DNA of 64,000 nucleotides, taken from contig NC_022600.1 of NCBI RefSeq assembly GCF_000484535.1, forward strand, positions 2,852,001 through 2,916,000, given 5' to 3'. Origin of the DNA: Gloeobacter kilaueensis JS1. Its GTDB lineage: Bacteria > Cyanobacteriota > Cyanobacteriia > Gloeobacterales > Gloeobacteraceae. Position numbers and translations under genes: made by a program. The notes below the pieces were generated by a model. That model made no database searches. It had not been told where the DNA came from and saw only the letters and a program-made list of their open reading frames with translations. How positions within the stretch are numbered: position 1 is the first letter of the stretch; each line of letters begins with the position of its first letter. Below are positions 1-64,000 of this stretch, in pieces.

Positions 1-57
1 GGTTGCAGGTAAAGTTGCAAATTTTGGTCCAGGCATGGCCAGTATCGCCTGCCCCAG

Positions 58-63
58 TATAAT
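58..63 (+). promoter_or_regulatory. candidate -10 box for psaM
   Basis: A perfect TATAAT hexamer lies 29 bases before the TTG start of psaM and ahead of its Shine-Dalgarno. I see no convincing -35 hexamer at the usual spacing, so this is only a plausible promoter element. Confidence 0.4.
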
Positions 64-91
64 GAGCCCAGGATTTGCAAAGGAGCACCCC

Positions 92-193
92 TTGAGCACC
101 GTCGTCTCTCCCGCCCAGGTGGCGATTGCCTTTGTCGTGGCTGCGATCGCCGGTATCGCCGCTTTGTTGCTGGCGACTGCCCTGGCCAAATAA
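92..193 (+). CDS. psaM: photosystem I reaction centre subunit XII (PsaM)
   Basis: This is a 33-residue single-helix membrane peptide, normally bound at the periphery of photosystem I near PsaB. It reads MSTVVSPAQVAIAFVVAAIA and ends LLATALAK. The pattern AQV, a hydrophobic core, then an L-x-T-x-L-x-K end matches PsaM position by position, and its length is close to the usual 31 residues. The start is TTG, supported by an AAGGAG-type Shine-Dalgarno at about 79-86. It stands alone, ahead of a small unknown membrane gene on the same strand. Gloeobacter photosystem I lacks several small subunits but is reported to keep PsaM, which agrees with this call. The identification rests on alignment by eye of a very short protein. 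Confidence 0.72.
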   Translation: MSTVVSPAQVAIAFVVAAIAGIAALLLATALAK

Positions 194-203
194 CCAACCA
201 CCT

Positions 204-539
204 ATGACCCGCTCTGCAGCTTTTTCTGGCCGATCGCGGCGGAACCTGCCGGTGCCGCTGGTCCTCGGTCCCGCCCTGGGCCTTTTGCTGGTCGCTGCCT
301 TCGCTGCCCTCGCTGCCGTTCACCTGTGGCACCTGTGGCAGTTTCAGAGTGCCCAGTTTGCCCACTTGAACGAACTGGAGACGGTTCTTGCCCACGCCAG
401 GGTCCAAAAGGAGCAGCGGCAGGCGGATCTGGCCCGCCGCTTCGATCCGCACCAGTTGCAGCCGCTGCTGCGGGAGCGCTACGGCTGGGTGGATCCGCGC
501 GATCTCATCGTCCGGCTCCAGCCTCCAGCCAAAAAATAG
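204..539 (+). CDS. small single-pass membrane protein, unknown
   Basis: This is an 111-residue protein. A basic N-terminus (about residues 1-17) is followed by one hydrophobic segment (about 18-45), then a short helical, charged stretch rich in Gln, Arg and Leu, and a basic Lys-Lys end. The layout (short cytoplasmic tail, one helix, short coiled coil) resembles FtsB/DivIC-type division proteins, but I see no diagnostic motif. The start at 204 is ten bases after the psaM stop, so the two may be co-transcribed. An upstream in-frame codon at 126 would overlap psaM and is unlikely. Function unknown. Confidence 0.55.
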   Translation: MTRSAAFSGRSRRNLPVPLVLGPALGLLLVAAFAALAAVHLWHLWQFQSAQFAHLNELETVLAHARVQKEQRQADLARRFDPHQLQPLLRERYGWVDPRDLIVRLQPPAKK

Positions 540-548
540 CGCCCGCAC

Positions 549-1565
549 CTAGCGCGCCCGCTCGCTGCGGGTAGAGGCGCTGCGCTGCAGGTCTCTCAGC
601 CAGTCTGAGATCTGGCGCGAGAGTTGTTGGACGCCGATGCCGGTTTCGCTAATCAGGTGCCGGAACTGGCTTGCGTAAAAATCGACGGCCCGCTCGAACT
701 CGGCGGTGGGCGGCGGCTCTTGCCCCCGGCGCACGTAGTTGCCACTGATAATCCGATCAAAGTCTCCCGCCTGGATCCAGCGCGTCAACTCGGAGACGCG
801 GCGCACCGCGTAGGGGTGGGTAGTGCCCATCTCACCAAAAAAGCGCAGGCCGCGATCGAGATAATCGTCCCAGCTCTCGTACTGGCTCGCTTGCTGGATG
901 AAGGCATCGACGTTGAGGCCCTCGACGTTGCCGCCCGCCAGTTTCATCAAAGTCCGGCAGTGGATGCGCGGGTCGCGGACGACCAGAGCTGCCGCCCGGT
1001 CGCAGGTCAGCTCCGAAGCGCGCGACCATTCCAGCAAAATCAAAGTGATTGCCTGGAGCGGCAGTCCGCTCAAGGGCGGTAGCGGCAGGGTGTTCCAGCT
1101 AATCTGCAACAGCAAGAATAAAACCGTGCGGTAGAGCACATGCTCGGAGAGAATGTGGCCGACCTCGTGGGCGAGTACCGATTTGAGTTCGTCCTTGTCG
1201 AGGATCGAGGTGAGGCCAGAGTTGAGAATGACGATGGGCCGATCCGCACCGTAGGCCATCGCGTTGACCTGGGGAGTCTGCAGCAGATACAGCTCGTAGA
1301 CGCTGGGCAGATCGAGGGTGTCAAGGCAGCTGAGATACGCCTGGTAGAGCTGGGGCAGTTGATTGGGACCGAGCCGGATGCCGTTACCGAGCAGATCCTG
1401 CTTGATCGAGCGCTCGAAACCGAACTCGAAGAGCTTTTTGACCAAAACGTCGATAAAAGGAATCTGCTTGAGGGCAGCGGTGGCGGCGCGATCGGCGGGG
1501 TGCTCGTAGGCTTTGGGGCTGATGCCGGTGAGCCGGTAGGGCGTGGGCGCGGTGCTACTGGTCAT
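549..1565 (-). CDS. M48-family zinc metalloprotease
   Basis: This 338-residue protein is probably a membrane-linked peptidase of the M48 (Ste24/HtpX-like) family. The zinc-binding HExxH motif appears as HEVGHILSEH near residue 134. A hydrophobic stretch follows (about 145-175), then a downstream ELTCDRAA segment that supplies the third zinc ligand in this family. Cyanobacterial proteins of this length usually carry the M48 domain after a helical N-terminus, as here. The ATG start at 1565 is the only one that includes the whole N-terminal region. It lies on the minus strand, downstream of murF by about 40 bases, so co-transcription with dnaJ-murF is possible. Substrate unknown. Confidence 0.85.
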   Translation of the reverse strand: MTSSTAPTPYRLTGISPKAYEHPADRAATAALKQIPFIDVLVKKLFEFGFERSIKQDLLGNGIRLGPNQLPQLYQAYLSCLDTLDLPSVYELYLLQTPQVNAMAYGADRPIVILNSGLTSILDKDELKSVLAHEVGHILSEHVLYRTVLFLLLQISWNTLPLPPLSGLPLQAITLILLEWSRASELTCDRAAALVVRDPRIHCRTLMKLAGGNVEGLNVDAFIQQASQYESWDDYLDRGLRFFGEMGTTHPYAVRRVSELTRWIQAGDFDRIISGNYVRRGQEPPPTAEFERAVDFYASQFRHLISETGIGVQQLSRQISDWLRDLQRSASTRSERAR

Positions 1566-1604
1566 ACGGAACCGTCGAAATCGGATGCCCTATTGTGGCC
1601 TGTT

Positions 1605-2957
1605 CTATGACTTTTCGTCCTGCAACAACTGCTGCAGATGGGTCAAAGCCACTTCGAGGCCAACGGCCCTGGACGCCTTAAATAAAATCCGATCGCCCGG
1701 TTGCGCCGTCGCCGCCAGATACGTGGCGATTGTCCGGTGATCGGGCAGGGAAGTGCTTGCCATCCCCTGGGCCCCTGCGAGCAGCGCAGCCGTATCCTCC
1801 CCCGCCTCCAGGACCACCAGCTCATCGATCCCGAGAGCACGGCATTGCTTGCCTAGCCGGTGGTGCAGCGCGTAGCTGAAATCGCCTAACTCGCGCATCT
1901 GACCCAGTACGGCGATGCGGCGTCCGCCCGGCAGTTGGGCGAGCCATTCGAGGGCGGCGCGGGCCGACTCCGGGGCGCTGTTGTAAGTTTCGTCGATGAG
2001 TTGTATGTCTTCAGACAGCGTCAGCAGGCGGCTACGGCCCTCCGGCAGTTGCAGGTCTTTTAGGCCGGAGCGCACCTGTTCCAGATCCAGCCCGAGCTGA
2101 ACGGCGACGGCGAGGGCGGCGATAAAGTTGAGCAGATTGTGGCGGCCCGGCAGCGGCGGCACAAAAGGAACGCCCCGCACCCAGAGCAACTGGCCGTCGA
2201 AGTGGCCGGTCAGATCGGCGTCACTGCCTTCTAAGCCAAAAGTCTGCACCCTGCCTCCCCAAAAGCGGCGGGCCGTCGCCAGCAGCCTCTCATCCTCGGC
2301 GTTGAGGATGGCAACCCCTATATCGGTGGCAAGAGCCGCCAACAGTTCGCACTTGGCGGCGGCGATCGCCTCGTAGGAACCCAGCCGTCCGATGTGGGCG
2401 CTGCCGATGTTGGTGATGAGTCCGACCGTAGGAAGTGCGCAACGGGCGAGCCGGTCGATCTCGCCGGGTCCGCGCATCCCCATCTCGACGACGCAGAAGC
2501 GATGAGCAGCGTTCAAGCCCAAAAGCAGCTTCGGCACCCCGACATCGTTGTTTTCGTTTTTGGGCGGAGCGAGCACCGGACCGGCGGTGGCGAGTACGGC
2601 GCGGATGAGTTCGCGGGTGGTGGTCTTGCCCACCGAGCCGGTAACGGCGACCACCGGCAGCGCGAAGTGCTCCCGCCACCAGCGGGCCAGCGCCTGGTAC
2701 GCGATGAGCGTATCGGCGACCAGCAGGTGGGGCTGCGGTACGGGCCGCTCGACGATGGCGAGAATGGCTCCCTGCTCGAACGCCTGCCCTACGTAGTCGT
2801 GGCCGTCGAAGCGCTCGCCCCTCAGCGCCACAAAGAGCGACCCGGCCCCCAGGCTGCGCGTGTCGGTACTGACGCCCCAGACGCGCTCCGGCAACTGCCC
2901 GCCCCCAAGAACGGCGGCAAGTAAGGCTCCAAGTGCAGCGGTCTCGATCGTAAACAC
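1605..2957 (-). CDS. murF: UDP-N-acetylmuramoyl-tripeptide--D-alanyl-D-alanine ligase (MurF)
   Basis: MurF is the cytoplasmic ATP-dependent ligase that adds D-Ala-D-Ala to UDP-MurNAc-tripeptide, the last soluble step of peptidoglycan precursor synthesis. The 450-residue protein shows the Mur-ligase P-loop VTGSVGKTTTRE near residue 105, the PKNENNDVGVP segment typical of MurF, and the DETYNSAPES motif in the C-terminal half. Its length is normal for the family. The start is GTG at 2957, one base after the stop of the DnaJ-like gene, so translation of the two is probably coupled. Confidence 0.95.
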   Translation of the reverse strand: MFTIETAALGALLAAVLGGGQLPERVWGVSTDTRSLGAGSLFVALRGERFDGHDYVGQAFEQGAILAIVERPVPQPHLLVADTLIAYQALARWWREHFALPVVAVTGSVGKTTTRELIRAVLATAGPVLAPPKNENNDVGVPKLLLGLNAAHRFCVVEMGMRGPGEIDRLARCALPTVGLITNIGSAHIGRLGSYEAIAAAKCELLAALATDIGVAILNAEDERLLATARRFWGGRVQTFGLEGSDADLTGHFDGQLLWVRGVPFVPPLPGRHNLLNFIAALAVAVQLGLDLEQVRSGLKDLQLPEGRSRLLTLSEDIQLIDETYNSAPESARAALEWLAQLPGGRRIAVLGQMRELGDFSYALHHRLGKQCRALGIDELVVLEAGEDTAALLAGAQGMASTSLPDHRTIATYLAATAQPGDRILFKASRAVGLEVALTHLQQLLQDEKS

Positions 2958-2958
2958 C

Positions 2959-3648
2959 TCAGAACGCCGCTGTGCGCAGCAGCCGTTCAGCCGCCTTGAC
3001 GGCCTGGCCTCGCAGATCCCAGGCGATGCTCATCAGTTCCTGGCCAACGTGCAGGTGCTGGTAGTCGTAGTTCTGGGTAAAGTAGCGCAACTCGTCGAGG
3101 GCGTCTCCGAGTTGATTGAGGCCGTGAAACAACAGCTCCGCCACCAGCGCCGCCCCGGCGGGATTGGGTCTTGAAGCGAAGAGGGTGCGCGCCTGCTGGT
3201 AGTACTGCTGGCTGCGCTGGAGGTACGCCTCGAACTGGCCTATCAATTCGTCGTCGTAGGGGTCGTAAGAAAGTTCGTCCAGCTGGCGCTCAAAAGGCCG
3301 CACCACCTTCTGGATAGCGGCACTCACCGGCTGGTAGATTTCTTTGAGCCAACTCAGCCGCTCGTTGTCCTCGGAGACTCCCCGGCCCGCCGGAGCGCGG
3401 GGCACCGTCTGGGTAGCGGTCACTCCCCGCTCGCTGTCGCGGGCCAAAAGCCGGTCGTAGGAGCGCCGCCGCTCCGGTTCGCTTAAAACCTCGTAGGCTT
3501 CGTTGAGCGAAACCATCCGCTGATGACCGGCAGGCGCACCGGTATCGGGGTGGTGCTGCTTGGCCAGTCGCCGGTAGGCAGCGCGGATCTGCTCCGTCGT
3601 CGCCGACGGGTCGATGCCCAGGGTCTGGTAGTGCGTCGGTTTATCCAC
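2959..3648 (-). CDS. DnaJ-domain protein
   Basis: This 229-residue protein has an N-terminal J domain (about residues 5-70) with the HPD tripeptide (QHHPDTG) needed to stimulate the ATPase of an Hsp70/DnaK partner. The rest is helical and rich in Gln, Tyr and Leu. There is no Gly/Phe region or zinc-finger region, so it is a type III J protein rather than DnaJ itself. The start is GTG at 3648. Its stop sits one base before murF, which suggests an operon. The client is unknown. Confidence 0.87.
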   Translation of the reverse strand: MDKPTHYQTLGIDPSATTEQIRAAYRRLAKQHHPDTGAPAGHQRMVSLNEAYEVLSEPERRRSYDRLLARDSERGVTATQTVPRAPAGRGVSEDNERLSWLKEIYQPVSAAIQKVVRPFERQLDELSYDPYDDELIGQFEAYLQRSQQYYQQARTLFASRPNPAGAALVAELLFHGLNQLGDALDELRYFTQNYDYQHLHVGQELMSIAWDLRGQAVKAAERLLRTAAF

Positions 3649-3726
3649 CTCACCAGTTTAGGCGTTCGAGATACGCCGCGAATGTTCGCAGGCGGCAATC
3701 GGCGCGCTGCTTTGAGAGCCATTCAT

Positions 3727-4296
3727 CTAGGGCTTGAGTTGATCGAGGGCGAGATTCAGGGCCAGAACATTGACGCGGGGTTCACCAAAGATATTGAGAA
3801 ACCGGCCCTCCGTATGGGCGGCGACAAGTTGCCTCACGAGTGCCGGATCGAGGTTGCGCGCCCGGCCCACCCGGCCCACCTGCACCTCTGCTCCTGCCGG
3901 GGTGATATCCGGGTCGAGCCCCGATCCCGACGTCGTAACGAGGTCGATGGTCGGCTTGCTGCCGTTTTCGGTGGTGAGGGCAGTGACATCGCCCTGTACC
4001 CGCTCGATCAGCTTTTTGTTCGTCGCCCCGTACTGACTGGCTCCGGAAGCTTCTGCCTTGTAGTCGATCGAACTGGGCCGGCCATGAAAGTAGCGCGGCG
4101 AGGTGAACTTCTGGCCAATCAGGGCGGAGCCCACCGCCTCGCCTCTGGCATCTGTGACCAGCGAACCGTTCGCCTGACGGGGAAAAGCGAGCTGGGCGAA
4201 GACGGTGACGATGAGCGGATAGGCAAGGCCGCAGGCGATCCAGAAGAAGATCGTCATCCGCACGCTGGTCGTGATTTCTTTAAGAGCAGACATCAC
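3727..4296 (-). CDS. kdpC: potassium-transporting ATPase subunit KdpC (copy 1)
   Basis: KdpC is the single-pass subunit that stabilises the KdpFABC potassium pump and promotes ATP binding. The 189-residue protein has an N-terminal hydrophobic segment (about 12-35), then the family signature stretches SALIGQKFTSPRYFHGRPS and SGLDPDITPAGAEVQVGRVGRAR. It is the last gene of kdpF-kdpA-kdpB-kdpC, 15 bases after kdpB. A GTG at 4296 and an ATG at 4293 share one GGAG ribosome-binding site, so the start is uncertain by one codon. A diverged second copy lies at 10186-10764. Confidence 0.95.
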   Translation of the reverse strand: MMSALKEITTSVRMTIFFWIACGLAYPLIVTVFAQLAFPRQANGSLVTDARGEAVGSALIGQKFTSPRYFHGRPSSIDYKAEASGASQYGATNKKLIERVQGDVTALTTENGSKPTIDLVTTSGSGLDPDITPAGAEVQVGRVGRARNLDPALVRQLVAAHTEGRFLNIFGEPRVNVLALNLALDQLKP

Positions 4297-4311
4297 TCAG
4301 GTTCTCCAGTA

Positions 4312-6396
4312 TTAAACGAGGCCAACCGCGCTCACCAGCACGTCGATGAGCTTGATCCCGATAAAAGGAACGATCAGACCCCCGACGCCGTAGATGAGAA
4401 TGTTGCGCGTCAGTAGCTCGTCGGCGGTGAGGGGCTTAAATTGCACCCCGCGCAGAGCAAGCGGGATGAGCGCCGGAATAATCAAGGCATTGAAGATCAA
4501 AGCCGAAAGAATCGCCGAAGTCGGGCTGGTGAGGCCCATGACGTTGAGGGCTCCAATGCCCGCAGCCGAGAACATCGCCGGGATGATCGCGAAGTACTTG
4601 GAGACGTCGTTGGCGATGCTGAAGGTCGTGAGGGCACCACGGGTGATCAAAAGCTGCTTGCCGATCGTCACCACGTCGATGAGCTTGGTCGGGTCCGAAT
4701 CGAGATCGACCATGTTGGCCGCTTCTTTGGCAGCCTGGGTGCCGGAGTTCATCGCCACCCCCACATCCGCCTGCGCTAGAGCCGGTGCGTCGTTGGTGCC
4801 GTCGCCGGTCATCGCCACGAGCTTGCCCGCAGCCTGGTTTTCGCGGATCACCCGGATCTTGTCCTCGGGAGTCGCTTCGGCGATAAAGTCGTCTACCCCT
4901 GCCTCGGCGGCAATCACACTGGCGGTAATCCGGTTGTCGCCGGTGAGCATGATCGTCTTGATGCCCATGCGCCGCAACTCCTCGAAGCGCTGGCGGATAC
5001 CGGGCTTGACGATGTCTTTAAGATAAATGACGCCATAAATTTCTGTGCCCTGGCAGACGGCGAGCGGCGTGCCTCCCAGGCGCGAGACCCGCTCGGTGGC
5101 CGCTTCGAGATCGGCGGGCACCCGGCCCCCCTGGGCAATCACAGAGCGCTTGATCGCATCGACCGCTCCCTTGCGCACGCTGCGGCCATCGGCAAAATCC
5201 GTCCCGCTCATCCGGGTCTGGGCGGTAAATTCGATCCCCACGGCCCCCTCCGGGCTGTAGCCCCCCACTGCTCCCAGTTCACCTGCCAGGCGCACCACCG
5301 ACTTGCCCTCGGGTGTGGTGTCAAAGAGCGAAGCGGCCCAGGCGACGTTTGCCACCGCCAGCGGGCTGTGATCGCCCACAGGGACAAATTCGTCCGCCAG
5401 GCGGTTTCCGAGGGTGATCGTGCCGGTCTTGTCGAGGATCAAAGTGCCCACGTCCCCCGCCGCCTCTACCGCCTTACCGGAGGTGGCGATCACGTTGAAC
5501 TGGGCGACGCGGTCCATACCGGCGATACCGATGGCACTGAGCAGCCCCCCGATCGTGGTCGGAATCAGGGCCACCAGCAGCGCCACCAGCGTCGCGATGC
5601 TCACTGGAGCCTGGACAAAGTTGGCAAAGGGCGGCAGGGTGGCGACGACGATGAGAAAGATAAGCGTCAGGACCGCCAGCAGAACGGTGAGGGCGATCTC
5701 GTTGGGGGTCTTCTGCCGCTTTGCCCCCTCCACCAGGGCAATCATCCGGTCGATGAACGCCTCGCCCGGATTGGCGACGATGCGGATGCGCAGGGTGTCG
5801 GAGAGGATGCGCGTCCCGCCTGTCACCGTACTCGCCACATCCGAGCCGGGTTCTTTGATAACTGGAGCGGACTCGCCTGTGATCGCCGATTCGTCCACCG
5901 AGGCGACGCCGTCTAGAACTTCGCCGTCGCCGGGGATGAGATCCCCAGCTGACACCAGGACGACATCCCCCTTGCGCAGTTGGGTGGAGGAGACCTCCTC
6001 GATCTGCCCGTCCGCTGCCACCCGCCGGGCGAGCGTATCCTGCCTGGTGCGGCGCAGCGCGTCCGCCTGGGCTTTACCCCGTCCCTCGGCTACCGCCTCG
6101 GCAAAGTTGGCAAACAGCACCGTCACAAACAAGATTGCCGTGATCAAAGCGTTGAGCAACCGCGAATTGGATTGCGCGCCGAAGAGATCCGGTTGGAGGG
6201 TGATGGCGAGGGTGACGAGGGTGCCCAGGGCAACGACGAACATCACCGGATTTTTGTAGAGCGTCAGCGGGTTGAGCTTGACAAACGACTCGACGATCGC
6301 CCGCTGGTAAATCCCCGTACTATCCGTAGTACGCCGTTTGAGGGAGCGGCTGGTAGCGGAAGCAACGGGACTTTGGGGTCTATTTTTCAGTTGCAT
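4312..6396 (-). CDS. kdpB: potassium-transporting P-type ATPase subunit KdpB
   Basis: KdpB is the catalytic subunit of the high-affinity K+ pump, in the inner membrane. The 694-residue protein has normal family length and shows all P-type ATPase marks: the TGES actuator motif ([12 protein letters not shown]), the phosphorylation site DKTGTIT, and the hinge [20 protein letters not shown]. It is the only kdpB in the window although there are two kdpA and two kdpC genes. It lies between kdpA (9-base gap) and kdpC (15-base gap) and is surely co-transcribed with them. Confidence 0.98.
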
Positions 6397-6405
6397 GACA
6401 GGTTC

Positions 6406-8133
6406 CTAAAACGTCTTACCGGCGAGATTGGCGAAGAATTCGGCGATCGGCCCCAGGGCGGCAATCGGAAAGAGCGTCAGTCCACCGAGGATGAGGATCG
6501 TACCGGCGGTGACCGCTCCAAAAAGGGGCGTATCGGTGCGCAGGGTGCCGGGAGTCTCCGGCACCGGCTGTTTTTTCTGCAGGCCGCCCGCCAGAGCCAG
6601 CAAGGCGATGATCGGTGCGTAGCGCCCCAGAAGCAGAACGAGCGCACAGGTGAGGTTCCACCAGGGCACGGCACTGGTCAGACCGCCCAGGCCGGAGCCA
6701 TTGTTTGCGGCTGCCGAAGTGTACTCGTAGAAGGGCTCCATAAGCCCGTGGTAGGACGGATTGCCAAGGGAGATGAGCCCAGGGATGGCCACGGCGATCG
6801 CTGTCGGCACTTTGGTGATGATGGGCTGAATAAGAAAGATCACGCTTGCAAGCGCGACTTCCCGCTTCTCGATCTTGCGACCAAAGACTTCCGGGGTCCG
6901 CCCGACCATCAAGCCGGTGACAAAGACAGCGATGATCAAGAACACCAGGATGTAGGCGAGTCCGGTGCCCTGGCCGCCCCAGATCACCTGCATGAACATG
7001 TTGAAGATCGTTGCCAGCAGCGCCAGGGGCGTCAGCGAATCGTGCATCCCATTCACTGCTCCGGTCATCGTCCCGGTGGTGGAGGTGGCAAAGAGGGCAG
7101 TCTGTGCCCAACCAAAGCGGACCTCCTGGCCCTCGAAGTTGGGATTGGCACTGCCTAGAACGGCATTCAAGGTTGGATTGCCAAAAAATTCGCTGGTGGC
7201 GGCGACACCGACCAGGGCGACAAACAGCACGAAGATGGTCCAGAAAATGACCCAGCCCTGCTTCTTGTTGCCCGCCATGACCCCGAAGGTGTAGATGAAG
7301 GCGGTGGGAATCGAGAGCATCAGCAGGATCTGCACCAGGTTGGTAAAGGGGTTGGGATTTTCGTAGGGGTGAGCAGAATTGACGCCGTAGGAGCCGCCGC
7401 CGTTTTCACCCAGTTGCTTGATGCTCTCCATCGAGGCGAACGGCCCGGTAAAGAGTTTCTGGGTGGCGACGGTCCCGGTCTTGTTGTCCACCGTCGTCTG
7501 ATAGGGGTCGGTGAGCTTTACCTCAGTCAGGGCGCTCAAGTTCTGCGGCACCCCCTGGCTCAAGAAGACGACCGCAAAGACAATCGAGATCGGCATCAAG
7601 ATCCGCGAGATCGAGCGGGTGAGATCGACGTAGAAGTTGCCCATGGGCCGACCAAGAAGCCCACGGATAAAGGCAACCCCCACCGCCAGACCGGTTGCAG
7701 CCGAGGTGAACATCAAAAATTGCAGCCCGGCCATCTGGGCAAAATGGCTCGTCCCCGTCTCGCCGGAATAATGCTGCTGGTCGGTATTGGTCAAAAACGA
7801 GATCGCCGTGTGCAGAGCCGTATCCGGGCTCATCCCGGCAATCGCATTCGGATTGAAGGGCAGGCTTCCTTGAAACAGCAAGATCGTGAAGACCGGCACG
7901 AACATCGCGAGGTTGCTCACCAGCACCGCGCGCGCGTAAGTCCACCAATCCATATCCGCCGCCGAATCGACTCCCCCCAACCGGTACACCAGCCCCTCGA
8001 TCGGATCAAAGAGCGGATCGAGCCAGGTCCGCTCGAACTGAAAGACCCGCGCCATGTACGTTCCAAACAAAGGCACGATCGCCACCATCAAGGCGATCGT
8101 GACCGCAATCTGCAAAAAACCCTCAGTGGCCAT
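6406..8133 (-). CDS. kdpA: potassium-transporting ATPase subunit KdpA (copy 1)
   Basis: KdpA is the ion-channel-like subunit that binds and selects K+. The 575-residue polytopic protein carries the four pore-loop regions of the family. They appear here as [47 protein letters not shown] and [10 protein letters not shown]. Several loop residues differ from the commoner forms (for example SYGVN in place of FFNAN), whereas copy 2 is closer there. The start ATG at 8133 is 12 bases after the kdpF stop. It forms the canonical F-A-B-C operon. Confidence 0.96.
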
Positions 8134-8145
8134 TGCCTGTCTCCC

Positions 8146-8235
8146 CTAAAACCATTCCGGCTTGACCATGACCACCAGCAGGTAGACGGCCAGACCAACA
8201 GTCATCACCAACAGCAATCCCAGCGGCAGCGTCAT
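8146..8235 (-). CDS. kdpF: KdpF small subunit
   Basis: This is a 29-residue peptide that starts MTLPLGLLLVMTVGLAVYLL and ends KPEWF. It is one hydrophobic helix with a short polar tail, placed directly before kdpA. Both size and position match KdpF, the lipid-like stabilising subunit of the Kdp complex. No other reading frame is open here. KdpF sequences are poorly conserved, so position carries most of the weight. Confidence 0.85.
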   Translation of the reverse strand: MTLPLGLLLVMTVGLAVYLLVVMVKPEWF

Positions 8236-8326
8236 GCACGGTACTCCTGATTCAAAAACGCTTCGATTTCTCCATTGATTCACACCAATTTTGGCCGTTA
8301 CAACTGTGAAGAAACATCTCTGGTTC

Positions 8327-8395
8327 GGCGATATATATCAGTTGATATATGCGCCACTTTCGAGCAGAATATCTGCAAACTTGCAGGCCCAAATT
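8327..8395. repeat. 69-bp element shared with 15343-15411 (copy 1)
   Basis: This block matches 15343-15411 without gaps and with about seven mismatches in 69 positions. Here it sits 92 bases upstream of the kdpF start. The other copy sits 76 bases upstream of the trkA-like gene, in the same orientation relative to the gene. Both copies hold the 18-bp palindrome listed separately. The shared placement suggests a promoter or operator for a common potassium regulon. Confidence 0.85.
8333..8350. promoter_or_regulatory. 18-bp palindrome, candidate operator of kdpFABC
   Basis: The sequence is ATATATCA-GT-TGATATAT, two perfect 8-base arms with a 2-base spacer. It is identical to the palindrome at 15349-15366. 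Symmetry and spacing fit a site for a dimeric helix-turn-helix protein. It also contains TATATC/GATATA runs that could double as a -10 region. Which regulator binds it is unknown; the KdpE-like protein encoded at 14038-14724 is one candidate. Confidence 0.6.
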
Positions 8396-8441
8396 AAGAT
8401 GCAGGGCTCCTCAATCTTGCTGCAGTGGAGCGAGAGGTTAT

Positions 8442-10148
8442 TTACCAGTTGAGGCGAACGTGCTCGGCGATGGGACCAAGGGCGAGCACCGGAAAATAGC
8501 TCAGGCCACCGGTGATGAGTATGACTGCGATCAAAAAGCCAGCAAACTGCGGCGTCGCTGAGGGCAGGCTGCCAGAAGTGGCAGGACGGCGGACCTGTTT
8601 TGCGAATTGCCCTGCGAGTGCCAGGGCAATCACACCCTGGCCAAAACGGCCCAGCATCATCGCAATCGCGGTGGTCAGATTGTAAAAGGGGCTATTGGCA
8701 TTCAGACCGGCAAAGTTCTGGCCGTTGTTGGCAAAGCTGCTGCTATAGGCGTAGAGAATTTCGCTGAAGCCGTGAAAGCCGCTGTTGGTGACAAGCCCTG
8801 CTCGGCCTTCGGCGGTGCTCACAGCCAGGGCCGTGAGCGACAGCACCGCCAACGGCCCAAGCACGATGTAAAGAGCGACGAGCTTGATTTCCACGATGCC
8901 GATGCGCTTGCCCAGATATTCCGGTACGATCCCCACCATCAGGCTGGCGACAAACAGCGCCACTACCTGCACGACGATCAGGCTATAGAGGCCCGTGCCC
9001 AGTCCGCCGTAGATAATTTCACCCAGGAGCATATTCACCAGTGGCACCGCGCCGCCCAGCGGCAGGTAACTGTCGTGCATCGAGTTGTAGGAGCCGGTAG
9101 CCCCGTTGGAGGTCGTGATCGCTCCCAACACCGAACCGCCGATGCCAAAGCGGACCTCCTTGCCTTCCAGGTTGCCGTCGGGCAGGATATTGGCGAGTGC
9201 GGCAATTTGTGGATTGTTCGCCTGCTCTATCCAGCCGCAGGCCAGTAGACCAAGCAGGAACAACACCGTCATCACCCCGAAAAGCATCCAGCCTTCCCGT
9301 GGCCGCCCGATGAGCCGCCCGAAAGTGCAGGTCAAGGCAGCAGGCAGAACGACGATGGCCAGCATTTCCAGAAAATTGCTCAGCGAAGTCGGGTTCTCGT
9401 AGGGATGGGCGGCATTGACGTTGAAGAACCCGCCGCCGTTGGTGCCCAAATTTTTGATGAATTCAAGGGCAGCCACCGGTCCCTGGGCGATCACCTGCTG
9501 TCGGCCTTCGAGGGTGGTAACGGCAGTATAAGGATCAAAGTTGAGGGGTACACCCTGCCAGACCAGTACCAGACCGCCTGCCAGAGACAGTGGCAACAAC
9601 ACCCACAGCGACGCGCGGACAATGTCTACCCAAAAATTTCCCAGTTCTGTACTTTGCTGCCGGGCCAGACCGCGAATAAAGGCAATCCCCACCGCCAGCC
9701 CGGCAGCCCCGGCCAGAAAGTTTTGAGCGCTCAGCCCCACTATCTGGCTGATATAGCTCATCGTCGTCTCGCCGCCATATGCCTGCCAGGTGGTAGTCGT
9801 GGCGAAGCTAATCGCTGTGTTCGATGCCAGATCGGGGGTGAGCGGTGTCGTCAGATAGCTCGCTGGTCCTCCAGGAAGCACCGACTGCAGGCGCAGCAAT
9901 CCATAGAGCACCAGCGAACCGCCCAGGCCAAACAGAACAAAGCACAGGGCGTAGCGCTTCCAGTCCATCTGCTCGGAGATATCGACGCCGAACAGCCGCA
10001 GGAGCCAGCGCTCCACCGGTCGTAGCAGCGGATCGAGCAGGGTCTTTTCGCCCTCGAAGACTAGAGCGAGGTAGGTGCCGACAGGCTGAACCAGCAAGGC
10101 GACCACCAGCAAGAAGATCCCGTACTGCAGCAAGTTCGCCCCACTCAT
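8442..10148 (-). CDS. kdpA: potassium-transporting ATPase subunit KdpA (copy 2)
   Basis: This 568-residue polytopic protein is clearly KdpA. The pore regions are LGTNGGGFFNVNAAHPYENP, TSNGATGSYNSMHDS and FANNGQNFAGLNANSPFYN, which are closer to the common form than in copy 1. In the first loop it has FATTTTWQAYGGE, where copy 1 keeps [11 protein letters not shown]. It follows kdpC copy 2 by 37 bases on the minus strand and no kdpB lies next to it. It either shares KdpB from the neighbouring operon or pairs with one outside the window. The transcript could read on toward kdpF, but the palindromic element lies between. Confidence 0.94.
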   Translation of the reverse strand: MSGANLLQYGIFLLVVALLVQPVGTYLALVFEGEKTLLDPLLRPVERWLLRLFGVDISEQMDWKRYALCFVLFGLGGSLVLYGLLRLQSVLPGGPASYLTTPLTPDLASNTAISFATTTTWQAYGGETTMSYISQIVGLSAQNFLAGAAGLAVGIAFIRGLARQQSTELGNFWVDIVRASLWVLLPLSLAGGLVLVWQGVPLNFDPYTAVTTLEGRQQVIAQGPVAALEFIKNLGTNGGGFFNVNAAHPYENPTSLSNFLEMLAIVVLPAALTCTFGRLIGRPREGWMLFGVMTVLFLLGLLACGWIEQANNPQIAALANILPDGNLEGKEVRFGIGGSVLGAITTSNGATGSYNSMHDSYLPLGGAVPLVNMLLGEIIYGGLGTGLYSLIVVQVVALFVASLMVGIVPEYLGKRIGIVEIKLVALYIVLGPLAVLSLTALAVSTAEGRAGLVTNSGFHGFSEILYAYSSSFANNGQNFAGLNANSPFYNLTTAIAMMLGRFGQGVIALALAGQFAKQVRRPATSGSLPSATPQFAGFLIAVILITGGLSYFPVLALGPIAEHVRLNW

Positions 10149-10185
10149 CGATCGTCAGTCCTCCAGAATGCAGGTAACAGGGCGC

Positions 10186-10764
10186 TCATCGGCTCCCCAG
10201 CGCGTCGAGGGCCAGATTAAGCTGCAGAACATTCACCTGCGGCTCACCCAAAAAGCCCAGCACTCGCCCTTCGATCTGCTGTTCGACCAGAGCGTGGACA
10301 CGGGCAGGTGCGAGACTGCGGGCACGGGCCACTCGCCCAGCCTGATAGTGGGCCGCCGCCGGAGAAATATCCGGATCGAGCCCGGAGCCCGAGGCCGTTA
10401 TCAAGTCGATAGGTACGGGCGCGGTGTTGGTCGGATCGGTGGCCCGCAGGTGAGCAATGCGCCCGCGCCCCTCCTGGGTCAGCTTCTCGTTGGTAGGCCC
10501 GAGGTTAGAGCCCGACGAAGCAGCCGCGTTGTAGGGCGCAGGGGTTGTGGCCGAAGGGCGGCTCCAGAAATAGCGTGGGGAGGTAAATTCCTGGCCGATG
10601 AGTCGGGAGCCGACGATCCGTCCGTTGCGGGTTACCAGACTGCCGTGCGCCTGAAAAGGAAAAGCCAGACTTGCTATCCCCGCGAGCAGCAGTGGATAGA
10701 CGATGCCGGTGAGCAGCGTTAGAACCATCACCGACAGTAGCGCTGGCCGAAGTTGCGTCCACAT
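10186..10764 (-). CDS. kdpC: potassium-transporting ATPase subunit KdpC (copy 2)
   Basis: This 192-residue KdpC has an N-terminal membrane helix (about 8-32), SRLIGQEFTSPRYFWSRPS, and SGLDPDISPAAAHYQAGRVAR. The ATG at 10764 is eight bases after the stop of a 58-residue membrane peptide. Gene order here is small peptide, kdpC, kdpA, the reverse of the usual A-B-C order and without kdpB. Confidence 0.94.
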   Translation of the reverse strand: MWTQLRPALLSVMVLTLLTGIVYPLLLAGIASLAFPFQAHGSLVTRNGRIVGSRLIGQEFTSPRYFWSRPSATTPAPYNAAASSGSNLGPTNEKLTQEGRGRIAHLRATDPTNTAPVPIDLITASGSGLDPDISPAAAHYQAGRVARARSLAPARVHALVEQQIEGRVLGFLGEPQVNVLQLNLALDALGSR

Positions 10765-10772
10765 AAGTCTCT

Positions 10773-10949
10773 CTACTCAGAACGTGCGGCGAGGGCTGGT
10801 TCTTCGGAGCCGGTGGACACTTCGTCAGAATCTGCCACCAGTGCCTGCTCGGTCGCCGGCTCTACCGCCAGCCATCCGCAAAACACAACCAGTGCCCCCG
10901 CCCCGGCGAAGAGCGCCAATATCCAGAGCAGGCAAACAACGTCCGCCAT
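10773..10949 (-). CDS. small membrane peptide upstream of kdpC copy 2
   Basis: This is a 58-residue open frame. It has one hydrophobic helix (starting MADVVCLLWILALFAGAGAL) and an acidic, Glu/Ser-rich tail. A purine-rich AAAGAGGGAAAG stretch precedes the ATG, and it ends eight bases before kdpC copy 2. By position and single-helix form it may play a KdpF- or KdpG-like role (KdpG is a small extra gene in Anabaena kdp operons), but there is no motif to prove it. Confidence 0.55.
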   Translation of the reverse strand: MADVVCLLWILALFAGAGALVVFCGWLAVEPATEQALVADSDEVSTGSEEPALAARSE

Positions 10950-11184
10950 CCGCTTTCCCTCTTTGGGCCGCTTTCTTTATTAGATAGCGGCCTCTGCGCC
11001 GGCAACGAGCCACCCGCCAAAGTGTAGCGGAACGTTCTATATCACCCAGTGTGGATTGCAGGGACATCAAAATTTCGTCAAGACCAGCACAATGAGACTT
11101 TCGACCGTCTAGGATCAGCTTCGGGTTATTGGGGCGGGAGTGATAACGGGAGACAGCTCGGGGTGCTTCCGCGAGCACGCAACC

Positions 11185-12561
11185 ATGTTTACAGAAGCAA
11201 AGGTGAAGATCGAACTGCTCAAACGGCGTTTGCAACATAAGAGCTTTCTTCTGCTTCGCTGGCAGGAGAGGTTGCTCGCTGGCTACTGGTTCGTGCCGTC
11301 GTCAATGGCGATCGCGGCTGTCGCGCTATCAAGCGTTATGCTCGCCATCGACAGGCTCAATACCGCTCCGTGGACGGGCCTGATCGCAGAAGGCTATTTC
11401 GGCGGACCAAACGGTGCCTTGATGCTGCTTTCTACCGTGGCCGGTTCAACGATCACCGTTGCTGGCACGGTATTTTCGGTCACCCTTGTCGCTCTAGCTC
11501 TCGCCTCGCAGCAGTTTGGGCCACGGGTACTGCGCAACTTTATGCAAGATATTCATTACCAATCGGTGCTGGGCACCTTCGTCGCGACGTTCATCTACTG
11601 CTTACTGATTCTGCGCACCGTTCGGGTGGACCCGCCCGGCACCTTCGTCCCGCATCTTTCGGTAGCAGTGGCCATTCTGCTTGCCCTGGCGGGCATTGTC
11701 GTGCTCATCTACTTCATCCACCATGCTGCCACTTCGATCAATGCCTGGCATATTATCCGGGAAATCAGCGGCGAACTAGAGGAAAATATTATCTATATGT
11801 TTTCTGGAGCACTTGGCCAGGCTGGCTCGACTACTCGATCAGGCGATAGGATCGATCGCAAGGACGCTCAGCAAGGCCGGTCTATTCCGGCACAGGTGAG
11901 CGGCTACATTCGCTCGATCGATTACCAGCATCTGCTTCGCCTTGCAAGAGAACACGATCTCTTGCTGAATGTATGTTTGCGCCCTGGCAAATTTGTCGTT
12001 TCTGGCAGTGAACTTGCAATTGTCTGGCCTGCAGAGCGCGCTTCCCGCCGACTAATCGTACAGATCAGCGAGGCTTTTATTCTGGGTCGGGAGCGCACAC
12101 CTTTTCAAGACGTCGAGTTTTCGATCAAGCAGCTGGTGGAAATTGCGATTCGCGCTATCTCGCCTGCGATCAACGACCCTTTCACGGCGATCCGCTGCAT
12201 CGACCAGCTCTGTGCGGCCCTCTGCAGCCTTGCTGAAAAAGACTTTCCCTCTGGCCGCATCTACGACGGCGACCATCGCCTGCGGGTGATGGCCGACCAG
12301 GTAACGTTTCTTGAATTGCTCGACGACGCCTTCCACCAGATCCGCCAGTACAGCCGTACAGACGTAGCCGTAACGATCCGGTTGCTAGAAGCGATCACTA
12401 CCATTGCTGAACATGCCCATTTGGACATGAACCGAGCCGCCCTGCTGCATCATGCTGAAATGATTGCATCTAGCCAGACCGCCCAGATTTACGAGCCATT
12501 CGACCGCGAGGACATCGCTCGACAGTACGGCTTAGCGCTGCAGACCTTGCAGCAAAAGTGA
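11185..12561 (+). CDS. DUF2254 membrane protein
   Basis: This 458-residue predicted inner-membrane protein has four N-terminal hydrophobic segments (within about residues 25-190) and a long soluble C-terminal half. The segment VALALASQQFGPRVLRNFMQ followed by LGTFVATFIYCLLILRTV is the conserved core of the DUF2254 family. AIRAISPAINDPFTAIRCID in the soluble part is also typical. No function is established. The start at 11185 (MFTEAKVK) is preferred over an upstream in-frame codon at 11140 because it begins just before the basic segment preceding the first helix. It faces away from the kdp genes and converges on a TPR gene. Confidence 0.8.
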   Translation: MFTEAKVKIELLKRRLQHKSFLLLRWQERLLAGYWFVPSSMAIAAVALSSVMLAIDRLNTAPWTGLIAEGYFGGPNGALMLLSTVAGSTITVAGTVFSVTLVALALASQQFGPRVLRNFMQDIHYQSVLGTFVATFIYCLLILRTVRVDPPGTFVPHLSVAVAILLALAGIVVLIYFIHHAATSINAWHIIREISGELEENIIYMFSGALGQAGSTTRSGDRIDRKDAQQGRSIPAQVSGYIRSIDYQHLLRLAREHDLLLNVCLRPGKFVVSGSELAIVWPAERASRRLIVQISEAFILGRERTPFQDVEFSIKQLVEIAIRAISPAINDPFTAIRCIDQLCAALCSLAEKDFPSGRIYDGDHRLRVMADQVTFLELLDDAFHQIRQYSRTDVAVTIRLLEAITTIAEHAHLDMNRAALLHHAEMIASSQTAQIYEPFDREDIARQYGLALQTLQQK

Positions 12562-12569
12562 ATGGCCCT

Positions 12570-13472
12570 TTACGTCCCGCAGCGCTCGCGGGTGAGTTTG
12601 CTGGTGCGCAGATTCTTTAACCACAGCAGAATGCTGCGGCAGCCAGCCCGGTCTCCCTGTCTATAAAGCCGCTCCGCCACTATGAGCAAATCCTCAAAAA
12701 TTCCACAGCACTCGCTCAAATCTGGTAGAGAAGCGGATCGGTCCACTGCACAAATAAGACGAATTGCCTGACGGAAGTCTTCGATTGCTTCCAGCAGCCT
12801 GTCTGTACTGAAGTAGGTAAAGGCGCGGTTGTAGTAGGCTTCTGGTCTACCGGGATTGAGCCGCAACGACTGGGTATAGTCGGCAATCGCTGCTGAGTCT
12901 TTTCCCAACTGGCTATGACACAGCCCACGGTTGAAGAACGCCTCCCAATCGTTCGGAGCAAACCGGATCGCCTCACTGAAGTCGGCGAGCGCCCGGTTGT
13001 AATGTCTGAGATCCCAGTACACGGAGCCGCGATTGTAGTACGACTCGGAATCTTCCGGGTTCAAGCGGATTGCCTTGTTAAAGTCAGATAAAGCGCCTCG
13101 CTTGTCCCCCAGCCTGTCACGGGCCACTCCCCGATTGAACTGGGCACCGGCAAATGCTGGAGCCAGCCGCAACGCCTGAGTGTAATCGTCGATTGCTCCC
13201 TGACAATCTCCGACGTGCAACCGGGCGGTACCACGGTTGTTGAGGGCGAGGGCGTCTTTTGGAGCAAGCCTTATAGCCTCGGTATAATCGGCGATCGCTC
13301 CGTGCCAATCATCGAGTCCCTGGCGAGCAACACCACGATTAACGTAGGCACTGATAAACCCCGGCTCGAAGAGCAAGGCATAGTTATATTCGACAATCGC
13401 CTCACCGTGTTCTCCTTTACGCAACCAATCGTTGGCGAGCTGAAAATGGGTTTGTGCCCCTTTAGATTGCAT
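12570..13472 (-). CDS. TPR repeat protein
   Basis: This 300-residue protein is made almost wholly of tetratricopeptide repeats, about seven 34-residue units with the recurring pattern AL-x-NRG-x-AR-x-x-x-GD-x-x-GAI-x-DY-x-x-AI-R-L-x-P. Such solenoids are protein-interaction scaffolds. The ATG at 13472 has a GGAG site at proper distance; an in-frame TTG at 13502 does not. No signal peptide is visible. Partner unknown. It ends nine bases from the convergent DUF2254 gene. Confidence 0.88.
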   Translation of the reverse strand: MQSKGAQTHFQLANDWLRKGEHGEAIVEYNYALLFEPGFISAYVNRGVARQGLDDWHGAIADYTEAIRLAPKDALALNNRGTARLHVGDCQGAIDDYTQALRLAPAFAGAQFNRGVARDRLGDKRGALSDFNKAIRLNPEDSESYYNRGSVYWDLRHYNRALADFSEAIRFAPNDWEAFFNRGLCHSQLGKDSAAIADYTQSLRLNPGRPEAYYNRAFTYFSTDRLLEAIEDFRQAIRLICAVDRSASLPDLSECCGIFEDLLIVAERLYRQGDRAGCRSILLWLKNLRTSKLTRERCGT

Positions 13473-13509
13473 GATGGTTTCTCCATTCCTGCCAACAGCC
13501 AATACCTGC

Positions 13510-13569
13510 TCAGTGCTCTTTTAAGTGGAAATACCAGATAGCAAGAGCAACCGCTGCAATAGCTAACAT
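13510..13569 (-). CDS. possible 19-residue membrane peptide
   Basis: This short frame encodes MLAIAAVALAIWYFHLKEH. It has an ATG, a GGAG site about eight bases upstream, and begins 12 bases after the stop of the RRM gene. A hydrophobic core with a charged tail is what a real micro-peptide could look like, but frames this short also arise by chance. Confidence 0.25.
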   Translation of the reverse strand: MLAIAAVALAIWYFHLKEH

Positions 13570-13581
13570 TGAAGTTTTCTC

Positions 13582-13857
13582 CTAGGATGCGTTGTCTTGG
13601 CGCAATTTGATCGAGATGCGAGGAGTGGCTTTGACCACGTATAGGCAACGTCCCATCCACTCAGTAGCATCTAGAAGACGAACGGCCTTTTCTTCATCCT
13701 CGCCGTTGTTCAAGTTTACAAAAGCATAACCGTGAGCACGACCAGTCTCTTGCTCCCTGGGCAGCATGAGCTGTTCAAGAACACCGTAGCCTCGGAAAAG
13801 AGATTCAATCGCTTTCTCTGTCACACTTGTGGACAAGTTTCCGACGTAAATAGTCAT
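13582..13857 (-). CDS. RNA-binding protein with one RRM domain
   Basis: This 91-residue protein is one RNA-recognition motif. RNP2 appears as IYVGNL at residues 3-8 and RNP1 as AHGYAFV near residue 43. It resembles the cyanobacterial Rbp proteins, which bind single-stranded RNA and are often cold-induced. The usual Gly-rich tail of the RbpA type is absent. The start MTIYVGN at 13857 is chosen because RRM proteins of this family begin there; the frame extends upstream another 12 codons. Confidence 0.9.
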   Translation of the reverse strand: MTIYVGNLSTSVTEKAIESLFRGYGVLEQLMLPREQETGRAHGYAFVNLNNGEDEEKAVRLLDATEWMGRCLYVVKATPRISIKLRQDNAS

Positions 13858-14037
13858 GGAGTTGACCAGAATCAGGGTTTCTTTGACGAACAACTGTGAT
13901 GTAGTTGGTTGTCTATTCTATTGAATCGCGGCTCTGCTCAAGAAAGTATCAAGCTTGGCTTCTTCTGGGTAAGTGAACTGTAAAATCGGTGCTTTCCGTT
14001 GTGTGCGAATGGACCTGAAAAAGTGAGAAACGTCTCT

Positions 14038-14724
14038 TCAATCGGATTTGAGTCGATAGCCCACTCTAGGTTCGGTAACCAGATGACGTGGCCTGGCGGG
14101 ATCGGCTTCCAGTTTGTGCCGCAACTGCGCCATGTATACGCGCAGGTAGTGACTTTCTTTGGCATAGGACAATCCCCAGACTTCAGTCAGCAACTGCTGG
14201 TGAGTGAGAACTTTGCCTGCCTGGCGCATCAGGGTGACCAGCAGTTTGTATTCGAGGGGAGTGAGATGCACCTCCCGGTCGGCGGCGAAGACCCGCCGGT
14301 GTTCGATGTCCACGAGCAAGTCACCGGCGCGAAACACCGCTTGTCCCTGCTCAAGTCTGTTGCGAACCGAGCGGCGCAGGGCGACGCGCATCCGGGCGAG
14401 CAGTTCTCCCGCGCCGAACGGTTTGGTCAGACAATCATCCGCGCCCGCATCCAGAGCAGTGATCTTGTCGTCTTCCTTGTCGCGGGTCGAAAGCGCGATG
14501 ATCGGTACCTGCGTCCATTCCCGCAATTGCCGAATCACCTCTAGCCCATCGACATCCGGCAGGCTGAGAGCCAGTAAGATCAATTCTGGTCGTCGGGTTG
14601 CTACCTGAGAAATTCCCTCGCGACCAGTTGCTGCCTCGATAAGCTTGTAGCCACAATCTAGTAGAGCGGCTTGTAAAAAGTGGCGGATTTGCCAATCGTC
14701 TTCGATGATCAAGATGATACTCAA
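14038..14724 (-). CDS. KdpE-like OmpR-family response regulator with altered receiver
   Basis: This protein of about 228 residues has a receiver domain (1-120) and a winged-helix OmpR/PhoB DNA-binding domain (about 130-225). The stretches VIRQLREWTQVPIIALSTRD and ALDAGADDCLTKPF are close to KdpE. The conserved phospho-acceptor Asp should follow LILL, but the sequence reads ELILLALSLPDVDG, so it is Ala. The acidic EDD pocket, Ser and Lys are kept. The protein may therefore bind DNA without phosphorylation, or be controlled another way. No ATG is available at the start: TTG at 14724 fits the family start, and TTG at 14769 is the alternative. It follows the trkA-like gene on the same strand. Confidence 0.87.
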   Translation of the reverse strand: MSIILIIEDDWQIRHFLQAALLDCGYKLIEAATGREGISQVATRRPELILLALSLPDVDGLEVIRQLREWTQVPIIALSTRDKEDDKITALDAGADDCLTKPFGAGELLARMRVALRRSVRNRLEQGQAVFRAGDLLVDIEHRRVFAADREVHLTPLEYKLLVTLMRQAGKVLTHQQLLTEVWGLSYAKESHYLRVYMAQLRHKLEADPARPRHLVTEPRVGYRLKSD

Positions 14725-14784
14725 GGTGATTGCTCTCTTGTTGGAAGGCTCGGCTGCTGGATGTTGCAATGGCGGCAGCGTTGG

Positions 14785-15267
14785 TCACGGAGGGCTCCAG
14801 TGCTCTGGACCTTGCCTGCTTTTCTCTGCGGCAGATTCAAAAGACAGCAGCATCAAGACGGCGGCTGAAGCGAATGTTTCAGGCGGGATGTAGAGAGGAG
14901 CGGGAATCACCTTATCGACCGAACGCAGGAATGCCAGTCGCTTGGTATCCTCCACGCGCAGACAGATCTTGACTTTTGAGCTGACGTAACGAGCGGTAAG
15001 AGCGCAGGTGAGATTGGTGAGATCGTCACAGGTACAGGGAACCACCCAGTCCGCCGCACGACCCAGCAGGCCAGTGTGAATCACACCGTTGAGCGTGTGA
15101 CGATTTAAGCCATTGCCCGCGACGACAACCCGACCGAACTTAGCGGCAAGTTCACCTGCCCTCTCGGGGTCCGCTTCGAGCAGGGTGATTTTGTGGTTCT
15201 GCTCGAGCAGCGTGTGGGTAAGCGCAACACCGTAGCGCCCTCCACCAACCACGACAATACGGCTCAT
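14785..15267 (-). CDS. TrkA-N (RCK) domain potassium regulator
   Basis: This 160-residue protein is a single Rossmann NAD-binding RCK domain. It starts MSRIVVVGGGRYGVALTHTL with the GxGxxG-type loop and has the acidic residue (LLEAD) that ends the second strand. Such proteins gate K+ uptake systems by binding NAD(H) or nucleotides. There is no TrkA-C domain. The ATG at 15267 has a clear AAGGAG site; the longer frame is not needed. Upstream lies the 69-bp element shared with kdpF, and downstream the KdpE-like gene, which ties it to potassium control. Confidence 0.85.
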   Translation of the reverse strand: MSRIVVVGGGRYGVALTHTLLEQNHKITLLEADPERAGELAAKFGRVVVAGNGLNRHTLNGVIHTGLLGRAADWVVPCTCDDLTNLTCALTARYVSSKVKICLRVEDTKRLAFLRSVDKVIPAPLYIPPETFASAAVLMLLSFESAAEKSRQGPEHWSPP

Positions 15268-15342
15268 CTGGGATCTCCTTTCAAAAAGATGCAGCCAAGT
15301 AAAACCAGCAGCCATCAAAGCAGCAGAAATCTGAAGACTCTT

Positions 15343-15411
15343 GGCGATATATATCAGTTGATATATGCGCTACTTTCGAGTAGATCATTTTCAAGCTTGC
15401 AGGCCCAAATT
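15343..15411. repeat. 69-bp element shared with 8327-8395 (copy 2)
   Basis: This is the second copy of the element described at 8327-8395, 76 bases upstream of the trkA-like start. The match runs from the palindrome through a conserved CTTGCAGGCCCAAATT end, with about seven mismatches and no gap. Confidence 0.85.
15349..15366. promoter_or_regulatory. 18-bp palindrome, candidate operator of the trkA-like gene
   Basis: ATATATCA-GT-TGATATAT is identical to the site at 8333-8350. A lone half-site, TGATATAT followed by GC as in the full element, occurs at 15723-15730 ahead of the histidine kinase gene. Confidence 0.6.
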
Positions 15412-15435
15412 GAGGTTCACAGGCCATCTTCTGCC

Positions 15436-15669
15436 TCAATCGTCGGCAATCGAACCTGATTTGACGGCCAGTTGCTTTTCGGTGCGCTCCTCCTGCAGGC
15501 GCTCGCGCTCGCGCTCGATCCGGCGGCAGGTGCGCAGGGCCCGCGCCTGGGGATTATCGAAGACCAGGGTGGCGATATAAAAGGCCCAGAGCGCGATGAA
15601 CAACCAGACCCATTGATGCTCGGCGGGCAAGGACGTACCCATGAGAAATACCTGAACGCTTGATTCCAT
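15436..15669 (-). CDS. small single-pass membrane protein, unknown
   Basis: This is a 77-residue protein. A short N-terminus is followed by one helix (about 18-36, VWLFIALWAFYIATLVF) and a strongly charged helical tail rich in Arg and Glu that may form a coiled coil. A second in-frame ATG at 15639 would still include the helix. It precedes the trkA-like gene on the same strand and diverges from the histidine kinase. It resembles no family I know; the context suggests a link to potassium control. Confidence 0.5.
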   Translation of the reverse strand: MESSVQVFLMGTSLPAEHQWVWLFIALWAFYIATLVFDNPQARALRTCRRIERERERLQEERTEKQLAVKSGSIADD

Positions 15670-15800
15670 TCACCGACAGCACAGGATGCATCAGCAACAA
15701 AACAAGAGCAGCTTTAACCGGCTGATATATGCCCAAGAAATCGGCCATCGTCAGGATCTGCCTGTAGTGTTATCAAAGAAGAAAGAACGTCTTGATAGCG

Positions 15801-16859
15801 ATGGTTCGATTCAATCCGGTTGCGGTGTATATCGCCTTGATTTTGCTTGCGATTGTCGCGGTCGAATTCTCGACGCCGCCGGAGTACATCCTGGGCTACC
15901 TCTACGTCGGTCCGATCTTGCTCTCCAACTGGTTTCTCAGCCGCCGCGCCACAGCCTGGGTAACCGGGGGCAGCGTTGTGCTGACCCTCGCCAACTTGAT
16001 CGTGCCGGGTTTTGATCCGCCCAGTTCGATTGCCCTGGTAGACCGGCTGATCACCGTGGCCGCCCTGCTCACCGTCGCCTTTCTGGCGGCGAGCTACCGC
16101 CACATCCAGGAGGAGTCGCTCCATCAGCGCGCCCGCATCGAGACCCAGGAACAACTGGCCCAGGTGCGCGCCGACTTTATCGCCACCCTCACCCACGACC
16201 TGCGCACGCCGCTTTTGGGCACCCAGAGCACCCTCGCTTTTTTCAAAGACGGGCAGTTCGGTCCTACCACTGCCGGGCAGCAGGAGGTGCTCGCCGTGCT
16301 CCAAAAAAGTAACAGCCAGCAACTGGCGATGGTCGAGATGCTGCTGTCGATCTACCGCAACGACGAGCGCGGCCTGGTCCTCGAGCGCCACTTTATCGAT
16401 CTCGACGAACTGTGCGCCGAGCAGTTGACGCTGCTGCAGGATCTGGCGATGAGCCGCCAGATCGATCTGCGCTACGAGGGAATCGAAGGGGCGCGCCTGG
16501 CGGTGGACGGTATGCAGTTGGGGCGGGTGGTGGCTAACCTGGTGAGCAACGCGATCAAGCACACCCCCCGCGAAGGCGAGGTGGTCGTCCGATTGCTGCA
16601 CCGTCCCCGCGAGTACTGTCTGCTCGTCGAAGACACCGGTTCAGGCATAGCCGAAGCCGACTTGAGCCGTATCTTTGAGCGGTTTTACCAGTCGGACGGC
16701 ACCCGCGATGTACCCGGTACGGGCCTGGGACTCTATCTTTCCCGCCAGATCGTCGAAGCCCACGGCGGGCAGATCTGGGCGGAGAATCGATCCACTGGCG
16801 GCTGCACCTTCGGGGTGAGCCTGCCGGTCGCCTCCCAGGCGGCGGTTTCTGTTGTCTAA
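15801..16859 (+). CDS. membrane sensor histidine kinase
   Basis: This 352-residue kinase has about four N-terminal membrane segments (residues 5-105) and then a HisKA/HATPase core. The H-box is FIATLTHDLRTPLLG, the N-box NLVSNAIKH, and the G-boxes DTGSGIAE and GTGLGLYLS. It has no PAS, GAF or KdpD sensor domain, so the membrane part must sense the signal or it must take input from a partner. Twenty bases downstream is a NarL-type regulator, then the tandem KdpD-sensor gene. ATG at 15801 is preferred to an in-frame TTG at 15792. Confidence 0.92.
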   Translation: MVRFNPVAVYIALILLAIVAVEFSTPPEYILGYLYVGPILLSNWFLSRRATAWVTGGSVVLTLANLIVPGFDPPSSIALVDRLITVAALLTVAFLAASYRHIQEESLHQRARIETQEQLAQVRADFIATLTHDLRTPLLGTQSTLAFFKDGQFGPTTAGQQEVLAVLQKSNSQQLAMVEMLLSIYRNDERGLVLERHFIDLDELCAEQLTLLQDLAMSRQIDLRYEGIEGARLAVDGMQLGRVVANLVSNAIKHTPREGEVVVRLLHRPREYCLLVEDTGSGIAEADLSRIFERFYQSDGTRDVPGTGLGLYLSRQIVEAHGGQIWAENRSTGGCTFGVSLPVASQAAVSVV

Positions 16860-16879
16860 AGAAGCGAGCACCCAGGGCA

Positions 16880-17560
16880 ATGGCCTCCAGACCAACTGTA
16901 CTACTGGTAGAAGACGACCCGGTTTTCCGCATGGGCCTCAGCCTGCTCCTCAAGAGCAGCCCGCGCTGTGTGCTGGTGGGCGAGGTCGAAGACGGCGAAT
17001 CGGCCCTTAAATTTGTTCGCCGCCAGCCTGTGCAGGTGGTGCTGCTCGATATCGGCCTGCCGGGGCTGGGGGGCGAGCAGACGCTCCGGCAGCTCAAGCA
17101 GAGCCACCCCGAGATCAAAGTGCTCGTGCTCACCAGCCGCGACGAAGCGCGGTTGGTGCAGAAGATGGTCCAGGCCGGGGCGGACGGCTACTGCCTCAAG
17201 GGCATCGCCCCCGAGCACCTGCTCAGGGTGATCGAGGAGGTGAGCGCCGGCCACGGCTGGTTCGATTCAAAAGTCCTCGCCGAGTTGCGCGAAGCGCTTG
17301 GCTCCGCCGAGCAGAACCTGGCCGGTCCCACCCAGACGGTAAGCCTGAGCGAGCGCGAGCGCGAAGTGCTGCAGTGGATCGCCCGTGGGGCGAGCAATCC
17401 CGAGATTGGCCGCCACCTGCACATCTCCAGCGGCACCGTGCGCGTCCACGTCCACGCCATCTTGAGCAAACTCGGAGCGAGCGACCGCACCCAGGCGGCG
17501 GTGATCGCCATCGAGCGAGGACTTTTGCCCTACAATTCCACCGAGCAAAATTCACCATGA
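16880..17560 (+). CDS. NarL/LuxR-family response regulator
   Basis: This 226-residue protein has an N-terminal receiver (about 1-120) with intact phospho-acceptor in VVLLDIGLPGLGG and the conserved TS and LK positions. The C-terminal LuxR-type helix-turn-helix (about 150-215) is recognised by LSEREREVLQWIARGASNPE. It is the likely target of the histidine kinase just upstream. Its last bases overlap the next gene as ATGA, so translation is coupled with the KdpD-sensor protein. The pairing of a NarL-type regulator with Kdp sensing is unusual, since KdpE is OmpR-type. Confidence 0.93.
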   Translation: MASRPTVLLVEDDPVFRMGLSLLLKSSPRCVLVGEVEDGESALKFVRRQPVQVVLLDIGLPGLGGEQTLRQLKQSHPEIKVLVLTSRDEARLVQKMVQAGADGYCLKGIAPEHLLRVIEEVSAGHGWFDSKVLAELREALGSAEQNLAGPTQTVSLSEREREVLQWIARGASNPEIGRHLHISSGTVRVHVHAILSKLGASDRTQAAVIAIERGLLPYNSTEQNSP

Positions 17561-19818
17561 TCAGACAATCCGACGAGCAGCCCGATCCGGAGACGCTGCT
17601 GCGCACGCTGCTGGAATTTTCGCCCGGACGGTTCAAGCTGTACCTGGGCTACGCGCCCGGCGTCGGCAAGACGCTGCGGATGCTGCAGGAGGCGCAACTG
17701 TTGGTCTGCCGGGGCGTCGATCTGGTGGTCGGCATCGTCGAGACCCACGGGCGGCCCGAGACAGCCCGGTTGCTCGAAGGTCTGGAGGTGGTGGATCCCC
17801 GGCGCGCACTCCACCAGGGCGTCACCCTCGAAGAGCTGGATCTCGAAGCGGTGCTCGCCCGCCGTCCAGCTACGGTGATCATCGACGAGCTGGCCCACAC
17901 CAACGCCCCTGGCAGTTCCCACACCAGGCGCTACGAAGATGTGGAGGCGCTGCTGGCCGCCGGGATCAGCGTCATCTCGACGATGAATATCCAGCACCTG
18001 GAGAGTGTCGCCGAGACAGCTGGACGGCTTATCGGTTTTGCTGTCCACGAGCGCGTGCCGGCGCGGATCGTCCAGGCCGCCGACGAAATCCAACTGGTAG
18101 ATACGAGTCCCGAAAAACTGCTCGAACGGCTGGCCCAGGGCAAAGTCGATGCGCGCTTCCAGGCAGGAGGCCAGTTTTTTCGCTCCAGCACGCTGGTCTA
18201 TCTGCGGGAACTGGCATTGCGCACCGTCGCCGGACTGGTGGACGATGCGATTCTCGTCCGGCAGGGCAGCGGTGTGGCGGGACCGGCGGGGGTGCGCGAA
18301 CGGCTGCTGGTGGCGGTGAGCACCAACCCGTCCTCGGCGCGGCTCATCCGCCGGGGCGCTCGGATTGCAGAGCGCTTCGACGGCGAGCTATTTGTCGTCT
18401 ACGTCGATGCCGGCAATACCCCGAGCGCTGAGCAACAGCGGACCCTCGCGGAGCACCGGCAGCTATGCGAGCGGGCTGGGGGCAACTTTGTGGTCCTGCA
18501 GGGACACAATATCTCTCAGGCGCTGGTTGGCTTTGCCCTCGAAAAACACATCACCCAGGTGATCTTAGGCGAGTCGATGCGCACGCCGGTCGAGCAGCTG
18601 TTGCGCGGTTCGGTGATTAACGATCTGTTGCGCTCTACCAGCAACTTAGATGTCCTGGTCGTCGGTGAGACCGAATCGGTGGGGCCGCTGCCGCCACCGG
18701 CGAGTCCGCCCGTACCCAGCCACACCTGCTTTTTACCCGCTGCGCTGGAGCGGCAAACCCGAGGCTGTGGCCGCCACAAGATCTACCTGGGCGCGGCTCC
18801 CGGCGTCGGCAAGACCTGTGCCATGCTCCAGGAGGCCCACGACCTCAGCGCTGCCGGGGTCGATGTGGTCTGCGGCCTGATTGAAACTCACGGACGGGCG
18901 GAGACAGCCGCCCTGATTACCGGGCTGGAGGTGATCCCGAGGCGTCAGCTCACCTACCGGGGCCGCGCCTTCAGCGAATTCGACCGCGAGGCGGTACTGG
19001 CACGCCGTCCAGCGATCGTTCTGCTCGACGAGTTGGCCCACACCAACCTGCCCGGCCTCGGCACCGCCAGGCGCTACCAGGATGTCGAAATTCTCCTGGC
19101 TGCCGGGATCGATGTGATCTCGACCCTCAACATTCAGCATCTCGAAAGCCTCAACACTCTAGTCGAGCGCACCACCGGCGTGCGGGTGCGCGAAACCGTT
19201 CCGGATCTGGTGGTCGAATGCGCCGACGAGGTGGTGCTCATCGATCTCACTACCGACGAATTGCAGCGGCGGCTGCGCGAAGGCAAGATCTACGCTCCGG
19301 CCAAGATCGAACAGGCGCTGAGCCATTTTTTTCGCGCCGAAAATTTGATCGCCCTTAGAGAACTGGCTCTAAGAGAGGTGGCCGACGACTGCACGGCCCG
19401 CAAATTCGATACAGCCACACCCACCGAAGAGCGCGTGCTCGTCTGCACCAACCTCAGGTCCAACGCCCAGCAACTGATTCGCCGGGGGGCGCGCATCGCC
19501 CGCAGGCTGGGCGCTGCCCTCGTCGTCACCTATATTCAGACGACAGGTTCGGCCTTGAGCGAGGCCGAAAAACGGCAACTCGATGGCGTGCGTCGGCTGA
19601 GCGCCGAACTCGGGGGCAGCTTTATCGAGCTGTCGGCCAGCAACGTCGCTGAGCGAATCGTAAGTCTTGCCCACGAGCAGGCGGCCACCCTTCTGGTGCT
19701 GGGCGAATCGCGCCGCTCCCATTTGGAAAAACTCCTGCACGGCTCGGTGATCGAGCAGGTGCTCAGGCGCACGCGCAACCTCGACACGCTCATCGTCGGC
19801 AACTTCGAGCACGAGTAA
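17557..19818 (+). CDS. tandem KdpD N-terminal sensor protein without kinase
   Basis: This 753-residue soluble protein is built from two complete KdpD sensor modules. Module 1 has the Walker A box APGVGKT (about residues 33-39), the conserved ETHGRPETA, a Walker B-like VIIDELAHTNAPGSSHTRRY, and a universal-stress-type domain ending near residue 390. Module 2 repeats the pattern: APGVGKT near 412, ETHGRAETA, VLLDELAHTNLPG, and a second USP domain to the end. No membrane segments or histidine kinase core follow, unlike standard KdpD (about 890 residues). Free-standing single KdpD sensor proteins are known from cyanobacteria such as Anabaena; two in one chain are unusual. The ATG at 17557 overlaps the upstream stop. 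It may relay K+ or nucleotide status to the nearby kinase. Confidence 0.93.
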   Translation: MIRQSDEQPDPETLLRTLLEFSPGRFKLYLGYAPGVGKTLRMLQEAQLLVCRGVDLVVGIVETHGRPETARLLEGLEVVDPRRALHQGVTLEELDLEAVLARRPATVIIDELAHTNAPGSSHTRRYEDVEALLAAGISVISTMNIQHLESVAETAGRLIGFAVHERVPARIVQAADEIQLVDTSPEKLLERLAQGKVDARFQAGGQFFRSSTLVYLRELALRTVAGLVDDAILVRQGSGVAGPAGVRERLLVAVSTNPSSARLIRRGARIAERFDGELFVVYVDAGNTPSAEQQRTLAEHRQLCERAGGNFVVLQGHNISQALVGFALEKHITQVILGESMRTPVEQLLRGSVINDLLRSTSNLDVLVVGETESVGPLPPPASPPVPSHTCFLPAALERQTRGCGRHKIYLGAAPGVGKTCAMLQEAHDLSAAGVDVVCGLIETHGRAETAALITGLEVIPRRQLTYRGRAFSEFDREAVLARRPAIVLLDELAHTNLPGLGTARRYQDVEILLAAGIDVISTLNIQHLESLNTLVERTTGVRVRETVPDLVVECADEVVLIDLTTDELQRRLREGKIYAPAKIEQALSHFFRAENLIALRELALREVADDCTARKFDTATPTEERVLVCTNLRSNAQQLIRRGARIARRLGAALVVTYIQTTGSALSEAEKRQLDGVRRLSAELGGSFIELSASNVAERIVSLAHEQAATLLVLGESRRSHLEKLLHGSVIEQVLRRTRNLDTLIVGNFEHE

Positions 19819-19847
19819 CCAACCAGGCAGATTAAAATGCAAAAGGC

Positions 19848-19920
19848 GCGCCCGTGGCTCAGGGGATAGAGCATTCGACTTCTAATCGAACGGTCACAGG
19901 TTCGAATCCTGTCGGGCGCA
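19848..19920 (+). tRNA. tRNA-Arg (anticodon TCT)
   Basis: This is a 73-base cloverleaf. The acceptor stem is GCGCCCG with CGGGCGC, the anticodon arm is TTCGA-CTTCTAA-TCGAA with anticodon TCT, and the T-loop is GGTTCGAATCC. CCA is not encoded. The 3' half is duplicated at 22142-22183, which marks it as an integration site. Confidence 0.96.
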
Positions 19921-19925
19921 TCGCA
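19884..19925 (+). repeat. attL-like 42-bp direct repeat in tRNA-Arg 3' end
   Basis: From inside the anticodon arm through five bases past the tRNA end, this stretch is identical to 22142-22183. Integrative elements typically recreate the tRNA end in this way on one side and leave the duplicate on the other. Confidence 0.85.
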
Positions 19926-19971
19926 CAGAATATATTTGATGAGCGAACTCATTGCCGATGTACTTGCTGAT

Positions 19972-20808
19972 CTATCCTTGATTAGAGAACAGTATAGCTT
20001 TCGTGAAATACAATCTGTTCACAGCGCCACTACCGGCACCTGTTTGCTGAGATACATAGTAGACGATTCTCAAGACATCGTTCTCTGAAACTTTCACCTT
20101 TTCACCAAAACCTACAGGAACAGATCGGATCTGCTTTGCACTTCCATATTTACAAGATTCAGCCCAAACTAGCTGATTGCCAACCCATATTTCCACTTGA
20201 AACTCGACCTGAGGATCACCATAAGACGTATCAGATAGGCCAAACTGCAGCAGAAATCCTTTTTCAGTCCCGTCTAACCGAAACTCGATCTGCTTTTTAG
20301 GCTGGTTTAAATAACTACTTACACTGAAGACTGTGTCATAAACCTTGCCCCTAACGGGAACGCTACCCGTTTGAAAAACAATGTTGTCTTCCCCCAGTAT
20401 AAGTCGGTTCTGCATCCGAATACCACTAGTGTCAATACCTTCTAACTGCAAAGGCGGAGCTTTGAATCCTTCTTGAGGGAAGTATCCGGGGAGTTCATCG
20501 TTGCTTTTTATATTAATTGTGACTGTATCGGCTTTTATATCTCTTACGGCAGCCCCCGTGTTAGAGTCTATTGTTGTACCTGAACCGCCCGTTGTAACTG
20601 GGCTGTTGGTATTATTTCCTGTTTGTGTCTCAGATATATTACTCGGACTGCCGGAACCTGATGTAGTGGCAGTCGTCTGTGAACGATTACCCGTTGAAAG
20701 AAAGTAAATACCGCTTCCTGCTGCAACAATAGCTGCTACTCCGGCAAGAATTTTAGCAAGAGCTTTGTCTCCGGGCTGCTTGTTTTTCGGCTGTTTGAGA
20801 TCAGTCAT
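19972..20808 (-). CDS. membrane-anchored protein, unknown (island cargo)
   Basis: This 278-residue protein has a basic N-terminus, one membrane helix (about residues 22-42, ILAGVAAIVAAGSGIYFL), and a long Ser/Thr/Gly/Asn-rich linker (about 43-95). It ends in a C-terminal beta-rich domain with repeated hydrophobic/polar alternation. The domain resembles carbohydrate-binding (NPCBM-like) folds in outline only. The start at 20808 has a GGAGG site; an in-frame ATG at 20826 lies inside that context. Codon use is less G+C-rich than neighbouring genes, in line with transfer. Function not recognised. Confidence 0.6.
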   Translation of the reverse strand: MTDLKQPKNKQPGDKALAKILAGVAAIVAAGSGIYFLSTGNRSQTTATTSGSGSPSNISETQTGNNTNSPVTTGGSGTTIDSNTGAAVRDIKADTVTINIKSNDELPGYFPQEGFKAPPLQLEGIDTSGIRMQNRLILGEDNIVFQTGSVPVRGKVYDTVFSVSSYLNQPKKQIEFRLDGTEKGFLLQFGLSDTSYGDPQVEFQVEIWVGNQLVWAESCKYGSAKQIRSVPVGFGEKVKVSENDVLRIVYYVSQQTGAGSGAVNRLYFTKAILFSNQG

Positions 20809-21140
20809 GCTGTCCTCCAAACTCATATTGTTTTCAGAAGTACGTCGGTATTACAGGTTCTGGGAGGGGGAAGGAAATTTCTCACAAAAAAGATAGGAGT
20901 GTACCTTTTAAACCTTTATGCATTTTTTCTGAAATTATGCACCTTCTTCAAAAGCTGAGTAGACAGTTCTGCCAAGTTGCTCTCTGCAAATCGATTTGCT
21001 GATATCCTAATGCTGCAACGTTTGACCAATGCTCGAGCAGGCTGATTCTTCGACCTCCTCTGGGAACAGCGGTAAGCACCATCAGACAAGCAGGTAAACT
21101 CCCACATAAAGTTGTAGCGGCCCTCTGGGATCTGCGCTGT
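20809..21140. other. gene-poor, A+T-rich stretch in the island
   Basis: I see no convincing gene here. Short frames on the minus strand lack ribosome-binding sites and family motifs. Low G+C and proximity to the transposase remnant suggest decayed mobile DNA. Confidence 0.4.
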
Positions 21141-21500
21141 TCAGGTGATTGCTGGGTGCTTTGGGAGCAGTACAACAGGTGAACAATACTCCAGCGATTG
21201 ATGGGGCTGTTCCTGGTTGTAGTGACACACTTAGCAACTGAGCATTGCTTGGGTCTGTGACAACGATTCAAACCGATGCTGCCCGGTGCACTCCTTCTTG
21301 AAATGCCCGACTTAACCTCTCGAGCATGCCGTTCTGCTCGATCGTGTACGGGGCGTGATAAACTCCTGCATCAACCCGTAAGATTTCACCGTACGAGTGT
21401 GGCTGGTGAACACTAAGCCGTTATCACCGTGAAGCACTAGCAGCCCGCTCACCACCTTGCCAAGGATGCCGAAGCGGTGAATCAATGCGACAGTGACCAT
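21141..21500 (-). pseudogene. IS3-family transposase remnant (integrase core, C-terminal part)
   Basis: Read across frames, the minus strand gives HGDNGLVFTSHTRTVKSYGL, then QEFITP. In another frame it gives YTIEQNGMLERL, then HYNQEQPHQSLEYCSP shortly before a stop at 21141. These are the catalytic-core DNG..FTS, YGL.QEFITPYTPEQNG and PHQ.LGY.SP blocks of IS3 OrfB-type (rve) transposases. At least two frame changes and a missing N-terminal half show it is dead. Confidence 0.75.
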
Positions 21501-21501
21501 C

Positions 21502-21930
21502 CTACTGCTGGCCGTCCTGCCCGCCCTTGAGGATGTCGAGTACTCGCTGGTTCTCTGTCTGTAGTTCCCGGATCTCCGACTGCATCGCGTCGATGCGCTG
21601 GAACGTGGCAAGGGCAATCCGGCTCACCTGCTCCACCATGCGGGTTAAGTCGCTCACCCGCTCAGAAAGAATGTTCACTCGCTCGGTGAGGTCGTCCATT
21701 CGCTGATTTGAGGCGGTCTGGGCTGCTTCCAGGCGGGAGATGGCGGTGCTGTTGGCATCTGTGCGAAGCGCCAGATCCGCAATGGCGAGGCTGTTGGCAT
21801 CGACCTGACGCTGGGTGGCCGCTATCTGCTCGCTGTTAGAAGCGACGATCGCCTCTACGCGATCCAGCCGCTCTCTCCAGTTCTCGGGCTGCTCGCCTGC
21901 CCCCCGAATGGGCGGGTTGGTGCTAGTCAT
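21502..21930 (-). CDS. coiled-coil protein, unknown
   Basis: This 142-residue protein has a polar N-terminus (about 1-18) and then a long helical region with heptad-like Leu/Ile/Val spacing and repeated Gln, Asp, Ala and Asn-Ser, typical of small cyanobacterial coiled-coil proteins of unknown role. The ATG at 21930 overlaps the stop of the broken XRE regulator upstream, so the two once formed an operon. Its tail carries a Gly-Gly-Gln-Asp-Gly-Gln-Gln end. Confidence 0.6.
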   Translation of the reverse strand: MTSTNPPIRGAGEQPENWRERLDRVEAIVASNSEQIAATQRQVDANSLAIADLALRTDANSTAISRLEAAQTASNQRMDDLTERVNILSERVSDLTRMVEQVSRIALATFQRIDAMQSEIRELQTENQRVLDILKGGQDGQQ

Positions 21931-22113
21931 CTTTGCTCTCCTGGTCTCCGTTGGGGATGTACTCGAGAGCTCGCCGGGCTGCAGATGGTAGGTCCGACAG
22001 ATCGCATCGATGACCTCTGGCCGGGGGATAACGTCCGGATGGTTGTAGAGGCGGTAGGCCGTACTTTGAGCAACACCAAGGTTCCGCCCCAGAACTGGTA
22101 ATTCGAAAGCAGT
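21923..22113 (-). pseudogene. XRE-type helix-turn-helix regulator, 5'-truncated and frameshifted
   Basis: The minus strand reads LGRNLGVAQSTAYRLYNHPD then DAICRTYHLQPGEL, a Cro/C1-like DNA-binding segment. Just after GEL, loss of one C moves the frame. In the shifted frame the expected ending EYIPNGDQESKDD and a stop at 21923 are found. No start codon remains upstream because the frame stops at 22114-22116, next to the att repeat. The gene is broken at both ends. Confidence 0.65.
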
Positions 22114-22141
22114 CTAACTCGCTCCTGCCCCGATCTTCTAG

Positions 22142-22183
22142 AATCGAACGGTCACAGGTTCGAATCCTGTCGGGCGCATCGCA
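22142..22183 (+). repeat. attR-like 42-bp direct repeat of tRNA-Arg 3' end
   Basis: Exact copy of 19884-19925. Preceding bases (CTTCTAG) still resemble the anticodon loop with one inserted base. It ends 20 bases before acpS. Confidence 0.85.
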
Positions 22184-22203
22184 AGCCTGTCTCACCGCTT
22201 CCA

Positions 22204-22593
22204 ATGGTCTTTCTTCACCGCGTCGGCACCGACCTCGTCTATATTCCCCGGATCGCGGATCTTTACGAGCGCTACGGCGAGCAATTTCTCGACCGCGTCT
22301 ACACCGAGCACGAACAGGGCTACGCCCTCTCAGCAAAGCGCCACCTGGCAAGTCGGCTGGCAGGAAGATGGGCAGCCAAGGAGGCGGTGAGCAAGGCGCT
22401 CGGTACCGGTTGGCGGGGAGTGGGCTACCGGGACATCGAGGTAGTGCGTCTGGGTTCCGGTGAACCGACGATTCACCTGCACGGCAGGGCCGCCCGGCGG
22501 GTAGAACGCTATGGCCCGCTCGATTGGCAGGTCAGCTTCAGCCACGACCGCGACTACGCCGTTGCCACCGTGTCGGTGCTGAGCAAGCTTTGA
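22204..22593 (+). CDS. acpS: holo-[acyl-carrier-protein] synthase
   Basis: AcpS transfers 4'-phosphopantetheine from CoA to a serine of apo-ACP, which activates fatty acid synthesis in the cytoplasm. The 129-residue protein has the family length and motifs: VGTDLVYIPRI with the Mg-binding Asp near residue 9, GRWAAKEAVSKALGTG with the catalytic Glu, and VSFSHDRDYAVATV near the end. The island lies between it and tRNA-Arg, so any promoter sits in a short region after the att repeat. Confidence 0.95.
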   Translation: MVFLHRVGTDLVYIPRIADLYERYGEQFLDRVYTEHEQGYALSAKRHLASRLAGRWAAKEAVSKALGTGWRGVGYRDIEVVRLGSGEPTIHLHGRAARRVERYGPLDWQVSFSHDRDYAVATVSVLSKL

Positions 22594-22603
22594 GAATTGG
22601 GTC

Positions 22604-22981
22604 TCAGGCGATCAGTCGGCCCTCGATCAAACTGCGTTCGAGCCAGAGCAACAAAAAGAAGGCTCCGGACAACAGCAGATGATTGCCCACCCAGGCGTAG
22701 GCGTGATCTTGAGCGTCCGGAGATTTGAGGTGCCGATCGATGAGGTACCAGCTCATCCCGATCCAGCCCACCGAGATGCCGATCGCCGGAGCGTCAAAGA
22801 CGTGGACCAGCTCGATGTAGGCCCAGCCCAGACACAGATAGATCACCGCCAACAGCCAGCCAATCAACGGACGATACTGATCGTCGGGAAGCAGGGCCAG
22901 GGCGTTGAGAAAGCGGCCATCCACCGCCCGGATCGCTCCACCAATTGCCACCACATAGCTTCCGTAGATCAGTGTTTCCAT
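22604..22981 (-). CDS. small polytopic membrane protein, unknown
   Basis: This 125-residue protein has about four hydrophobic segments (near 3-20, 40-58, 62-82 and 98-115) and few charges in the helices. I recognise no family. The start ATG at 22981 and the stop 11 bases from convergent acpS make a compact gene, which supports it being real. Confidence 0.6.
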   Translation of the reverse strand: METLIYGSYVVAIGGAIRAVDGRFLNALALLPDDQYRPLIGWLLAVIYLCLGWAYIELVHVFDAPAIGISVGWIGMSWYLIDRHLKSPDAQDHAYAWVGNHLLLSGAFFLLLWLERSLIEGRLIA

Positions 22982-23165
22982 AGAGCTGGCCTGTTTAAGT
23001 ACTTCTCCCTATTATTAGGTGAGCGAAGGCTCAAAAGTATGTAAATTAGCGTAAATTTTTGCGAGAAGCGGTTTTGCGATGAGAATCCCGCTCAGCATCG
23101 GTGCAATTGCCGGTCCAGGCATTACACTGATGGCCGGACGATCGGTTGCCAGGGGCGGGTTGACG

Positions 23166-24218
23166 ATGCCAGAGAAACTGCAGGTCGGGATTGTCGGTGC
23201 GTCCGGATACGGGGGGGTGCAGCTGGTGCGGCTGCTGCTCGATCATCCGGGTGTGGAGATCGCCTTTCTCGGAGCCCACCAGAACGCCGGTACGCCCTTC
23301 GGTGAACTGTACCCCCAGTTGGCGCACCGCATCGACCAGGTCTGTGAGGCCATCGATATCGAGCAGATAGCCGGGCGCTGCGAGGTGGTTTTTTTGGCGA
23401 CGCCAAACGGGGTCGCCTATACCCTGGCCCCCCCGTTGCTGGAGCGGGGCTGCCGGGTCTTCGATCTTTCGGCGGACTACCGCTTCGTCAACCTCGCCAC
23501 CTACCAGACCTGGTACGGCGGCGAGCGGCAGGATACAGCCGTTGCCCGCGAGGCGGTCTACGGGTTGCCGGAACTGTACCGCGAGCGCCTCCGGACAGCC
23601 CGATTGGTGGGCTGTCCGGGCTGTTATCCCACCGCTTCGCTCCTGGCGGCGGCACCCCTGCTCAAGCAGGGACTCATCGATCCGCGCAGTTTGATCATCG
23701 ATGCCAAGTCCGGCGTTTCAGGGGCTGGGCGCACCCTCAAGACCAGTTCACTTTTCGCCGAAGCGGACAGCAGCGTCGCTGCCTACAACGTCGCCCGCCA
23801 CCGCCACATCCCAGAAATCGAGCAGATCTGCTCGGAGCTGGCCGGTACCGAAGTGCAGGTGCAGTTCACACCGCACCTGATTCCGATGGCGCGGGGGATG
23901 CTCGTCACCCTCTACGCCCAGCTGCGCGACCCCGGCCTGGTGAGCGAGGACATGCTCACGATCTACGCTGCTTTTTATCGCCAGTCCCCGGCGGTGCAGA
24001 TTCTCGCCAGCGGCGTCTACCCGCAGACCAAGTGGGCAAGCGGCACCAACACCTGCTTTATCGGCCTCGAAGTCGATCCGCGCACCGAGCGGGTCGTCGT
24101 GCTCTCGGCGGTGGACAATCTTGTCAAAGGCCAGTCGGGGCAGGCGATCCAGGCGATGAACCTCAACCAGGGCTGGGAGGAGATGCTGGGCCTGCCCGCT
24201 GTCGGCTTTTATCCGTGA
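23166..24218 (+). CDS. argC: N-acetyl-gamma-glutamyl-phosphate reductase
   Basis: ArgC is the NADPH-dependent reductase of the arginine pathway and makes N-acetylglutamate semialdehyde. The 350-residue protein starts [20 protein letters not shown], the nucleotide-binding loop. It has the active-site Cys in GCPGCYPTA and the [10 protein letters not shown] segment. Its length is normal. The ATG at 23166 is preferred to an in-frame codon at 23079, which adds 29 residues absent from the family. Confidence 0.95.
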
Positions 24219-24755
24219 CTAGACAGCCACCAGGCGCTCAAGCGCCCGCTGCACCCACTGCATGTGGCGCTGTTCACTGGCTGTGATCGCATCGAAGCGC
24301 TGGGCGATCGCTTCTTTGCCCTGCTCGCGGGCGAGGCGGGCAAAGGCCGGATAGGTCTTGGTCGCTTCGATCGATTCGACCTCGAGGGCGGTCTCGAGGG
24401 CGCGGCGCAGTCCACGCGGATCGCTGCTGACCAACTCCATCTGGGCCTCGATCTCGCCGACGAGTCGCCGGGCCTCGGTCGTCTCGGGAGAATCCTTGAT
24501 CTCCAGTTGCGGATAGAGTTCGCGCAACAGCTCGGCGTGCTCCTTCTCCTCGCGGGCAATCGCCTCGAACATGCCGGCCACCTCGAGCGCCCCGGACTGG
24601 CGGGCAATCTCGGCGAAGGTGGGGTACATGCACTCGTGCTCGTAAATCTCCACTTCGATCGAGGAGGCAGCGTTCAGGTCCGTCTGATCGTGGTAAACCG
24701 CTTCTTGAAAAAACCGGTCGATTCCGAGAAAATCTTCCTGGTAATTGAGAGTCAT
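24219..24755 (-). CDS. rubrerythrin-like ferritin-fold protein
   Basis: This 178-residue protein is a four-helix di-iron carboxylate protein by pattern. Glu-rich helices include VEIYEHECMYPTFAEIAR, REEKEHAELLRELYP, and a C-terminal ASEQRHMQWVQRAL, giving ExxH pairs. Rubrerythrins reduce peroxide. This one lacks the C-terminal rubredoxin Cys4 domain, so electrons must come from a partner. It is convergent with argC with no gap between stops. Confidence 0.82.
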   Translation of the reverse strand: MTLNYQEDFLGIDRFFQEAVYHDQTDLNAASSIEVEIYEHECMYPTFAEIARQSGALEVAGMFEAIAREEKEHAELLRELYPQLEIKDSPETTEARRLVGEIEAQMELVSSDPRGLRRALETALEVESIEATKTYPAFARLAREQGKEAIAQRFDAITASEQRHMQWVQRALERLVAV

Positions 24756-25007
24756 CCGTACCGTCCTCCAACTTAAAACAGTTTGCGAGCGCAGCCCCGC
24801 ATCTTACAAGTCATTTGAGCACTCGATCTCGTCTAAATCCATTAAGTTTTTTGTAGAGAAGTAGTGAGCAATTTTCAGGGACTGGGCGGGAACCGCCGGG
24901 AGTCTGAGTGCTTACTTTCTAAAGGTTACAAGAGGTCATAACTGGCCCCTGCCCTGGGCTTCAAGCTGCTACTAATAAGATGACGAGTTGAAGCCAGGGA
25001 GAAGACC

Positions 25008-26063
25008 GTGGCCGCAGTTGTTGAAAACCGGCGTTCCAGGGGACCTTGGGATCATTTTTGCGATTGGGTGACCAGCACTGAGAACCGTTTTTATGTGGGC
25101 TGGTTTGGCGTTCTGCTTTTTCCGACGATGTTCGCGGCGGCCAGTTGCTTTGTGGTTGCCCTGATCGCGGCTCCGCCGGTGGTGATCGACGGGTTGGGCC
25201 GGATGATGGGCGGTTCGCTCATCGACGGCAACAATGTGATCACTGCGGCAGTGCTGCCTACTTCCCCGGCAATCGGGTTGCACTTATATCCCATCTGGTC
25301 GGCACCGTCGGTTACCGAATGGTTGCTCAACGGCGGCCCCTACCAGCTCATCGTGTTGCACTTTTTGATCGCCGTCGCCGCTTATCTGGGACGGCTGTGG
25401 GAGTTTTCGTACCGGCTGGGGATGCGTCCCTGGATCGCCATTGCCTTCAGCGCTCCGGCTTCGGCGGCCTTCGCTGTCTTTTTGATCTACCCGATTGGCC
25501 AGGGAGCCTTCGCAAGCGGAATGCCCCTGGGGATTACAGGCACATTCAACTGGATGCTGCAGTTGCAGGCTGAGCACGACATTCTCAACCATCCGCTGCA
25601 CATGCTGGCGGTGAGCGGCGTGCTGGGGGCAGCACTTTTGAGCGCGTTCGACGGCTCGGTGTCCGCCTCGGCTCTGGTCAGTCGGAGCAGCGACGAAGCA
25701 GCAGGGGCGGGTGATCTGATCGAAACTTACAGTCTCTGGGGCGGTTACAACTATGTCTGGCGGCTCGCCATCAGCCCCGTGGGCCTCGTCAATCCCCGGA
25801 CGATCGCAGCCACCCTGGGCGTCTTCTCGACCCTGGGTGTCTGGTGCGGCACACTGCTGGTGACGGCGGTGGCCTTTAATCTGGGCGGCCTCAACTACCA
25901 GCCGATTCAGGAGGGCCGCTTCAATCGGACGATTCCGACCTGGGCAGACACGATCAAGCGGGCGGATGCCGGTATCGACGGCATGATGCAGCCTGGCACG
26001 ATTGCGGTCGCCGACGCGGTACAGTACACCGCTGAGTGGCTGCCGAACCGTCCGCTGCGATGA
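25008..26063 (+). CDS. psbA: atypical photosystem II D1 protein (group 0-like PsbA)
   Basis: This 351-residue five-helix protein is plainly of the D1 family (SYRLGMRPWIAIAF, FLIYPIGQGAFASG, QAEHDILNHPLHML) and aligns with standard D1 without gaps up to about residue 220. It keeps Tyr161 (Yz), His190, Glu189, His118 and His198. It lacks Asp170 (Ser), His332 (Met), Glu333 (Gln), Asp342 (Ala) and the C-terminal Ala344, so a normal Mn4CaO5 cluster cannot be bound. His215 is Asp and His272 is Ala, removing D1 ligands of the non-haem iron and the QB site. Part of the D-E loop is deleted. The start is GTG at 25008 after an AGGGAG-type site. Its stop overlaps murQ. It resembles the early-branching D1 reported from G. 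kilaueensis; its function is unknown. Confidence 0.93.
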   Translation: MAAVVENRRSRGPWDHFCDWVTSTENRFYVGWFGVLLFPTMFAAASCFVVALIAAPPVVIDGLGRMMGGSLIDGNNVITAAVLPTSPAIGLHLYPIWSAPSVTEWLLNGGPYQLIVLHFLIAVAAYLGRLWEFSYRLGMRPWIAIAFSAPASAAFAVFLIYPIGQGAFASGMPLGITGTFNWMLQLQAEHDILNHPLHMLAVSGVLGAALLSAFDGSVSASALVSRSSDEAAGAGDLIETYSLWGGYNYVWRLAISPVGLVNPRTIAATLGVFSTLGVWCGTLLVTAVAFNLGGLNYQPIQEGRFNRTIPTWADTIKRADAGIDGMMQPGTIAVADAVQYTAEWLPNRPLR

Positions 26064-26968
26064 GCGAGCGCGCCCACCTGCTCACCGAGCAGATCAATCC
26101 CAACAGCATCAACCTCGACCAGCTCGACACTCCCGCGCTGGTCGAGTTGTTTTGTGATGAAGATGCCCTGGTGGTGCCGGCGGTGCGCACGGCCAGGCTG
26201 GCGATCGCCCAGGCGATCGACCGGGTGGCGCTGGCCCTCGGTAGGGGGCACCGGCTTTTTTATATCGGGGCTGGCACCAGCGGCAGGCTGGGCGTCCTCG
26301 ATGCAAGCGAGTGCCCACCGACTTTCTGTACCGCTCCTGAGCAGGTTCAGGGCATCATCGCCGGGGGAGTGAGTGCCCTGACCCGCAGCGTCGAAGGAGC
26401 AGAAGACGATCCGCTGGCCGGTGCTGCGGATCTGGCAGCCCGCCATCTGGAGGCAGGGGATGTGGTGGTCGGGATCAGTGCCGGGGGGACGGCTCCCTAC
26501 GTTCTCGGTGCCCTGGGCTACGCCCGGCAGGTCAGTGCAGCAACGGTCTTTGTCGCCTGCGTGCCGACAGAGCAGATCCCGGCGCAGTGGGACATCGAGA
26601 TTCGGGTGCCGGTGGGAGCGGAAATTCTCGCGGGTTCGACGCGCCTGAAGGCCGGTACAGCCACCAAGCTCGTGCTCAACATGCTCTCGACCGGGGCGAT
26701 GGTCCGTCTGGGCAAGACCTGCGGCAATTTGATGGTCGATGTCGCAGTCACCAATCAAAAGCTCTACGACCGGGCGGCGCGCATTCTCACGACGCTGACA
26801 GAACTGGAGCGGGCCCAGGCCATTCAGCTCCTGGAGGCGAGTGGGCGGCGGGTAAAAGTGGCGCTGCTCATGCACTGGAGTGGCCAGAGGGCTGAGCTTT
26901 GCGCTGAGGTGCTATCGGCGAATGGCGGGTTGTTGCCGGTTGCGCTTCAGCGGTTGCAGCAGCGCTGA
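26060..26968 (+). CDS. murQ: N-acetylmuramic acid 6-phosphate etherase
   Basis: MurQ cleaves the lactyl ether of MurNAc-6-phosphate to give GlcNAc-6-phosphate and lactate, in cell-wall recycling. The 302-residue protein has the SIS-domain motifs YIGAGTSGRLGVLDASECPP and VGISAGGTAPYVLGAL, and the family TRLKAGTATKLVLNMLST. The ATG at 26060 overlaps the psbA stop as ATGA, so translation is coupled to that odd D1, a surprising partnership. Confidence 0.95.
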   Translation: MSERAHLLTEQINPNSINLDQLDTPALVELFCDEDALVVPAVRTARLAIAQAIDRVALALGRGHRLFYIGAGTSGRLGVLDASECPPTFCTAPEQVQGIIAGGVSALTRSVEGAEDDPLAGAADLAARHLEAGDVVVGISAGGTAPYVLGALGYARQVSAATVFVACVPTEQIPAQWDIEIRVPVGAEILAGSTRLKAGTATKLVLNMLSTGAMVRLGKTCGNLMVDVAVTNQKLYDRAARILTTLTELERAQAIQLLEASGRRVKVALLMHWSGQRAELCAEVLSANGGLLPVALQRLQQR

Positions 26969-26979
26969 GAAGAAACAGT

Positions 26980-28308
26980 CTACGGCACCTGGGCTCCCGA
27001 ACGGCTCTGAGAAGAAGGACTGGTCGCCTGCGGGGGTGGGGTGAGGGCTTTGAGCAGAGTGGTAGTGCCCTGTTTGTACTGGGGATCGGCGGCGGTGGCG
27101 ACCTGTTCGATCGTAAATTTTTTGCGCAGCTGCTCAGGAAAAGGGGCCACAATATCCGGGTTCAGCCCCTTGTGGCCGATATCCTGACCGGCGGGCGTCA
27201 GATAGTGGGCGATGGTGACATTCAGCCCCGAGCCGTCGGAGAGGGCGTTCATCTGCTGAACGAGGGCTTTGCCAAAGGTTTTGGTGCCGACCAGGGTGGC
27301 CCGGCGATTGTCCTGCAGGGCACCGGCCAGGATCTCGCTCGCTGAGGCGGAGCCGCCATCGACCAGGACGACCATCGGCAGGCTGCTGACGGGCCGGTGG
27401 GCGGAGGCCACCGTATCCTGGACGCCCTCGCGGTCGATGACTGAGACGATGTTGCCGTTTTCAAGAAAGAGATTGGCGATGCCGATCGCCGCATCGACCG
27501 CACCGCCGGGGTTGGAGCGCAGATCGAAGATCCAGCCCTGGGCACCCTGATGCCTGAGAGAGAGAAGTGCTTTTTTGACCTGGGAGGTGGCTCTGGCAGA
27601 AAATTCTGCCAGCCGGATATAACCCAGTTTCTGGCCCTGTTCGCTCTTGAGGGCAGCGGTGACCACCGGCAATTCGATAGGGGCGCGGGTGAGAGTAAAT
27701 TTGATCTTCTGCTTGCGGTTGCGCAGAACGGTGAGGGTGACCTGCGTACCGTTCTCGCCCCGGATGCGGCGCGTCACCTCCGGCAGCGGCACATCGGTGG
27801 TCGGACGGCCATCGACGGCCACCAGCTGATCTTCGACGTGTACGCCGGCTCTGGCGGCGGGACCACCGGCTACGGTCGCTACGACCTGGGGCAGGCGGCG
27901 ATCGGGGGAGGGCGGGCGCAGGGTAACGCCGACACCGATAAGCTGGCCGGAGGTTTCTTCGGTCAATGCCTGAAACTCGCGCGGCTCTAAAAAGCGCGTG
28001 TACGGATCGCCCAGCCCTTCGAGGGCGGTGCGAATCGCCTTGTAGGCGTCCGCTTTGCTCGCGTACTCGCGGCTGAGCAGTTGTTGGCGGACCCGCTGCC
28101 AGTCCTGCTTGTTGAAGGTCGCATCGACGTACTCGGAGTTGACCGTCTGCCAGACCTCGTCTACGATTGCCTTCGGCGAATCTACAAGCTGCAGATCAAA
28201 GGCGACAGGCAGAGGCGGACGGGCCTGAACGGCTGCCGGAGCGCTCAACACCGCTCCTGAGAGTAACAGCCACACCAGGGTGCGGCGAAGGCGGTACATT
28301 CCGAGCAT
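26980..28308 (-). CDS. ctpA: carboxyl-terminal processing protease (CtpA-type, S41)
   Basis: This 442-residue S41 peptidase has an N-terminal signal sequence (about 1-30, LLLSGAVLSAPAAVQA), a helical N-domain, a PDZ domain (about 100-185) and the catalytic Ser-Lys pair in DGGSASASEILAGAL and GTKTFGKALVQ. CtpA in cyanobacteria acts on the lumenal/periplasmic side to trim pre-D1. It is convergent with psbA-murQ. The neighbouring D1 lacks the normal cleavage end, so it is not an obvious substrate. ATG at 28308 or 28299 could be used. Confidence 0.92.
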   Translation of the reverse strand: MLGMYRLRRTLVWLLLSGAVLSAPAAVQARPPLPVAFDLQLVDSPKAIVDEVWQTVNSEYVDATFNKQDWQRVRQQLLSREYASKADAYKAIRTALEGLGDPYTRFLEPREFQALTEETSGQLIGVGVTLRPPSPDRRLPQVVATVAGGPAARAGVHVEDQLVAVDGRPTTDVPLPEVTRRIRGENGTQVTLTVLRNRKQKIKFTLTRAPIELPVVTAALKSEQGQKLGYIRLAEFSARATSQVKKALLSLRHQGAQGWIFDLRSNPGGAVDAAIGIANLFLENGNIVSVIDREGVQDTVASAHRPVSSLPMVVLVDGGSASASEILAGALQDNRRATLVGTKTFGKALVQQMNALSDGSGLNVTIAHYLTPAGQDIGHKGLNPDIVAPFPEQLRKKFTIEQVATAADPQYKQGTTTLLKALTPPPQATSPSSQSRSGAQVP

Positions 28309-28341
28309 CGGTCTTTCCTGCTAGGCGTTGAGCTATTACTA

Positions 28342-28833
28342 CTACACCTGTTGGGGAGTGGCAAGTCTCACGGACTGGGCTGCGATTGCCCCGGATCTAT
28401 CGTCGAACTGGCGCAGTTGTTGCTGCAAGGTGCTCTGCCAGCGATCCAGGTGTTCGTAAAGCCGCTGCACCGCCTCGGCGCTCAGGCTGAGGGGAACGAG
28501 CCGGGCCGCCTGCTCATCGAGGACAGCCTTGCGGTTGGCCAATGAGCGCCGCTGGTGGCCGAGGGAAGTGCGCAGGGCCAGGTGCGCCTGGGCTTCAAAG
28601 CTTTGTGGATCGAGCCGGGTGACTTCTGCCTCGCGCTGCGCGTACTCCTCGGACTGGGCGCGCAGAAAGGCTTCGCACTGCGCGTACTCCTGCCGCCTGC
28701 GATCGAGGGCCTGCCGGGCCTGCGGTTCGCTGCCGCTCAGCTCGTCGAGCAGTTGTCGGTGTTGCTCGCAGCGGGCGATCTCAGCCAGCAGGGCAGTGAG
28801 TTGCGGGCTCGAATCTGTGGTCAGGTGGCGCAC
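28342..28833 (-). CDS. helical/coiled-coil protein, unknown
   Basis: This 163-residue soluble protein is almost wholly helical, rich in Gln, Arg, Glu, Leu and Ala with heptad-like spacing. There are no membrane segments or catalytic motifs. It lies upstream of ctpA on the same strand with a 33-base gap and diverges from the chemotaxis-like operon. Function not recognised. Confidence 0.55.
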   Translation of the reverse strand: MRHLTTDSSPQLTALLAEIARCEQHRQLLDELSGSEPQARQALDRRRQEYAQCEAFLRAQSEEYAQREAEVTRLDPQSFEAQAHLALRTSLGHQRRSLANRKAVLDEQAARLVPLSLSAEAVQRLYEHLDRWQSTLQQQLRQFDDRSGAIAAQSVRLATPQQV

Positions 28834-28996
28834 GGTGGATGTCCTTTGGCGCGGAAAGCTGGCTTCAAGCTAGCTCGCGGGCCGCTCCTCGCCCACGCCA
28901 GAGTGGTTTTTCTCTGGTGTGGGCGTGCGGCACTGTCCGGAAAAAGATCACAGGGGCCGGGGCTGAGAAGATCGGCCCGTGCCTGGGGATAGCAAT

Positions 28997-30076
28997 ATGC
29001 GTGGTCAACTGGACGGCTCTCATCTGCCCGGCTTGCTGAGGGGAATAGCCAGGAGCGCTCAAAGTGGTGAGCTATTGATCGAGGACGGCCAGGAACGCGG
29101 CTGGTCGCTGCTTTTTGCCGAAGGCCGCCTGCTTGCGGCAAGTGCCATCGATAGTCTCGAAGCGCTGCACGATTACGCCAGTTCCCTTGCCGTCGAGGTG
29201 GAGCGCTGCGTCGGGTCGCCGCCGGTCCTGCAACTCATCGAAAGGGGCGGCCTTGCCCCTGATCGAGCCGAAGCGCCGCTGCGGGCGATGGCGGCGGAGG
29301 TGCTGTTCGAGCTATTGGGTAGCGACGGCGGAACCTTTTGTTTCGATCCAGCCGTCCGTCTGCCGCCGGTGGGGTGGGGCTGGGATCTTGAAACGCTGCT
29401 CATAGAGGCAGATGAACGGCTGAGCGCCTGGCGACCGCTGCGCGCCTTGTTAATGTCCCTCGATGTCTGCCCACGCATCGTCGAGGCCCAGAAGTTGCAG
29501 CAGTCGGTGAGTGCCCCGGTCTGGCAGCAGCTCAGCCAGTGGCTGAACGGCGAATACAGCCTGCGGCGGTTGGGGCGGTTTTTGGGCCGCGACGCGGTGG
29601 CGGTGGGCGAGGCGATTGCTCCGTATCTCGCCGAAGGCTGGATCGAGCTGACCGGTGGGGCAGCCGCGCCGCCCGTTCGTTCCGGCTGCATCGGCTGCAT
29701 CGATAGCAGCCTTGCTGTCCAAAAGTATATCTCTTCACTGCTGGCGGAGCGGGGCTACAGCGTTCAGGCCATCGCCCATCCCTTCGAGGCGTTCGAGCGA
29801 TTCGCAGGCGAGCCGCCGGCTTTGATCTTGCTGGCGGCGGAGCTGCCCTGGCTGAGCGGCTACGAACTTTGCCCCCTGCTCAGGCAAAAGCCTGACTTGA
29901 GGACGGTGCCGATCGTTCTGCTTACCGCCGAAGCCGGGGCACTGCCGGATGCCCGTGCCCGGATCGCCGGAGCGTCCGCCGTGCTGGCCAAGCCCTTCAG
30001 CGGGCGCGAACTGAACGAGCAAATCGAAAAATTTTTGCCCGCCGTCTTTGATCCGCTTGTGGAGGTTGCCGCGTGA
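28997..30076 (+). CDS. PatA-like response regulator with degenerate receiver
   Basis: This 359-residue protein has the PatA layout: an N-terminal PATAN/DUF4388 domain (about 3-110; LPGLLRGIARSAQSGELLIE) and a C-terminal receiver (about 235-350). The receiver should carry Asp after LILL, but the sequence is ALILLAAELPWLSGYELC, so the phospho-acceptor is Ala; the acidic pair near its start is Asp-Ser. It keeps Thr (LLTAEA) and Lys (AKPF). A pseudo-receiver output is likely. The GTGA overlap with the next gene couples it to a CheW-like protein. PatA-type proteins act in phototaxis, pili and heterocyst patterning in cyanobacteria. Confidence 0.85.
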   Translation: MRGQLDGSHLPGLLRGIARSAQSGELLIEDGQERGWSLLFAEGRLLAASAIDSLEALHDYASSLAVEVERCVGSPPVLQLIERGGLAPDRAEAPLRAMAAEVLFELLGSDGGTFCFDPAVRLPPVGWGWDLETLLIEADERLSAWRPLRALLMSLDVCPRIVEAQKLQQSVSAPVWQQLSQWLNGEYSLRRLGRFLGRDAVAVGEAIAPYLAEGWIELTGGAAAPPVRSGCIGCIDSSLAVQKYISSLLAERGYSVQAIAHPFEAFERFAGEPPALILLAAELPWLSGYELCPLLRQKPDLRTVPIVLLTAEAGALPDARARIAGASAVLAKPFSGRELNEQIEKFLPAVFDPLVEVAA

Positions 30077-30462
30077 AAGTTCTAGCCCCTGCCACCGGCC
30101 AGGCTTATCTGACGTTCGATCTGGGTGGCTCCGGTCGCTACGCCCTGGCAGCCTCAGTGGTCTGCGAGGTCATCGAGCTGGCTGCTTGCCAGGTGACAAC
30201 CCTACCGGGTACCCCGGCGGCGGTAGTGGGAATTTTCGGTCGTGACGGCGAGCTGTTCTGGCTCATCGATCCGGCTGGCCCCCTTGAGGGCAGGTTGATA
30301 ACAGCCCAGCGCTCCTGTTGGCCTGCCATCGTCGTCAATGAGCCCGCAGGCGGGCGGTTCGCCCTTGCCGTGAACGCTGTCGAGGCGGTCGTTTCGCTCG
30401 CAGCGGGGCGATCGATCCTTGAACCTCCGGCCTTGCTCGCGCTTTGTTGCCGACCGGACTAG
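30073..30462 (+). CDS. CheW-like adaptor (1)
   Basis: This 129-residue protein has the CheW pattern: an N-terminal strand set (YLTFDLGGSGRYALAASVVCEVIEL), a middle GTPAAVVGIFGRDGELFWLID, and the C-terminal FALAVNAVEAVVSL. CheW links receptors to a CheA kinase. The GTG start at 30073 overlaps the preceding stop. It is slightly short for CheW at the C-terminus. Confidence 0.8.
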   Translation: MKVLAPATGQAYLTFDLGGSGRYALAASVVCEVIELAACQVTTLPGTPAAVVGIFGRDGELFWLIDPAGPLEGRLITAQRSCWPAIVVNEPAGGRFALAVNAVEAVVSLAAGRSILEPPALLALCCRPD

Positions 30463-30481
30463 ACATCTAAGGAGCCTCCCG

Positions 30482-31672
30482 ATGGTCCACACCGCCGATT
30501 ACCAGCGCGCAATCGAAACGTTTGCCCAGGAGGAGTACGAAGTAGCAGAGGGATTGTTCGTTGCCCTGGTCGAAGCGCAACCGGGAGATGCAAATCTGCG
30601 GCTGTGGTTGGCCCTGGTTCAAGAACAGCGGGGCAGAACCGATCAGGCCCGCGAGCAGTACGAGGTCGTGCTCGGCCTTACAGGCGAGCCGGAACTGTTG
30701 CAGGCCGCTCAAAAGGCGCTGCAGCGCTTCGATACGGTCGCTTCTGGTCCCCAAAAACTGCCCAGACCAATCGTTGACGATGCGCCCAGGCAACAGCAGC
30801 CAGTCATCGAAGATGCGCCGTCCCGTCCTACCGCCCCGGTTCAGCTTGCACCCGAACTGGTCGCACCGCCCGAGGAGAGCGACTTTGCTGCGATCTTTCG
30901 CGCCGAGGCTCCTGCGACCCGCCCCGCTCCTGCACCCCCCGCTGGTCTATCGGCGGCAGAACTGCTCAGCCGCCGCCAGACGGTTGCCGTTGCCGTGCTT
31001 GCCCTAGCAGCGATCGGGGCGGTTGTTTTTACTTTCTTCTGGCCCCGCTGGAATCCGTTCGGTCAAGGGGAGGCAGCCGTACCCGGTGCAGCCGGTGCTC
31101 TCGCTGCAGTTGGGATCGTAGCAATCGTCGCTGCAGTGGCCGGGCGCTACCTGCGCTGGGCGGCGTCGGAGGTGAGCGGAGGCTGCGAGCAACGGCCACA
31201 AACCAGCGACAGCGCTGCGGCACTGCTCAAAGGGGCGGACGATCTGGCTCAGGTACTTGCCACCTGCTGCACCTCCCTGCAGCCTCCGCTTCTCGCTATG
31301 CAGCACCTCGCAGCAACCTACCAGGACACAGCATCCAGCTCTGCCTCCTGCCCGGCCCTGGACGATTACCGGCAGCTCACCAACCGGCTTCGCCTGCTCG
31401 CCCTCAACGCCAGCATCGAGGCGGCGCACCGGGGCGACGGCGCACACCGCTGGGCGGCAGAGTTGGGACAGCTCGCCGGGCAGGCGGGCGGTATCCTCGA
31501 AGCGCCCCCCTCTTGCCAGTCACCGCCAGAAAAAACGCTGCAGACCAGCCTGATCCAGCAACTGCACAGCCAGAACGAAGCGCTGCAGGCGGCCCTGTTA
31601 ACTCTGGCGGCCCTTGAAAGGCAGGCCCAGTCGTTCTGCAACCAGCTCGAAAAATGGCAACAACCGGGCTGA
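30482..31672 (+). CDS. TPR-membrane-mini-MCP fusion protein
   Basis: This 396-residue protein starts with TPR-like helices (about 1-85), followed by a Pro-rich linker (about 90-160) and two membrane helices (about 168-188 and 203-220). It ends in a short helical cytoplasmic region (about 225-396). That region contains LRLLALNASIEAAHRGDGAH, which matches the conserved tip of methyl-accepting chemotaxis proteins (LLALNAAIEAARAGE). The signalling hairpin is far shorter than in normal receptors and no HAMP domain is visible. The ATG at 30482 has an AAGGAG site. It sits between two CheW-like genes and is probably their receptor. Confidence 0.78.
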   Translation: MVHTADYQRAIETFAQEEYEVAEGLFVALVEAQPGDANLRLWLALVQEQRGRTDQAREQYEVVLGLTGEPELLQAAQKALQRFDTVASGPQKLPRPIVDDAPRQQQPVIEDAPSRPTAPVQLAPELVAPPEESDFAAIFRAEAPATRPAPAPPAGLSAAELLSRRQTVAVAVLALAAIGAVVFTFFWPRWNPFGQGEAAVPGAAGALAAVGIVAIVAAVAGRYLRWAASEVSGGCEQRPQTSDSAAALLKGADDLAQVLATCCTSLQPPLLAMQHLAATYQDTASSSASCPALDDYRQLTNRLRLLALNASIEAAHRGDGAHRWAAELGQLAGQAGGILEAPPSCQSPPEKTLQTSLIQQLHSQNEALQAALLTLAALERQAQSFCNQLEKWQQPG

Positions 31673-31711
31673 GAGCGGCGAGAACAGATTACTTGAGAGA
31701 AAATTTTCACC

Positions 31712-32191
31712 ATGCAACCGAGCCCGCTGGAAGAACTGTTTACGGCCCGTCGCGTTCAGCCTGTCCCGAGCCGACCCGTCGCTCAGGTGCATCCGCTATT
31801 TGAAAAAAAGCAACCGTCTGTCAGAAGCGGGGAACTGCCGGTGCTCGTCTGCCCGCACGCTGCAGGCACGATCGCCCTTGCCCTTTCTGAGATCGTCGAA
31901 CTCATCGAGTTACCTGGTCCTGTCCGGCCTTCCGTTCCCTGGCGCGGCCAGGACGTTCCCTGCCGGAGTTTCGCTGCGACTTCTACCAGTGCCCCAGCGC
32001 TCTACGCCATCGTGAGTTTAGATGGCGACCACCTCGCCCTGCCGCTCGAAGGTTGGCCTGCGGTGGCGCAGTGCCGCTTTCAACCGTTGCCTGGACCTGT
32101 GCCGCCGCCGCGAGGGATTGCTGGGGTGGTGCATCTCGAAACAGGCCAGATCTTGCCGCTCATCGATGTCGCTCGTTGTCTGCACTTCTGA
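31712..32191 (+). CDS. CheW-like adaptor (2)
   Basis: This 159-residue protein has a basic/Pro-rich N-terminus (about 1-35) and then a CheW-type fold by pattern: LPVLVCPHAAGTIALALSEI, a middle variable segment, and GIAGVVHLETGQILPLIDVA, which matches the conserved GIVNLRGQVLPVIDL block of CheW. It is the last gene of the PatA-CheW-MCP-CheW set. No CheA is present. Confidence 0.78.
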   Translation: MQPSPLEELFTARRVQPVPSRPVAQVHPLFEKKQPSVRSGELPVLVCPHAAGTIALALSEIVELIELPGPVRPSVPWRGQDVPCRSFAATSTSAPALYAIVSLDGDHLALPLEGWPAVAQCRFQPLPGPVPPPRGIAGVVHLETGQILPLIDVARCLHF

Positions 32192-32195
32192 CGGT

Positions 32196-32504
32196 TCAAT
32201 CAACCTGAACCTGGCTCCAGGCAAAGTTCACCGGAACATGCCTGATCCCATCCCCGTAGCTGTGCTCGGGAGGCTGGCTGTGGATCGAAGTCTGGAAGGC
32301 CAGGGGTACGGAAAGGGCCTGGTAAAAGACGCCGTACTCCGTGTGATGCAAATAAGCGAGGTTATCGGGGTCCGCGCTATTCTTGTACATGCTATCTCGG
32401 AGTCTGTTCAAAATTTCTATCTAAAGCGTGGTTTTCTTGAGTTGCCAGTTGAGCCTGTGACCCTGATGCTGCCAATGCATGGGGCAGGGAAGACATACAC
32501 ATAA
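32196..32504 (+). pseudogene. GNAT toxin-type acetyltransferase, 5'-truncated
   Basis: The frame reads LAPGKVHRNMPDPIPVAVLG, then LAVDRSLEGQGYGKGLVKDA, and HAISESVQNFYLKRGFLELP. This is the C-terminal half of the GNAT toxins of DUF1778-antitoxin (TacAT-like) pairs, including the acetyl-CoA binding Q/RxxGxG/A loop. The N-terminal half and the antitoxin are missing; the frame instead runs back into cheW. It ends at the left copy of a 13-bp inverted repeat. It is a remnant. Confidence 0.75.
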
Positions 32505-32835
32505 GTAGACGAAGGTGATTAAACGTCAGCTCCAAGCAGCCCTACGTCCCTTATGGCAGAAGAAAAATACTACAAGCCTGCAACTGACTGTACCCATCCC
32601 CTCTGCAGCCCAGTTACAGTGAACCCCCCCTCGTATATTGCTATTGGTTCCAAGGTAGCGGTGAGGACTGTGCCCCCCCTTGCGGCTTTGACCGCGTGGA
32701 AGAGATTGTCCCCCGCTATCAAGGACCGGCAAAGCTGAACCGTATCGAGTGGCACTGACCACGTATCACGAGGCTAGACTTTTGCCGTCCTGCGGAACTT
32801 GCCTACCTCCTCTGAAGCTTCAACTGGAGACACTC
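32505..32835. other. region between the GNAT remnant and IS110
   Basis: No gene with a start and ribosome-binding site is seen. One plus-strand frame at about 32589-32758 lacks a start codon but ends with protein-like VEEIVPRYQGPAKLNRIEWH before a stop. It could be the tail of another broken gene. Confidence 0.35.
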
Positions 32836-33864
32836 ATGCAGCGAGACGGTTCACAAAACGACTATCAGCTATTTGTCGGTATTGATGTGGCGGCACTCAC
32901 TGTCACTGCCGCCTGGCTGCTCACCCACGCAAAGCCTACCGCTGCCATCACACTGCCCCAAACCCCCGAAGGACACTGCCAATTGGCCGAACGCTTACTC
33001 GCCGTCTGTCCCACCGCCGCTGAGGTGTTAGTGGTCATCGAAGCCACAGGCTCCTACTGGATGCGACTGGCCACATTTCTGGCGCTCAAAGGTTTTGCCG
33101 TCAGTGTGGTCAACCCCGCTCAGTCTCATTACTTTGCCAGGGCACTGCTCAAGCGTTCCAAAAGCGATGCGCTTGATGCCCAGACGCTTGCCCAACTCGC
33201 TGCCGCCCTGCAACCTGGTCTTTGGCAGCCGCCGCCTGAGATTTATTACCAACTCCAACAGCGCCTGCAGCATCGCGATGCCTTGCTGCAGCAACGCCAA
33301 CAACTGCACAACCAGTTGCACGCTCTGCGGCAATTTCCGTTGGTGGTGGCGGCGGTACAAGCGAGTCTGGAGCAGTTGAGCCACACCTTCGATGAGCAGA
33401 TTGCGCAGATGGAAGCTCAGCTAGAAGCGCTGCTCGCCCAAGACTCGCTTTGGCATCAAGCTGCAACCAAGCTGCGCACTATCAAAGGCATTGGGTCTGT
33501 CACCGCTGGGTGGGTGTTGGTGAGTACCCTCAACTTCGGCTGCTGTGCAACGGTGGAAGCGGCGGTGGCCTACGCGGGTCTCGCTCCCCGCTCCCACCGT
33601 AGCGGCACCAGCCTTCATAGACCAGAGCGCATCGGCCATGCAGGCAATGCCCGCTTACGCACGGCGCTGTATATGGCGAGCTTGAGTGCGATCCGCTGCA
33701 ATCAGCAGATTAAAAGCTTTTACCAGCGGCTACGAGCAGCCGGTAAACCGGCAAAGGTAGCGCTTTGCGCTGCGGCTCGCAAACTCTTACACATTGCCTG
33801 GGCGGTTGTGAAAACAGACACGCCTTTCGATGCAGAGCACGGCAGGTTGGTTTGCTTGCAGTAG
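32836..33864 (+). CDS. IS110-family transposase
   Basis: This 342-residue transposase of the DEDD type has an N-terminal RuvC-like part with FVGIDVA, VVIEATGSYW and KSDALDAQTLAQLA. The C-terminal Transposase_20 part has KLRTIKGIGSVTAGWVLVST and GLAPRSHRSGTS. The Ser nucleophile region near LRTALYMASLSA is present. It looks intact. The ATG at 32836 follows a GGAG stretch. IS110 elements lack normal terminal inverted repeats, so I cannot fix the exact ends. Confidence 0.93.
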   Translation: MQRDGSQNDYQLFVGIDVAALTVTAAWLLTHAKPTAAITLPQTPEGHCQLAERLLAVCPTAAEVLVVIEATGSYWMRLATFLALKGFAVSVVNPAQSHYFARALLKRSKSDALDAQTLAQLAAALQPGLWQPPPEIYYQLQQRLQHRDALLQQRQQLHNQLHALRQFPLVVAAVQASLEQLSHTFDEQIAQMEAQLEALLAQDSLWHQAATKLRTIKGIGSVTAGWVLVSTLNFGCCATVEAAVAYAGLAPRSHRSGTSLHRPERIGHAGNARLRTALYMASLSAIRCNQQIKSFYQRLRAAGKPAKVALCAAARKLLHIAWAVVKTDTPFDAEHGRLVCLQ

Positions 33865-34146
33865 GGCGGAGGAAGAGAAGAAAGGAGGAGGCTGCTTGAC
33901 TCTCAATACCGTATCTCTTCTCCTCTGCCCGGCGGGGCAGGGGAGGAGAGCGGGGGGCAGGGGGGGTGTGGAGGGGTGGGGACCGTTTTAGCGATACCCA
34001 AAAAACAAAAGAACGCCCCCCTCCAAAGAATCTACTTCCCCCACTCCAGCCCAAAACCTGATGCTTATTTGGCTTCGTCTACTTAAGTTCTTGATTTCTG
34101 GCAGGAAGTTTTCGGCCTGGAGCAAGCTTCCGAGGAACTGGGTAGT
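33865..34146. repeat. G-rich low-complexity intergenic stretch
   Basis: Downstream of the transposase is a strongly purine-rich stretch with repeated GGGG runs around 33935-33990. It has a small hairpin CTGCCC-GGCG-GGGCAG and then a matching C-rich side near 34010-34020. It could form G-quadruplexes or be a dispersed cyanobacterial repeat. No gene is seen. Confidence 0.45.
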
Positions 34147-34920
34147 TCACAACCTTGTCCTGGCTCGACGAGCGAACACCTGTCCCGCAAACAGAAGCAG
34201 GCTGACAGCGCCGATCCAGAGGGTGGAGAGGGCGTTGATCTCTGGAGTAATGCTGAAGCGCACCATCGAGAAGATGCGCAGAGGCAGGGTGGTCGAGCCG
34301 GGACCGGCAGTAAAAAGGGCGACCACGTAGTCGTCCAGCGAGAGGGTAAAGGCGAGCAGGGCACCGGCCAGCACCCCCGGTCCGATGGCCGGTAGCGTCA
34401 CCCGCCAGAAGGTGGTGAGTTCTTTTGCTCCCAGATCCATCGCTGCCTCTTCGAGGGCAGGATCGTAGTCGGCGAGGCGGGCACGGACGGTAAGGGCGAC
34501 GAAGGGCGTGCAAAGAACGACGTGACCGGCAGCAATCGTCACCAGTCCGCTCGGCCAGCCCAGCCGGGAAAACCAGATCAACAAGGCGATACCGAGGACC
34601 ACGTCCGGCACGATGATCGCCGTGTACAGCAACAGTTCGGCGGGACGGACGGCCCGGTAGCGTTCGAGGGCGAGGGCGAGCAGGGTGCCCAGGATGGTCG
34701 AAAGTAGCGTCGCTGCTATGGCCACGATCAGCGAGTTGAAGGTGGCTTCCCGGAGACGCTCGTCGGCAAAGAGCACGCCGTACCAGCGCAGCGTAAAGCT
34801 CTGCCACTGCAGGTTGAGTTTCTGGCTGTTGAACGAAAAGACGACCAGCACCAGGATGGGCAGGTACAAGTAGGCAAAGACGAGGGCTGCCCAGAGTTTG
34901 AGCCAGAAGCTCCTTGCCAT
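34147..34920 (-). CDS. potC: ABC transporter permease, PotC-type
   Basis: This 257-residue inner-membrane permease has about six helices. The EAA loop is DLGAKELTTFWRVTLPAIGP, typical of spermidine/putrescine permeases. The start MARSFWLKLW at 34920 overlaps the stop of potB (ATGA). It is the last of three transporter genes, and no substrate-binding protein follows in the window. Confidence 0.88.
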   Translation of the reverse strand: MARSFWLKLWAALVFAYLYLPILVLVVFSFNSQKLNLQWQSFTLRWYGVLFADERLREATFNSLIVAIAATLLSTILGTLLALALERYRAVRPAELLLYTAIIVPDVVLGIALLIWFSRLGWPSGLVTIAAGHVVLCTPFVALTVRARLADYDPALEEAAMDLGAKELTTFWRVTLPAIGPGVLAGALLAFTLSLDDYVVALFTAGPGSTTLPLRIFSMVRFSITPEINALSTLWIGAVSLLLFAGQVFARRARTRL

Positions 34921-35765
34921 CAAAGAAGCGGCTCCCGTCCGGCAAAGCGCGAATAAAGAGCGAGCAGAACCAGGGTCAGCGCCACCAGCACCATTGCCGC
35001 CGCCGAGCCGAAGGGCCAATCGCGGGCGGTCAAAAACTGGTTGCGGATCAAGTTGCCCACCAGCAGGGTGCGGGCTCCCCCCAGCAGGTCCGGTACGGCG
35101 AACATGCCCATCGCCGGGACGAAGACGAGGATGCTGCCTGCGACGAGTCCCGGCAGGCCCAGCGGCAGAACGATCCGCCAGAAGACCTGGGACGGCTTTG
35201 CCCCCAGATCGGCGGCGGCGGCGATGAGCGCGGGGTCGATCTTTTCGAGGCTGGCGTAGAGGGGCAGGACCATGAAGGGCAAAAATTCGTAGATCATGCC
35301 GATGAGCACCGCCGTGGGGGTGTAAAGAACATCCAGCGAGGCGCGCCAGAGGCCAAGACCGGCAAGCAGGCTCTCAAGCAGCCCGCCGGTGCGCAAAATC
35401 AAGATCCAGGCGTAGATGCGGATCAAAAAATTGGTCCAAAAAGGCACCAGCAGAGCAAACAGGGCGATCTGGCGCAGGGTGCGGGGGGCGCGGGCCAGCC
35501 AGAAGGCGAGCGGATAGCCGATCAACACCGTGGCGGCGGTGGTGAGGGCGGCGATGGCGAGCGAATCGAGCCAGATCTTGAAGTAGAGCGGGTCGAAGAG
35601 CCGAACGTAGCTCTCAAAGTTCAAGCGCAGCAGAACGTCGCCGTAGGGGCCACGGCTGAGCACGCTCATCAGCGCAACGAGCAGCAGCGGGACAGCGAGA
35701 AAGACGAATAGATAAACAACCGCCGGAGCCGCAAGCAGCACACCCCTGGAGGCGGAGGACTTCAC
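34920..35765 (-). CDS. potB: ABC transporter permease, PotB-type
   Basis: This 281-residue permease has about six helices and an EAA loop at DLGAKPSQVFWRIVLPLGLP. The segment LVPFWTNFLIRIYAW is characteristic of PotB-like permeases. The GTG at 35765 overlaps the potA stop (GTGA), so I reject the longer in-frame start at 35801. Confidence 0.88.
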   Translation of the reverse strand: MKSSASRGVLLAAPAVVYLFVFLAVPLLLVALMSVLSRGPYGDVLLRLNFESYVRLFDPLYFKIWLDSLAIAALTTAATVLIGYPLAFWLARAPRTLRQIALFALLVPFWTNFLIRIYAWILILRTGGLLESLLAGLGLWRASLDVLYTPTAVLIGMIYEFLPFMVLPLYASLEKIDPALIAAAADLGAKPSQVFWRIVLPLGLPGLVAGSILVFVPAMGMFAVPDLLGGARTLLVGNLIRNQFLTARDWPFGSAAAMVLVALTLVLLALYSRFAGREPLL

Positions 35766-36867
35766 GGCGCGCTGTCCGGCAGGACGACCGTATCGCGCCA
35801 ATCGACCGCAAGCCGGCAGGACGTTCCCGGTGACAGGTTGCCAGTGTCGGCGCGATTTTGGAGCAGCACCCGCAGCTGCAGGCCGCCCTCTAAGGCCACC
35901 CGCTGCAGGGTCTGGGCACCGCTGTAGCTGGCTTCGAGCAGGGTTCCAGAAAACCAGTTGCCCGCACTGGGAGAGGCATCCACCGGCAGAAGCTGCAGTT
36001 TTTCTGGCCGGATCGAGACGGCCACCGGTGCGCCGGGGGCAAGGGGCACGGTGGCTACGCCGCGCAGTCGCCGGTTGAGGGCTGGGACGAAGATCGCGAC
36101 ACCGCCTGCGGCCTCCTCTGATTTGACTGTACCGGCAAGCCAGTTGGTCTCGCCCACGAACTCGGCAACGAAGCGGCTGGTGGGCCGCTCGTAGATTTCG
36201 CCTGCCCTTCCTACCTGGGCAATCTGGCCCTGGCAGATTACGGCGATCCGATCGGAGAGGCTCAAAGCTTCGTCTTGATCGTGGGTGACAAAGATAAACG
36301 TGATGCCCGTCTGCCGCTGCAGAGCCTTCAGTTCGGTGCGCAGTTGGCGGCGCAGTTGCAGGTCGAGGGCGCTCAGCGGTTCGTCGAGCAGCAGCACCGC
36401 CGGTCGCTTGGCGAGGGCACGGGCGAGGGCGACGCGCTGCTTCTGGCCGCCGGAGAGCTGGTCGGGGCGTCGGCTTGCGAGCTTTTCGAGCCTGACCAGT
36501 TCAAGGGTCTGCTCGACCCTGGAGCGCACCTCGCGGCGGTCGAGCCGCTCCATCTCAAGCCCAAAGGCGATGTTTTGATAGACGTTCAGGTGGGGAAAGA
36601 GCGCATAGCTTTGAAAGACGGTGTTTACGGGCCGGCGGTACGGGGGCACTCCGGCCATCGGCTCACCGAGGATGGCGATCGTGCCGCTGTCGGGTGCCTC
36701 AAAACCGGCAATCAGCCGCAGGAGCGTCGTCTTTCCGCAGCCGCTCGCTCCCAAAAAAGAAAAGAACTCCCCCGCCTGCACGCTCAGGCTCACCCCATCG
36801 ACGGCCCTGAGCCGGTTTCCAGCGGGGTCACAGAAGGACTTGACGATCCGATCGAGTTCGACGACGT

Positions 36868-36871
<4 letters not shown>
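35762..36871 (-). CDS. potA: ABC transporter ATP-binding protein, PotA-type
   Basis: This 369-residue ATPase has Walker A GASGCGKTTLL near residue 38, the ABC signature LSGGQKQRVALARAL, Walker B VLLLDEPLSALD, and a C-terminal TOBE-type regulatory domain (about 265-360). Its length and domain order match PotA/FbpC-type importers; polyamine or a small organic ion are the likely substrates. Its ATG overlaps the stop of the PP2C gene, an unusual coupling of a transporter to a phosphatase. Confidence 0.9.
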
Positions 36872-38244
<1,373 letters not shown>

Positions 38245-38248
38245 TGCC

Positions 38249-39220
38249 CTACTCTTCGACTTCGAACCGGAAACTCAACTTGTTGCCCTTGCCCAGAGCG
38301 ATCAGATCGCCGTGGTTGAGGCGGCGGCGAAAGCGGGTACCCGGTCGAATCAGCTCGCCGTTGAGGTAGGTACCGTTGCTGCTTCCGGCATCTTCGAGGG
38401 TGAAGGTGCCCTCGAGGTTCTGAATCGTGGCGTGGATGCGCGAGACGAACTCCGCCCCCGGCAGATGGGAGACGTCGATGTCCGGCGGGATCTCTTCGTT
38501 GGGTTTGCCGACATAGATGAGCGCTTGATCCGGCGGCAGTTCGAGCCGTTCGCTGCTGCCTGTGTGGACGAGGGCGGCGGCAGCAAGCTGCAGACGGGTG
38601 CCGGGGGAGCCGACGGCGGGCGAATTTGGGCGCGGTGGAGTTGGGACGGGACGCGGCGGCAGCGTGTTCTGCGCGGTGGGAGCGGGAGCAGCCGGTCCTG
38701 GCAGGGGGGCGCTGGGACGGGGCGGCGGCGATTCGACGATGGGCGGTGGGGCGGGGGGCGGAGCCTTGATCGCTGGTGGCGGTGGCGGCGGAGCCGGACG
38801 GGGCGGAGCCGGACGGGGCGGAGCCGGGGCAGGGGGAACCTTGGCCGCCGCAGGCGGAGGAGCCACAGGAGCGGCTGGTGGCGGAGGCGATGGAATAGCT
38901 GCCGGTGGAGCCGGTGGGGGCGGTGGCGGCGGAGCCGTCGCTGCTGCCGGAGCAGGGCGGGGCGGAGTAGGGGGTGGGGGCGGCGGAGGTGGTACAGGAG
39001 CACTCGCTACGGGCTGGGGCGGTACAGGAGCGCTCGCTGCTACCGGAGCCACTTTGGGCTCCACTTCGAGTTCGATGCCGCACTCGCCGCAGTACTGGCT
39101 GGGCAGAGGATTGATGCTGCCGCACTCGTAGCAGACAACGGCAACGGTGCTCTGGCAGCGCTGGCACTCCAGGGCGTTGTCGGGGTTGCTGTGCTCGCAC
39201 CGGGTACAGATGATCGGCAT
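38249..39220 (-). CDS. zinc-ribbon, Pro-rich, FHA-domain protein
   Basis: This 323-residue protein has two N-terminal Cys4-type ribbons (CTRC..CQRC and CYEC..CGEC, within residues 5-50) and a long Pro/Ala linker (about 55-225). Its C-terminal FHA domain (about 230-318) shows SRIHATI and DAGSSNGTYLNG, the phospho-Thr-binding loops. In type VI secretion, FHA proteins such as Fha1 gate assembly through phosphorylation. A similar role for this baseplate cluster is inference. It lies five bases from the Ig-domain gene. Confidence 0.9.
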   Translation of the reverse strand: MPIICTRCEHSNPDNALECQRCQSTVAVVCYECGSINPLPSQYCGECGIELEVEPKVAPVAASAPVPPQPVASAPVPPPPPPPPTPPRPAPAAATAPPPPPPPAPPAAIPSPPPPAAPVAPPPAAAKVPPAPAPPRPAPPRPAPPPPPPAIKAPPPAPPPIVESPPPRPSAPLPGPAAPAPTAQNTLPPRPVPTPPRPNSPAVGSPGTRLQLAAAALVHTGSSERLELPPDQALIYVGKPNEEIPPDIDVSHLPGAEFVSRIHATIQNLEGTFTLEDAGSSNGTYLNGELIRPGTRFRRRLNHGDLIALGKGNKLSFRFEVEE

Positions 39221-39224
39221 AGGG

Positions 39225-41276
39225 CTACTGGTTAGATGAGGGTGAAGAAAGCGGTTCGGCAGCGGGCTTCAGTCCGCCTGCGCCCCCCCCACGACCGGGT
39301 TTACCTCTGGCGGGTTTGCTCAGGGTGGCAGCGGTCGGGACCGACTGCGGCGGTGGCGGTGGGGTGGGATCGTACGTCTCGATTACGAAGCCACGGCTCA
39401 CGGTACCGGCCTTGTTGGTCGCCTGGAGGGTGATCGGTATCTGCTCACCCGCCCGCGTAAAGGGCGGCAGCGTCAGGGTGTACTTGGGCGGGAAGGTGCC
39501 GTAGGTTTCGATCTCGACGTTGACGTTGTCGCCTGTGATCTGCCACTTGAGTGTCACCTTATCGCCCGGATCCTTGGCGGTCTTGATCTTGAGGGAGACA
39601 TTGGCGGGTGCCGGTGTGCCGTTGAGGGTAAAACTTGAGATCAAGGGCTTGCGAATCGGGTCGGGCCGCTTCTGCGGCTTCGGCACGATCTGGATCAAGT
39701 CGGTCTGGGCGGCAACGGCGGCGGCGTCAGAATTTTTTTGCAACACTTTCATCTCGAAGACATAGTAACCGCCTTTGCGCGCATCGGTCTTCACGAATCG
39801 GCACTGCAACAAGTCGGGTTTTGTAAACCAGCCACCGCCGCCCAGCAACTGGCATTTGCCCTTGAGGTCGCTGGGCAGGTTGGTGATATCGTTCAGGCTG
39901 CCCTCGAAGGCAAATTCGAGGGGCTTGCTCACCGACTGTCCGTTACCGGCGCGGGGGTTGATCACGATCTTACGAATCTGGTCGGGATTGCGAATCTGCC
40001 AGTTGAGGGTGATCCGGTCGCCGTTCTGTTCGCGGTAGACGACGCTGTCGGCACCAAAACTTTCGACCCGTACCGGATCGGGGGTGCGGAAGAAGAACCA
40101 CCAGATGAGGTAGATGAGGCCCAGGATCACCGCCAGCACGATCAAGCCCGCCAGCAGCAGCTGCCACCAGGGGCGGGGCAGCCATTCGAGGGTCGCCTTG
40201 GGCATCTCCTTCGGTAGGGGCAACTCCTTGGCATCTTCGAGGTCGATCTTGAAGGGAATCTCAAACGGTTGACCGAAGAAGGGCCGCTGCCACCAGTTTT
40301 TGGGTTTGACCGTCAGATCGAGGCCAACGGTTTTGCCGGGCAACAACCGGATCTGCGAGGGTTTGCACTCGTAGATGGCGTACTCGTCCTCCTCGGTGCC
40401 TACCGCCCGGATATTCAGTTCGCGAATCACGTTGCCGTCGTTGGTGAGCAACACCTTGTAGCGCCCCGGTTTGCGGGTGACTTTGCCCAAAAGCGTCTCA
40501 ATCTCGGCGGCAATCTTATAAAAGGGCGGCAGCTGCAGGTAGACCAGATCGAGCAGTACCAGATCGGGGGTGTTGGCCGAGTAGACCCGGATCGTGGGCG
40601 AATAGCTGCCCGCCAGAGTGTCAGGGGGCGGCTGAAAAGACAGGGTGATGAGCCCCTTGGTGTTGGGGTTGAGGTCGAGGCCGTCCGGGCAGTCGATGAG
40701 GCCCGGCCCGCTCAGGCTCGGTACCTGATAGCGCACCGAGTACCAGTTGTCCTCGAGGTCGGGGCAGGTGAGCCGAAAGCGATCGACCCGATCGGAGCGG
40801 TTGTGGACCTGGATCTGGATGGGCTGGGGCTTGCCGGGCTTGAGAACGAGGGGCTGGCTGGAGGAGGTCTGGGGCTTGAGCGAAAAAGTCGGATCGCTGA
40901 CGCGCACGGCCTGCTGGTCGCGGGGCAGCAGTTGCAGCTGACGGGGCCGCTGCATGGGCGTGTCTTCGGGATAGTGCAGCGGGGCGTCGATGACGATGAC
41001 GTAGTCGTAGGTGCCCGGAAACGCCTGGGCGGGGATCGAAAAGCGGAAGGCGACCTCGCTGCTCTGCTTGGGATCGAGGGCGAGTCGCTGGCGGGGCGAG
41101 TCGCACCACTTGCGCAGCTCTTTTGAAGAGTCGTCGATAAAGACATCGATCACCGCGCTTTGATCGCCCTGGTTGCTCACGGTGATAAAAAGCTCGACCA
41201 CCTCGCCCGGCATACTGACCTGCGAACCGGGCGGGTTCATGATAAGCGCAATCGGACTCGGTCGCGTCTGAATCAC
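39225..41276 (-). CDS. membrane protein with Ig-like/COG1470-type domains
   Basis: This 683-residue protein has repeated beta-sandwich-like regions before and after one membrane helix (about residues 373-398, LLLAGLIVLAVILGLIYLIW), and ends in a Pro/Gly-rich tail. Early segments (GEVVELFITVSNQGDQSAVI) resemble the NPCBM-associated/COG1470 family. The GTG at 41276 overlaps the stop of the WD40 gene (GTGA); the long upstream frame is a shadow. It could anchor the machinery at a membrane. No enzyme motif is seen. Confidence 0.72.
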   Translation of the reverse strand: MIQTRPSPIALIMNPPGSQVSMPGEVVELFITVSNQGDQSAVIDVFIDDSSKELRKWCDSPRQRLALDPKQSSEVAFRFSIPAQAFPGTYDYVIVIDAPLHYPEDTPMQRPRQLQLLPRDQQAVRVSDPTFSLKPQTSSSQPLVLKPGKPQPIQIQVHNRSDRVDRFRLTCPDLEDNWYSVRYQVPSLSGPGLIDCPDGLDLNPNTKGLITLSFQPPPDTLAGSYSPTIRVYSANTPDLVLLDLVYLQLPPFYKIAAEIETLLGKVTRKPGRYKVLLTNDGNVIRELNIRAVGTEEDEYAIYECKPSQIRLLPGKTVGLDLTVKPKNWWQRPFFGQPFEIPFKIDLEDAKELPLPKEMPKATLEWLPRPWWQLLLAGLIVLAVILGLIYLIWWFFFRTPDPVRVESFGADSVVYREQNGDRITLNWQIRNPDQIRKIVINPRAGNGQSVSKPLEFAFEGSLNDITNLPSDLKGKCQLLGGGGWFTKPDLLQCRFVKTDARKGGYYVFEMKVLQKNSDAAAVAAQTDLIQIVPKPQKRPDPIRKPLISSFTLNGTPAPANVSLKIKTAKDPGDKVTLKWQITGDNVNVEIETYGTFPPKYTLTLPPFTRAGEQIPITLQATNKAGTVSRGFVIETYDPTPPPPPQSVPTAATLSKPARGKPGRGGGAGGLKPAAEPLSSPSSNQ

Positions 41277-43516
41277 GGCAGGCCCACCCGTCGCATCTGC
41301 ACTTGAAAATCGTCGCCGCCGCTTACGGTGATGAGCCCCTGGCGGTCGCGGCTCAGATCGACCGTGTTGATCTTTTTGGCGCGCTCCTCGACGGTGCGGC
41401 CCGCGATAAAGCGCGCGTCGCGCCCGCCTTTGGCTGTGATGTTCCAGAGGACGACTTTGTGATCGTCGCCGCCGCTCACCAGAAAGCGGCCATCGTCGCT
41501 GAAGGCGAGGGAGCGGACGGCGAAGCCGCCGTGGGCCACCCACTGATCGATCACCGGACAGGTGATATCGATGGGCACGTTGCTCGCAACCTTTGCTCCA
41601 GAATCGATGGCGACTGCCTGGGTCGGGTCTTTGCTGTCGGCCTGCACCCGGCTACCGAGGGCCACAGCCCCTTTGAAGGGCGCTTTTTTAGGGCTCGCGA
41701 CATCCGAGCACTGCGTGAGATCGTAGGTGGTGATGTTGCCCTGGGAATCGGCGGTGGCGAGAATATTCGGATTTTGGGAGGCGAGGGCGACGCTCCAGAT
41801 TACGTCGTTCTGGCCGCCGCGCGGCTGCAGGCGTCGGGGTCTGCTGTCGGGGGCATCGAGGTTCCAGAGCACCAGCCGCAAAAAGCGCCCGGCGCTAATC
41901 AAGGTGCGCTCGTCGCCGCTCAGTTCGAGCGCCTGCACCGTGTAGTCGAGTTTTTTGTCCAGCTCGAAGACGTGTCTGGGCCGGGTATCGTCGGAGAGCA
42001 GATCCCACATGACGACGATCCCGCTGCCGTGGCCGCTGAAGAGGTAGCGCGAATTGGCCGTAAAGGCCAGATCGAAGACGCGGTCGTTGAGTTCGGGCTG
42101 GTAGATGAGTTCGCGGCTCTTTTCACCGGTGGCGACATTCCAGATCTGCACCGCTCCATTTTCAAGACCGGCGGCCAGTTCGCTGTTGTTGCGGGGCATA
42201 AAGCGCAGGGCGCGCACAGGCTTGCCGGTATCGACCAGAACGCCCTCGTACTTGAGCGAACCGCTGCCCGGTTCGATGCTCCAGCTGCGGATCGTGCGGT
42301 CGTCGCTGGCGCTGAAGACCAATCGCGCATCGGAGCTGATGCGCACGGAATTGACCAGGTCGGTGTGGTAGGGCGGGTTGAAGTACTGATAGAGAGAAAT
42401 TGCCCCGAAACTGCCTGAGACGAAGAAAAAGCCAAACATCAGCAGCTGCAGCCACAGCGGCAGTTTGGGCAGGATGCGCAGCGTCAGCTTCTGTGCGGGC
42501 GGATCGGCGTTGCCCAGCCGGTCGTCTGCGAGGACCGCCACCGTCTCGAAGCGGTACGTCCACGGCAGACCAAACAGGGGCCGCTTTTTGAGGATCGCAA
42601 GCTTCAACTCGGTCGTGGTGGCGAGATTGAGGACACCTGGATCGGGGGTGAGTTGGTGGCCGCATCGGCTGGTGTCGCGGCCCTGCAGATCGACGGTGAC
42701 TTCCTGGCGGAGGTTGCTCGCGTTTTTGAATACCAAGGCAAAATTTGCGCTCTCCTCGCTCCAGTCGGGCCACCAGGCACCGCCTTTGGCGGGCAGTCGC
42801 TGCTGGGGCTCACTGCAGTTAAATTGCACAAAGCCAACCGGCAACACTTCGAGGCTGCCCTCGGCGCGGGCAGGCGGACCCGCCTGGGGGACGCCCTCGA
42901 CGCTGAAGGGATACTCCTGGCTGGGAGCCTGGCTCGGTCCTGGCGGCAGACACTGAAAGGTGGAGTCGAGCTGGGAACCGGCCTCGATGATAAAGCGGCG
43001 CTCGGTGCCCATGCTCATCCAGGTGCTGTCGATACCCACAAAGCGCAGCACCATGTCGAAGGGGCGCTGGCTCATGTTGCGCACGCGCACGGGAATATCG
43101 ACCGGGTTGCGCGGATAGGTCTGAAACTGGCGCACCGGCAACTCGATCGACAGCTGCGAGGGGCCGGAGCCCGGCTCGATGATCAGCCGCAACAGGTACT
43201 TGCGCTCTTCTTTGAGCTGGGGCGAGGTGATGAGCACCGTGACGTTGACGGCCCCGACAAATCCCGCGATCGGTGTATCGACGATCGTGATCTGGAACTG
43301 GGTCCGACCACCGGGGGGCTTGGCGGTCGAAACTTCTGGATGCAGCTGGTACCAGTTGGGGTTGCGACCGGACCCGGCGGCAAGCAATTCTAGTTTGAAA
43401 CCAGCAAACTGTTCACTGTCGTTGCTGACAGTCACTTCAAAGGTGACAGGCGGACCACCGGGCCGGTAGGTAACCGTCTGCTCCGAGAGGACAGCACTGA
43501 TCAGGCGTTTTTCCAT
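41273..43516 (-). CDS. Ig-like/WD40 membrane protein
   Basis: This 747-residue protein has N-terminal beta-rich Ig-like regions (about 1-345), one membrane helix (about 354-378), and a WD40 propeller (about 385-747). Repeated units include LVFSASDDRTIRSWS, GAVQIWNV, GIVVMWDL and FLVSGGDDHKVVLWN. WD40 propellers serve as interaction platforms. Together with the Ig-membrane gene that follows it looks like a membrane scaffold for the baseplate-type proteins encoded upstream. Confidence 0.82.
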   Translation of the reverse strand: MEKRLISAVLSEQTVTYRPGGPPVTFEVTVSNDSEQFAGFKLELLAAGSGRNPNWYQLHPEVSTAKPPGGRTQFQITIVDTPIAGFVGAVNVTVLITSPQLKEERKYLLRLIIEPGSGPSQLSIELPVRQFQTYPRNPVDIPVRVRNMSQRPFDMVLRFVGIDSTWMSMGTERRFIIEAGSQLDSTFQCLPPGPSQAPSQEYPFSVEGVPQAGPPARAEGSLEVLPVGFVQFNCSEPQQRLPAKGGAWWPDWSEESANFALVFKNASNLRQEVTVDLQGRDTSRCGHQLTPDPGVLNLATTTELKLAILKKRPLFGLPWTYRFETVAVLADDRLGNADPPAQKLTLRILPKLPLWLQLLMFGFFFVSGSFGAISLYQYFNPPYHTDLVNSVRISSDARLVFSASDDRTIRSWSIEPGSGSLKYEGVLVDTGKPVRALRFMPRNNSELAAGLENGAVQIWNVATGEKSRELIYQPELNDRVFDLAFTANSRYLFSGHGSGIVVMWDLLSDDTRPRHVFELDKKLDYTVQALELSGDERTLISAGRFLRLVLWNLDAPDSRPRRLQPRGGQNDVIWSVALASQNPNILATADSQGNITTYDLTQCSDVASPKKAPFKGAVALGSRVQADSKDPTQAVAIDSGAKVASNVPIDITCPVIDQWVAHGGFAVRSLAFSDDGRFLVSGGDDHKVVLWNITAKGGRDARFIAGRTVEERAKKINTVDLSRDRQGLITVSGGDDFQVQMRRVGLP

Positions 43517-43583
43517 ACAGAGTGTGCCCGGCTACCCCGCCCAGGCATGAGCGTGGCGCAATCTTACCCCCTGAGAGTGACCT

Positions 43584-44207
43584 CTACTGTCTTCTTTCAA
43601 AGAAACTTCTCGCACTGGAGTAGGCCACAGTCACCCACTGGTTGAGGGCGGCGGAGAACCAGTTCATGCCGCGCGCCTGCAATAGCTGCATCTCCTGAGC
43701 GGCCCGCTCCTCAGCTGCACTGCGCTTACCGGCTGGTCGGGCACCGATCCCAGGGATCTGCGGCAGATCGTTCATGCTCTTGCCAAAGATCTTGGCCCCG
43801 GAGGGAGCCTCCATCGGTCGGGGTGGACCGGCGGGGCGCTGCGGCATTCCTGGTCGCTGGGGAGCACCCGCCTGGGGCGCAACCGGCGCATTCGGGTTGG
43901 GGCGCGCTCCTGCCTGCGGAGGGTTGGGGCGCGCTGGTGCCCCGGCTTGAGGAGGGTTGGGACGCACTGGCGCACCGGGGCGCTGGGGGGCGCTCACCTG
44001 GGGCGGCGCAGCGGCAGCCATGCCGGGACGTTTGGGCAGTGGCGGCGGCTTGAAGCCGGGGCGGGCCCGGCTTGCTACCCCTTCGACGATCGCAGTTGCC
44101 CCTTTGTCGGGTCGGTGTGACTTGTTGAACGTTCCGCCGAACATCGTCTGCCGGAGGCCGTAGACGACTTGCTGAAGGTCGAGGATAGACTCGAAAAAGT
44201 TGGGCAT
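43584..44207 (-). CDS. Pro-rich protein with helical ends, unknown
   Basis: This 207-residue protein has a helical N-terminus (MPNFFESILDLQQVVYGLRQ), a middle region of repeated Pro/Gln/Ala/Gly units (PNPPQAGAP repeats, about 60-135) and a helical basic C-terminus. The start at 44207 has an AGAAGGAG site. The repeats resemble the Pro-rich tail of the tail-I-like gene nearby, which suggests shared binding partners. No known domain is recognised. Confidence 0.65.
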   Translation of the reverse strand: MPNFFESILDLQQVVYGLRQTMFGGTFNKSHRPDKGATAIVEGVASRARPGFKPPPLPKRPGMAAAAPPQVSAPQRPGAPVRPNPPQAGAPARPNPPQAGARPNPNAPVAPQAGAPQRPGMPQRPAGPPRPMEAPSGAKIFGKSMNDLPQIPGIGARPAGKRSAAEERAAQEMQLLQARGMNWFSAALNQWVTVAYSSARSFFERRQ

Positions 44208-44400
44208 GGTTGCTCCTTCTCCGGACCGGAGGGGACGGCAGGGCGCGTCCGCAAAGAATGTATGGCGGATCTGCCCCGCTATTATAGCCAGTTCTCCTGT
44301 ACCAGCCGGAATGCCACAGCACAACCGCACCGTCAGGACGCACGGGTCATAAAACTACTAGGGACGTTTTTGCAAGAATATGCAGCCGGGTCGGCAGGGG

Positions 44401-45618
44401 CTAGCGTCCACCGAAGGCAACTGCCTGTTGCTGGAGGCCAAAAAGCTGCCGCCGCCGCCAGGCGTAGGTGAGAATGTTGATCCCCAATTCTTGAGCGGTG
44501 CGGATAGCGAGGCGCGAGAGGGCAAAGTTTTCGTCGATGCCCCAGGCGGAGGCGAGATCGCCCACCACCAGGATGATGCCGCCGCCGGTCAAAAGTCGCA
44601 GTGGCTGCTGGTTGATCATCGGTAGGGCCGCAAACAAAAACGGCTGGGTGCGAAGCGGGTGATCCCGCCTGAGCCGCTCCAGATATTCGAGGGGAGTCTC
44701 AAACTGTTGGGCCAGGGCCATGACACTCTCGATAAGCGGCGTGGCGTCGAGGGGCGCATCGACCAGGAGCACTCCGCCCCGGTCGAGATAGTTCTTGAGC
44801 GCTTCAAATTCGCGGCTGTTGAGCACCAGCGGTTGACGACCGGTCAGATAGAGCAGGTCGTAAGCTTCTGCCTCGACCTCTTCGTCGTCCGGCTCAAGGG
44901 TGACCTGTCCGACTTCTTCTGCACCCTGCAGGGCCGGATAGAGCACTCCGGTCGCCTTGAGCAGATAAGACAGATTGAAGAAGTTGCGCGTAAATTCGGG
45001 GTCGGGGTGGTTGACCAGAGCCATGTTGACCACCGCCTGGGGCCGGGGCTGGGCATGCAGCCGAAAGCGCAGATCGACGGCGTTGTAGCCGGGGAAGAAG
45101 ACATCGCGTGGGTTCTCAAGCTGCACCGGTCCGGGCTGCAGCAGCACCCGGCAGACTTCGACTTCGAGATCTTCGGGGGGGCTGCTTTTTTCATCGACGC
45201 GGAAAGTCTCCTGAACGATGTCGCGGCGCTCGTCGCGGCGCAACTCGTCGGGATCGACGTACTTGACGACCAGATAGACCATCAGCGGCTCCTGGTCGCT
45301 CAACTCGACGGCGATCCGAAAGTCGATGGGCTGGGGCACGACGATCGGGTTGCCGATGAGGTCGATGGCGATGCCCGGCTGGATGCGCACCCAGCGCCCA
45401 TCGCGAAATTCGACTCTCACATCGGCAGGTGCCGGGATTGCCTGCACGCCCAGGCCGCAGACGATTCCTGGCTGGTTGAGTGCCTGGAAGTGCATCCCCT
45501 GGCGCAGGCGGTGGTACTCGTGGGCGCGCCGCCAGCGCTCGGCGTTGATGAGCAGGCCGTCGCTCGCCTGCAGGCGCTCGAAGGGCTTGATGGACGGAGA
45601 CGGAAAAAGTTGAGTCAT
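44401..45618 (-). CDS. DUF4159-domain protein of the baseplate cluster
   Basis: This 405-residue protein has an N-terminal part (about 1-170) unlike anything I recognise. The C-terminal part has EAYDLLYLTGRQPLVLNSRE and FEALKNYLDRGGVLLVDAP, the pattern of DUF4159 (a class I glutamine-amidotransferase-like fold). The ATG at 45618 overlaps the tail-I gene stop (ATGA) if that gene ends at 45615. The frame runs open far upstream, but that part is a shadow. Its role is unknown. Confidence 0.7.
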   Translation of the reverse strand: MTQLFPSPSIKPFERLQASDGLLINAERWRRAHEYHRLRQGMHFQALNQPGIVCGLGVQAIPAPADVRVEFRDGRWVRIQPGIAIDLIGNPIVVPQPIDFRIAVELSDQEPLMVYLVVKYVDPDELRRDERRDIVQETFRVDEKSSPPEDLEVEVCRVLLQPGPVQLENPRDVFFPGYNAVDLRFRLHAQPRPQAVVNMALVNHPDPEFTRNFFNLSYLLKATGVLYPALQGAEEVGQVTLEPDDEEVEAEAYDLLYLTGRQPLVLNSREFEALKNYLDRGGVLLVDAPLDATPLIESVMALAQQFETPLEYLERLRRDHPLRTQPFLFAALPMINQQPLRLLTGGGIILVVGDLASAWGIDENFALSRLAIRTAQELGINILTYAWRRRQLFGLQQQAVAFGGR

Positions 45619-47165
45619 GATCGCAAGCCGTAGCACTCGGGGTAAGAAAAATTCAAGAAGCCGCCGGTGGAGGCGGATCGGGCGGTTTGGGCGGTGGTGG
45701 AGTGGGTCTGCCCTGGGCAGGCGGGTTGGCGGCACCACCAGCCGCTGGCTTTGGCGGTACCGTTCCACCCTGGATGGGCGGTTTGGGAGGCGGTGCAGTT
45801 CCACCCTGGGCAGGGGGAGCCGGAGGCGGTGCCGCTCCTCCCTGGGCGGGCGGTTTGGCCGGGGGGGCCGGTGGCTGAGGAGCGGGCTGGGACCGATTCG
45901 GGGCGGCGGGAGCTGGTTGGCCGCCGTTGGCAGGTGTATTCGGTGGCTGGGACGCAGGAGCCGCCTTTGGATGGGGACTGGTGGCCGGTGCCGGGGGGCG
46001 CGGCGGCACACCGGCCCGTCCCTGAGCAGGAGCAGCAGGTCGGGGGGCACCGGGCGAACCGGGTGGGCGGGTGGGGGAGGACGGCACCGCCTGGCCCCCC
46101 CTGGCCGGGGCGGGGCGGGGGCGGGGCAGGTGGCCCCTCGATGAACAGATCGTAGGTGCAGAAAGCCGGGCGCTCCTGCTCGATAATCAGCCGCACCAGC
46201 CGCTCGTTGACCTGATTGGGACGCTGTTCGCGCAGGCGCACGACAAAGTGAAAGGGCCGCCCGCCCCCCAGTACGGTTCCCTGGCCGAGGTGCTCGGCAC
46301 CGAGGACGAAGCCCCGGCCAAAGTGATCGCTGATGCTGATGTGTTTGCCCGCCTCCTGGGCAATGTGATCGTCGAGCGGCAGGCCGGTGTAAAGGTGCAG
46401 GTAGAGTCTCAGCCCGCGCCGGGTGCCCCGGTTGCGATAGATTTCGACCGCCCGCTTGATCAGCCGACGCTGCTGGGGGAGATCCCAGCGCGCATCGATG
46501 GGCCAGGAAACCCAGTAAGCCAGAAACGGCAGCAGTGTCTGGGGAGCGGTGAGCGGGTCGAGATTGGCCCACATCGCTTCGAGGCTGTGGTAGGCAGGCT
46601 CGAAGGTCTCCTCGAAGATCTTGAGAAAGCGACCGATAAAGTCAACTTCGCGATAAAGAACCGGCAAATAGTTGAGATAGAGGCTGTGGGCCCGCACGTG
46701 GAGGCTGAATTCTTCGAGCTCGACTTGATCGAGTTCGAGGGCGTTGGTGCCGTGAAAAAAGTATAACCGACTTTGAAAATCAAGGTCGAGCCGCCGCCGC
46801 TTCTGCGGGCTGAGTGCCTGCTGGTCCTCAAAGTAAGAAGCGTTGACCTGAAAGTAGAGCACCGCCTCCATCTGCTGGCCGGGGGCGAGTTCGTGGCCCT
46901 CCATGCCGATGCGGCACCAATCGACAGGAAAGTTGCCTTCGACGCGCAAGTTCAGCCAGATTGGGCGCTTGCCGAGATTTTTGACCTGCACGATCATCTC
47001 GCTCGGCTCCCCCGGATGCAACAGCAGGCTCGCAGCGGATTGGCTTGCGACAGTCGTCGCCTCAGCGGGCCCGGCCACCTGCAGACCAGCGAGGGGCACC
47101 GCCTCGGGGATGCGCATCGGGGTCAGCTGGATGCTGATGAGCTTGCGGTCGCTGGCCTGCGCCAC
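45615..47165 (-). CDS. phage tail protein I-like, with variable Pro-rich C-terminus
   Basis: This is 516 residues as read. An N-terminal beta-rich region is followed by a tail-I-type domain (about 160-345; YLPVLYREVDFIGRFLKIFE and YRNRGTRRGLRLYLHLYTG), as in the P2 gpI / TIGR02242 phage-tail families that form the baseplate wedge. The start is GTG at 47165 with a strong AGGAGGT site. After a run of seven Gs (46095-46101 on the plus strand as C) the observed frame becomes Cys/Trp-rich and odd. With six Gs it would instead continue as a regular Pro/Ala/Gln repeat ending at 45653. See findings. Confidence 0.82.
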   Translation of the reverse strand: MAQASDRKLISIQLTPMRIPEAVPLAGLQVAGPAEATTVASQSAASLLLHPGEPSEMIVQVKNLGKRPIWLNLRVEGNFPVDWCRIGMEGHELAPGQQMEAVLYFQVNASYFEDQQALSPQKRRRLDLDFQSRLYFFHGTNALELDQVELEEFSLHVRAHSLYLNYLPVLYREVDFIGRFLKIFEETFEPAYHSLEAMWANLDPLTAPQTLLPFLAYWVSWPIDARWDLPQQRRLIKRAVEIYRNRGTRRGLRLYLHLYTGLPLDDHIAQEAGKHISISDHFGRGFVLGAEHLGQGTVLGGGRPFHFVVRLREQRPNQVNERLVRLIIEQERPAFCTYDLFIEGPPAPPPPRPGQGGPGGAVLPHPPTRFARCPPTCCSCSGTGRCAAAPPGTGHQSPSKGGSCVPATEYTCQRRPTSSRRPESVPARSSATGPPGQTARPGRSGTASGSPCPGWNCTASQTAHPGWNGTAKASGWWCRQPACPGQTHSTTAQTARSASTGGFLNFSYPECYGLRS

Positions 47166-47175
47166 CGTACACCTC

Positions 47176-49374
47176 CTAGCGGTTGGTAATCAGGTTGATG
47201 ACGTGGCTGGAGCGCAGGCGGTTGTCGGCCCACGAGCAGATGAGTCCAAACGGACCCGGATCGATCACCGGGTCGGGGGCCGGCTTGCGCGTCCAGTTCG
47301 GCCCCCGCTTGCGCAGCGGGAAAAGCAGTACCTGCCCCAGGTAGCGCACCCCCGACGTCTGCTGCAAAAGGGCGATCACATCCGAAGGATAGACCGGGCG
47401 GCCAAAGGGCCAGCCCCTGCCATCCGGGCCGCCGGTGATCGGGTTGAGAAAGCGATAGAGGGCGACGCGCAGATTGAACAAGATCTCCTGCTGGGCACGG
47501 GGATTGTTGTACTCGGGTTCCAGGCCCACTTCGGTCTGAACGGCGACGCCGACGTATTCGGGCTCCTGCAGTTGCACCTGCACCCCCATCAAGCGCCGCT
47601 CCTCGAGGTAAGCCAGGATCTGCTGCTGCAGTTGGGGCCTGAGGCTAAAGAGATCCGGGTTGATGCCCTCACCCCGGCCCACCGAATCGGTGTTGGCCTG
47701 GGGAACGATGAGCAGCCGAACGGTGCCGGCCTGGCCTTCGGGGGTCGGCAGACAGCGCACACGGGCGACAGCACCGCTGGCACCGCGCTCGGTGAGGACC
47801 TCAAAGTCTTCGGGAGTCACCGCCCGGTCGCGAGTTCTCAGCATCTGGGGAGCGCGCAGGACGGCCTGATCGAGGGACTCGGCGTCCGCCCCGTTGCGGG
47901 CAGGCTGGTGGTTGGTGACCCGCGCGATGTAGGGGACGGCGGATTTGAGCACCTTGAGGGCACCGACCTGCACGTTGCCCTTGCGGCCACCGCCTACCCG
48001 GTAGGAGACCATGCGGATGAGCGCCCCGCGCGGTGGAATCGCTCCGTACTGGCGCTCCTGCTGGGCGTTCTGCTCGTCGTAGGCCACCAGTTGCGGGGTG
48101 ATGCCCTGCTGCTGGATGCGCGAGCGAATTGCGCTTTCCATGCGGATCTGGCCGGGTTCGCGAATCAGGGGACCAAACTGGACGGTGCCGGTGAGCGAGT
48201 CGATCGTATAGTGCAGGTCGTCCGGCCCGGAATCGGCAAAATCGGGCACCTCCTTCCAGATCTGCGGCAGGCCGCTCGGGGGGGTGACGAGGATGTGCTC
48301 GTTCGGCGTGCGCGCCAGCACAGGGGAACCTTGAAGCTGGAATTTCTGGCCGGGGATGCCGTCGCTCGTACCGAGGCGCTCCTCGCGGATTGTCGTGCTG
48401 TTGCTGGCGTTGACCGTACCACCGATCGAGCGCACCGCCAGGCCCACAATCCGGGGCGAAGCGTTGTAGGCAGGCTGGTTGGGGGAGGCAGGCAGACAGA
48501 CGCAGCGCAGCCAGCGGCCCTGGTAACTTGTGAAGCGCGCCGGTGGCCAGCGCTGGGGTAGGTGCAAGATCGTATCGACGCCCTGCAAAGGATTTTTGCC
48601 CTGCTGGGCCATCTCGCTGAAGCTGAAGCCCCGCGTGGCGTCGTCCGGTTCCCGCAAAAGCACCGGCTGCCAGCGCTCACCGTCCCAGGCTTCCCAGCGC
48701 CGGGGCGGCAGGTTGGGGTTGATGCCGGTGGGGGTGGCCGCTGCCCCTTTGAAGGTGACAGCGAGCACGTTGCCGTCGAGGGGCTGCTCGGGATCGATCA
48801 CCAGATAAAAACAGTTGCCCGCCTGGGGTTGCTCGTCGAAGATGGGTTGCTCGCTTCCTCCCCAGTGGCCGTTCGGCTGGCGGGTCCACAGGTCGGTGAC
48901 TCGGTCGCGCAGCGCCTGGGGCGTCTCGTCGGTGGTCTGGGAGGTGAGAAAGTGGGTCAGATAAGGCCGCCCGATGAGCAAAGGCCGATCGGTCGTAAAG
49001 ACAATCGCCTCCTGGGTCTGGGTGCGTTCGGTGGCGACTTCGGCACCCGCCGGTATCCGGTAAACATCCGGCAGGGAGTTACTGAGATAAAACGTAATGT
49101 CGGTGCTGGCAGGAGCGGGGGGCTGCAACCGGATGCCCAACAGCTCCAAAAAGGCGACGTAGTTGCGCCGGGGCACCTGATTGAAGCGCAGGAGCATCTG
49201 GTCGGTGAGCCAGGCAAATAGCTCGATAAGCGTGATACCTGGATCGCTCAGGTTGTAGTCGGTCCACTCCGGGCAGTAGCGAGGAATGCGCAACAGGCAC
49301 TCGGAAACCAGATCCTCGAAGGTGCGGTCGTCGAGGTTGGACTTTGGTAGCTTGGGCAGAAAATCGAACTCCAC
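47176..49374 (-). CDS. putative baseplate assembly protein (J-like, TIGR02243-type)
   Basis: This 732-residue protein has an N-terminal PKSNLDDRTFEDLVSECLLR and YCPEWTDYNLSDPGITLIEL, which closely fit the putative baseplate assembly family of contractile injection systems. Its C-terminal half contains LRTRDRAVTPEDFEVLTERG, the gpJ-type signature. gpJ/gp6-like proteins form the wedge ring of contractile tails. It lies six bases from the gp25-like gene and ten from the tail-I gene. Confidence 0.9.
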   Translation of the reverse strand: MEFDFLPKLPKSNLDDRTFEDLVSECLLRIPRYCPEWTDYNLSDPGITLIELFAWLTDQMLLRFNQVPRRNYVAFLELLGIRLQPPAPASTDITFYLSNSLPDVYRIPAGAEVATERTQTQEAIVFTTDRPLLIGRPYLTHFLTSQTTDETPQALRDRVTDLWTRQPNGHWGGSEQPIFDEQPQAGNCFYLVIDPEQPLDGNVLAVTFKGAAATPTGINPNLPPRRWEAWDGERWQPVLLREPDDATRGFSFSEMAQQGKNPLQGVDTILHLPQRWPPARFTSYQGRWLRCVCLPASPNQPAYNASPRIVGLAVRSIGGTVNASNSTTIREERLGTSDGIPGQKFQLQGSPVLARTPNEHILVTPPSGLPQIWKEVPDFADSGPDDLHYTIDSLTGTVQFGPLIREPGQIRMESAIRSRIQQQGITPQLVAYDEQNAQQERQYGAIPPRGALIRMVSYRVGGGRKGNVQVGALKVLKSAVPYIARVTNHQPARNGADAESLDQAVLRAPQMLRTRDRAVTPEDFEVLTERGASGAVARVRCLPTPEGQAGTVRLLIVPQANTDSVGRGEGINPDLFSLRPQLQQQILAYLEERRLMGVQVQLQEPEYVGVAVQTEVGLEPEYNNPRAQQEILFNLRVALYRFLNPITGGPDGRGWPFGRPVYPSDVIALLQQTSGVRYLGQVLLFPLRKRGPNWTRKPAPDPVIDPGPFGLICSWADNRLRSSHVINLITNR

Positions 49375-49380
49375 GGGTGG

Positions 49381-49803
49381 CTACTCCGTCTCGGCTTGCG
49401 GATTGAGGTAAAAGGGGAAAACCAGACTGCGCGGATCGGGGACGCCCTTGAGGCGGTACTTGATGATGATATCGACTCGCCCGCGCACCGGGTCCGGCTC
49501 GGTGAGCACCTCGTCGAGGTCGATGCGCGGCTCCCAGATTTCGAGTGCCTCGCTGACGGCCATCCGGATGCGCAACAATGTCGTCGTGTTGAGGGGAGCA
49601 AAGGCCAGATCCGCCAGGCGGGAGCCAAAATTGGGGCGGTAGACCCGTTCGCCGACGCCGGTGCGCAAAATGATCCAGATCGCCTCCTCGACATCCTGCG
49701 CGGCGGAGCTGACCTGGATGCCGCCCTGCAAATTGAGCCTTAGGGGAAAGGCCAGGCCCGTACCCAGGTACGCGCGCTGTTTTTCGCTCAGTGAGTCTTC
49801 CAC
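49381..49803 (-). CDS. gp25-like baseplate wedge protein
   Basis: This 140-residue protein of the GPW/gp25 family shows DVEEAIWIILRTGVGERVYR then PNFGSRLADLAFAPL, the family core, and the usual size. In T4 and in type VI secretion (TssE) this protein nucleates sheath assembly. It opens the minus-strand cluster; its ATG at 49803 has about 80 bases before phoD. No sheath, tube or AAA+ gene is in the window. Confidence 0.93.
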   Translation of the reverse strand: MEDSLSEKQRAYLGTGLAFPLRLNLQGGIQVSSAAQDVEEAIWIILRTGVGERVYRPNFGSRLADLAFAPLNTTTLLRIRMAVSEALEIWEPRIDLDEVLTEPDPVRGRVDIIIKYRLKGVPDPRSLVFPFYLNPQAETE

Positions 49804-49887
49804 AAAGACAATTCCGCACCTGCATGGGGCGTTCCATAGACTATCAAGCTTAGCGGAGGCGGACCATTCGCCAAAGGTCGAATGGCC

Positions 49888-51444
49888 CTACAGGCGCTTT
49901 GCGCCAGCCTGACCGGCCTCGAGTCTAAAAGCGGCGAGGGTGCTTACCGGGCTATCGGAGCGGGTGACATCGCTTACGGACCGGTAGTCGGTCCGCCACA
50001 GCCCGCGCTCAAGAGTGCAAAGTCCGTAGCCCCGCGCCGCGCCGTCGAAGAACCGGATGTGGGGATTGGCCGGCAGGGCGGCCTGGACGCGCCGGATCCA
50101 GTCTTTTGGAAAATCGGAGCTGATCGAGGTGCCGGTAAATTCGGTGGCGACGGTGGCCGATTCGGGCTTCTCAAAGTCGCTCTTTAGATCGCTGACCCAG
50201 CTTGAATGGATGTCGCCGCTCAAGACGACCGGGTTGGCCACTCGCGCTTCGGCAAGAAACGCCAGCAACCGGGAACGGGCCGCCACATAACCGTCCCACT
50301 GATCGAGGTTGTAGATGGGTTCGGCATCGCTGCCGCTATTGAACTGGGCCATCATCGTCTGCTGGGCGATCACGTTCCAGCGCCCGTGCGAGCGGCTGAG
50401 CCCCCCGAATAGCCAGCGCTCCTGATCGGTTCCTGTCATCGTCGCTTCTGGGGCGAGGGCGGCGGCACAGCGGGGCTTGAGGCCATCGTCGCAGGGCTGG
50501 TCGCTGCGGTACTGGCGGGTGTCAAGCACCTGCAGGGCCAGCAGATCGCCAAAGGCGAAGCGCCGGTAGAGTTTTAGACTGGCACCGTCCGGCAGAGCGC
50601 TGCGGCGCAGGGGCATGTGCTCGTAGTAAGCCTGGTAGGCAGCGGCCCGCCGTCTGCGGAAGGTCTGGGGATCCTGGCTATCCTCGGGGATGAGCCCGGC
50701 ATAGTTGTTCTGGACTTCGTGATCGTCCCAGGTGACGATCCAGGGAAAGGCGGCGTGGGCGGCCTGGAGATCGGCGTCGAGTTTGTAGAGGGCGTAGCGG
50801 TTGCGGTACTGCTCAAGGCTCGTCGCTGCCGGGCCGTCGTGCTGCCGGACCCGGCCCGGCAACGCTCCCCGCTCGTAGATGTAATCGCCCAGGTGCAGGG
50901 CAAAATCGAGATCCTGGGCTGCCATGTCCCGGTAGGCTGCGTAGTAGCCCGCCTCGTAGTTCTGGCAGGAGGCAAAGGCGAAGCGCAGTCGTGCTGGGTG
51001 GGTGCCAACTGCCGGAGCGGTGCGGGTTCGCCCGACCGCACTGACCTCGTTACCCACCTTGAAGCGGTACCAGTACCAGCGAGCGGGCTGAAGCCCACTC
51101 ACCTCGACATGAACTGAGTGCCCCCACTCCGGTCGGGCCGTCACCGTTCCCTGCCGGACGATCTGGCGCATCCGCTCATCTTTGGCCACCTGCCACTGGA
51201 CATTGACGGGCCGGTTGGGCATCCCACCCCCTGCCAGCGGCTCCGGAGCCAGCCGCGTCCAGAGCACCACGCCGTCGGGCAGCGGATCGCCCGAGGCGAC
51301 GCCAAGGCTAAAAAGCGGTCCACTGCCGGCTGCCAGTGCCCGGCGCACCAGAGGTGCAGTCACGGCGAGACCGACGAAGAGGCCCGCACCGGCCAGCAAC
51401 TGTCGTCGGCTCGTCGCCAGTCCGATTTCCTGCCCGTTCGTCAT
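49888..51444 (-). CDS. phoD: PhoD-type alkaline phosphatase/phosphodiesterase
   Basis: This 518-residue enzyme is exported by the Tat system. The N-terminus has SRRQLLAGAGLFVGLAV, a twin-arginine signal. The PhoD core follows, with FAFASCQNYEAGYYAAYRDM, LDFALHLGDYIYERG, WDDHEVQNNYAG and LSGDIHSSW, the Fe/Ca-binding residues. It hydrolyses phosphomonoesters or diesters in the periplasm. ATG at 51444. It is not obviously part of the baseplate operon. Confidence 0.95.
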   Translation of the reverse strand: MTNGQEIGLATSRRQLLAGAGLFVGLAVTAPLVRRALAAGSGPLFSLGVASGDPLPDGVVLWTRLAPEPLAGGGMPNRPVNVQWQVAKDERMRQIVRQGTVTARPEWGHSVHVEVSGLQPARWYWYRFKVGNEVSAVGRTRTAPAVGTHPARLRFAFASCQNYEAGYYAAYRDMAAQDLDFALHLGDYIYERGALPGRVRQHDGPAATSLEQYRNRYALYKLDADLQAAHAAFPWIVTWDDHEVQNNYAGLIPEDSQDPQTFRRRRAAAYQAYYEHMPLRRSALPDGASLKLYRRFAFGDLLALQVLDTRQYRSDQPCDDGLKPRCAAALAPEATMTGTDQERWLFGGLSRSHGRWNVIAQQTMMAQFNSGSDAEPIYNLDQWDGYVAARSRLLAFLAEARVANPVVLSGDIHSSWVSDLKSDFEKPESATVATEFTGTSISSDFPKDWIRRVQAALPANPHIRFFDGAARGYGLCTLERGLWRTDYRSVSDVTRSDSPVSTLAAFRLEAGQAGAKRL

Positions 51445-51500
51445 CGAAAAATGTTCAATAAACCCCTACAAGTCTACCGACTTCGATCAGCGCTCGCAGT

Positions 51501-52196
51501 CTAAAGTTCGTTCGGGTCGATGCCCAACTGCCGCAGGCGCTCAGCGAGCGCGTCCGCCCGCGCCCGCTCCTGCTCTGCTCTAACTTGCTCCTGAGCGGCC
51601 CGCTCCGCCCCGCTCGGTACGACCTGCCCTTCGCGGTCGCACCAGCGCAGCCAGGTGTCCTCGCGGCCCTCAAATTCGCCCTGCCAGAGGGTGAGACCAA
51701 TCCCCACGCTGTCAAGCCAGGTGCTTGTGCGGGAAACGTAGTCGAGGCCGGAGAGTTCAAAAATTTCGAGCACCGGTCCTTTGAGCTGTTGCAGCGGGTC
51801 GTAGATCGCATAGAACGGCACCCGCATCGCCGCGTAGGTGCTGAACTTGCTGCCCCGCTCGTTGCCTTCGGTGTTGGAGACAATCTCGATGACCACCTCC
51901 GGCGGCTTACCGAACTCCCAAAAAAAGTAGGAACGGTTCTGTTTTTGCCACCAGTCGCGGGCGAGCTGGACATTTAAGCTCAAGAAGGCATCCGGCACCA
52001 GGGGCGGGCGGTTGAGCGCATAAAAAAGCCCGACGTTGGCAGCGACGATAAACGGAGCTGTGAAGACCTGGCTGCTGTAGAGCGGCTCGGTGAGCAGCCG
52101 CTACTGCTTTTCGGAAGGAAAATTGTCCACCGGCGCATCATCCTCGGTGACCAGATTCGCGATCGCCGCCGCCAGTTGTTCAGAAGAAACTTCCAT
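51501..52196 (-). pseudogene. Uma2-family (DUF820) nuclease-like gene with amber stop
   Basis: From the ATG at 52196 the frame reads MEVSSEQLAAAIANLVTEDD and reaches TAG at codon 32 (52101-52103). The same frame then goes on with RLLTEPLYSSQVFTAPF and the typical core FGKPPEVVIEIVSNTEGNER to 51501. The homologous position is usually Gln (CAG), so one C-to-T change broke it. A shorter product from 51998 would lack the N-terminal part. Uma2 proteins are PD-(D/E)XK-like and very common in cyanobacteria. Confidence 0.82.
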
Positions 52197-52310
52197 AACC
52201 TGCTCTGGAGTGATCTTCGCCAATTATGGACAGATTAACACATTTGGTGCTATCCATTGGCCGTCAGGCAGCCCAAAAAGTGTCCGGCAGCCGTGCGGCG
52301 GTGAAGAGCT

Positions 52311-53684
52311 TCAACGCATTCTGGCAATCGCAAGCCCGGCGACGCGGGTGATCGCAGGTCCAATCGCCCGGCCCAGACCTCCCAGGTGCTTCTCCGCTAA
52401 AAAGCGGCTGCGGGCGGCGTAGATCGCCGAGCGCAGCTTGAACTGGGAATGGTCCGCCCGATAGGTGAGTACGTTGTGGCCGGCGCGCTGCCAGTCGCTC
52501 TGCTCGGTGGGGCTGAGTCTACCCTCGGAGACGACGCGATCGAATAGCTGGGTGCCAGGCAGCGGGTAGGTGACCGTAAAGCTCAGATAGTCGAGGGGCA
52601 ACGTCGGGATGAAGCGCAGGGTGGCGAGGATGTCCTCGGTCCGCTCGCCTGGATAGCCCACCTGAAAGAAGGCGGCGGCTTTGATCCCGACGCTGTTTGC
52701 CGCCTGGATCGCTGCGTATACATCCTCTGGGCTGAAGCGCTTGCCCATCTGCCGCAACACCCGTGGGCTGCCGGATTCGACGCCAAAGAAGATCCGCTCG
52801 CAGCCCGCCTCGGCCATCCGCTCGAAGACCTTGCGCTGCACATCCACCCGGCCCAGGCAGTCCCACTTGAACTTGAGCCCGCGCTGGAGGATCTCTTCGC
52901 AGATCTTGAGGGCGCGCTGCCAGTTGAGCATAAAAATATCGTCGGAAAACCAGATGTGGGTGTAGCCCGCCGAGAGGGCCGCTTCGATGTCCGTAAGCAC
53001 CTGATCGATGCTGTGCTCGCGGTAGGTGGCTCCAAAGATGGGCTGGTCGCAGTACTCGCAGCCGTAGGGACAGCCTCGGGCGGTAAAGACCGGCGTCTGG
53101 GCGTAGCCAAAGGTCTTGAGCCAGTAATCGCGGTAGTGCTCGTGATCGAACAGATCCCGCGCCGGCATCGGTAGCTGGGTGAGCACCGCTTTGGGAATGA
53201 GCGGTGCCTTCGCCGTGCCGGTAAGCGCCCCGGCCCCATCCAGCCTCCGCAGTCCAGCAAGCTCTTCGTAGGGGCGGCCAGCTTTGAGCCGGCAGATCAG
53301 TTCGTCCCACAGCAATTCGCCCTCGCCGCCCATCACCAGATCGAAGGGGGGCAAAAACGCCTGGGGCTTGCCGGAGGGCATCGGGCCCCCGGCGACCAGC
53401 AGCACGTCCCGGCCCAGGCGCTCGCGCAGGCTCCGCGCCAGGATCAAGGCGTCGGCGTGCATCGTCACCATGCAGTAGATGCCCACCACCAGCGGTTTTT
53501 CGGCCACCGCCTGCTCGATTGCCCAGTCTGTACCCCGGAAGGTGCAGTCGAGAAAGCGAACGCTGTGGCCGCGCGCCCGCAGATAAGCGGCGATGAAGCC
53601 CTGGCCCAGGGGCGGGAAGAGCCACAGCTTCCGCCCTGGTGCCTCGCGGTGGACGTAAGGGTAGATCAGCACCACCTCGGCCAT
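52311..53684 (-). CDS. B12-binding-type radical SAM protein
   Basis: This 457-residue protein has a cobalamin-binding-like N-domain (about 1-140, including FPPLGQGFIAAYLRARGHSV) and a radical SAM barrel with CPYGCEYCDQP near residue 205, the CxxxCxxC cluster motif. The C-terminal part carries GVESGSPRVLRQMGKRF and VGYPGERTEDI. Family members do methylations or ring rearrangements; the substrate is unknown. ATG at 53684 is preferred over TTG at 53714. Confidence 0.87.
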   Translation of the reverse strand: MAEVVLIYPYVHREAPGRKLWLFPPLGQGFIAAYLRARGHSVRFLDCTFRGTDWAIEQAVAEKPLVVGIYCMVTMHADALILARSLRERLGRDVLLVAGGPMPSGKPQAFLPPFDLVMGGEGELLWDELICRLKAGRPYEELAGLRRLDGAGALTGTAKAPLIPKAVLTQLPMPARDLFDHEHYRDYWLKTFGYAQTPVFTARGCPYGCEYCDQPIFGATYREHSIDQVLTDIEAALSAGYTHIWFSDDIFMLNWQRALKICEEILQRGLKFKWDCLGRVDVQRKVFERMAEAGCERIFFGVESGSPRVLRQMGKRFSPEDVYAAIQAANSVGIKAAAFFQVGYPGERTEDILATLRFIPTLPLDYLSFTVTYPLPGTQLFDRVVSEGRLSPTEQSDWQRAGHNVLTYRADHSQFKLRSAIYAARSRFLAEKHLGGLGRAIGPAITRVAGLAIARMR

Positions 53685-53769
53685 CGGTTGGACGCTCTTT
53701 GGGTCTTGGGGCAATTTATTGTGGCATGGGCTCCGATAATTAAGGGAGTCCTGTCAACCTGCAAAGCCC

Positions 53770-55140
53770 GTGTCCGAGACGATCTGCGCCATCGCCACCG
53801 CCATCGTTCCCCAGCAGGGCAGCGTCGGCATCGTGCGACTATCGGGCGACGAGGCGCAGGCAATTGCCGCTCGCGTCTTTCGAGCGGCGGGCAAACAGCG
53901 CTTCGAGAGCCATCGCATCCACTACGGCCACTTCGTCGCTCCAGATGGAACAGTCATTGACGAGTGCCTGATGCTCTTGATGGCGGCTCCCCGATCGTTC
54001 ACCCGCGAGGATGTGGTCGAATTTCACTGCCACGGCGGAATCGCCGTCGTCCAGCAGATTCTGCGCACCTGCATCGAGCAGGGAGCACGGCTGGCCCGGC
54101 GGGGCGAATTTACGCTGCGGGCCTTTCTCAATGGCCGCATCGACCTGACCAGGGCGGAGGCGGTGGCAGAACTGGTGGCCGCCCGCTCCCCGGAGGCTGC
54201 CCAGGTGGCCGTCGCAGGGTTACAGGGCAAACTCGCCCAGCAGGTGGGCACCCTGCGCAACCGTTGCCTGGAATTGCTCGCCCAGATCGAGGCGCGGCTC
54301 GACTTTGAAGACGACCTGCCGCCCCTGGACGAAGGGGCGATCAAAGCCGATCTGGCTATTCTCCATGCCGGAATGCGCGAACTCATCGCCACCGCCAGCC
54401 GGGGCGAGCTGTTGCGCACGGGCTTAAAAGTGGCGATCGTCGGGCGGCCCAACGTCGGCAAGTCGAGTCTGCTCAACGCCTGGAGCCGGGTGGATCGGGC
54501 GATCGTCACCGAACTCCCTGGCACGACCCGCGATCTGGTCGAATCGATGCTCAACTTGCAGGGTATTCCCCTGCAGGTGCTCGATACCGCCGGCATCCGC
54601 GAAGCGCAGGATAAAGTCGAGCAGCTAGGCATCGAGCGCTCCCGCAGCGCCGCCCGCACAGCCGACCTGGTGCTGCTGGTGATCGATCGCACCGAAGGCT
54701 GGACCTGCGCCGACAGCGAGATCTTTGCCCAGTTGCGCGACCAGCAGCCGCCGCCGCTCATCGTCGTGGTCAACAAAAGTGACCTGGAAGGCCCGCCCAT
54801 CCATACCCCGACGCGGGGCGTAGTGGCCCAGGTCGCCACCGCCGCTGCCTGGGGCCAGGGCATCGCCGAACTTGAAGCGGCGATCTTATCGGCGATTGGC
54901 CAGCAACAGCTGCAGCTCAGCAACAGCGACCTGGCGATCAACGAGCGGCACCACGAGGCACTGGTACGGGCCGAGGCGGCCCTCAGCCGCGTCGATGAAA
55001 CCCTCGTAGCAGGATTGCCCCTCGATTTCTGGACGATCGATCTGCGCACCGCCGCTCAGGCGCTCGGTGAAATCACCGGCCAGACTGTCACCGAGGCCGT
55101 GCTCGATCGGATCTTCAGCAAGTTCTGTATCGGCAAATAA
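53770..55140 (+). CDS. mnmE: tRNA modification GTPase MnmE
   Basis: MnmE, with MnmG, modifies wobble uridine 34 of several tRNAs. The 456-residue protein has the N-terminal formyl-THF-binding part ([20 protein letters not shown]) and a G domain with [26 protein letters not shown] and NKSD. It ends FCIGK, which includes the catalytic Cys of the C-terminal motif. The start is GTG at 53770. Confidence 0.97.
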
Positions 55141-55258
55141 AGAAAGTCTCCGATGCTGTCGGTTCGCTTTTGGTTTAGTTGTTAACTTTATTAAGAGATC
55201 CTGGAACTTCGCTCGAAGTGAGCGGTGCTCTGGGTAAGTTCGGACCGTAGCTTCAAAG

Positions 55259-57238
55259 GTGCGTGTGCGTGAACCTCGAACTGGCCCACTTACGAGCAGA
55301 TTGCGGTGGCGCACCTTCTCCCGTCGCCGCCTGCTCGGCTGGCTGACATTAGCAGCAGCTGGTGGCGGTCTGTTGCAGTGGCGCTTCGCAAAGGCACAGC
55401 CTGCAGTCTTTGAGCAGGACAGGCTTCAGTTGCCCCGACGGCTGGACAGGCCGCGCCGGGTCGCTGTTGTCGGCGGTGGACTGGCGGGACTGGCCTGCGC
55501 CTACGAGCTGACGAGTCGGGGCTTTCAAGTGACGCTCATCGAGCGCGCCGACCAACTGGGTGGCAAGCTCGTGAGCTGGCCTATCGAGGTACTGGGCGAA
55601 AAGTTCACGATGGAGCACGGCTTTCACGGCTTCTTCCCCCAGTACTACAACCTCAAGAGCCTGGTGGCCGAACTGGGACTGGGGGGGAATTTTCGCGATC
55701 TCAAGACCTACGCGGTTCTCTACCGCCGCAAGTACGCCCCCGAAATTTTTCGCCCGAGCAGTGCTGCCTTTCCGTGGAACATCGTCGATCTGGCGATCGC
55801 ATCGGCCAATCGGGCCGACTGGGGCCTTAACCTGGTAAGCCCCGCCCACTGGCAGGTCTTCCAGGCGATCACCAGCTTCCACTCCCAGCAGAACCGCAGG
55901 CCGCTGGAGGATTTTTCGGTGAGCGAGTGGGCAGCCGGCAGCTTTCCGAGGGGACTGTTCGATCTCTATTTTTTGCCCTTCGCCAAATCGACCCTCAACG
56001 CCCCGGATTTGCTGAGCGTCGGGGAGATGCTCCAGTTTTTTCACTTTTATTTTTTTGGCAACCCCGAGGGCCTTGCCTTTCAGGGCACCCGCACCGATAT
56101 GGGCACGAGTTTGATCGAGCCGATGGCGCGGGCGATAACGCGCTGCGGCGGCACGATCGTCGCGGGTGCTCAGATCGAGCACATCCGCTGGCAAAATGGC
56201 CGGATCGCTTCGCTCACCTACCGCCAGGGCAACAGCAGCTCCGGTACAGTTCCTTTCTGGGTAGAGCCAGATCGCGTCCACAGCGCCGGTCCCGACCAGA
56301 ACTATACGGACGGCGAGCAGTCCTTCGCCGTGCGGGGGGCGGCCCGCCAGGCGGTCTCCCTCACCTGTACCCACCAGGGCTGCACGGTGGCTCGCCTGCC
56401 GGACGGTCAGTTTCGCTGCCCCTGCCACGGTGCCACCTACGACAGCGAGGGGCGGGTCTTGCAGGGACCAGCCCGCCGGGACCTGCCTCGCCTCAAGGTC
56501 GTTTCGTCCACCGGCGAGCGGCTGCAACTGGCAAGCGAAGCACCGGCGGCAACACCGGTGGAGCTTGAGGCCGATTACTTTGTGCTGGCGGCGGACGTGC
56601 CGGGAATGCAACAGCTATTTGAGCGCAGTTCGGGCGATGTCAACGAGGCCGTGCGCGATCAGGTGCGCAAGTTACCGGTCGCCGACCCGTTTGCAGTCGC
56701 CCGCTTCTGGTTCGACCGCGACTTCGAGTGGCACTACAGCGACTTTGCCTCGCTGTCGGGTTACCGGCTCACCGACAGCATCACCCTCTACCACCACATC
56801 CAGCGCGAGTACATCGAGTGGGCAAAGCGCACCGGCGGCAGCGTCGTCGAACTGCACGCCTACTGCTACAAAGAAAAAGAATTTCCGACCCGCGAGGGAC
56901 TGCTCGCCACCTTCGAGGCAGAACTGTTCGAGATCGTGCCTGCCCTGCGCACCGCCCGCATCCTGCACCGGGAACTGCTCAATCAAAAAAACTTCTCCGG
57001 TTATCCCCCCGGCAGCTACGCCGATCGCCCCGAGACAAAGACAGCGGTGGCGAATCTGCTGTTTGCCGGTGACTGGGTAAAGATGCCCTTTCCCTGCGGC
57101 CTGATGGAGCGGGCGGTGAGTTCCGGCCTTCTTGCCGCCAACGCCATCTTGCAATCAGAGGGGCTGCAGCGGCGGACCCTGCACACGGTCAACCCGGAAG
57201 GTGCCCTGCGTCCCCTCACCCGGCTGTGGGATCCGTAG
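55259..57238 (+). CDS. FAD-dependent carotenoid desaturase-like enzyme with Rieske insert
   Basis: This 659-residue enzyme starts with a Tat-like signal (SRRRLLGWLTLAAAGG, about 22-38) and then a dinucleotide-binding VAVVGGGLAGLACAYEL (about residue 67). In the middle is a Rieske 2Fe-2S insert with CTHQGCTVARL and CPCHGATYD. The C-terminal part (LLFAGDWVKMPFPCGLMERA) is typical of phytoene desaturase-like enzymes. The order fits CruE/CrtU-type beta-carotene desaturase/methyltransferases. The start is GTG at 55259 (a GTG at 55265 is also possible). It is three bases from the next gene, a Rieske oxygenase. Aromatic-carotenoid synthesis is inference. Confidence 0.8.
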   Translation: MRVREPRTGPLTSRLRWRTFSRRRLLGWLTLAAAGGGLLQWRFAKAQPAVFEQDRLQLPRRLDRPRRVAVVGGGLAGLACAYELTSRGFQVTLIERADQLGGKLVSWPIEVLGEKFTMEHGFHGFFPQYYNLKSLVAELGLGGNFRDLKTYAVLYRRKYAPEIFRPSSAAFPWNIVDLAIASANRADWGLNLVSPAHWQVFQAITSFHSQQNRRPLEDFSVSEWAAGSFPRGLFDLYFLPFAKSTLNAPDLLSVGEMLQFFHFYFFGNPEGLAFQGTRTDMGTSLIEPMARAITRCGGTIVAGAQIEHIRWQNGRIASLTYRQGNSSSGTVPFWVEPDRVHSAGPDQNYTDGEQSFAVRGAARQAVSLTCTHQGCTVARLPDGQFRCPCHGATYDSEGRVLQGPARRDLPRLKVVSSTGERLQLASEAPAATPVELEADYFVLAADVPGMQQLFERSSGDVNEAVRDQVRKLPVADPFAVARFWFDRDFEWHYSDFASLSGYRLTDSITLYHHIQREYIEWAKRTGGSVVELHAYCYKEKEFPTREGLLATFEAELFEIVPALRTARILHRELLNQKNFSGYPPGSYADRPETKTAVANLLFAGDWVKMPFPCGLMERAVSSGLLAANAILQSEGLQRRTLHTVNPEGALRPLTRLWDP

Positions 57239-57241
57239 GCG

Positions 57242-58276
57242 ATGAACGACATTCGCAGGCTGCCCATCAACCCCGACCACTGGTACGCCGTCGCCCAGAG
57301 CCACGAACTGGCCCACAAGCCCCTGGCAGTCACCCTCTGGGACAGGGCGATCGTTCTATTTCGCAGCCAGAGCGGCACTGTTCATGCCCTGGAGGACCGC
57401 TGCCCCCACCGGCAGGTCAGACTGAGCGGTGGCCGCATTTTCAAAGACGAACTGGAGTGCGCCTACCACGGCTGGCGCTTCGACAGCCAGGGCATCTGCA
57501 CCTACGCGCCCTACCAGCAGGGGGTTCCTAGAGGCTGCCGGGTGCGCTCCTACCCCGCCTGCGAGGGCGACGGCTTTGTCTGGATTTTTGCGGGCGATCC
57601 GGCGCAGGCCCACAGCCGGTTGCCCCTCGCCATTCCCGAATGGTCGCACCTTAACTACATCGCCACCGTCTCGCTCATCGACTGCCGGGCCCATTTTTCG
57701 TATCTCATCGAAAACCTGATGGACATGCACCACGGCCACCTCCACGAGAACTTCCAGGCGTGGGGCGAAGCTCAGCTTGAGTCGTTGAGCGAGCAACCGG
57801 AGCAAATAGACGCCACCTACACCGCCGAGAGCTACTACCGCATCGATCGGATCTGGTCGGTGGCGCAACTGTTTATACCGGCCCTGCGCCAGCCCCACCC
57901 GGAGACGCTCAAGGTGAGCTACATCTATCCCCACTGGCGATCCAGTCTGGGAGCCGATTTTCGGATCTATTGCCTGATCTGCCCCACGGGATTGCGCACT
58001 ACCCGCGCCTACCTCGTTCACTTCACCTCCCTCGAAGCGTTCGATCACCTGCACAAACTGCCGGTGCCCTTTCGCCGCTTAGTTAAAGACAGCTTCTTCG
58101 GCTCCGCCCAGAGCCTGCTCGACGGGCTGGTGCGCCAGGATGTCGAGATGATCGAACAGGAACAGCGCGCCTACGACCACTCGCCCTCTCAAAAAAACTG
58201 GGAACCGAACCGTGCCCTCGCCGCCGTACAGCGCCTGATTCGCGCCCAGAGCCGGGCTGGTCAATCGGCACTGTAG
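57242..58276 (+). CDS. Rieske non-haem iron oxygenase (CruH-like?)
   Basis: This 344-residue protein has an N-terminal Rieske domain with CPHRQVRLSGG and CAYHGWRFD (Cys-His pairs). Its catalytic domain has ENLMDMHHGHLHENF, the iron-site His residues. Rieske monooxygenases of this kind include pheophorbide a oxygenase and CruH, the renierapurpurin hydroxylase of synechoxanthin synthesis. Next to a CruE-like gene, the CruH reading is attractive but unproven. It starts three bases after the previous stop, clearly one operon. Confidence 0.82.
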   Translation: MNDIRRLPINPDHWYAVAQSHELAHKPLAVTLWDRAIVLFRSQSGTVHALEDRCPHRQVRLSGGRIFKDELECAYHGWRFDSQGICTYAPYQQGVPRGCRVRSYPACEGDGFVWIFAGDPAQAHSRLPLAIPEWSHLNYIATVSLIDCRAHFSYLIENLMDMHHGHLHENFQAWGEAQLESLSEQPEQIDATYTAESYYRIDRIWSVAQLFIPALRQPHPETLKVSYIYPHWRSSLGADFRIYCLICPTGLRTTRAYLVHFTSLEAFDHLHKLPVPFRRLVKDSFFGSAQSLLDGLVRQDVEMIEQEQRAYDHSPSQKNWEPNRALAAVQRLIRAQSRAGQSAL

Positions 58277-58321
58277 GTTCTACGCTGTAAATAAACAGCG
58301 ATCCTGGAGAATGGACAGATC

Positions 58322-59101
58322 ATGGCTGTAATCACGCTCCTCAGTGACTACGGTCTGGAGACCAGTGCCGTCGGTGCCATCAAGGGCACCCTCATGAAGG
58401 GGTGTCCGGGCGTACAACTTATCGACCTCACCCACCAGATCCAGCCGCAGGATCTGCTTGCGGCCCGCTTCGAGCTGATGACGGCCTACCGCAGCTTTCC
58501 GGAGGCGACGGTGCATCTGGCGATCGTCGATCCGGGGGCGATGCTGGGCCGTCGGGCGGTGGCCTTTCGCACCGCCCAATATGCTTTTGTCGGCCCAGAC
58601 AATGGCCTGTTCGACGGTGTGCTCGATCTCGAACCAGCTTTAGAGGCGGTGGAGTTGCCCGGTCTCCAGTCGCCGCCCAATCGCCTGTTTCGAGGCCGCG
58701 ATGTCTTTGCCCCGGCGGCAGCCGCCCTCGCTGCCGGCAAAGCTCTCAGCCAGGTTGGCAGGCCCATCGCCCCGGCGTCGCTGGCGCGCTTTGAGGTCAA
58801 CCTCGCCGATCGGCGGGCGGACGGCATCCACGGCCAGATCCAGAGAATCGACCGCTTCGGCAACTTGATTACGAACATTCCCGGCGAATGGGTAGGCGAG
58901 CGGCTCTGGGAAGTGCGCGTCCTGGGCCATCACTTTCTTTTTTCCCTTGCCGGTGCCGATCCCCAGGGGGGCAGACTGCAGGCACAGATCGCAAGCCACG
59001 GCTTTGTCCAACTGGTCTTCGAGGGAGGCGACTGTGCGCGCCGCCTTGGGGTGGCAGTGGGCCAGGGCGTCGTCATGCGCAGCCTCAGTCCTGTGCTCTA
59101 G
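58322..59101 (+). CDS. SAM hydroxide adenosyltransferase (DUF62)
   Basis: This 259-residue enzyme starts MAVITLLSDYGLETSAVGAI, the DUF62 opening. It has VDPGAMLGRRAVAFR and FVGPDNGLFDGVL in the N-domain and DRFGNLITNIP in the beta-barrel C-domain. DUF62 enzymes cleave S-adenosylmethionine with water to adenosine and methionine. The ATG at 58322 follows a GGAG site. Its stop overlaps by four bases the convergent Rrf2 gene. Confidence 0.9.
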   Translation: MAVITLLSDYGLETSAVGAIKGTLMKGCPGVQLIDLTHQIQPQDLLAARFELMTAYRSFPEATVHLAIVDPGAMLGRRAVAFRTAQYAFVGPDNGLFDGVLDLEPALEAVELPGLQSPPNRLFRGRDVFAPAAAALAAGKALSQVGRPIAPASLARFEVNLADRRADGIHGQIQRIDRFGNLITNIPGEWVGERLWEVRVLGHHFLFSLAGADPQGGRLQAQIASHGFVQLVFEGGDCARRLGVAVGQGVVMRSLSPVL

Positions 59102-59541
59102 ACGATGAACTGGCCATCGCTATTTTGGGCAGCCTGGTAGCTGCGGGCATCAAAGTACAGATCTTCGAGCGTCACCTGATCGAGGGCAGCGAGCACCGAG
59201 CGGTGCAGCCGGTCCCAGAGGGCAAACGTTACCCAGTCCTCCGCCTGCTCGTCGTCGCGCAACTGCCGACTCAACGGCTCGATCCCATCGCCCACGGCCC
59301 TGAGGATCGCCCCCAGGCTGATCTGCGCCGGTGGCCGGGCGAGCAGATAGCCCCCCTGCACTCCCCGCACCGAAGCCACGAAACCGTTTTGTCGCAAAAT
59401 AATGAGTAATTGCTCAAGAAAATGTTTAGAAATGTTCTGACGAAGGGCGATCTGGCGGATCGACTGCGGTGGTCCGGCGCGGTGGATCGCCAGATCCAGC
59501 AACGCTTTAACGCTGTAATGGCCCCGGGCGGTTAATTTCAT
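59098..59541 (-). CDS. Rrf2-family transcription regulator without cysteines
   Basis: This 147-residue protein has the Rrf2 winged helix-turn-helix: MKLTARGHYSVKALLDLAIH, then QNISKHFLEQLLIILRQNGF and RGVQGGYLLARPP. It has no Cys at all, so it cannot bind the Fe-S cluster used by IscR or RsrR. It diverges from petBD with about 96 bases between, so petBD control is plausible. The ATG at 59541 matches the family start; the longer frame overlapping petB is a shadow. Confidence 0.9.
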   Translation of the reverse strand: MKLTARGHYSVKALLDLAIHRAGPPQSIRQIALRQNISKHFLEQLLIILRQNGFVASVRGVQGGYLLARPPAQISLGAILRAVGDGIEPLSRQLRDDEQAEDWVTFALWDRLHRSVLAALDQVTLEDLYFDARSYQAAQNSDGQFIV

Positions 59542-59637
59542 CTTTCGATTAAGTATTGTAAAGGAGAACGGATGGTATTCTGGAGTCGGTGTTACATTCA
59601 TGCGTAAAGCGCAATTTATTGCAAGGACTGCGGCTTC

Positions 59638-60285
59638 ATGAGCAAGGTGTATGACTGGTTCCAGGAGCGCCTCGAAGTTCAAGCGCTCGCGGACGACATC
59701 ACAAGCAAGTACGTCCCTCCCCACGTGAACATCTTCTACTGCCTGGGCGGGGTGACGCTGATTTGCTTTTTGATCCAATTCGCCACCGGCTTTGCGATGA
59801 CCTACTACTATAAGCCGACGGTGGCCGAGGCGTTCAGCTCGGTCAACTACATCATGAACGAGGTGAGCTTCGGCTGGCTGATTCGCTCGATCCATCGCTG
59901 GTCGGCTTCGATGATGGTGCTGGCGATGATCCTGCACGTCTGCCGGGTCTACCTGACGGGCGGCTTCAAGCGCCCGCGCGAGTTGACCTGGGTAACGGGT
60001 GTTCTGCTCGCTTGCCTCACGGTCAGCTTCGGTGTGACCGGCTACTCGCTGCCCTGGGATCAAGTAGGGTACTGGGCGGTCAAGATCGTCACCCAGGTGC
60101 CCTCGGCCATTCCGGTCGTAGGCGATCTGATCGTGCAGTTCCTGCGCGGCGGTGCCGGTGTCGGCCAGGAGACACTCACCCGTTTCTACAGCGCCCACAC
60201 CTTTGTGCTACCCTGGCTGACAGTGGTTTTTATGTTGATGCACTTCTTGATGATTCGCAAGCAGGGCATCTCCGGTCCCCTGTAA
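59638..60285 (+). CDS. petB: cytochrome b6
   Basis: PetB is the haem-bearing subunit of the cytochrome b6f complex. The 215-residue protein starts [20 protein letters not shown]. It keeps the haem-ligating His in [20 protein letters not shown] and [12 protein letters not shown], and Cys35 near VNIFYCLGG for haem ci. Its length is normal. It is 36 bases from petD. In Gloeobacter the complex sits in the cytoplasmic membrane. Confidence 0.98.
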
Positions 60286-60321
60286 GCACAAACCGGATTT
60301 ACCAGACAAGGAGAGAGTGAG

Positions 60322-60801
60322 ATGCCGATTAAGCGTCCCGAACTGGATGATCCTGAGATCCGCGAGCTGCTCGAACAGGGCATGGGCCACAACACCTACG
60401 GTGAGCCTTTCTGGCCCAACGACATCCTGATTTTTGGCGTCGTGATCTTCGGTACGATCGCAAGCATCGTTGCCCTGGCCGTCCTCGACCCGGCCAAGAT
60501 GGGCGAGCCTGCCGATCCGTTCTTGACACCCAAGCACATCCTGCCGGAGTGGTACTTCTACCCGGTCTTCCAGATGCTGCGCACGGTGCCCAACAAGCTT
60601 CTGGGTGTCGTCTTGATGGTCGCGATTCCGCTCGGCCTGGCGCTCGTGCCTTTCATCGAGAACGTCAACAAGTTCCAGAACCCGTTCCGCCGCCCGATCG
60701 CCACCGCCGTCTTTTTGATTGGCGCAGTGGTCACCTTCTATCTGGGCATCGGAGCGATGATTCCTGACATCGGCAAGTCCCTCACCCTGGGACTGTTCTA
60801 A
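60322..60801 (+). CDS. petD: cytochrome b6f complex subunit IV
   Basis: This 159-residue PetD has three helices, with the PEWYF motif ([20 protein letters not shown]) of the Qo site. An AGGAGAGAG site precedes the ATG. It is co-transcribed with petB and closed by a hairpin terminator at 60829-60856. Confidence 0.98.
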
Positions 60802-60828
60802 GCGCTGCCGATTCCACTTCGTCTTCCT

Positions 60829-60856
60829 AAAAAGCGCCGCAGACGCGGCGCTTTTT
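60829..60856 (+). terminator. rho-independent terminator after petD
   Basis: This is a perfect 12-base stem AAAAAGCGCCGC / GCGGCGCTTTTT with an AGAC loop, ending in a T run. It lies 28 bases after the petD stop. Confidence 0.9.
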
Positions 60857-60993
60857 GCTTGTCGCTAGAATGTGCTGCCAAAGCGGCTTTGAGCCATAAT
60901 AGAGGGAAGTCGGCTGTTGACGGATGCCCGCAGTTGGCCTAGCTTAAAATTAGTTAATAAACTTAACACTCGTGTCCGGGAGGGAGCCGTTCT

Positions 60994-62832
60994 GTGAATA
61001 ACAAGAACTGGCGCAATGCAGGTCTTTACGTACTGCTGGCGATCGTCGTCATCTCGCTTGCCAGCGCTTTTTTCAGTGGTCAGCCCCAGGCTCAGCCCGA
61101 ACTGCGCTACAGCGAGTTCCTGCAGCAGGTGGATCAAGGCCAGGTCAAGCAGGTGCAGGTCAATCAGGAGAACCTGACCGCCCAGGTGGTACTCAAGGAT
61201 GACTCCAAGGTGCGGGTGAACCTGCCTCCGGGCGACAAGCAATTCTGGAATCTGATGCAGAAGAAGGGGGTCGAGGCGACGCCGATTCAGCCTAGCGGCA
61301 ACAACTTCCTCTTCTCTGCCCTCAGCTCCTTCTTCTTCCCGCTGCTGCTTCTGGGCGGCCTGTTCTTTCTTTTGCGCCGCGCCCAGGGCGGTCCCGGCAA
61401 CCAGGCGATGAACTTCGGCAAGTCGAAGGCCCGCGTGCAGATGGAGCCCCAGACCAAGACCACCTTCACCGACGTTGCGGGCGTCGAAGAAGCGAAGCTT
61501 GAGCTGCAGGAAGTCGTCGATTTTCTCAAGAACGCCGATCGCTTTACGGCGGTCGGGGCCAAGATTCCCAAGGGCGTGCTCCTCGTCGGTCCTCCCGGCA
61601 CCGGCAAGACGCTGCTCGCCAAGGCAGTGGCCGGTGAGGCGGGGGTACCGTTCTTCTCGATCTCTGGTTCTGAATTTGTCGAGATGTTCGTGGGCGTCGG
61701 TGCCAGCCGGGTGCGCGATCTCTTCGAGCAGGCCAAGAAAAATGCCCCCTGCATCGTATTTATCGACGAAATCGATGCCGTAGGCCGCCAGCGCGGTGCC
61801 GGCCTCGGTGGCGGCAACGACGAGCGCGAGCAGACCCTCAACCAGTTACTGGTCGAGATGGACGGTTTCGAGGGCAACACTGGCATCATCATCATCGCCG
61901 CCACCAACCGCCCCGACGTCCTCGACGCGGCCCTGCTCAGGCCCGGTCGCTTCGATCGGCAGGTGGTCGTCGATCGGCCCGACTTCAAGGGCCGCCTGGA
62001 GATTCTCAAAGTCCACGCGCGCGGCAAGACCCTGGGCAAGGACATCGACCTCGAGAAGATTGCCCGTCGCACCCCCGGCTTTACCGGCGCGGATCTGGCG
62101 AACCTGCTCAACGAGGCCGCCATCCTCGCCGCCCGCCGCAACCTCTCCGAGATCTCGATGGACGAGGTCAACGACGCCGTCGATCGCGTCCTGGTCGGCC
62201 CCGAAAAGAAAAATCGTCTGATGACCGAAAAGCGCAAGCGGCTGGTAGCCTACCACGAGGTCGGTCACGCCCTGGTCGGTGCGCTTTTGCCCGAGTACGA
62301 TCCGGTCCAGAAGATTTCGATCATCCCCCGTGGCATGGCCGGTGGCCTCACCTGGTTTGTGCCCGACGAAGAGCGCGCTGATTCCGGCCTTTATAGCCGC
62401 TCCTACATGATCAACATGATGGCGGTCGCCCTCGGTGGCCGAATCGCCGAGGAGTTGATCTACGGCGAGGCGGAGGTGACGACCGGAGCCTCCAACGACC
62501 TCCAGCAGGTGGCCCAGGTCGCCCGCAACATGGTCACCCGCTACGGCATGAGCGACAAGCTCGGTCCTGTGGCCCTGGGCCGCCAGGGCGGCAGCATGTT
62601 CCTGGGCCGCGACATCATGACCGAGCGCGACTTCTCCGAAAAGACAGCCGCTGTGATCGACAAAGAAGTGCGCGACCTCATCGACCAGGCTTACGACCTG
62701 GCGCGGAGCATCCTGCAGCGCAACCGCGAGCTGATGGACCGGGTGACCGAGGTGCTCGTTCAAAAAGAGACGGTCGACGCCGAAGAACTCGAGCAGTTGA
62801 TCGAGGCCAGCCTCAGCAAGGCCACCGCCTGA
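60994..62832 (+). CDS. ftsH: ATP-dependent zinc metalloprotease FtsH
   Basis: This 612-residue membrane protease degrades damaged D1 and other membrane proteins. It has two N-terminal helices (about 10-28 and 105-125), an AAA+ domain with [32 protein letters not shown] and the second-region-of-homology [19 protein letters not shown]. The protease has the zinc motif [10 protein letters not shown] near 425. The start is GTG after a GGAGGGAG stretch. A terminator follows. Confidence 0.98.
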
Positions 62833-62857
62833 TCGGCAACTAAAAAGTCACACCCAG

Positions 62858-62893
62858 AGCACCCGGAAAGTAAATCCATCCGGGTGCTTTTTT
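62858..62893. terminator. terminator between ftsH and tolC
   Basis: The stem AGCACCCGGA / TCCGGGTGCT with an 11-base loop is followed by a T run. It serves ftsH on the plus strand and may also end the convergent tolC transcript. Confidence 0.88.
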
Positions 62894-62900
62894 ACTGGCT

Positions 62901-64000
62901 TTAGAGACTGCCTACGGCCCGCTGGATGGCGACCAGAGCCCGGTTGTAGCCGATTACCGCCGTGAGCTGGTTGACCCGCGCCTGGGTGAGGTCACGATCG
63001 GCGGTGATCACATCCGTCTGGGTGCCCACGCCCGATTCAAAGCGGCGGCGGGCCAGCCGCAGTGCTTCGGTGGCGCTCACCACCGCGTCGTTGGCGGTCT
63101 GGATCTGCTGTCTTGCGGTCTCAAGCGTCGAGATCGAAGTCTCGACGCTGTAGCGCACGGTGTTGTAGGTGTCGCGGTAGTTGACCTCGGCGATGCGGGC
63201 AGTGGCGACGAACTGGGCAGCGTTGGCGTAGGCAGCACCGCCGTCAAACAGTTGCCACTGGATCTGGGCACCGACGCTGTAGCCGGTGTAGATGCCGACC
63301 ACCTGATCGAGCATATTGTCGTAGAAAGCACCGGTGGCGAACAAACTCACCTGCGGACCGTACTGGGCGTAGTTGACAGCCTCGTTGGCCTTGGCCTGGC
63401 GGCGCAGGGTGTCCTGGTAGGCCAGCTCGGTGCGCTGGGTGAGAGCCCGCTGGATCGATTCGTTGAGGCCCAGCTTCCAGTCACCCACCTGCTCGATGGG
63501 TTCATTCGCCTTGATCTCCGTCGGATCGTCGTAGTTGAGCAATCGGGCCAGGTTGCGCTCGTTGACCACGCGCTGGTTGAGGGCGTTGAGATTTTGTTGG
63601 ACGGAGTTGGCCAGTTGCACCTGGGCCTGGAGCACGGCGAAGTGGGTGCCGGTACCGGCCCGCTCTTGAGCCTGGGCGTCGCGGAGGCTGGCCTGGGCGC
63701 TCTTGACGGAGGCGGTGCCGATTTCGACGTTGCCGTCGGCGGTCTGCAGGTCGTAGTAGGAGCCGATCACCGTGTTGATCACGTTCTGGCGGGTGGTCTC
63801 GTAATTGAGCGTCGCCGCCTTCAGGTTCTCCTCGGCAGCGAGGATCGCACTGCCGACCTGACCGCTCGAATAGACGACCCAGTTGACGTTGATCGAGCCC
63901 TGGACCACTGAACTTTCCGATAGAAAGAGCGATCCGATATTTGAACTGGAGGTTGCCGTCGTAAAGGCGGTGGCAAGGGCCTGGGCCTGGGCATTGTTGA
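62901..64000 (-). CDS. TolC-family outer-membrane efflux protein (5' end outside window)
   Basis: The frame is open from 64000 to the stop at 62901 and gives at least 366 residues, with the true start beyond the window. Repeated helical stretches with Gln, Ala and Thr, such as NYETTRQNVINTVIGSYYDL and GYSVGAQIQWQLFDGG, match the outer-membrane channel family that pairs with RND or ABC exporters. A GTG at 63908 is inside the coding region and not the start. Confidence 0.9.
   Translation of the reverse strand, partial: NNAQAQALATAFTTATSSSNIGSLFLSESSVVQGSINVNWVVYSSGQVGSAILAAEENLKAATLNYETTRQNVINTVIGSYYDLQTADGNVEIGTASVKSAQASLRDAQAQERAGTGTHFAVLQAQVQLANSVQQNLNALNQRVVNERNLARLLNYDDPTEIKANEPIEQVGDWKLGLNESIQRALTQRTELAYQDTLRRQAKANEAVNYAQYGPQVSLFATGAFYDNMLDQVVGIYTGYSVGAQIQWQLFDGGAAYANAAQFVATARIAEVNYRDTYNTVRYSVETSISTLETARQQIQTANDAVVSATEALRLARRRFESGVGTQTDVITADRDLTQARVNQLTAVIGYNRALVAIQRAVGSL

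Follow-up and report, generated by a model that had tools for sequence, protein, structure and literature searches.

Atypical D1 Proteins of Photosystem II

Several atypical forms of the D1 protein have been described besides the standard ones (G3/G4). Sentinel or rogue D1 (G2, PsbA4/rD1) is a paralogue which lacks several Mn ligands while keeping P680 and tyrosine Z (YZ). It has been shown that Synechocystis cannot photosynthesise with PsbA4 as its sole D1, and a function in the down-regulation of photosystem II (PSII) in the dark has been proposed (PMC9640542). Chlorophyll f synthase (ChlF; G1, super-rogue D1) is another diverged D1 devoid of a full Mn site and provides a precedent for a D1 protein turned enzyme (PMC10535343). 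A further form, G0, is encoded by a psbA gene of Gloeobacter kilaueensis which was reported to have tyrosine Z and the chlorophyll ligands but neither the Mn nor the non-haem Fe ligands, and to fall outside the super-rogue clade (Gan, Shen and Bryant, 2014; PMC4390838). G0 has been interpreted as the earliest D1 (Cardona, 2016; PMC4773611), and in the rooted trees of two studies it is the most basal D1 (PMC4773611, PMC12096807). Its position was found to be unstable by Oliver et al., who left it out (PMC8047818), and both known G0 proteins have been modelled (PMC12096807).

The loss of ligands in G0 was thus already known, as it had been published earlier (PMC4390838, PMC4773611, PMC12096807). 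New here, as far as the literature searched is concerned (Cardona 2015 and Saw 2021 excluded), are the finding that residue 189 is alanine in the orthologue, the pattern of selection, the arrangement with murQ, a gene remnant in another genus and the count of D2-like residues.

Identity and Genomic Context of psbA0

The window analysed is a stretch of 64,000 nucleotides from G. kilaueensis JS1 (NC_022600.1, positions 2,852,001 to 2,916,000). The frame listing and translation gave an open frame of 351 amino acids at 25008-26063 (+ strand), which begins with GTG and is preceded by a GGGAG motif 8-9 nt 5' of the start. Its product, AGY58976.1, is the divergent psbA of G. kilaueensis, the published "G0" D1, and the gene is called psbA0 below. 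The protein was assigned to Photo_RC (Pfam) and matches the psbA profile with E=1.4e-121 and 405.6 bits, under the equivalog cut-off of 596, compared to 119 bits with the D2 profile. AlphaFold models built on alignments of 2 and 15 sequences had a mean pLDDT of 31 and 41, respectively, and were not used.

Upstream of psbA0, a divergently transcribed gene encodes a rubrerythrin-like ferritin-fold protein (24219..24755, - strand; PF02915, E=9e-22) which was found in 8 of the 8 genomes of the order tested. Downstream lies murQ (26060..26968, + strand), coding for N-acetylmuramic acid 6-phosphate etherase (TIGR00274, 371 bits, cut-off 302). The psbA0 stop and the murQ start overlap (ATGA) in G. 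kilaueensis and are separated by 8 nt in G. morelensis; the two genes are probably co-transcribed. A CtpB-type protease gene convergent with murQ (26980-28308, - strand) might have supplied a linked processing enzyme, an idea that was rejected because the gene is not adjacent to murQ at this locus in G. morelensis or in a related genus (genome G004). Elsewhere in the window, an 814-aa protein (17374-19818, + strand) carries two tandem KdpD sensor and universal-stress units with no matched kinase domain, an IS110-family transposase is encoded at 32749-33864 (+ strand), and a 36-bp tandem repeat is present in 2.9 copies at 45753-45858.

Among 390 genomes of the class, a G0 gene was found only in G. 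kilaueensis and in one congener (756 and 782 bits; next best 476), which we assume to be G. morelensis, since G0 has been reported from no further species (PMC12096807). The orthologue is 73% identical and stands in the same locus order, argC / rubrerythrin-like / psbA0 / murQ. Since the gene is found at the same place in a second species, a chimera or an assembly error was rejected. As a lead only, the titles of the two species descriptions indicate a cave origin for both species that keep G0.

Residues Lost and Kept

A preliminary description of this sequence had listed Asp170, His332, Glu333, His215 and His272 as replaced and Tyr161, His190 and Glu189 as retained, which was confirmed by alignment with standard D1 (all residues are numbered as in Thermosynechococcus D1, and all codons are on the + strand). 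On the Mn side, the changes are D170S (25515..25517), H332M and E333Q, while H215D (GAC, 25650-25652), at a ligand of both iron and QB, and H272A (GCA, 25806-25808) remove ligands of the non-haem iron. The QB site is further altered by H252Y, F255V, S264G and F265L. Other departures had escaped the preliminary description, namely Q130L and Y147F at the pheophytin site, N298G and T286G. Kept are Y161, which is YZ (25488..25490), E189 and H190 (25572..25577), the ChlZ ligand H118 (25359..25361), the P_D1 chlorophyll ligand H198 (25599..25601), Y126, Q165 and N181, as well as E244 and Y246 on the bicarbonate side.

From the methionine that stands for H332 onward (25986..26060, + strand), the protein ends in a new tail without Mn ligands, in which the positions of H337, D342 and A344 are unalignable. 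Asp342 and Ala344 had also been described as replaced; the standard ligands are indeed gone, and for A344 "unalignable" is the more accurate term. A CtpA processing site could not be recognised in this C-terminus, and cleavage-site loss in atypical D1 has been reported (PMC12096807).

The G0 protein of G. morelensis likewise has D215, A272, S170, M332, Y252, G264, L130 and F147, and so the ligand losses are not noise. As both orthologues share them, they support the earlier proposal that this D1 cannot sustain water oxidation and has no normal QB and iron site. Two features differ between the species. Residue 189 is Ala in G. morelensis, and its DE loop, which reads ESVNQGYRFGQAEETYS, is full length and similar to that of standard D1, whereas the loop of G. 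kilaueensis has a 5-aa deletion. Therefore, neither Glu189 nor the deletion is a trait of the G0 group, and the deletion, which the preliminary description had rightly noticed, is a recent event specific to G. kilaueensis.

The iron ligands were compared across 69 standard D1, 16 G2 or other D1, 3 QD-type D1 and 13 D2 sequences. In all of them residue 215 is His, and residue 272 is His with the single exception of one G2 sequence; loss of both histidines occurs only in the two G0 proteins. In Fischerella sp. PCC 9431, a G2-type D1 (L070) has Asn in place of the iron ligand H272.

Comparison with the Known D1 and D2 Classes

G0 belongs to the same family as standard D1, with about 55% identity, the same chlorophyll ligands and the YZ-H190 pair, but it is distinguished by the absence of the Mn cluster and of the iron and QB histidines and by its new C-terminus. 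It thus has neither the full Mn, Fe and QB ligand set nor the psbA equivalog score of a standard D1, and corresponds to the G0 type of PMC4390838, a psbA homologue with YZ and chlorophyll ligands and without Mn and non-haem Fe ligands.

Similarly to sentinel D1, G0 is a paralogue without several Mn ligands, part of those at 189, 333, 342 and 344 being absent, in which P680 and YZ are kept; many G2 proteins also share L130, F147 and a small residue (A/G) at 264. However, G2 proteins keep H332, H337, H215 and H272 (15/16) while G0 does not, and regulation in the dark or with nitrogen fixation is known for G2 only. With D2 (PsbD), G0 shares M at 332 and the lack of Mn ligands, whereas D2 keeps the iron histidines; in addition, the G. 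morelensis G0 has a D1-type DE loop and the D2 score is far lower.

The preliminary description had also likened this protein to chlorophyll f synthase, which stands as a loose analogy, both being diverged D1 proteins without a full Mn site. ChlF has Q127-D128, H215 and H272 and is located in the FaRLiP cluster, none of which applies to G0. The QD motif at 127-128, detected in three QD-bearing D1 used as positive controls, is absent from both G0 proteins, which read L127 G128, and no FaRLiP-type psbB, psbC or psbD paralogue was found in the G. kilaueensis genome. On these grounds, a function of G0 as chlorophyll f synthase was rejected. Among the QD-bearing proteins, one D1 (L097) keeps H252, E333 and D342, unlike the two typical ChlF found, and is possibly an intermediate form.

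Selection and Gene History

Selection was estimated by the Nei-Gojobori method between G. kilaueensis and G. morelensis. For psbA0, dN/dS is 0.168 with a dS of 1.1, which is near saturation and similar to that of its neighbours, for which dN/dS is 0.069 (argC), 0.041 (rubrerythrin-like) and 0.146 (murQ). The gene is under purifying selection. This constraint is unevenly distributed: residues 100-214 are 90% identical with a dN/dS of 0.05, near the values of argC and the rubrerythrin-like gene, compared to about 55% identity in the DE loop and 59% in the C-terminus. As residues 100-214 are far more conserved than these regions, constraint bears on the pigment and YZ helices, i.e., the charge-separation core.

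The gene is not universal in the family. Its leader (24756..25007, + strand) is shared, in a five-genome alignment, with G. violaceus, where it runs straight into murQ, and contains the conserved elements TTAAGTTTT near 24842 and TGAG(T)GCTTAC near 24905. As this leader aligns with the one before murQ in G. violaceus, psbA0 is flanked by a shared leader on one side and by murQ on the other. In G. violaceus itself, psbA0 is absent from the site and the rubrerythrin-like and murQ genes adjoin, 216 bp apart; in one further genome (G005), they are 185 bp apart, without psbA0 between them. Another genus of the family (G004) has a D1 remnant at the same spot (L145, ~6598-6757), covering residues 74-130 with two frameshifts. 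By per-site comparison, the remnant agrees with G0 at 40/56 positions, versus at most 35 with any other D1, and at 5/7 G0-diagnostic positions. This assembly is fragmented, with 8% contamination, and the flanking genes lie on the contig in the expected order. In assembly G001, the contig breaks off next to the psbA0 locus, within a transposase-like frame, and no G0 gene was found elsewhere in this assembly. The simplest reading is that psbA0 was present in the common ancestor of Gloeobacter and the G004 genus and has been lost at least two times.

The frameshifted remnant and the empty sites of G. violaceus and G005 might suggest that psbA0 is a functionless, decaying duplicate. This is improbable and already disfavoured, since the frame is open and dN/dS low in both species that keep the gene, which argues that psbA0 is not decaying there.

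Phylogenetic Position and the Earliest-D1 Question

In a tree of 38 sequences with D2 as outgroup (LG+G4), G0 was found among atypical D1 proteins and not at the base; it sat on a long stem (0.67), and local support was weak. The model was site-homogeneous, atypical sequences were few, and the constrained searches behind the AU tests were fast. These did not reject a basal G0 (p=0.38), a sister relationship to G1 (p=0.25) or grouping with G2 (p=0.57) or with standard D1 (p=0.17), the weakest placement being that as sister to the Gloeobacter G4 (p=0.05). D1-only data and the conserved core left the placement equally unresolved. G0 thus does not simply fall inside normal D1, a placement which is not firmly excluded, and its ligand losses recur in an independent genome, so the preliminary account of a truly diverged D1 holds in this respect. 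Among the sequences collected, a psbA on a contig labelled as a gammaproteobacterial MAG (L045, 797-1846) forms a long branch and has E170 with all other Mn ligands present; it is possibly a misbinned cyanobacterial or phage gene.

It has been proposed (Cardona 2015/2016) that G0 survives from the earliest D1 lineage, pre-dating the full Mn cluster, and can use YZ and Glu189 to oxidise Mn(II) or a different donor. The published basal rooting (PMC4773611, PMC12096807), the D2-like H332M and the fact that a basal G0 is not rejected by the AU test, including on the core (p=0.23), are consistent with this proposal. Nevertheless, Glu189, said to be the one Mn ligand kept in G0 (PMC4773611), is Ala in the orthologue, and the DE loop of the G. 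morelensis protein is of the standard D1 type. The tree position has moreover been reported as unstable (PMC8047818). Since D2 and essentially every other D1 tested carry the iron histidines, their absence from G0 is, on this comparison, a derived state. Finally, among departures at sites that distinguish D1 from D2, the D2-like share is 12-14% in G0, not above the 15-21% of G1 and the 11-31% of G2, and a special D2-likeness of G0, M332 apart, is not borne out. The lack of D2-like enrichment and the unresolved tree position weaken the earliest-D1 interpretation, which we regard as improbable.

Possible Functions of G0

The best explanation of these data is that psbA0 is a functional, vertically kept and derived D1 paralogue, the published G0 D1. 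H198 (P680), H118 (ChlZ), Y126 and the YZ-H190 pair are retained in both proteins, which have the losses at the Mn, iron and QB sites in common. In the single-contig genome of G. kilaueensis (4,724,791 bases), the seven D1/D2-like genes are psbA0, five ordinary psbA and one psbD, alongside one CP47-type (psbB-like) and one CP43-type (psbC-like) gene, leaving G0 only normal partners. A different partner had been suggested in the preliminary description; with a single psbD-, psbB- and psbC-like gene in the genome, this suggestion is not supported, and G0 most likely pairs with the normal D2.

Regarding function, we tentatively favour, at somewhat less than an even chance, that G0 replaces D1 in PSII to give a light-active, non-oxygenic and acceptor-blocked centre comparable to that of sentinel D1. 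Apart from this substitution, PSII would be normal, with the same D2, CP43 and CP47. Light absorption and charge separation would persist in such a centre, as P680, ChlZ, the pheophytin pocket and YZ-H190 are kept, and the oxidation of YZ appears possible from these residues. The Mn4CaO5 cluster could not be built. As G0 lacks two iron histidines out of four, along with the residues that normally donate hydrogen bonds to QB, the usual iron-quinone bridge would be missing and no electron would reach QB, although D215, together with the retained E244 and Y246, may still hold a modified iron site. We infer that G0 assembles with D2 and separates charge, and that its physiological role might be that of a placeholder or energy sink keeping PSII parts safely inactive, as proposed for sentinel (G2) D1. 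Unlike in that proposal, the G0 centre would be blocked at the acceptor side too.

Several points speak against this explanation. With half of the four iron histidines gone, the centre might assemble less stably. The retention of E244 and Y246 may mean that some iron/bicarbonate site persists with D215 as a replacement ligand. In addition, psbA0 sits before murQ and not amid light-regulated genes, and YZ is not required of an energy sink.

The main rival reading, itself unlikely, is that G0 is a light-driven enzyme akin to chlorophyll f synthase, in which P680+/YZ would oxidise a substrate while the acceptor side shunts electrons to oxygen or to a bound molecule. Constraint on G0 is strongest in the charge-separation core and at YZ-H190, ChlF sets the precedent mentioned above, and functional similarities to super-rogue D1 were remarked by Gan et al. 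(PMC4390838). However, the QD motif and the FaRLiP-type paralogues are missing, the major pigments of the strain are reported to be chlorophyll a and beta-carotene (PMC3806779), and no pigment or redox-enzyme gene adjoins psbA0. It is still less likely that G0 acts as a structural or assembly stand-in for which photochemistry is not needed, e.g., holding D2-CP47 modules or damping PSII number. The absence of psbD, psbB and psbC paralogues and of a donor or acceptor path in G0 would fit such a role, which would not, however, need the conserved chlorophyll and YZ residues.

Going further than the favoured replacement of D1 in PSII, G0 could represent a separate derived class of PSII core, blocked at both the water and the iron-quinone sides, which uses light for a task distinct from water oxidation, sentinel-type inactivation and the making of chlorophyll f, and which arose early in the Gloeobacteraceae and was repeatedly lost; we consider this doubtful.

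Implications

Arguments about the origin of water oxidation have relied on G0 as the most primitive D1. The variable Glu189, the apparently secondary loss of the iron ligands, the absence of a D2-like excess and the unresolved placement suggest a strongly modified protein and not a frozen early stage, and inferences on primitive D1 drawn from G0 should be weakened accordingly. If G0 assembles with D2, it would provide a natural PSII without Mn cluster or normal iron-quinone site, which would be useful for probing the need for the iron ligands.
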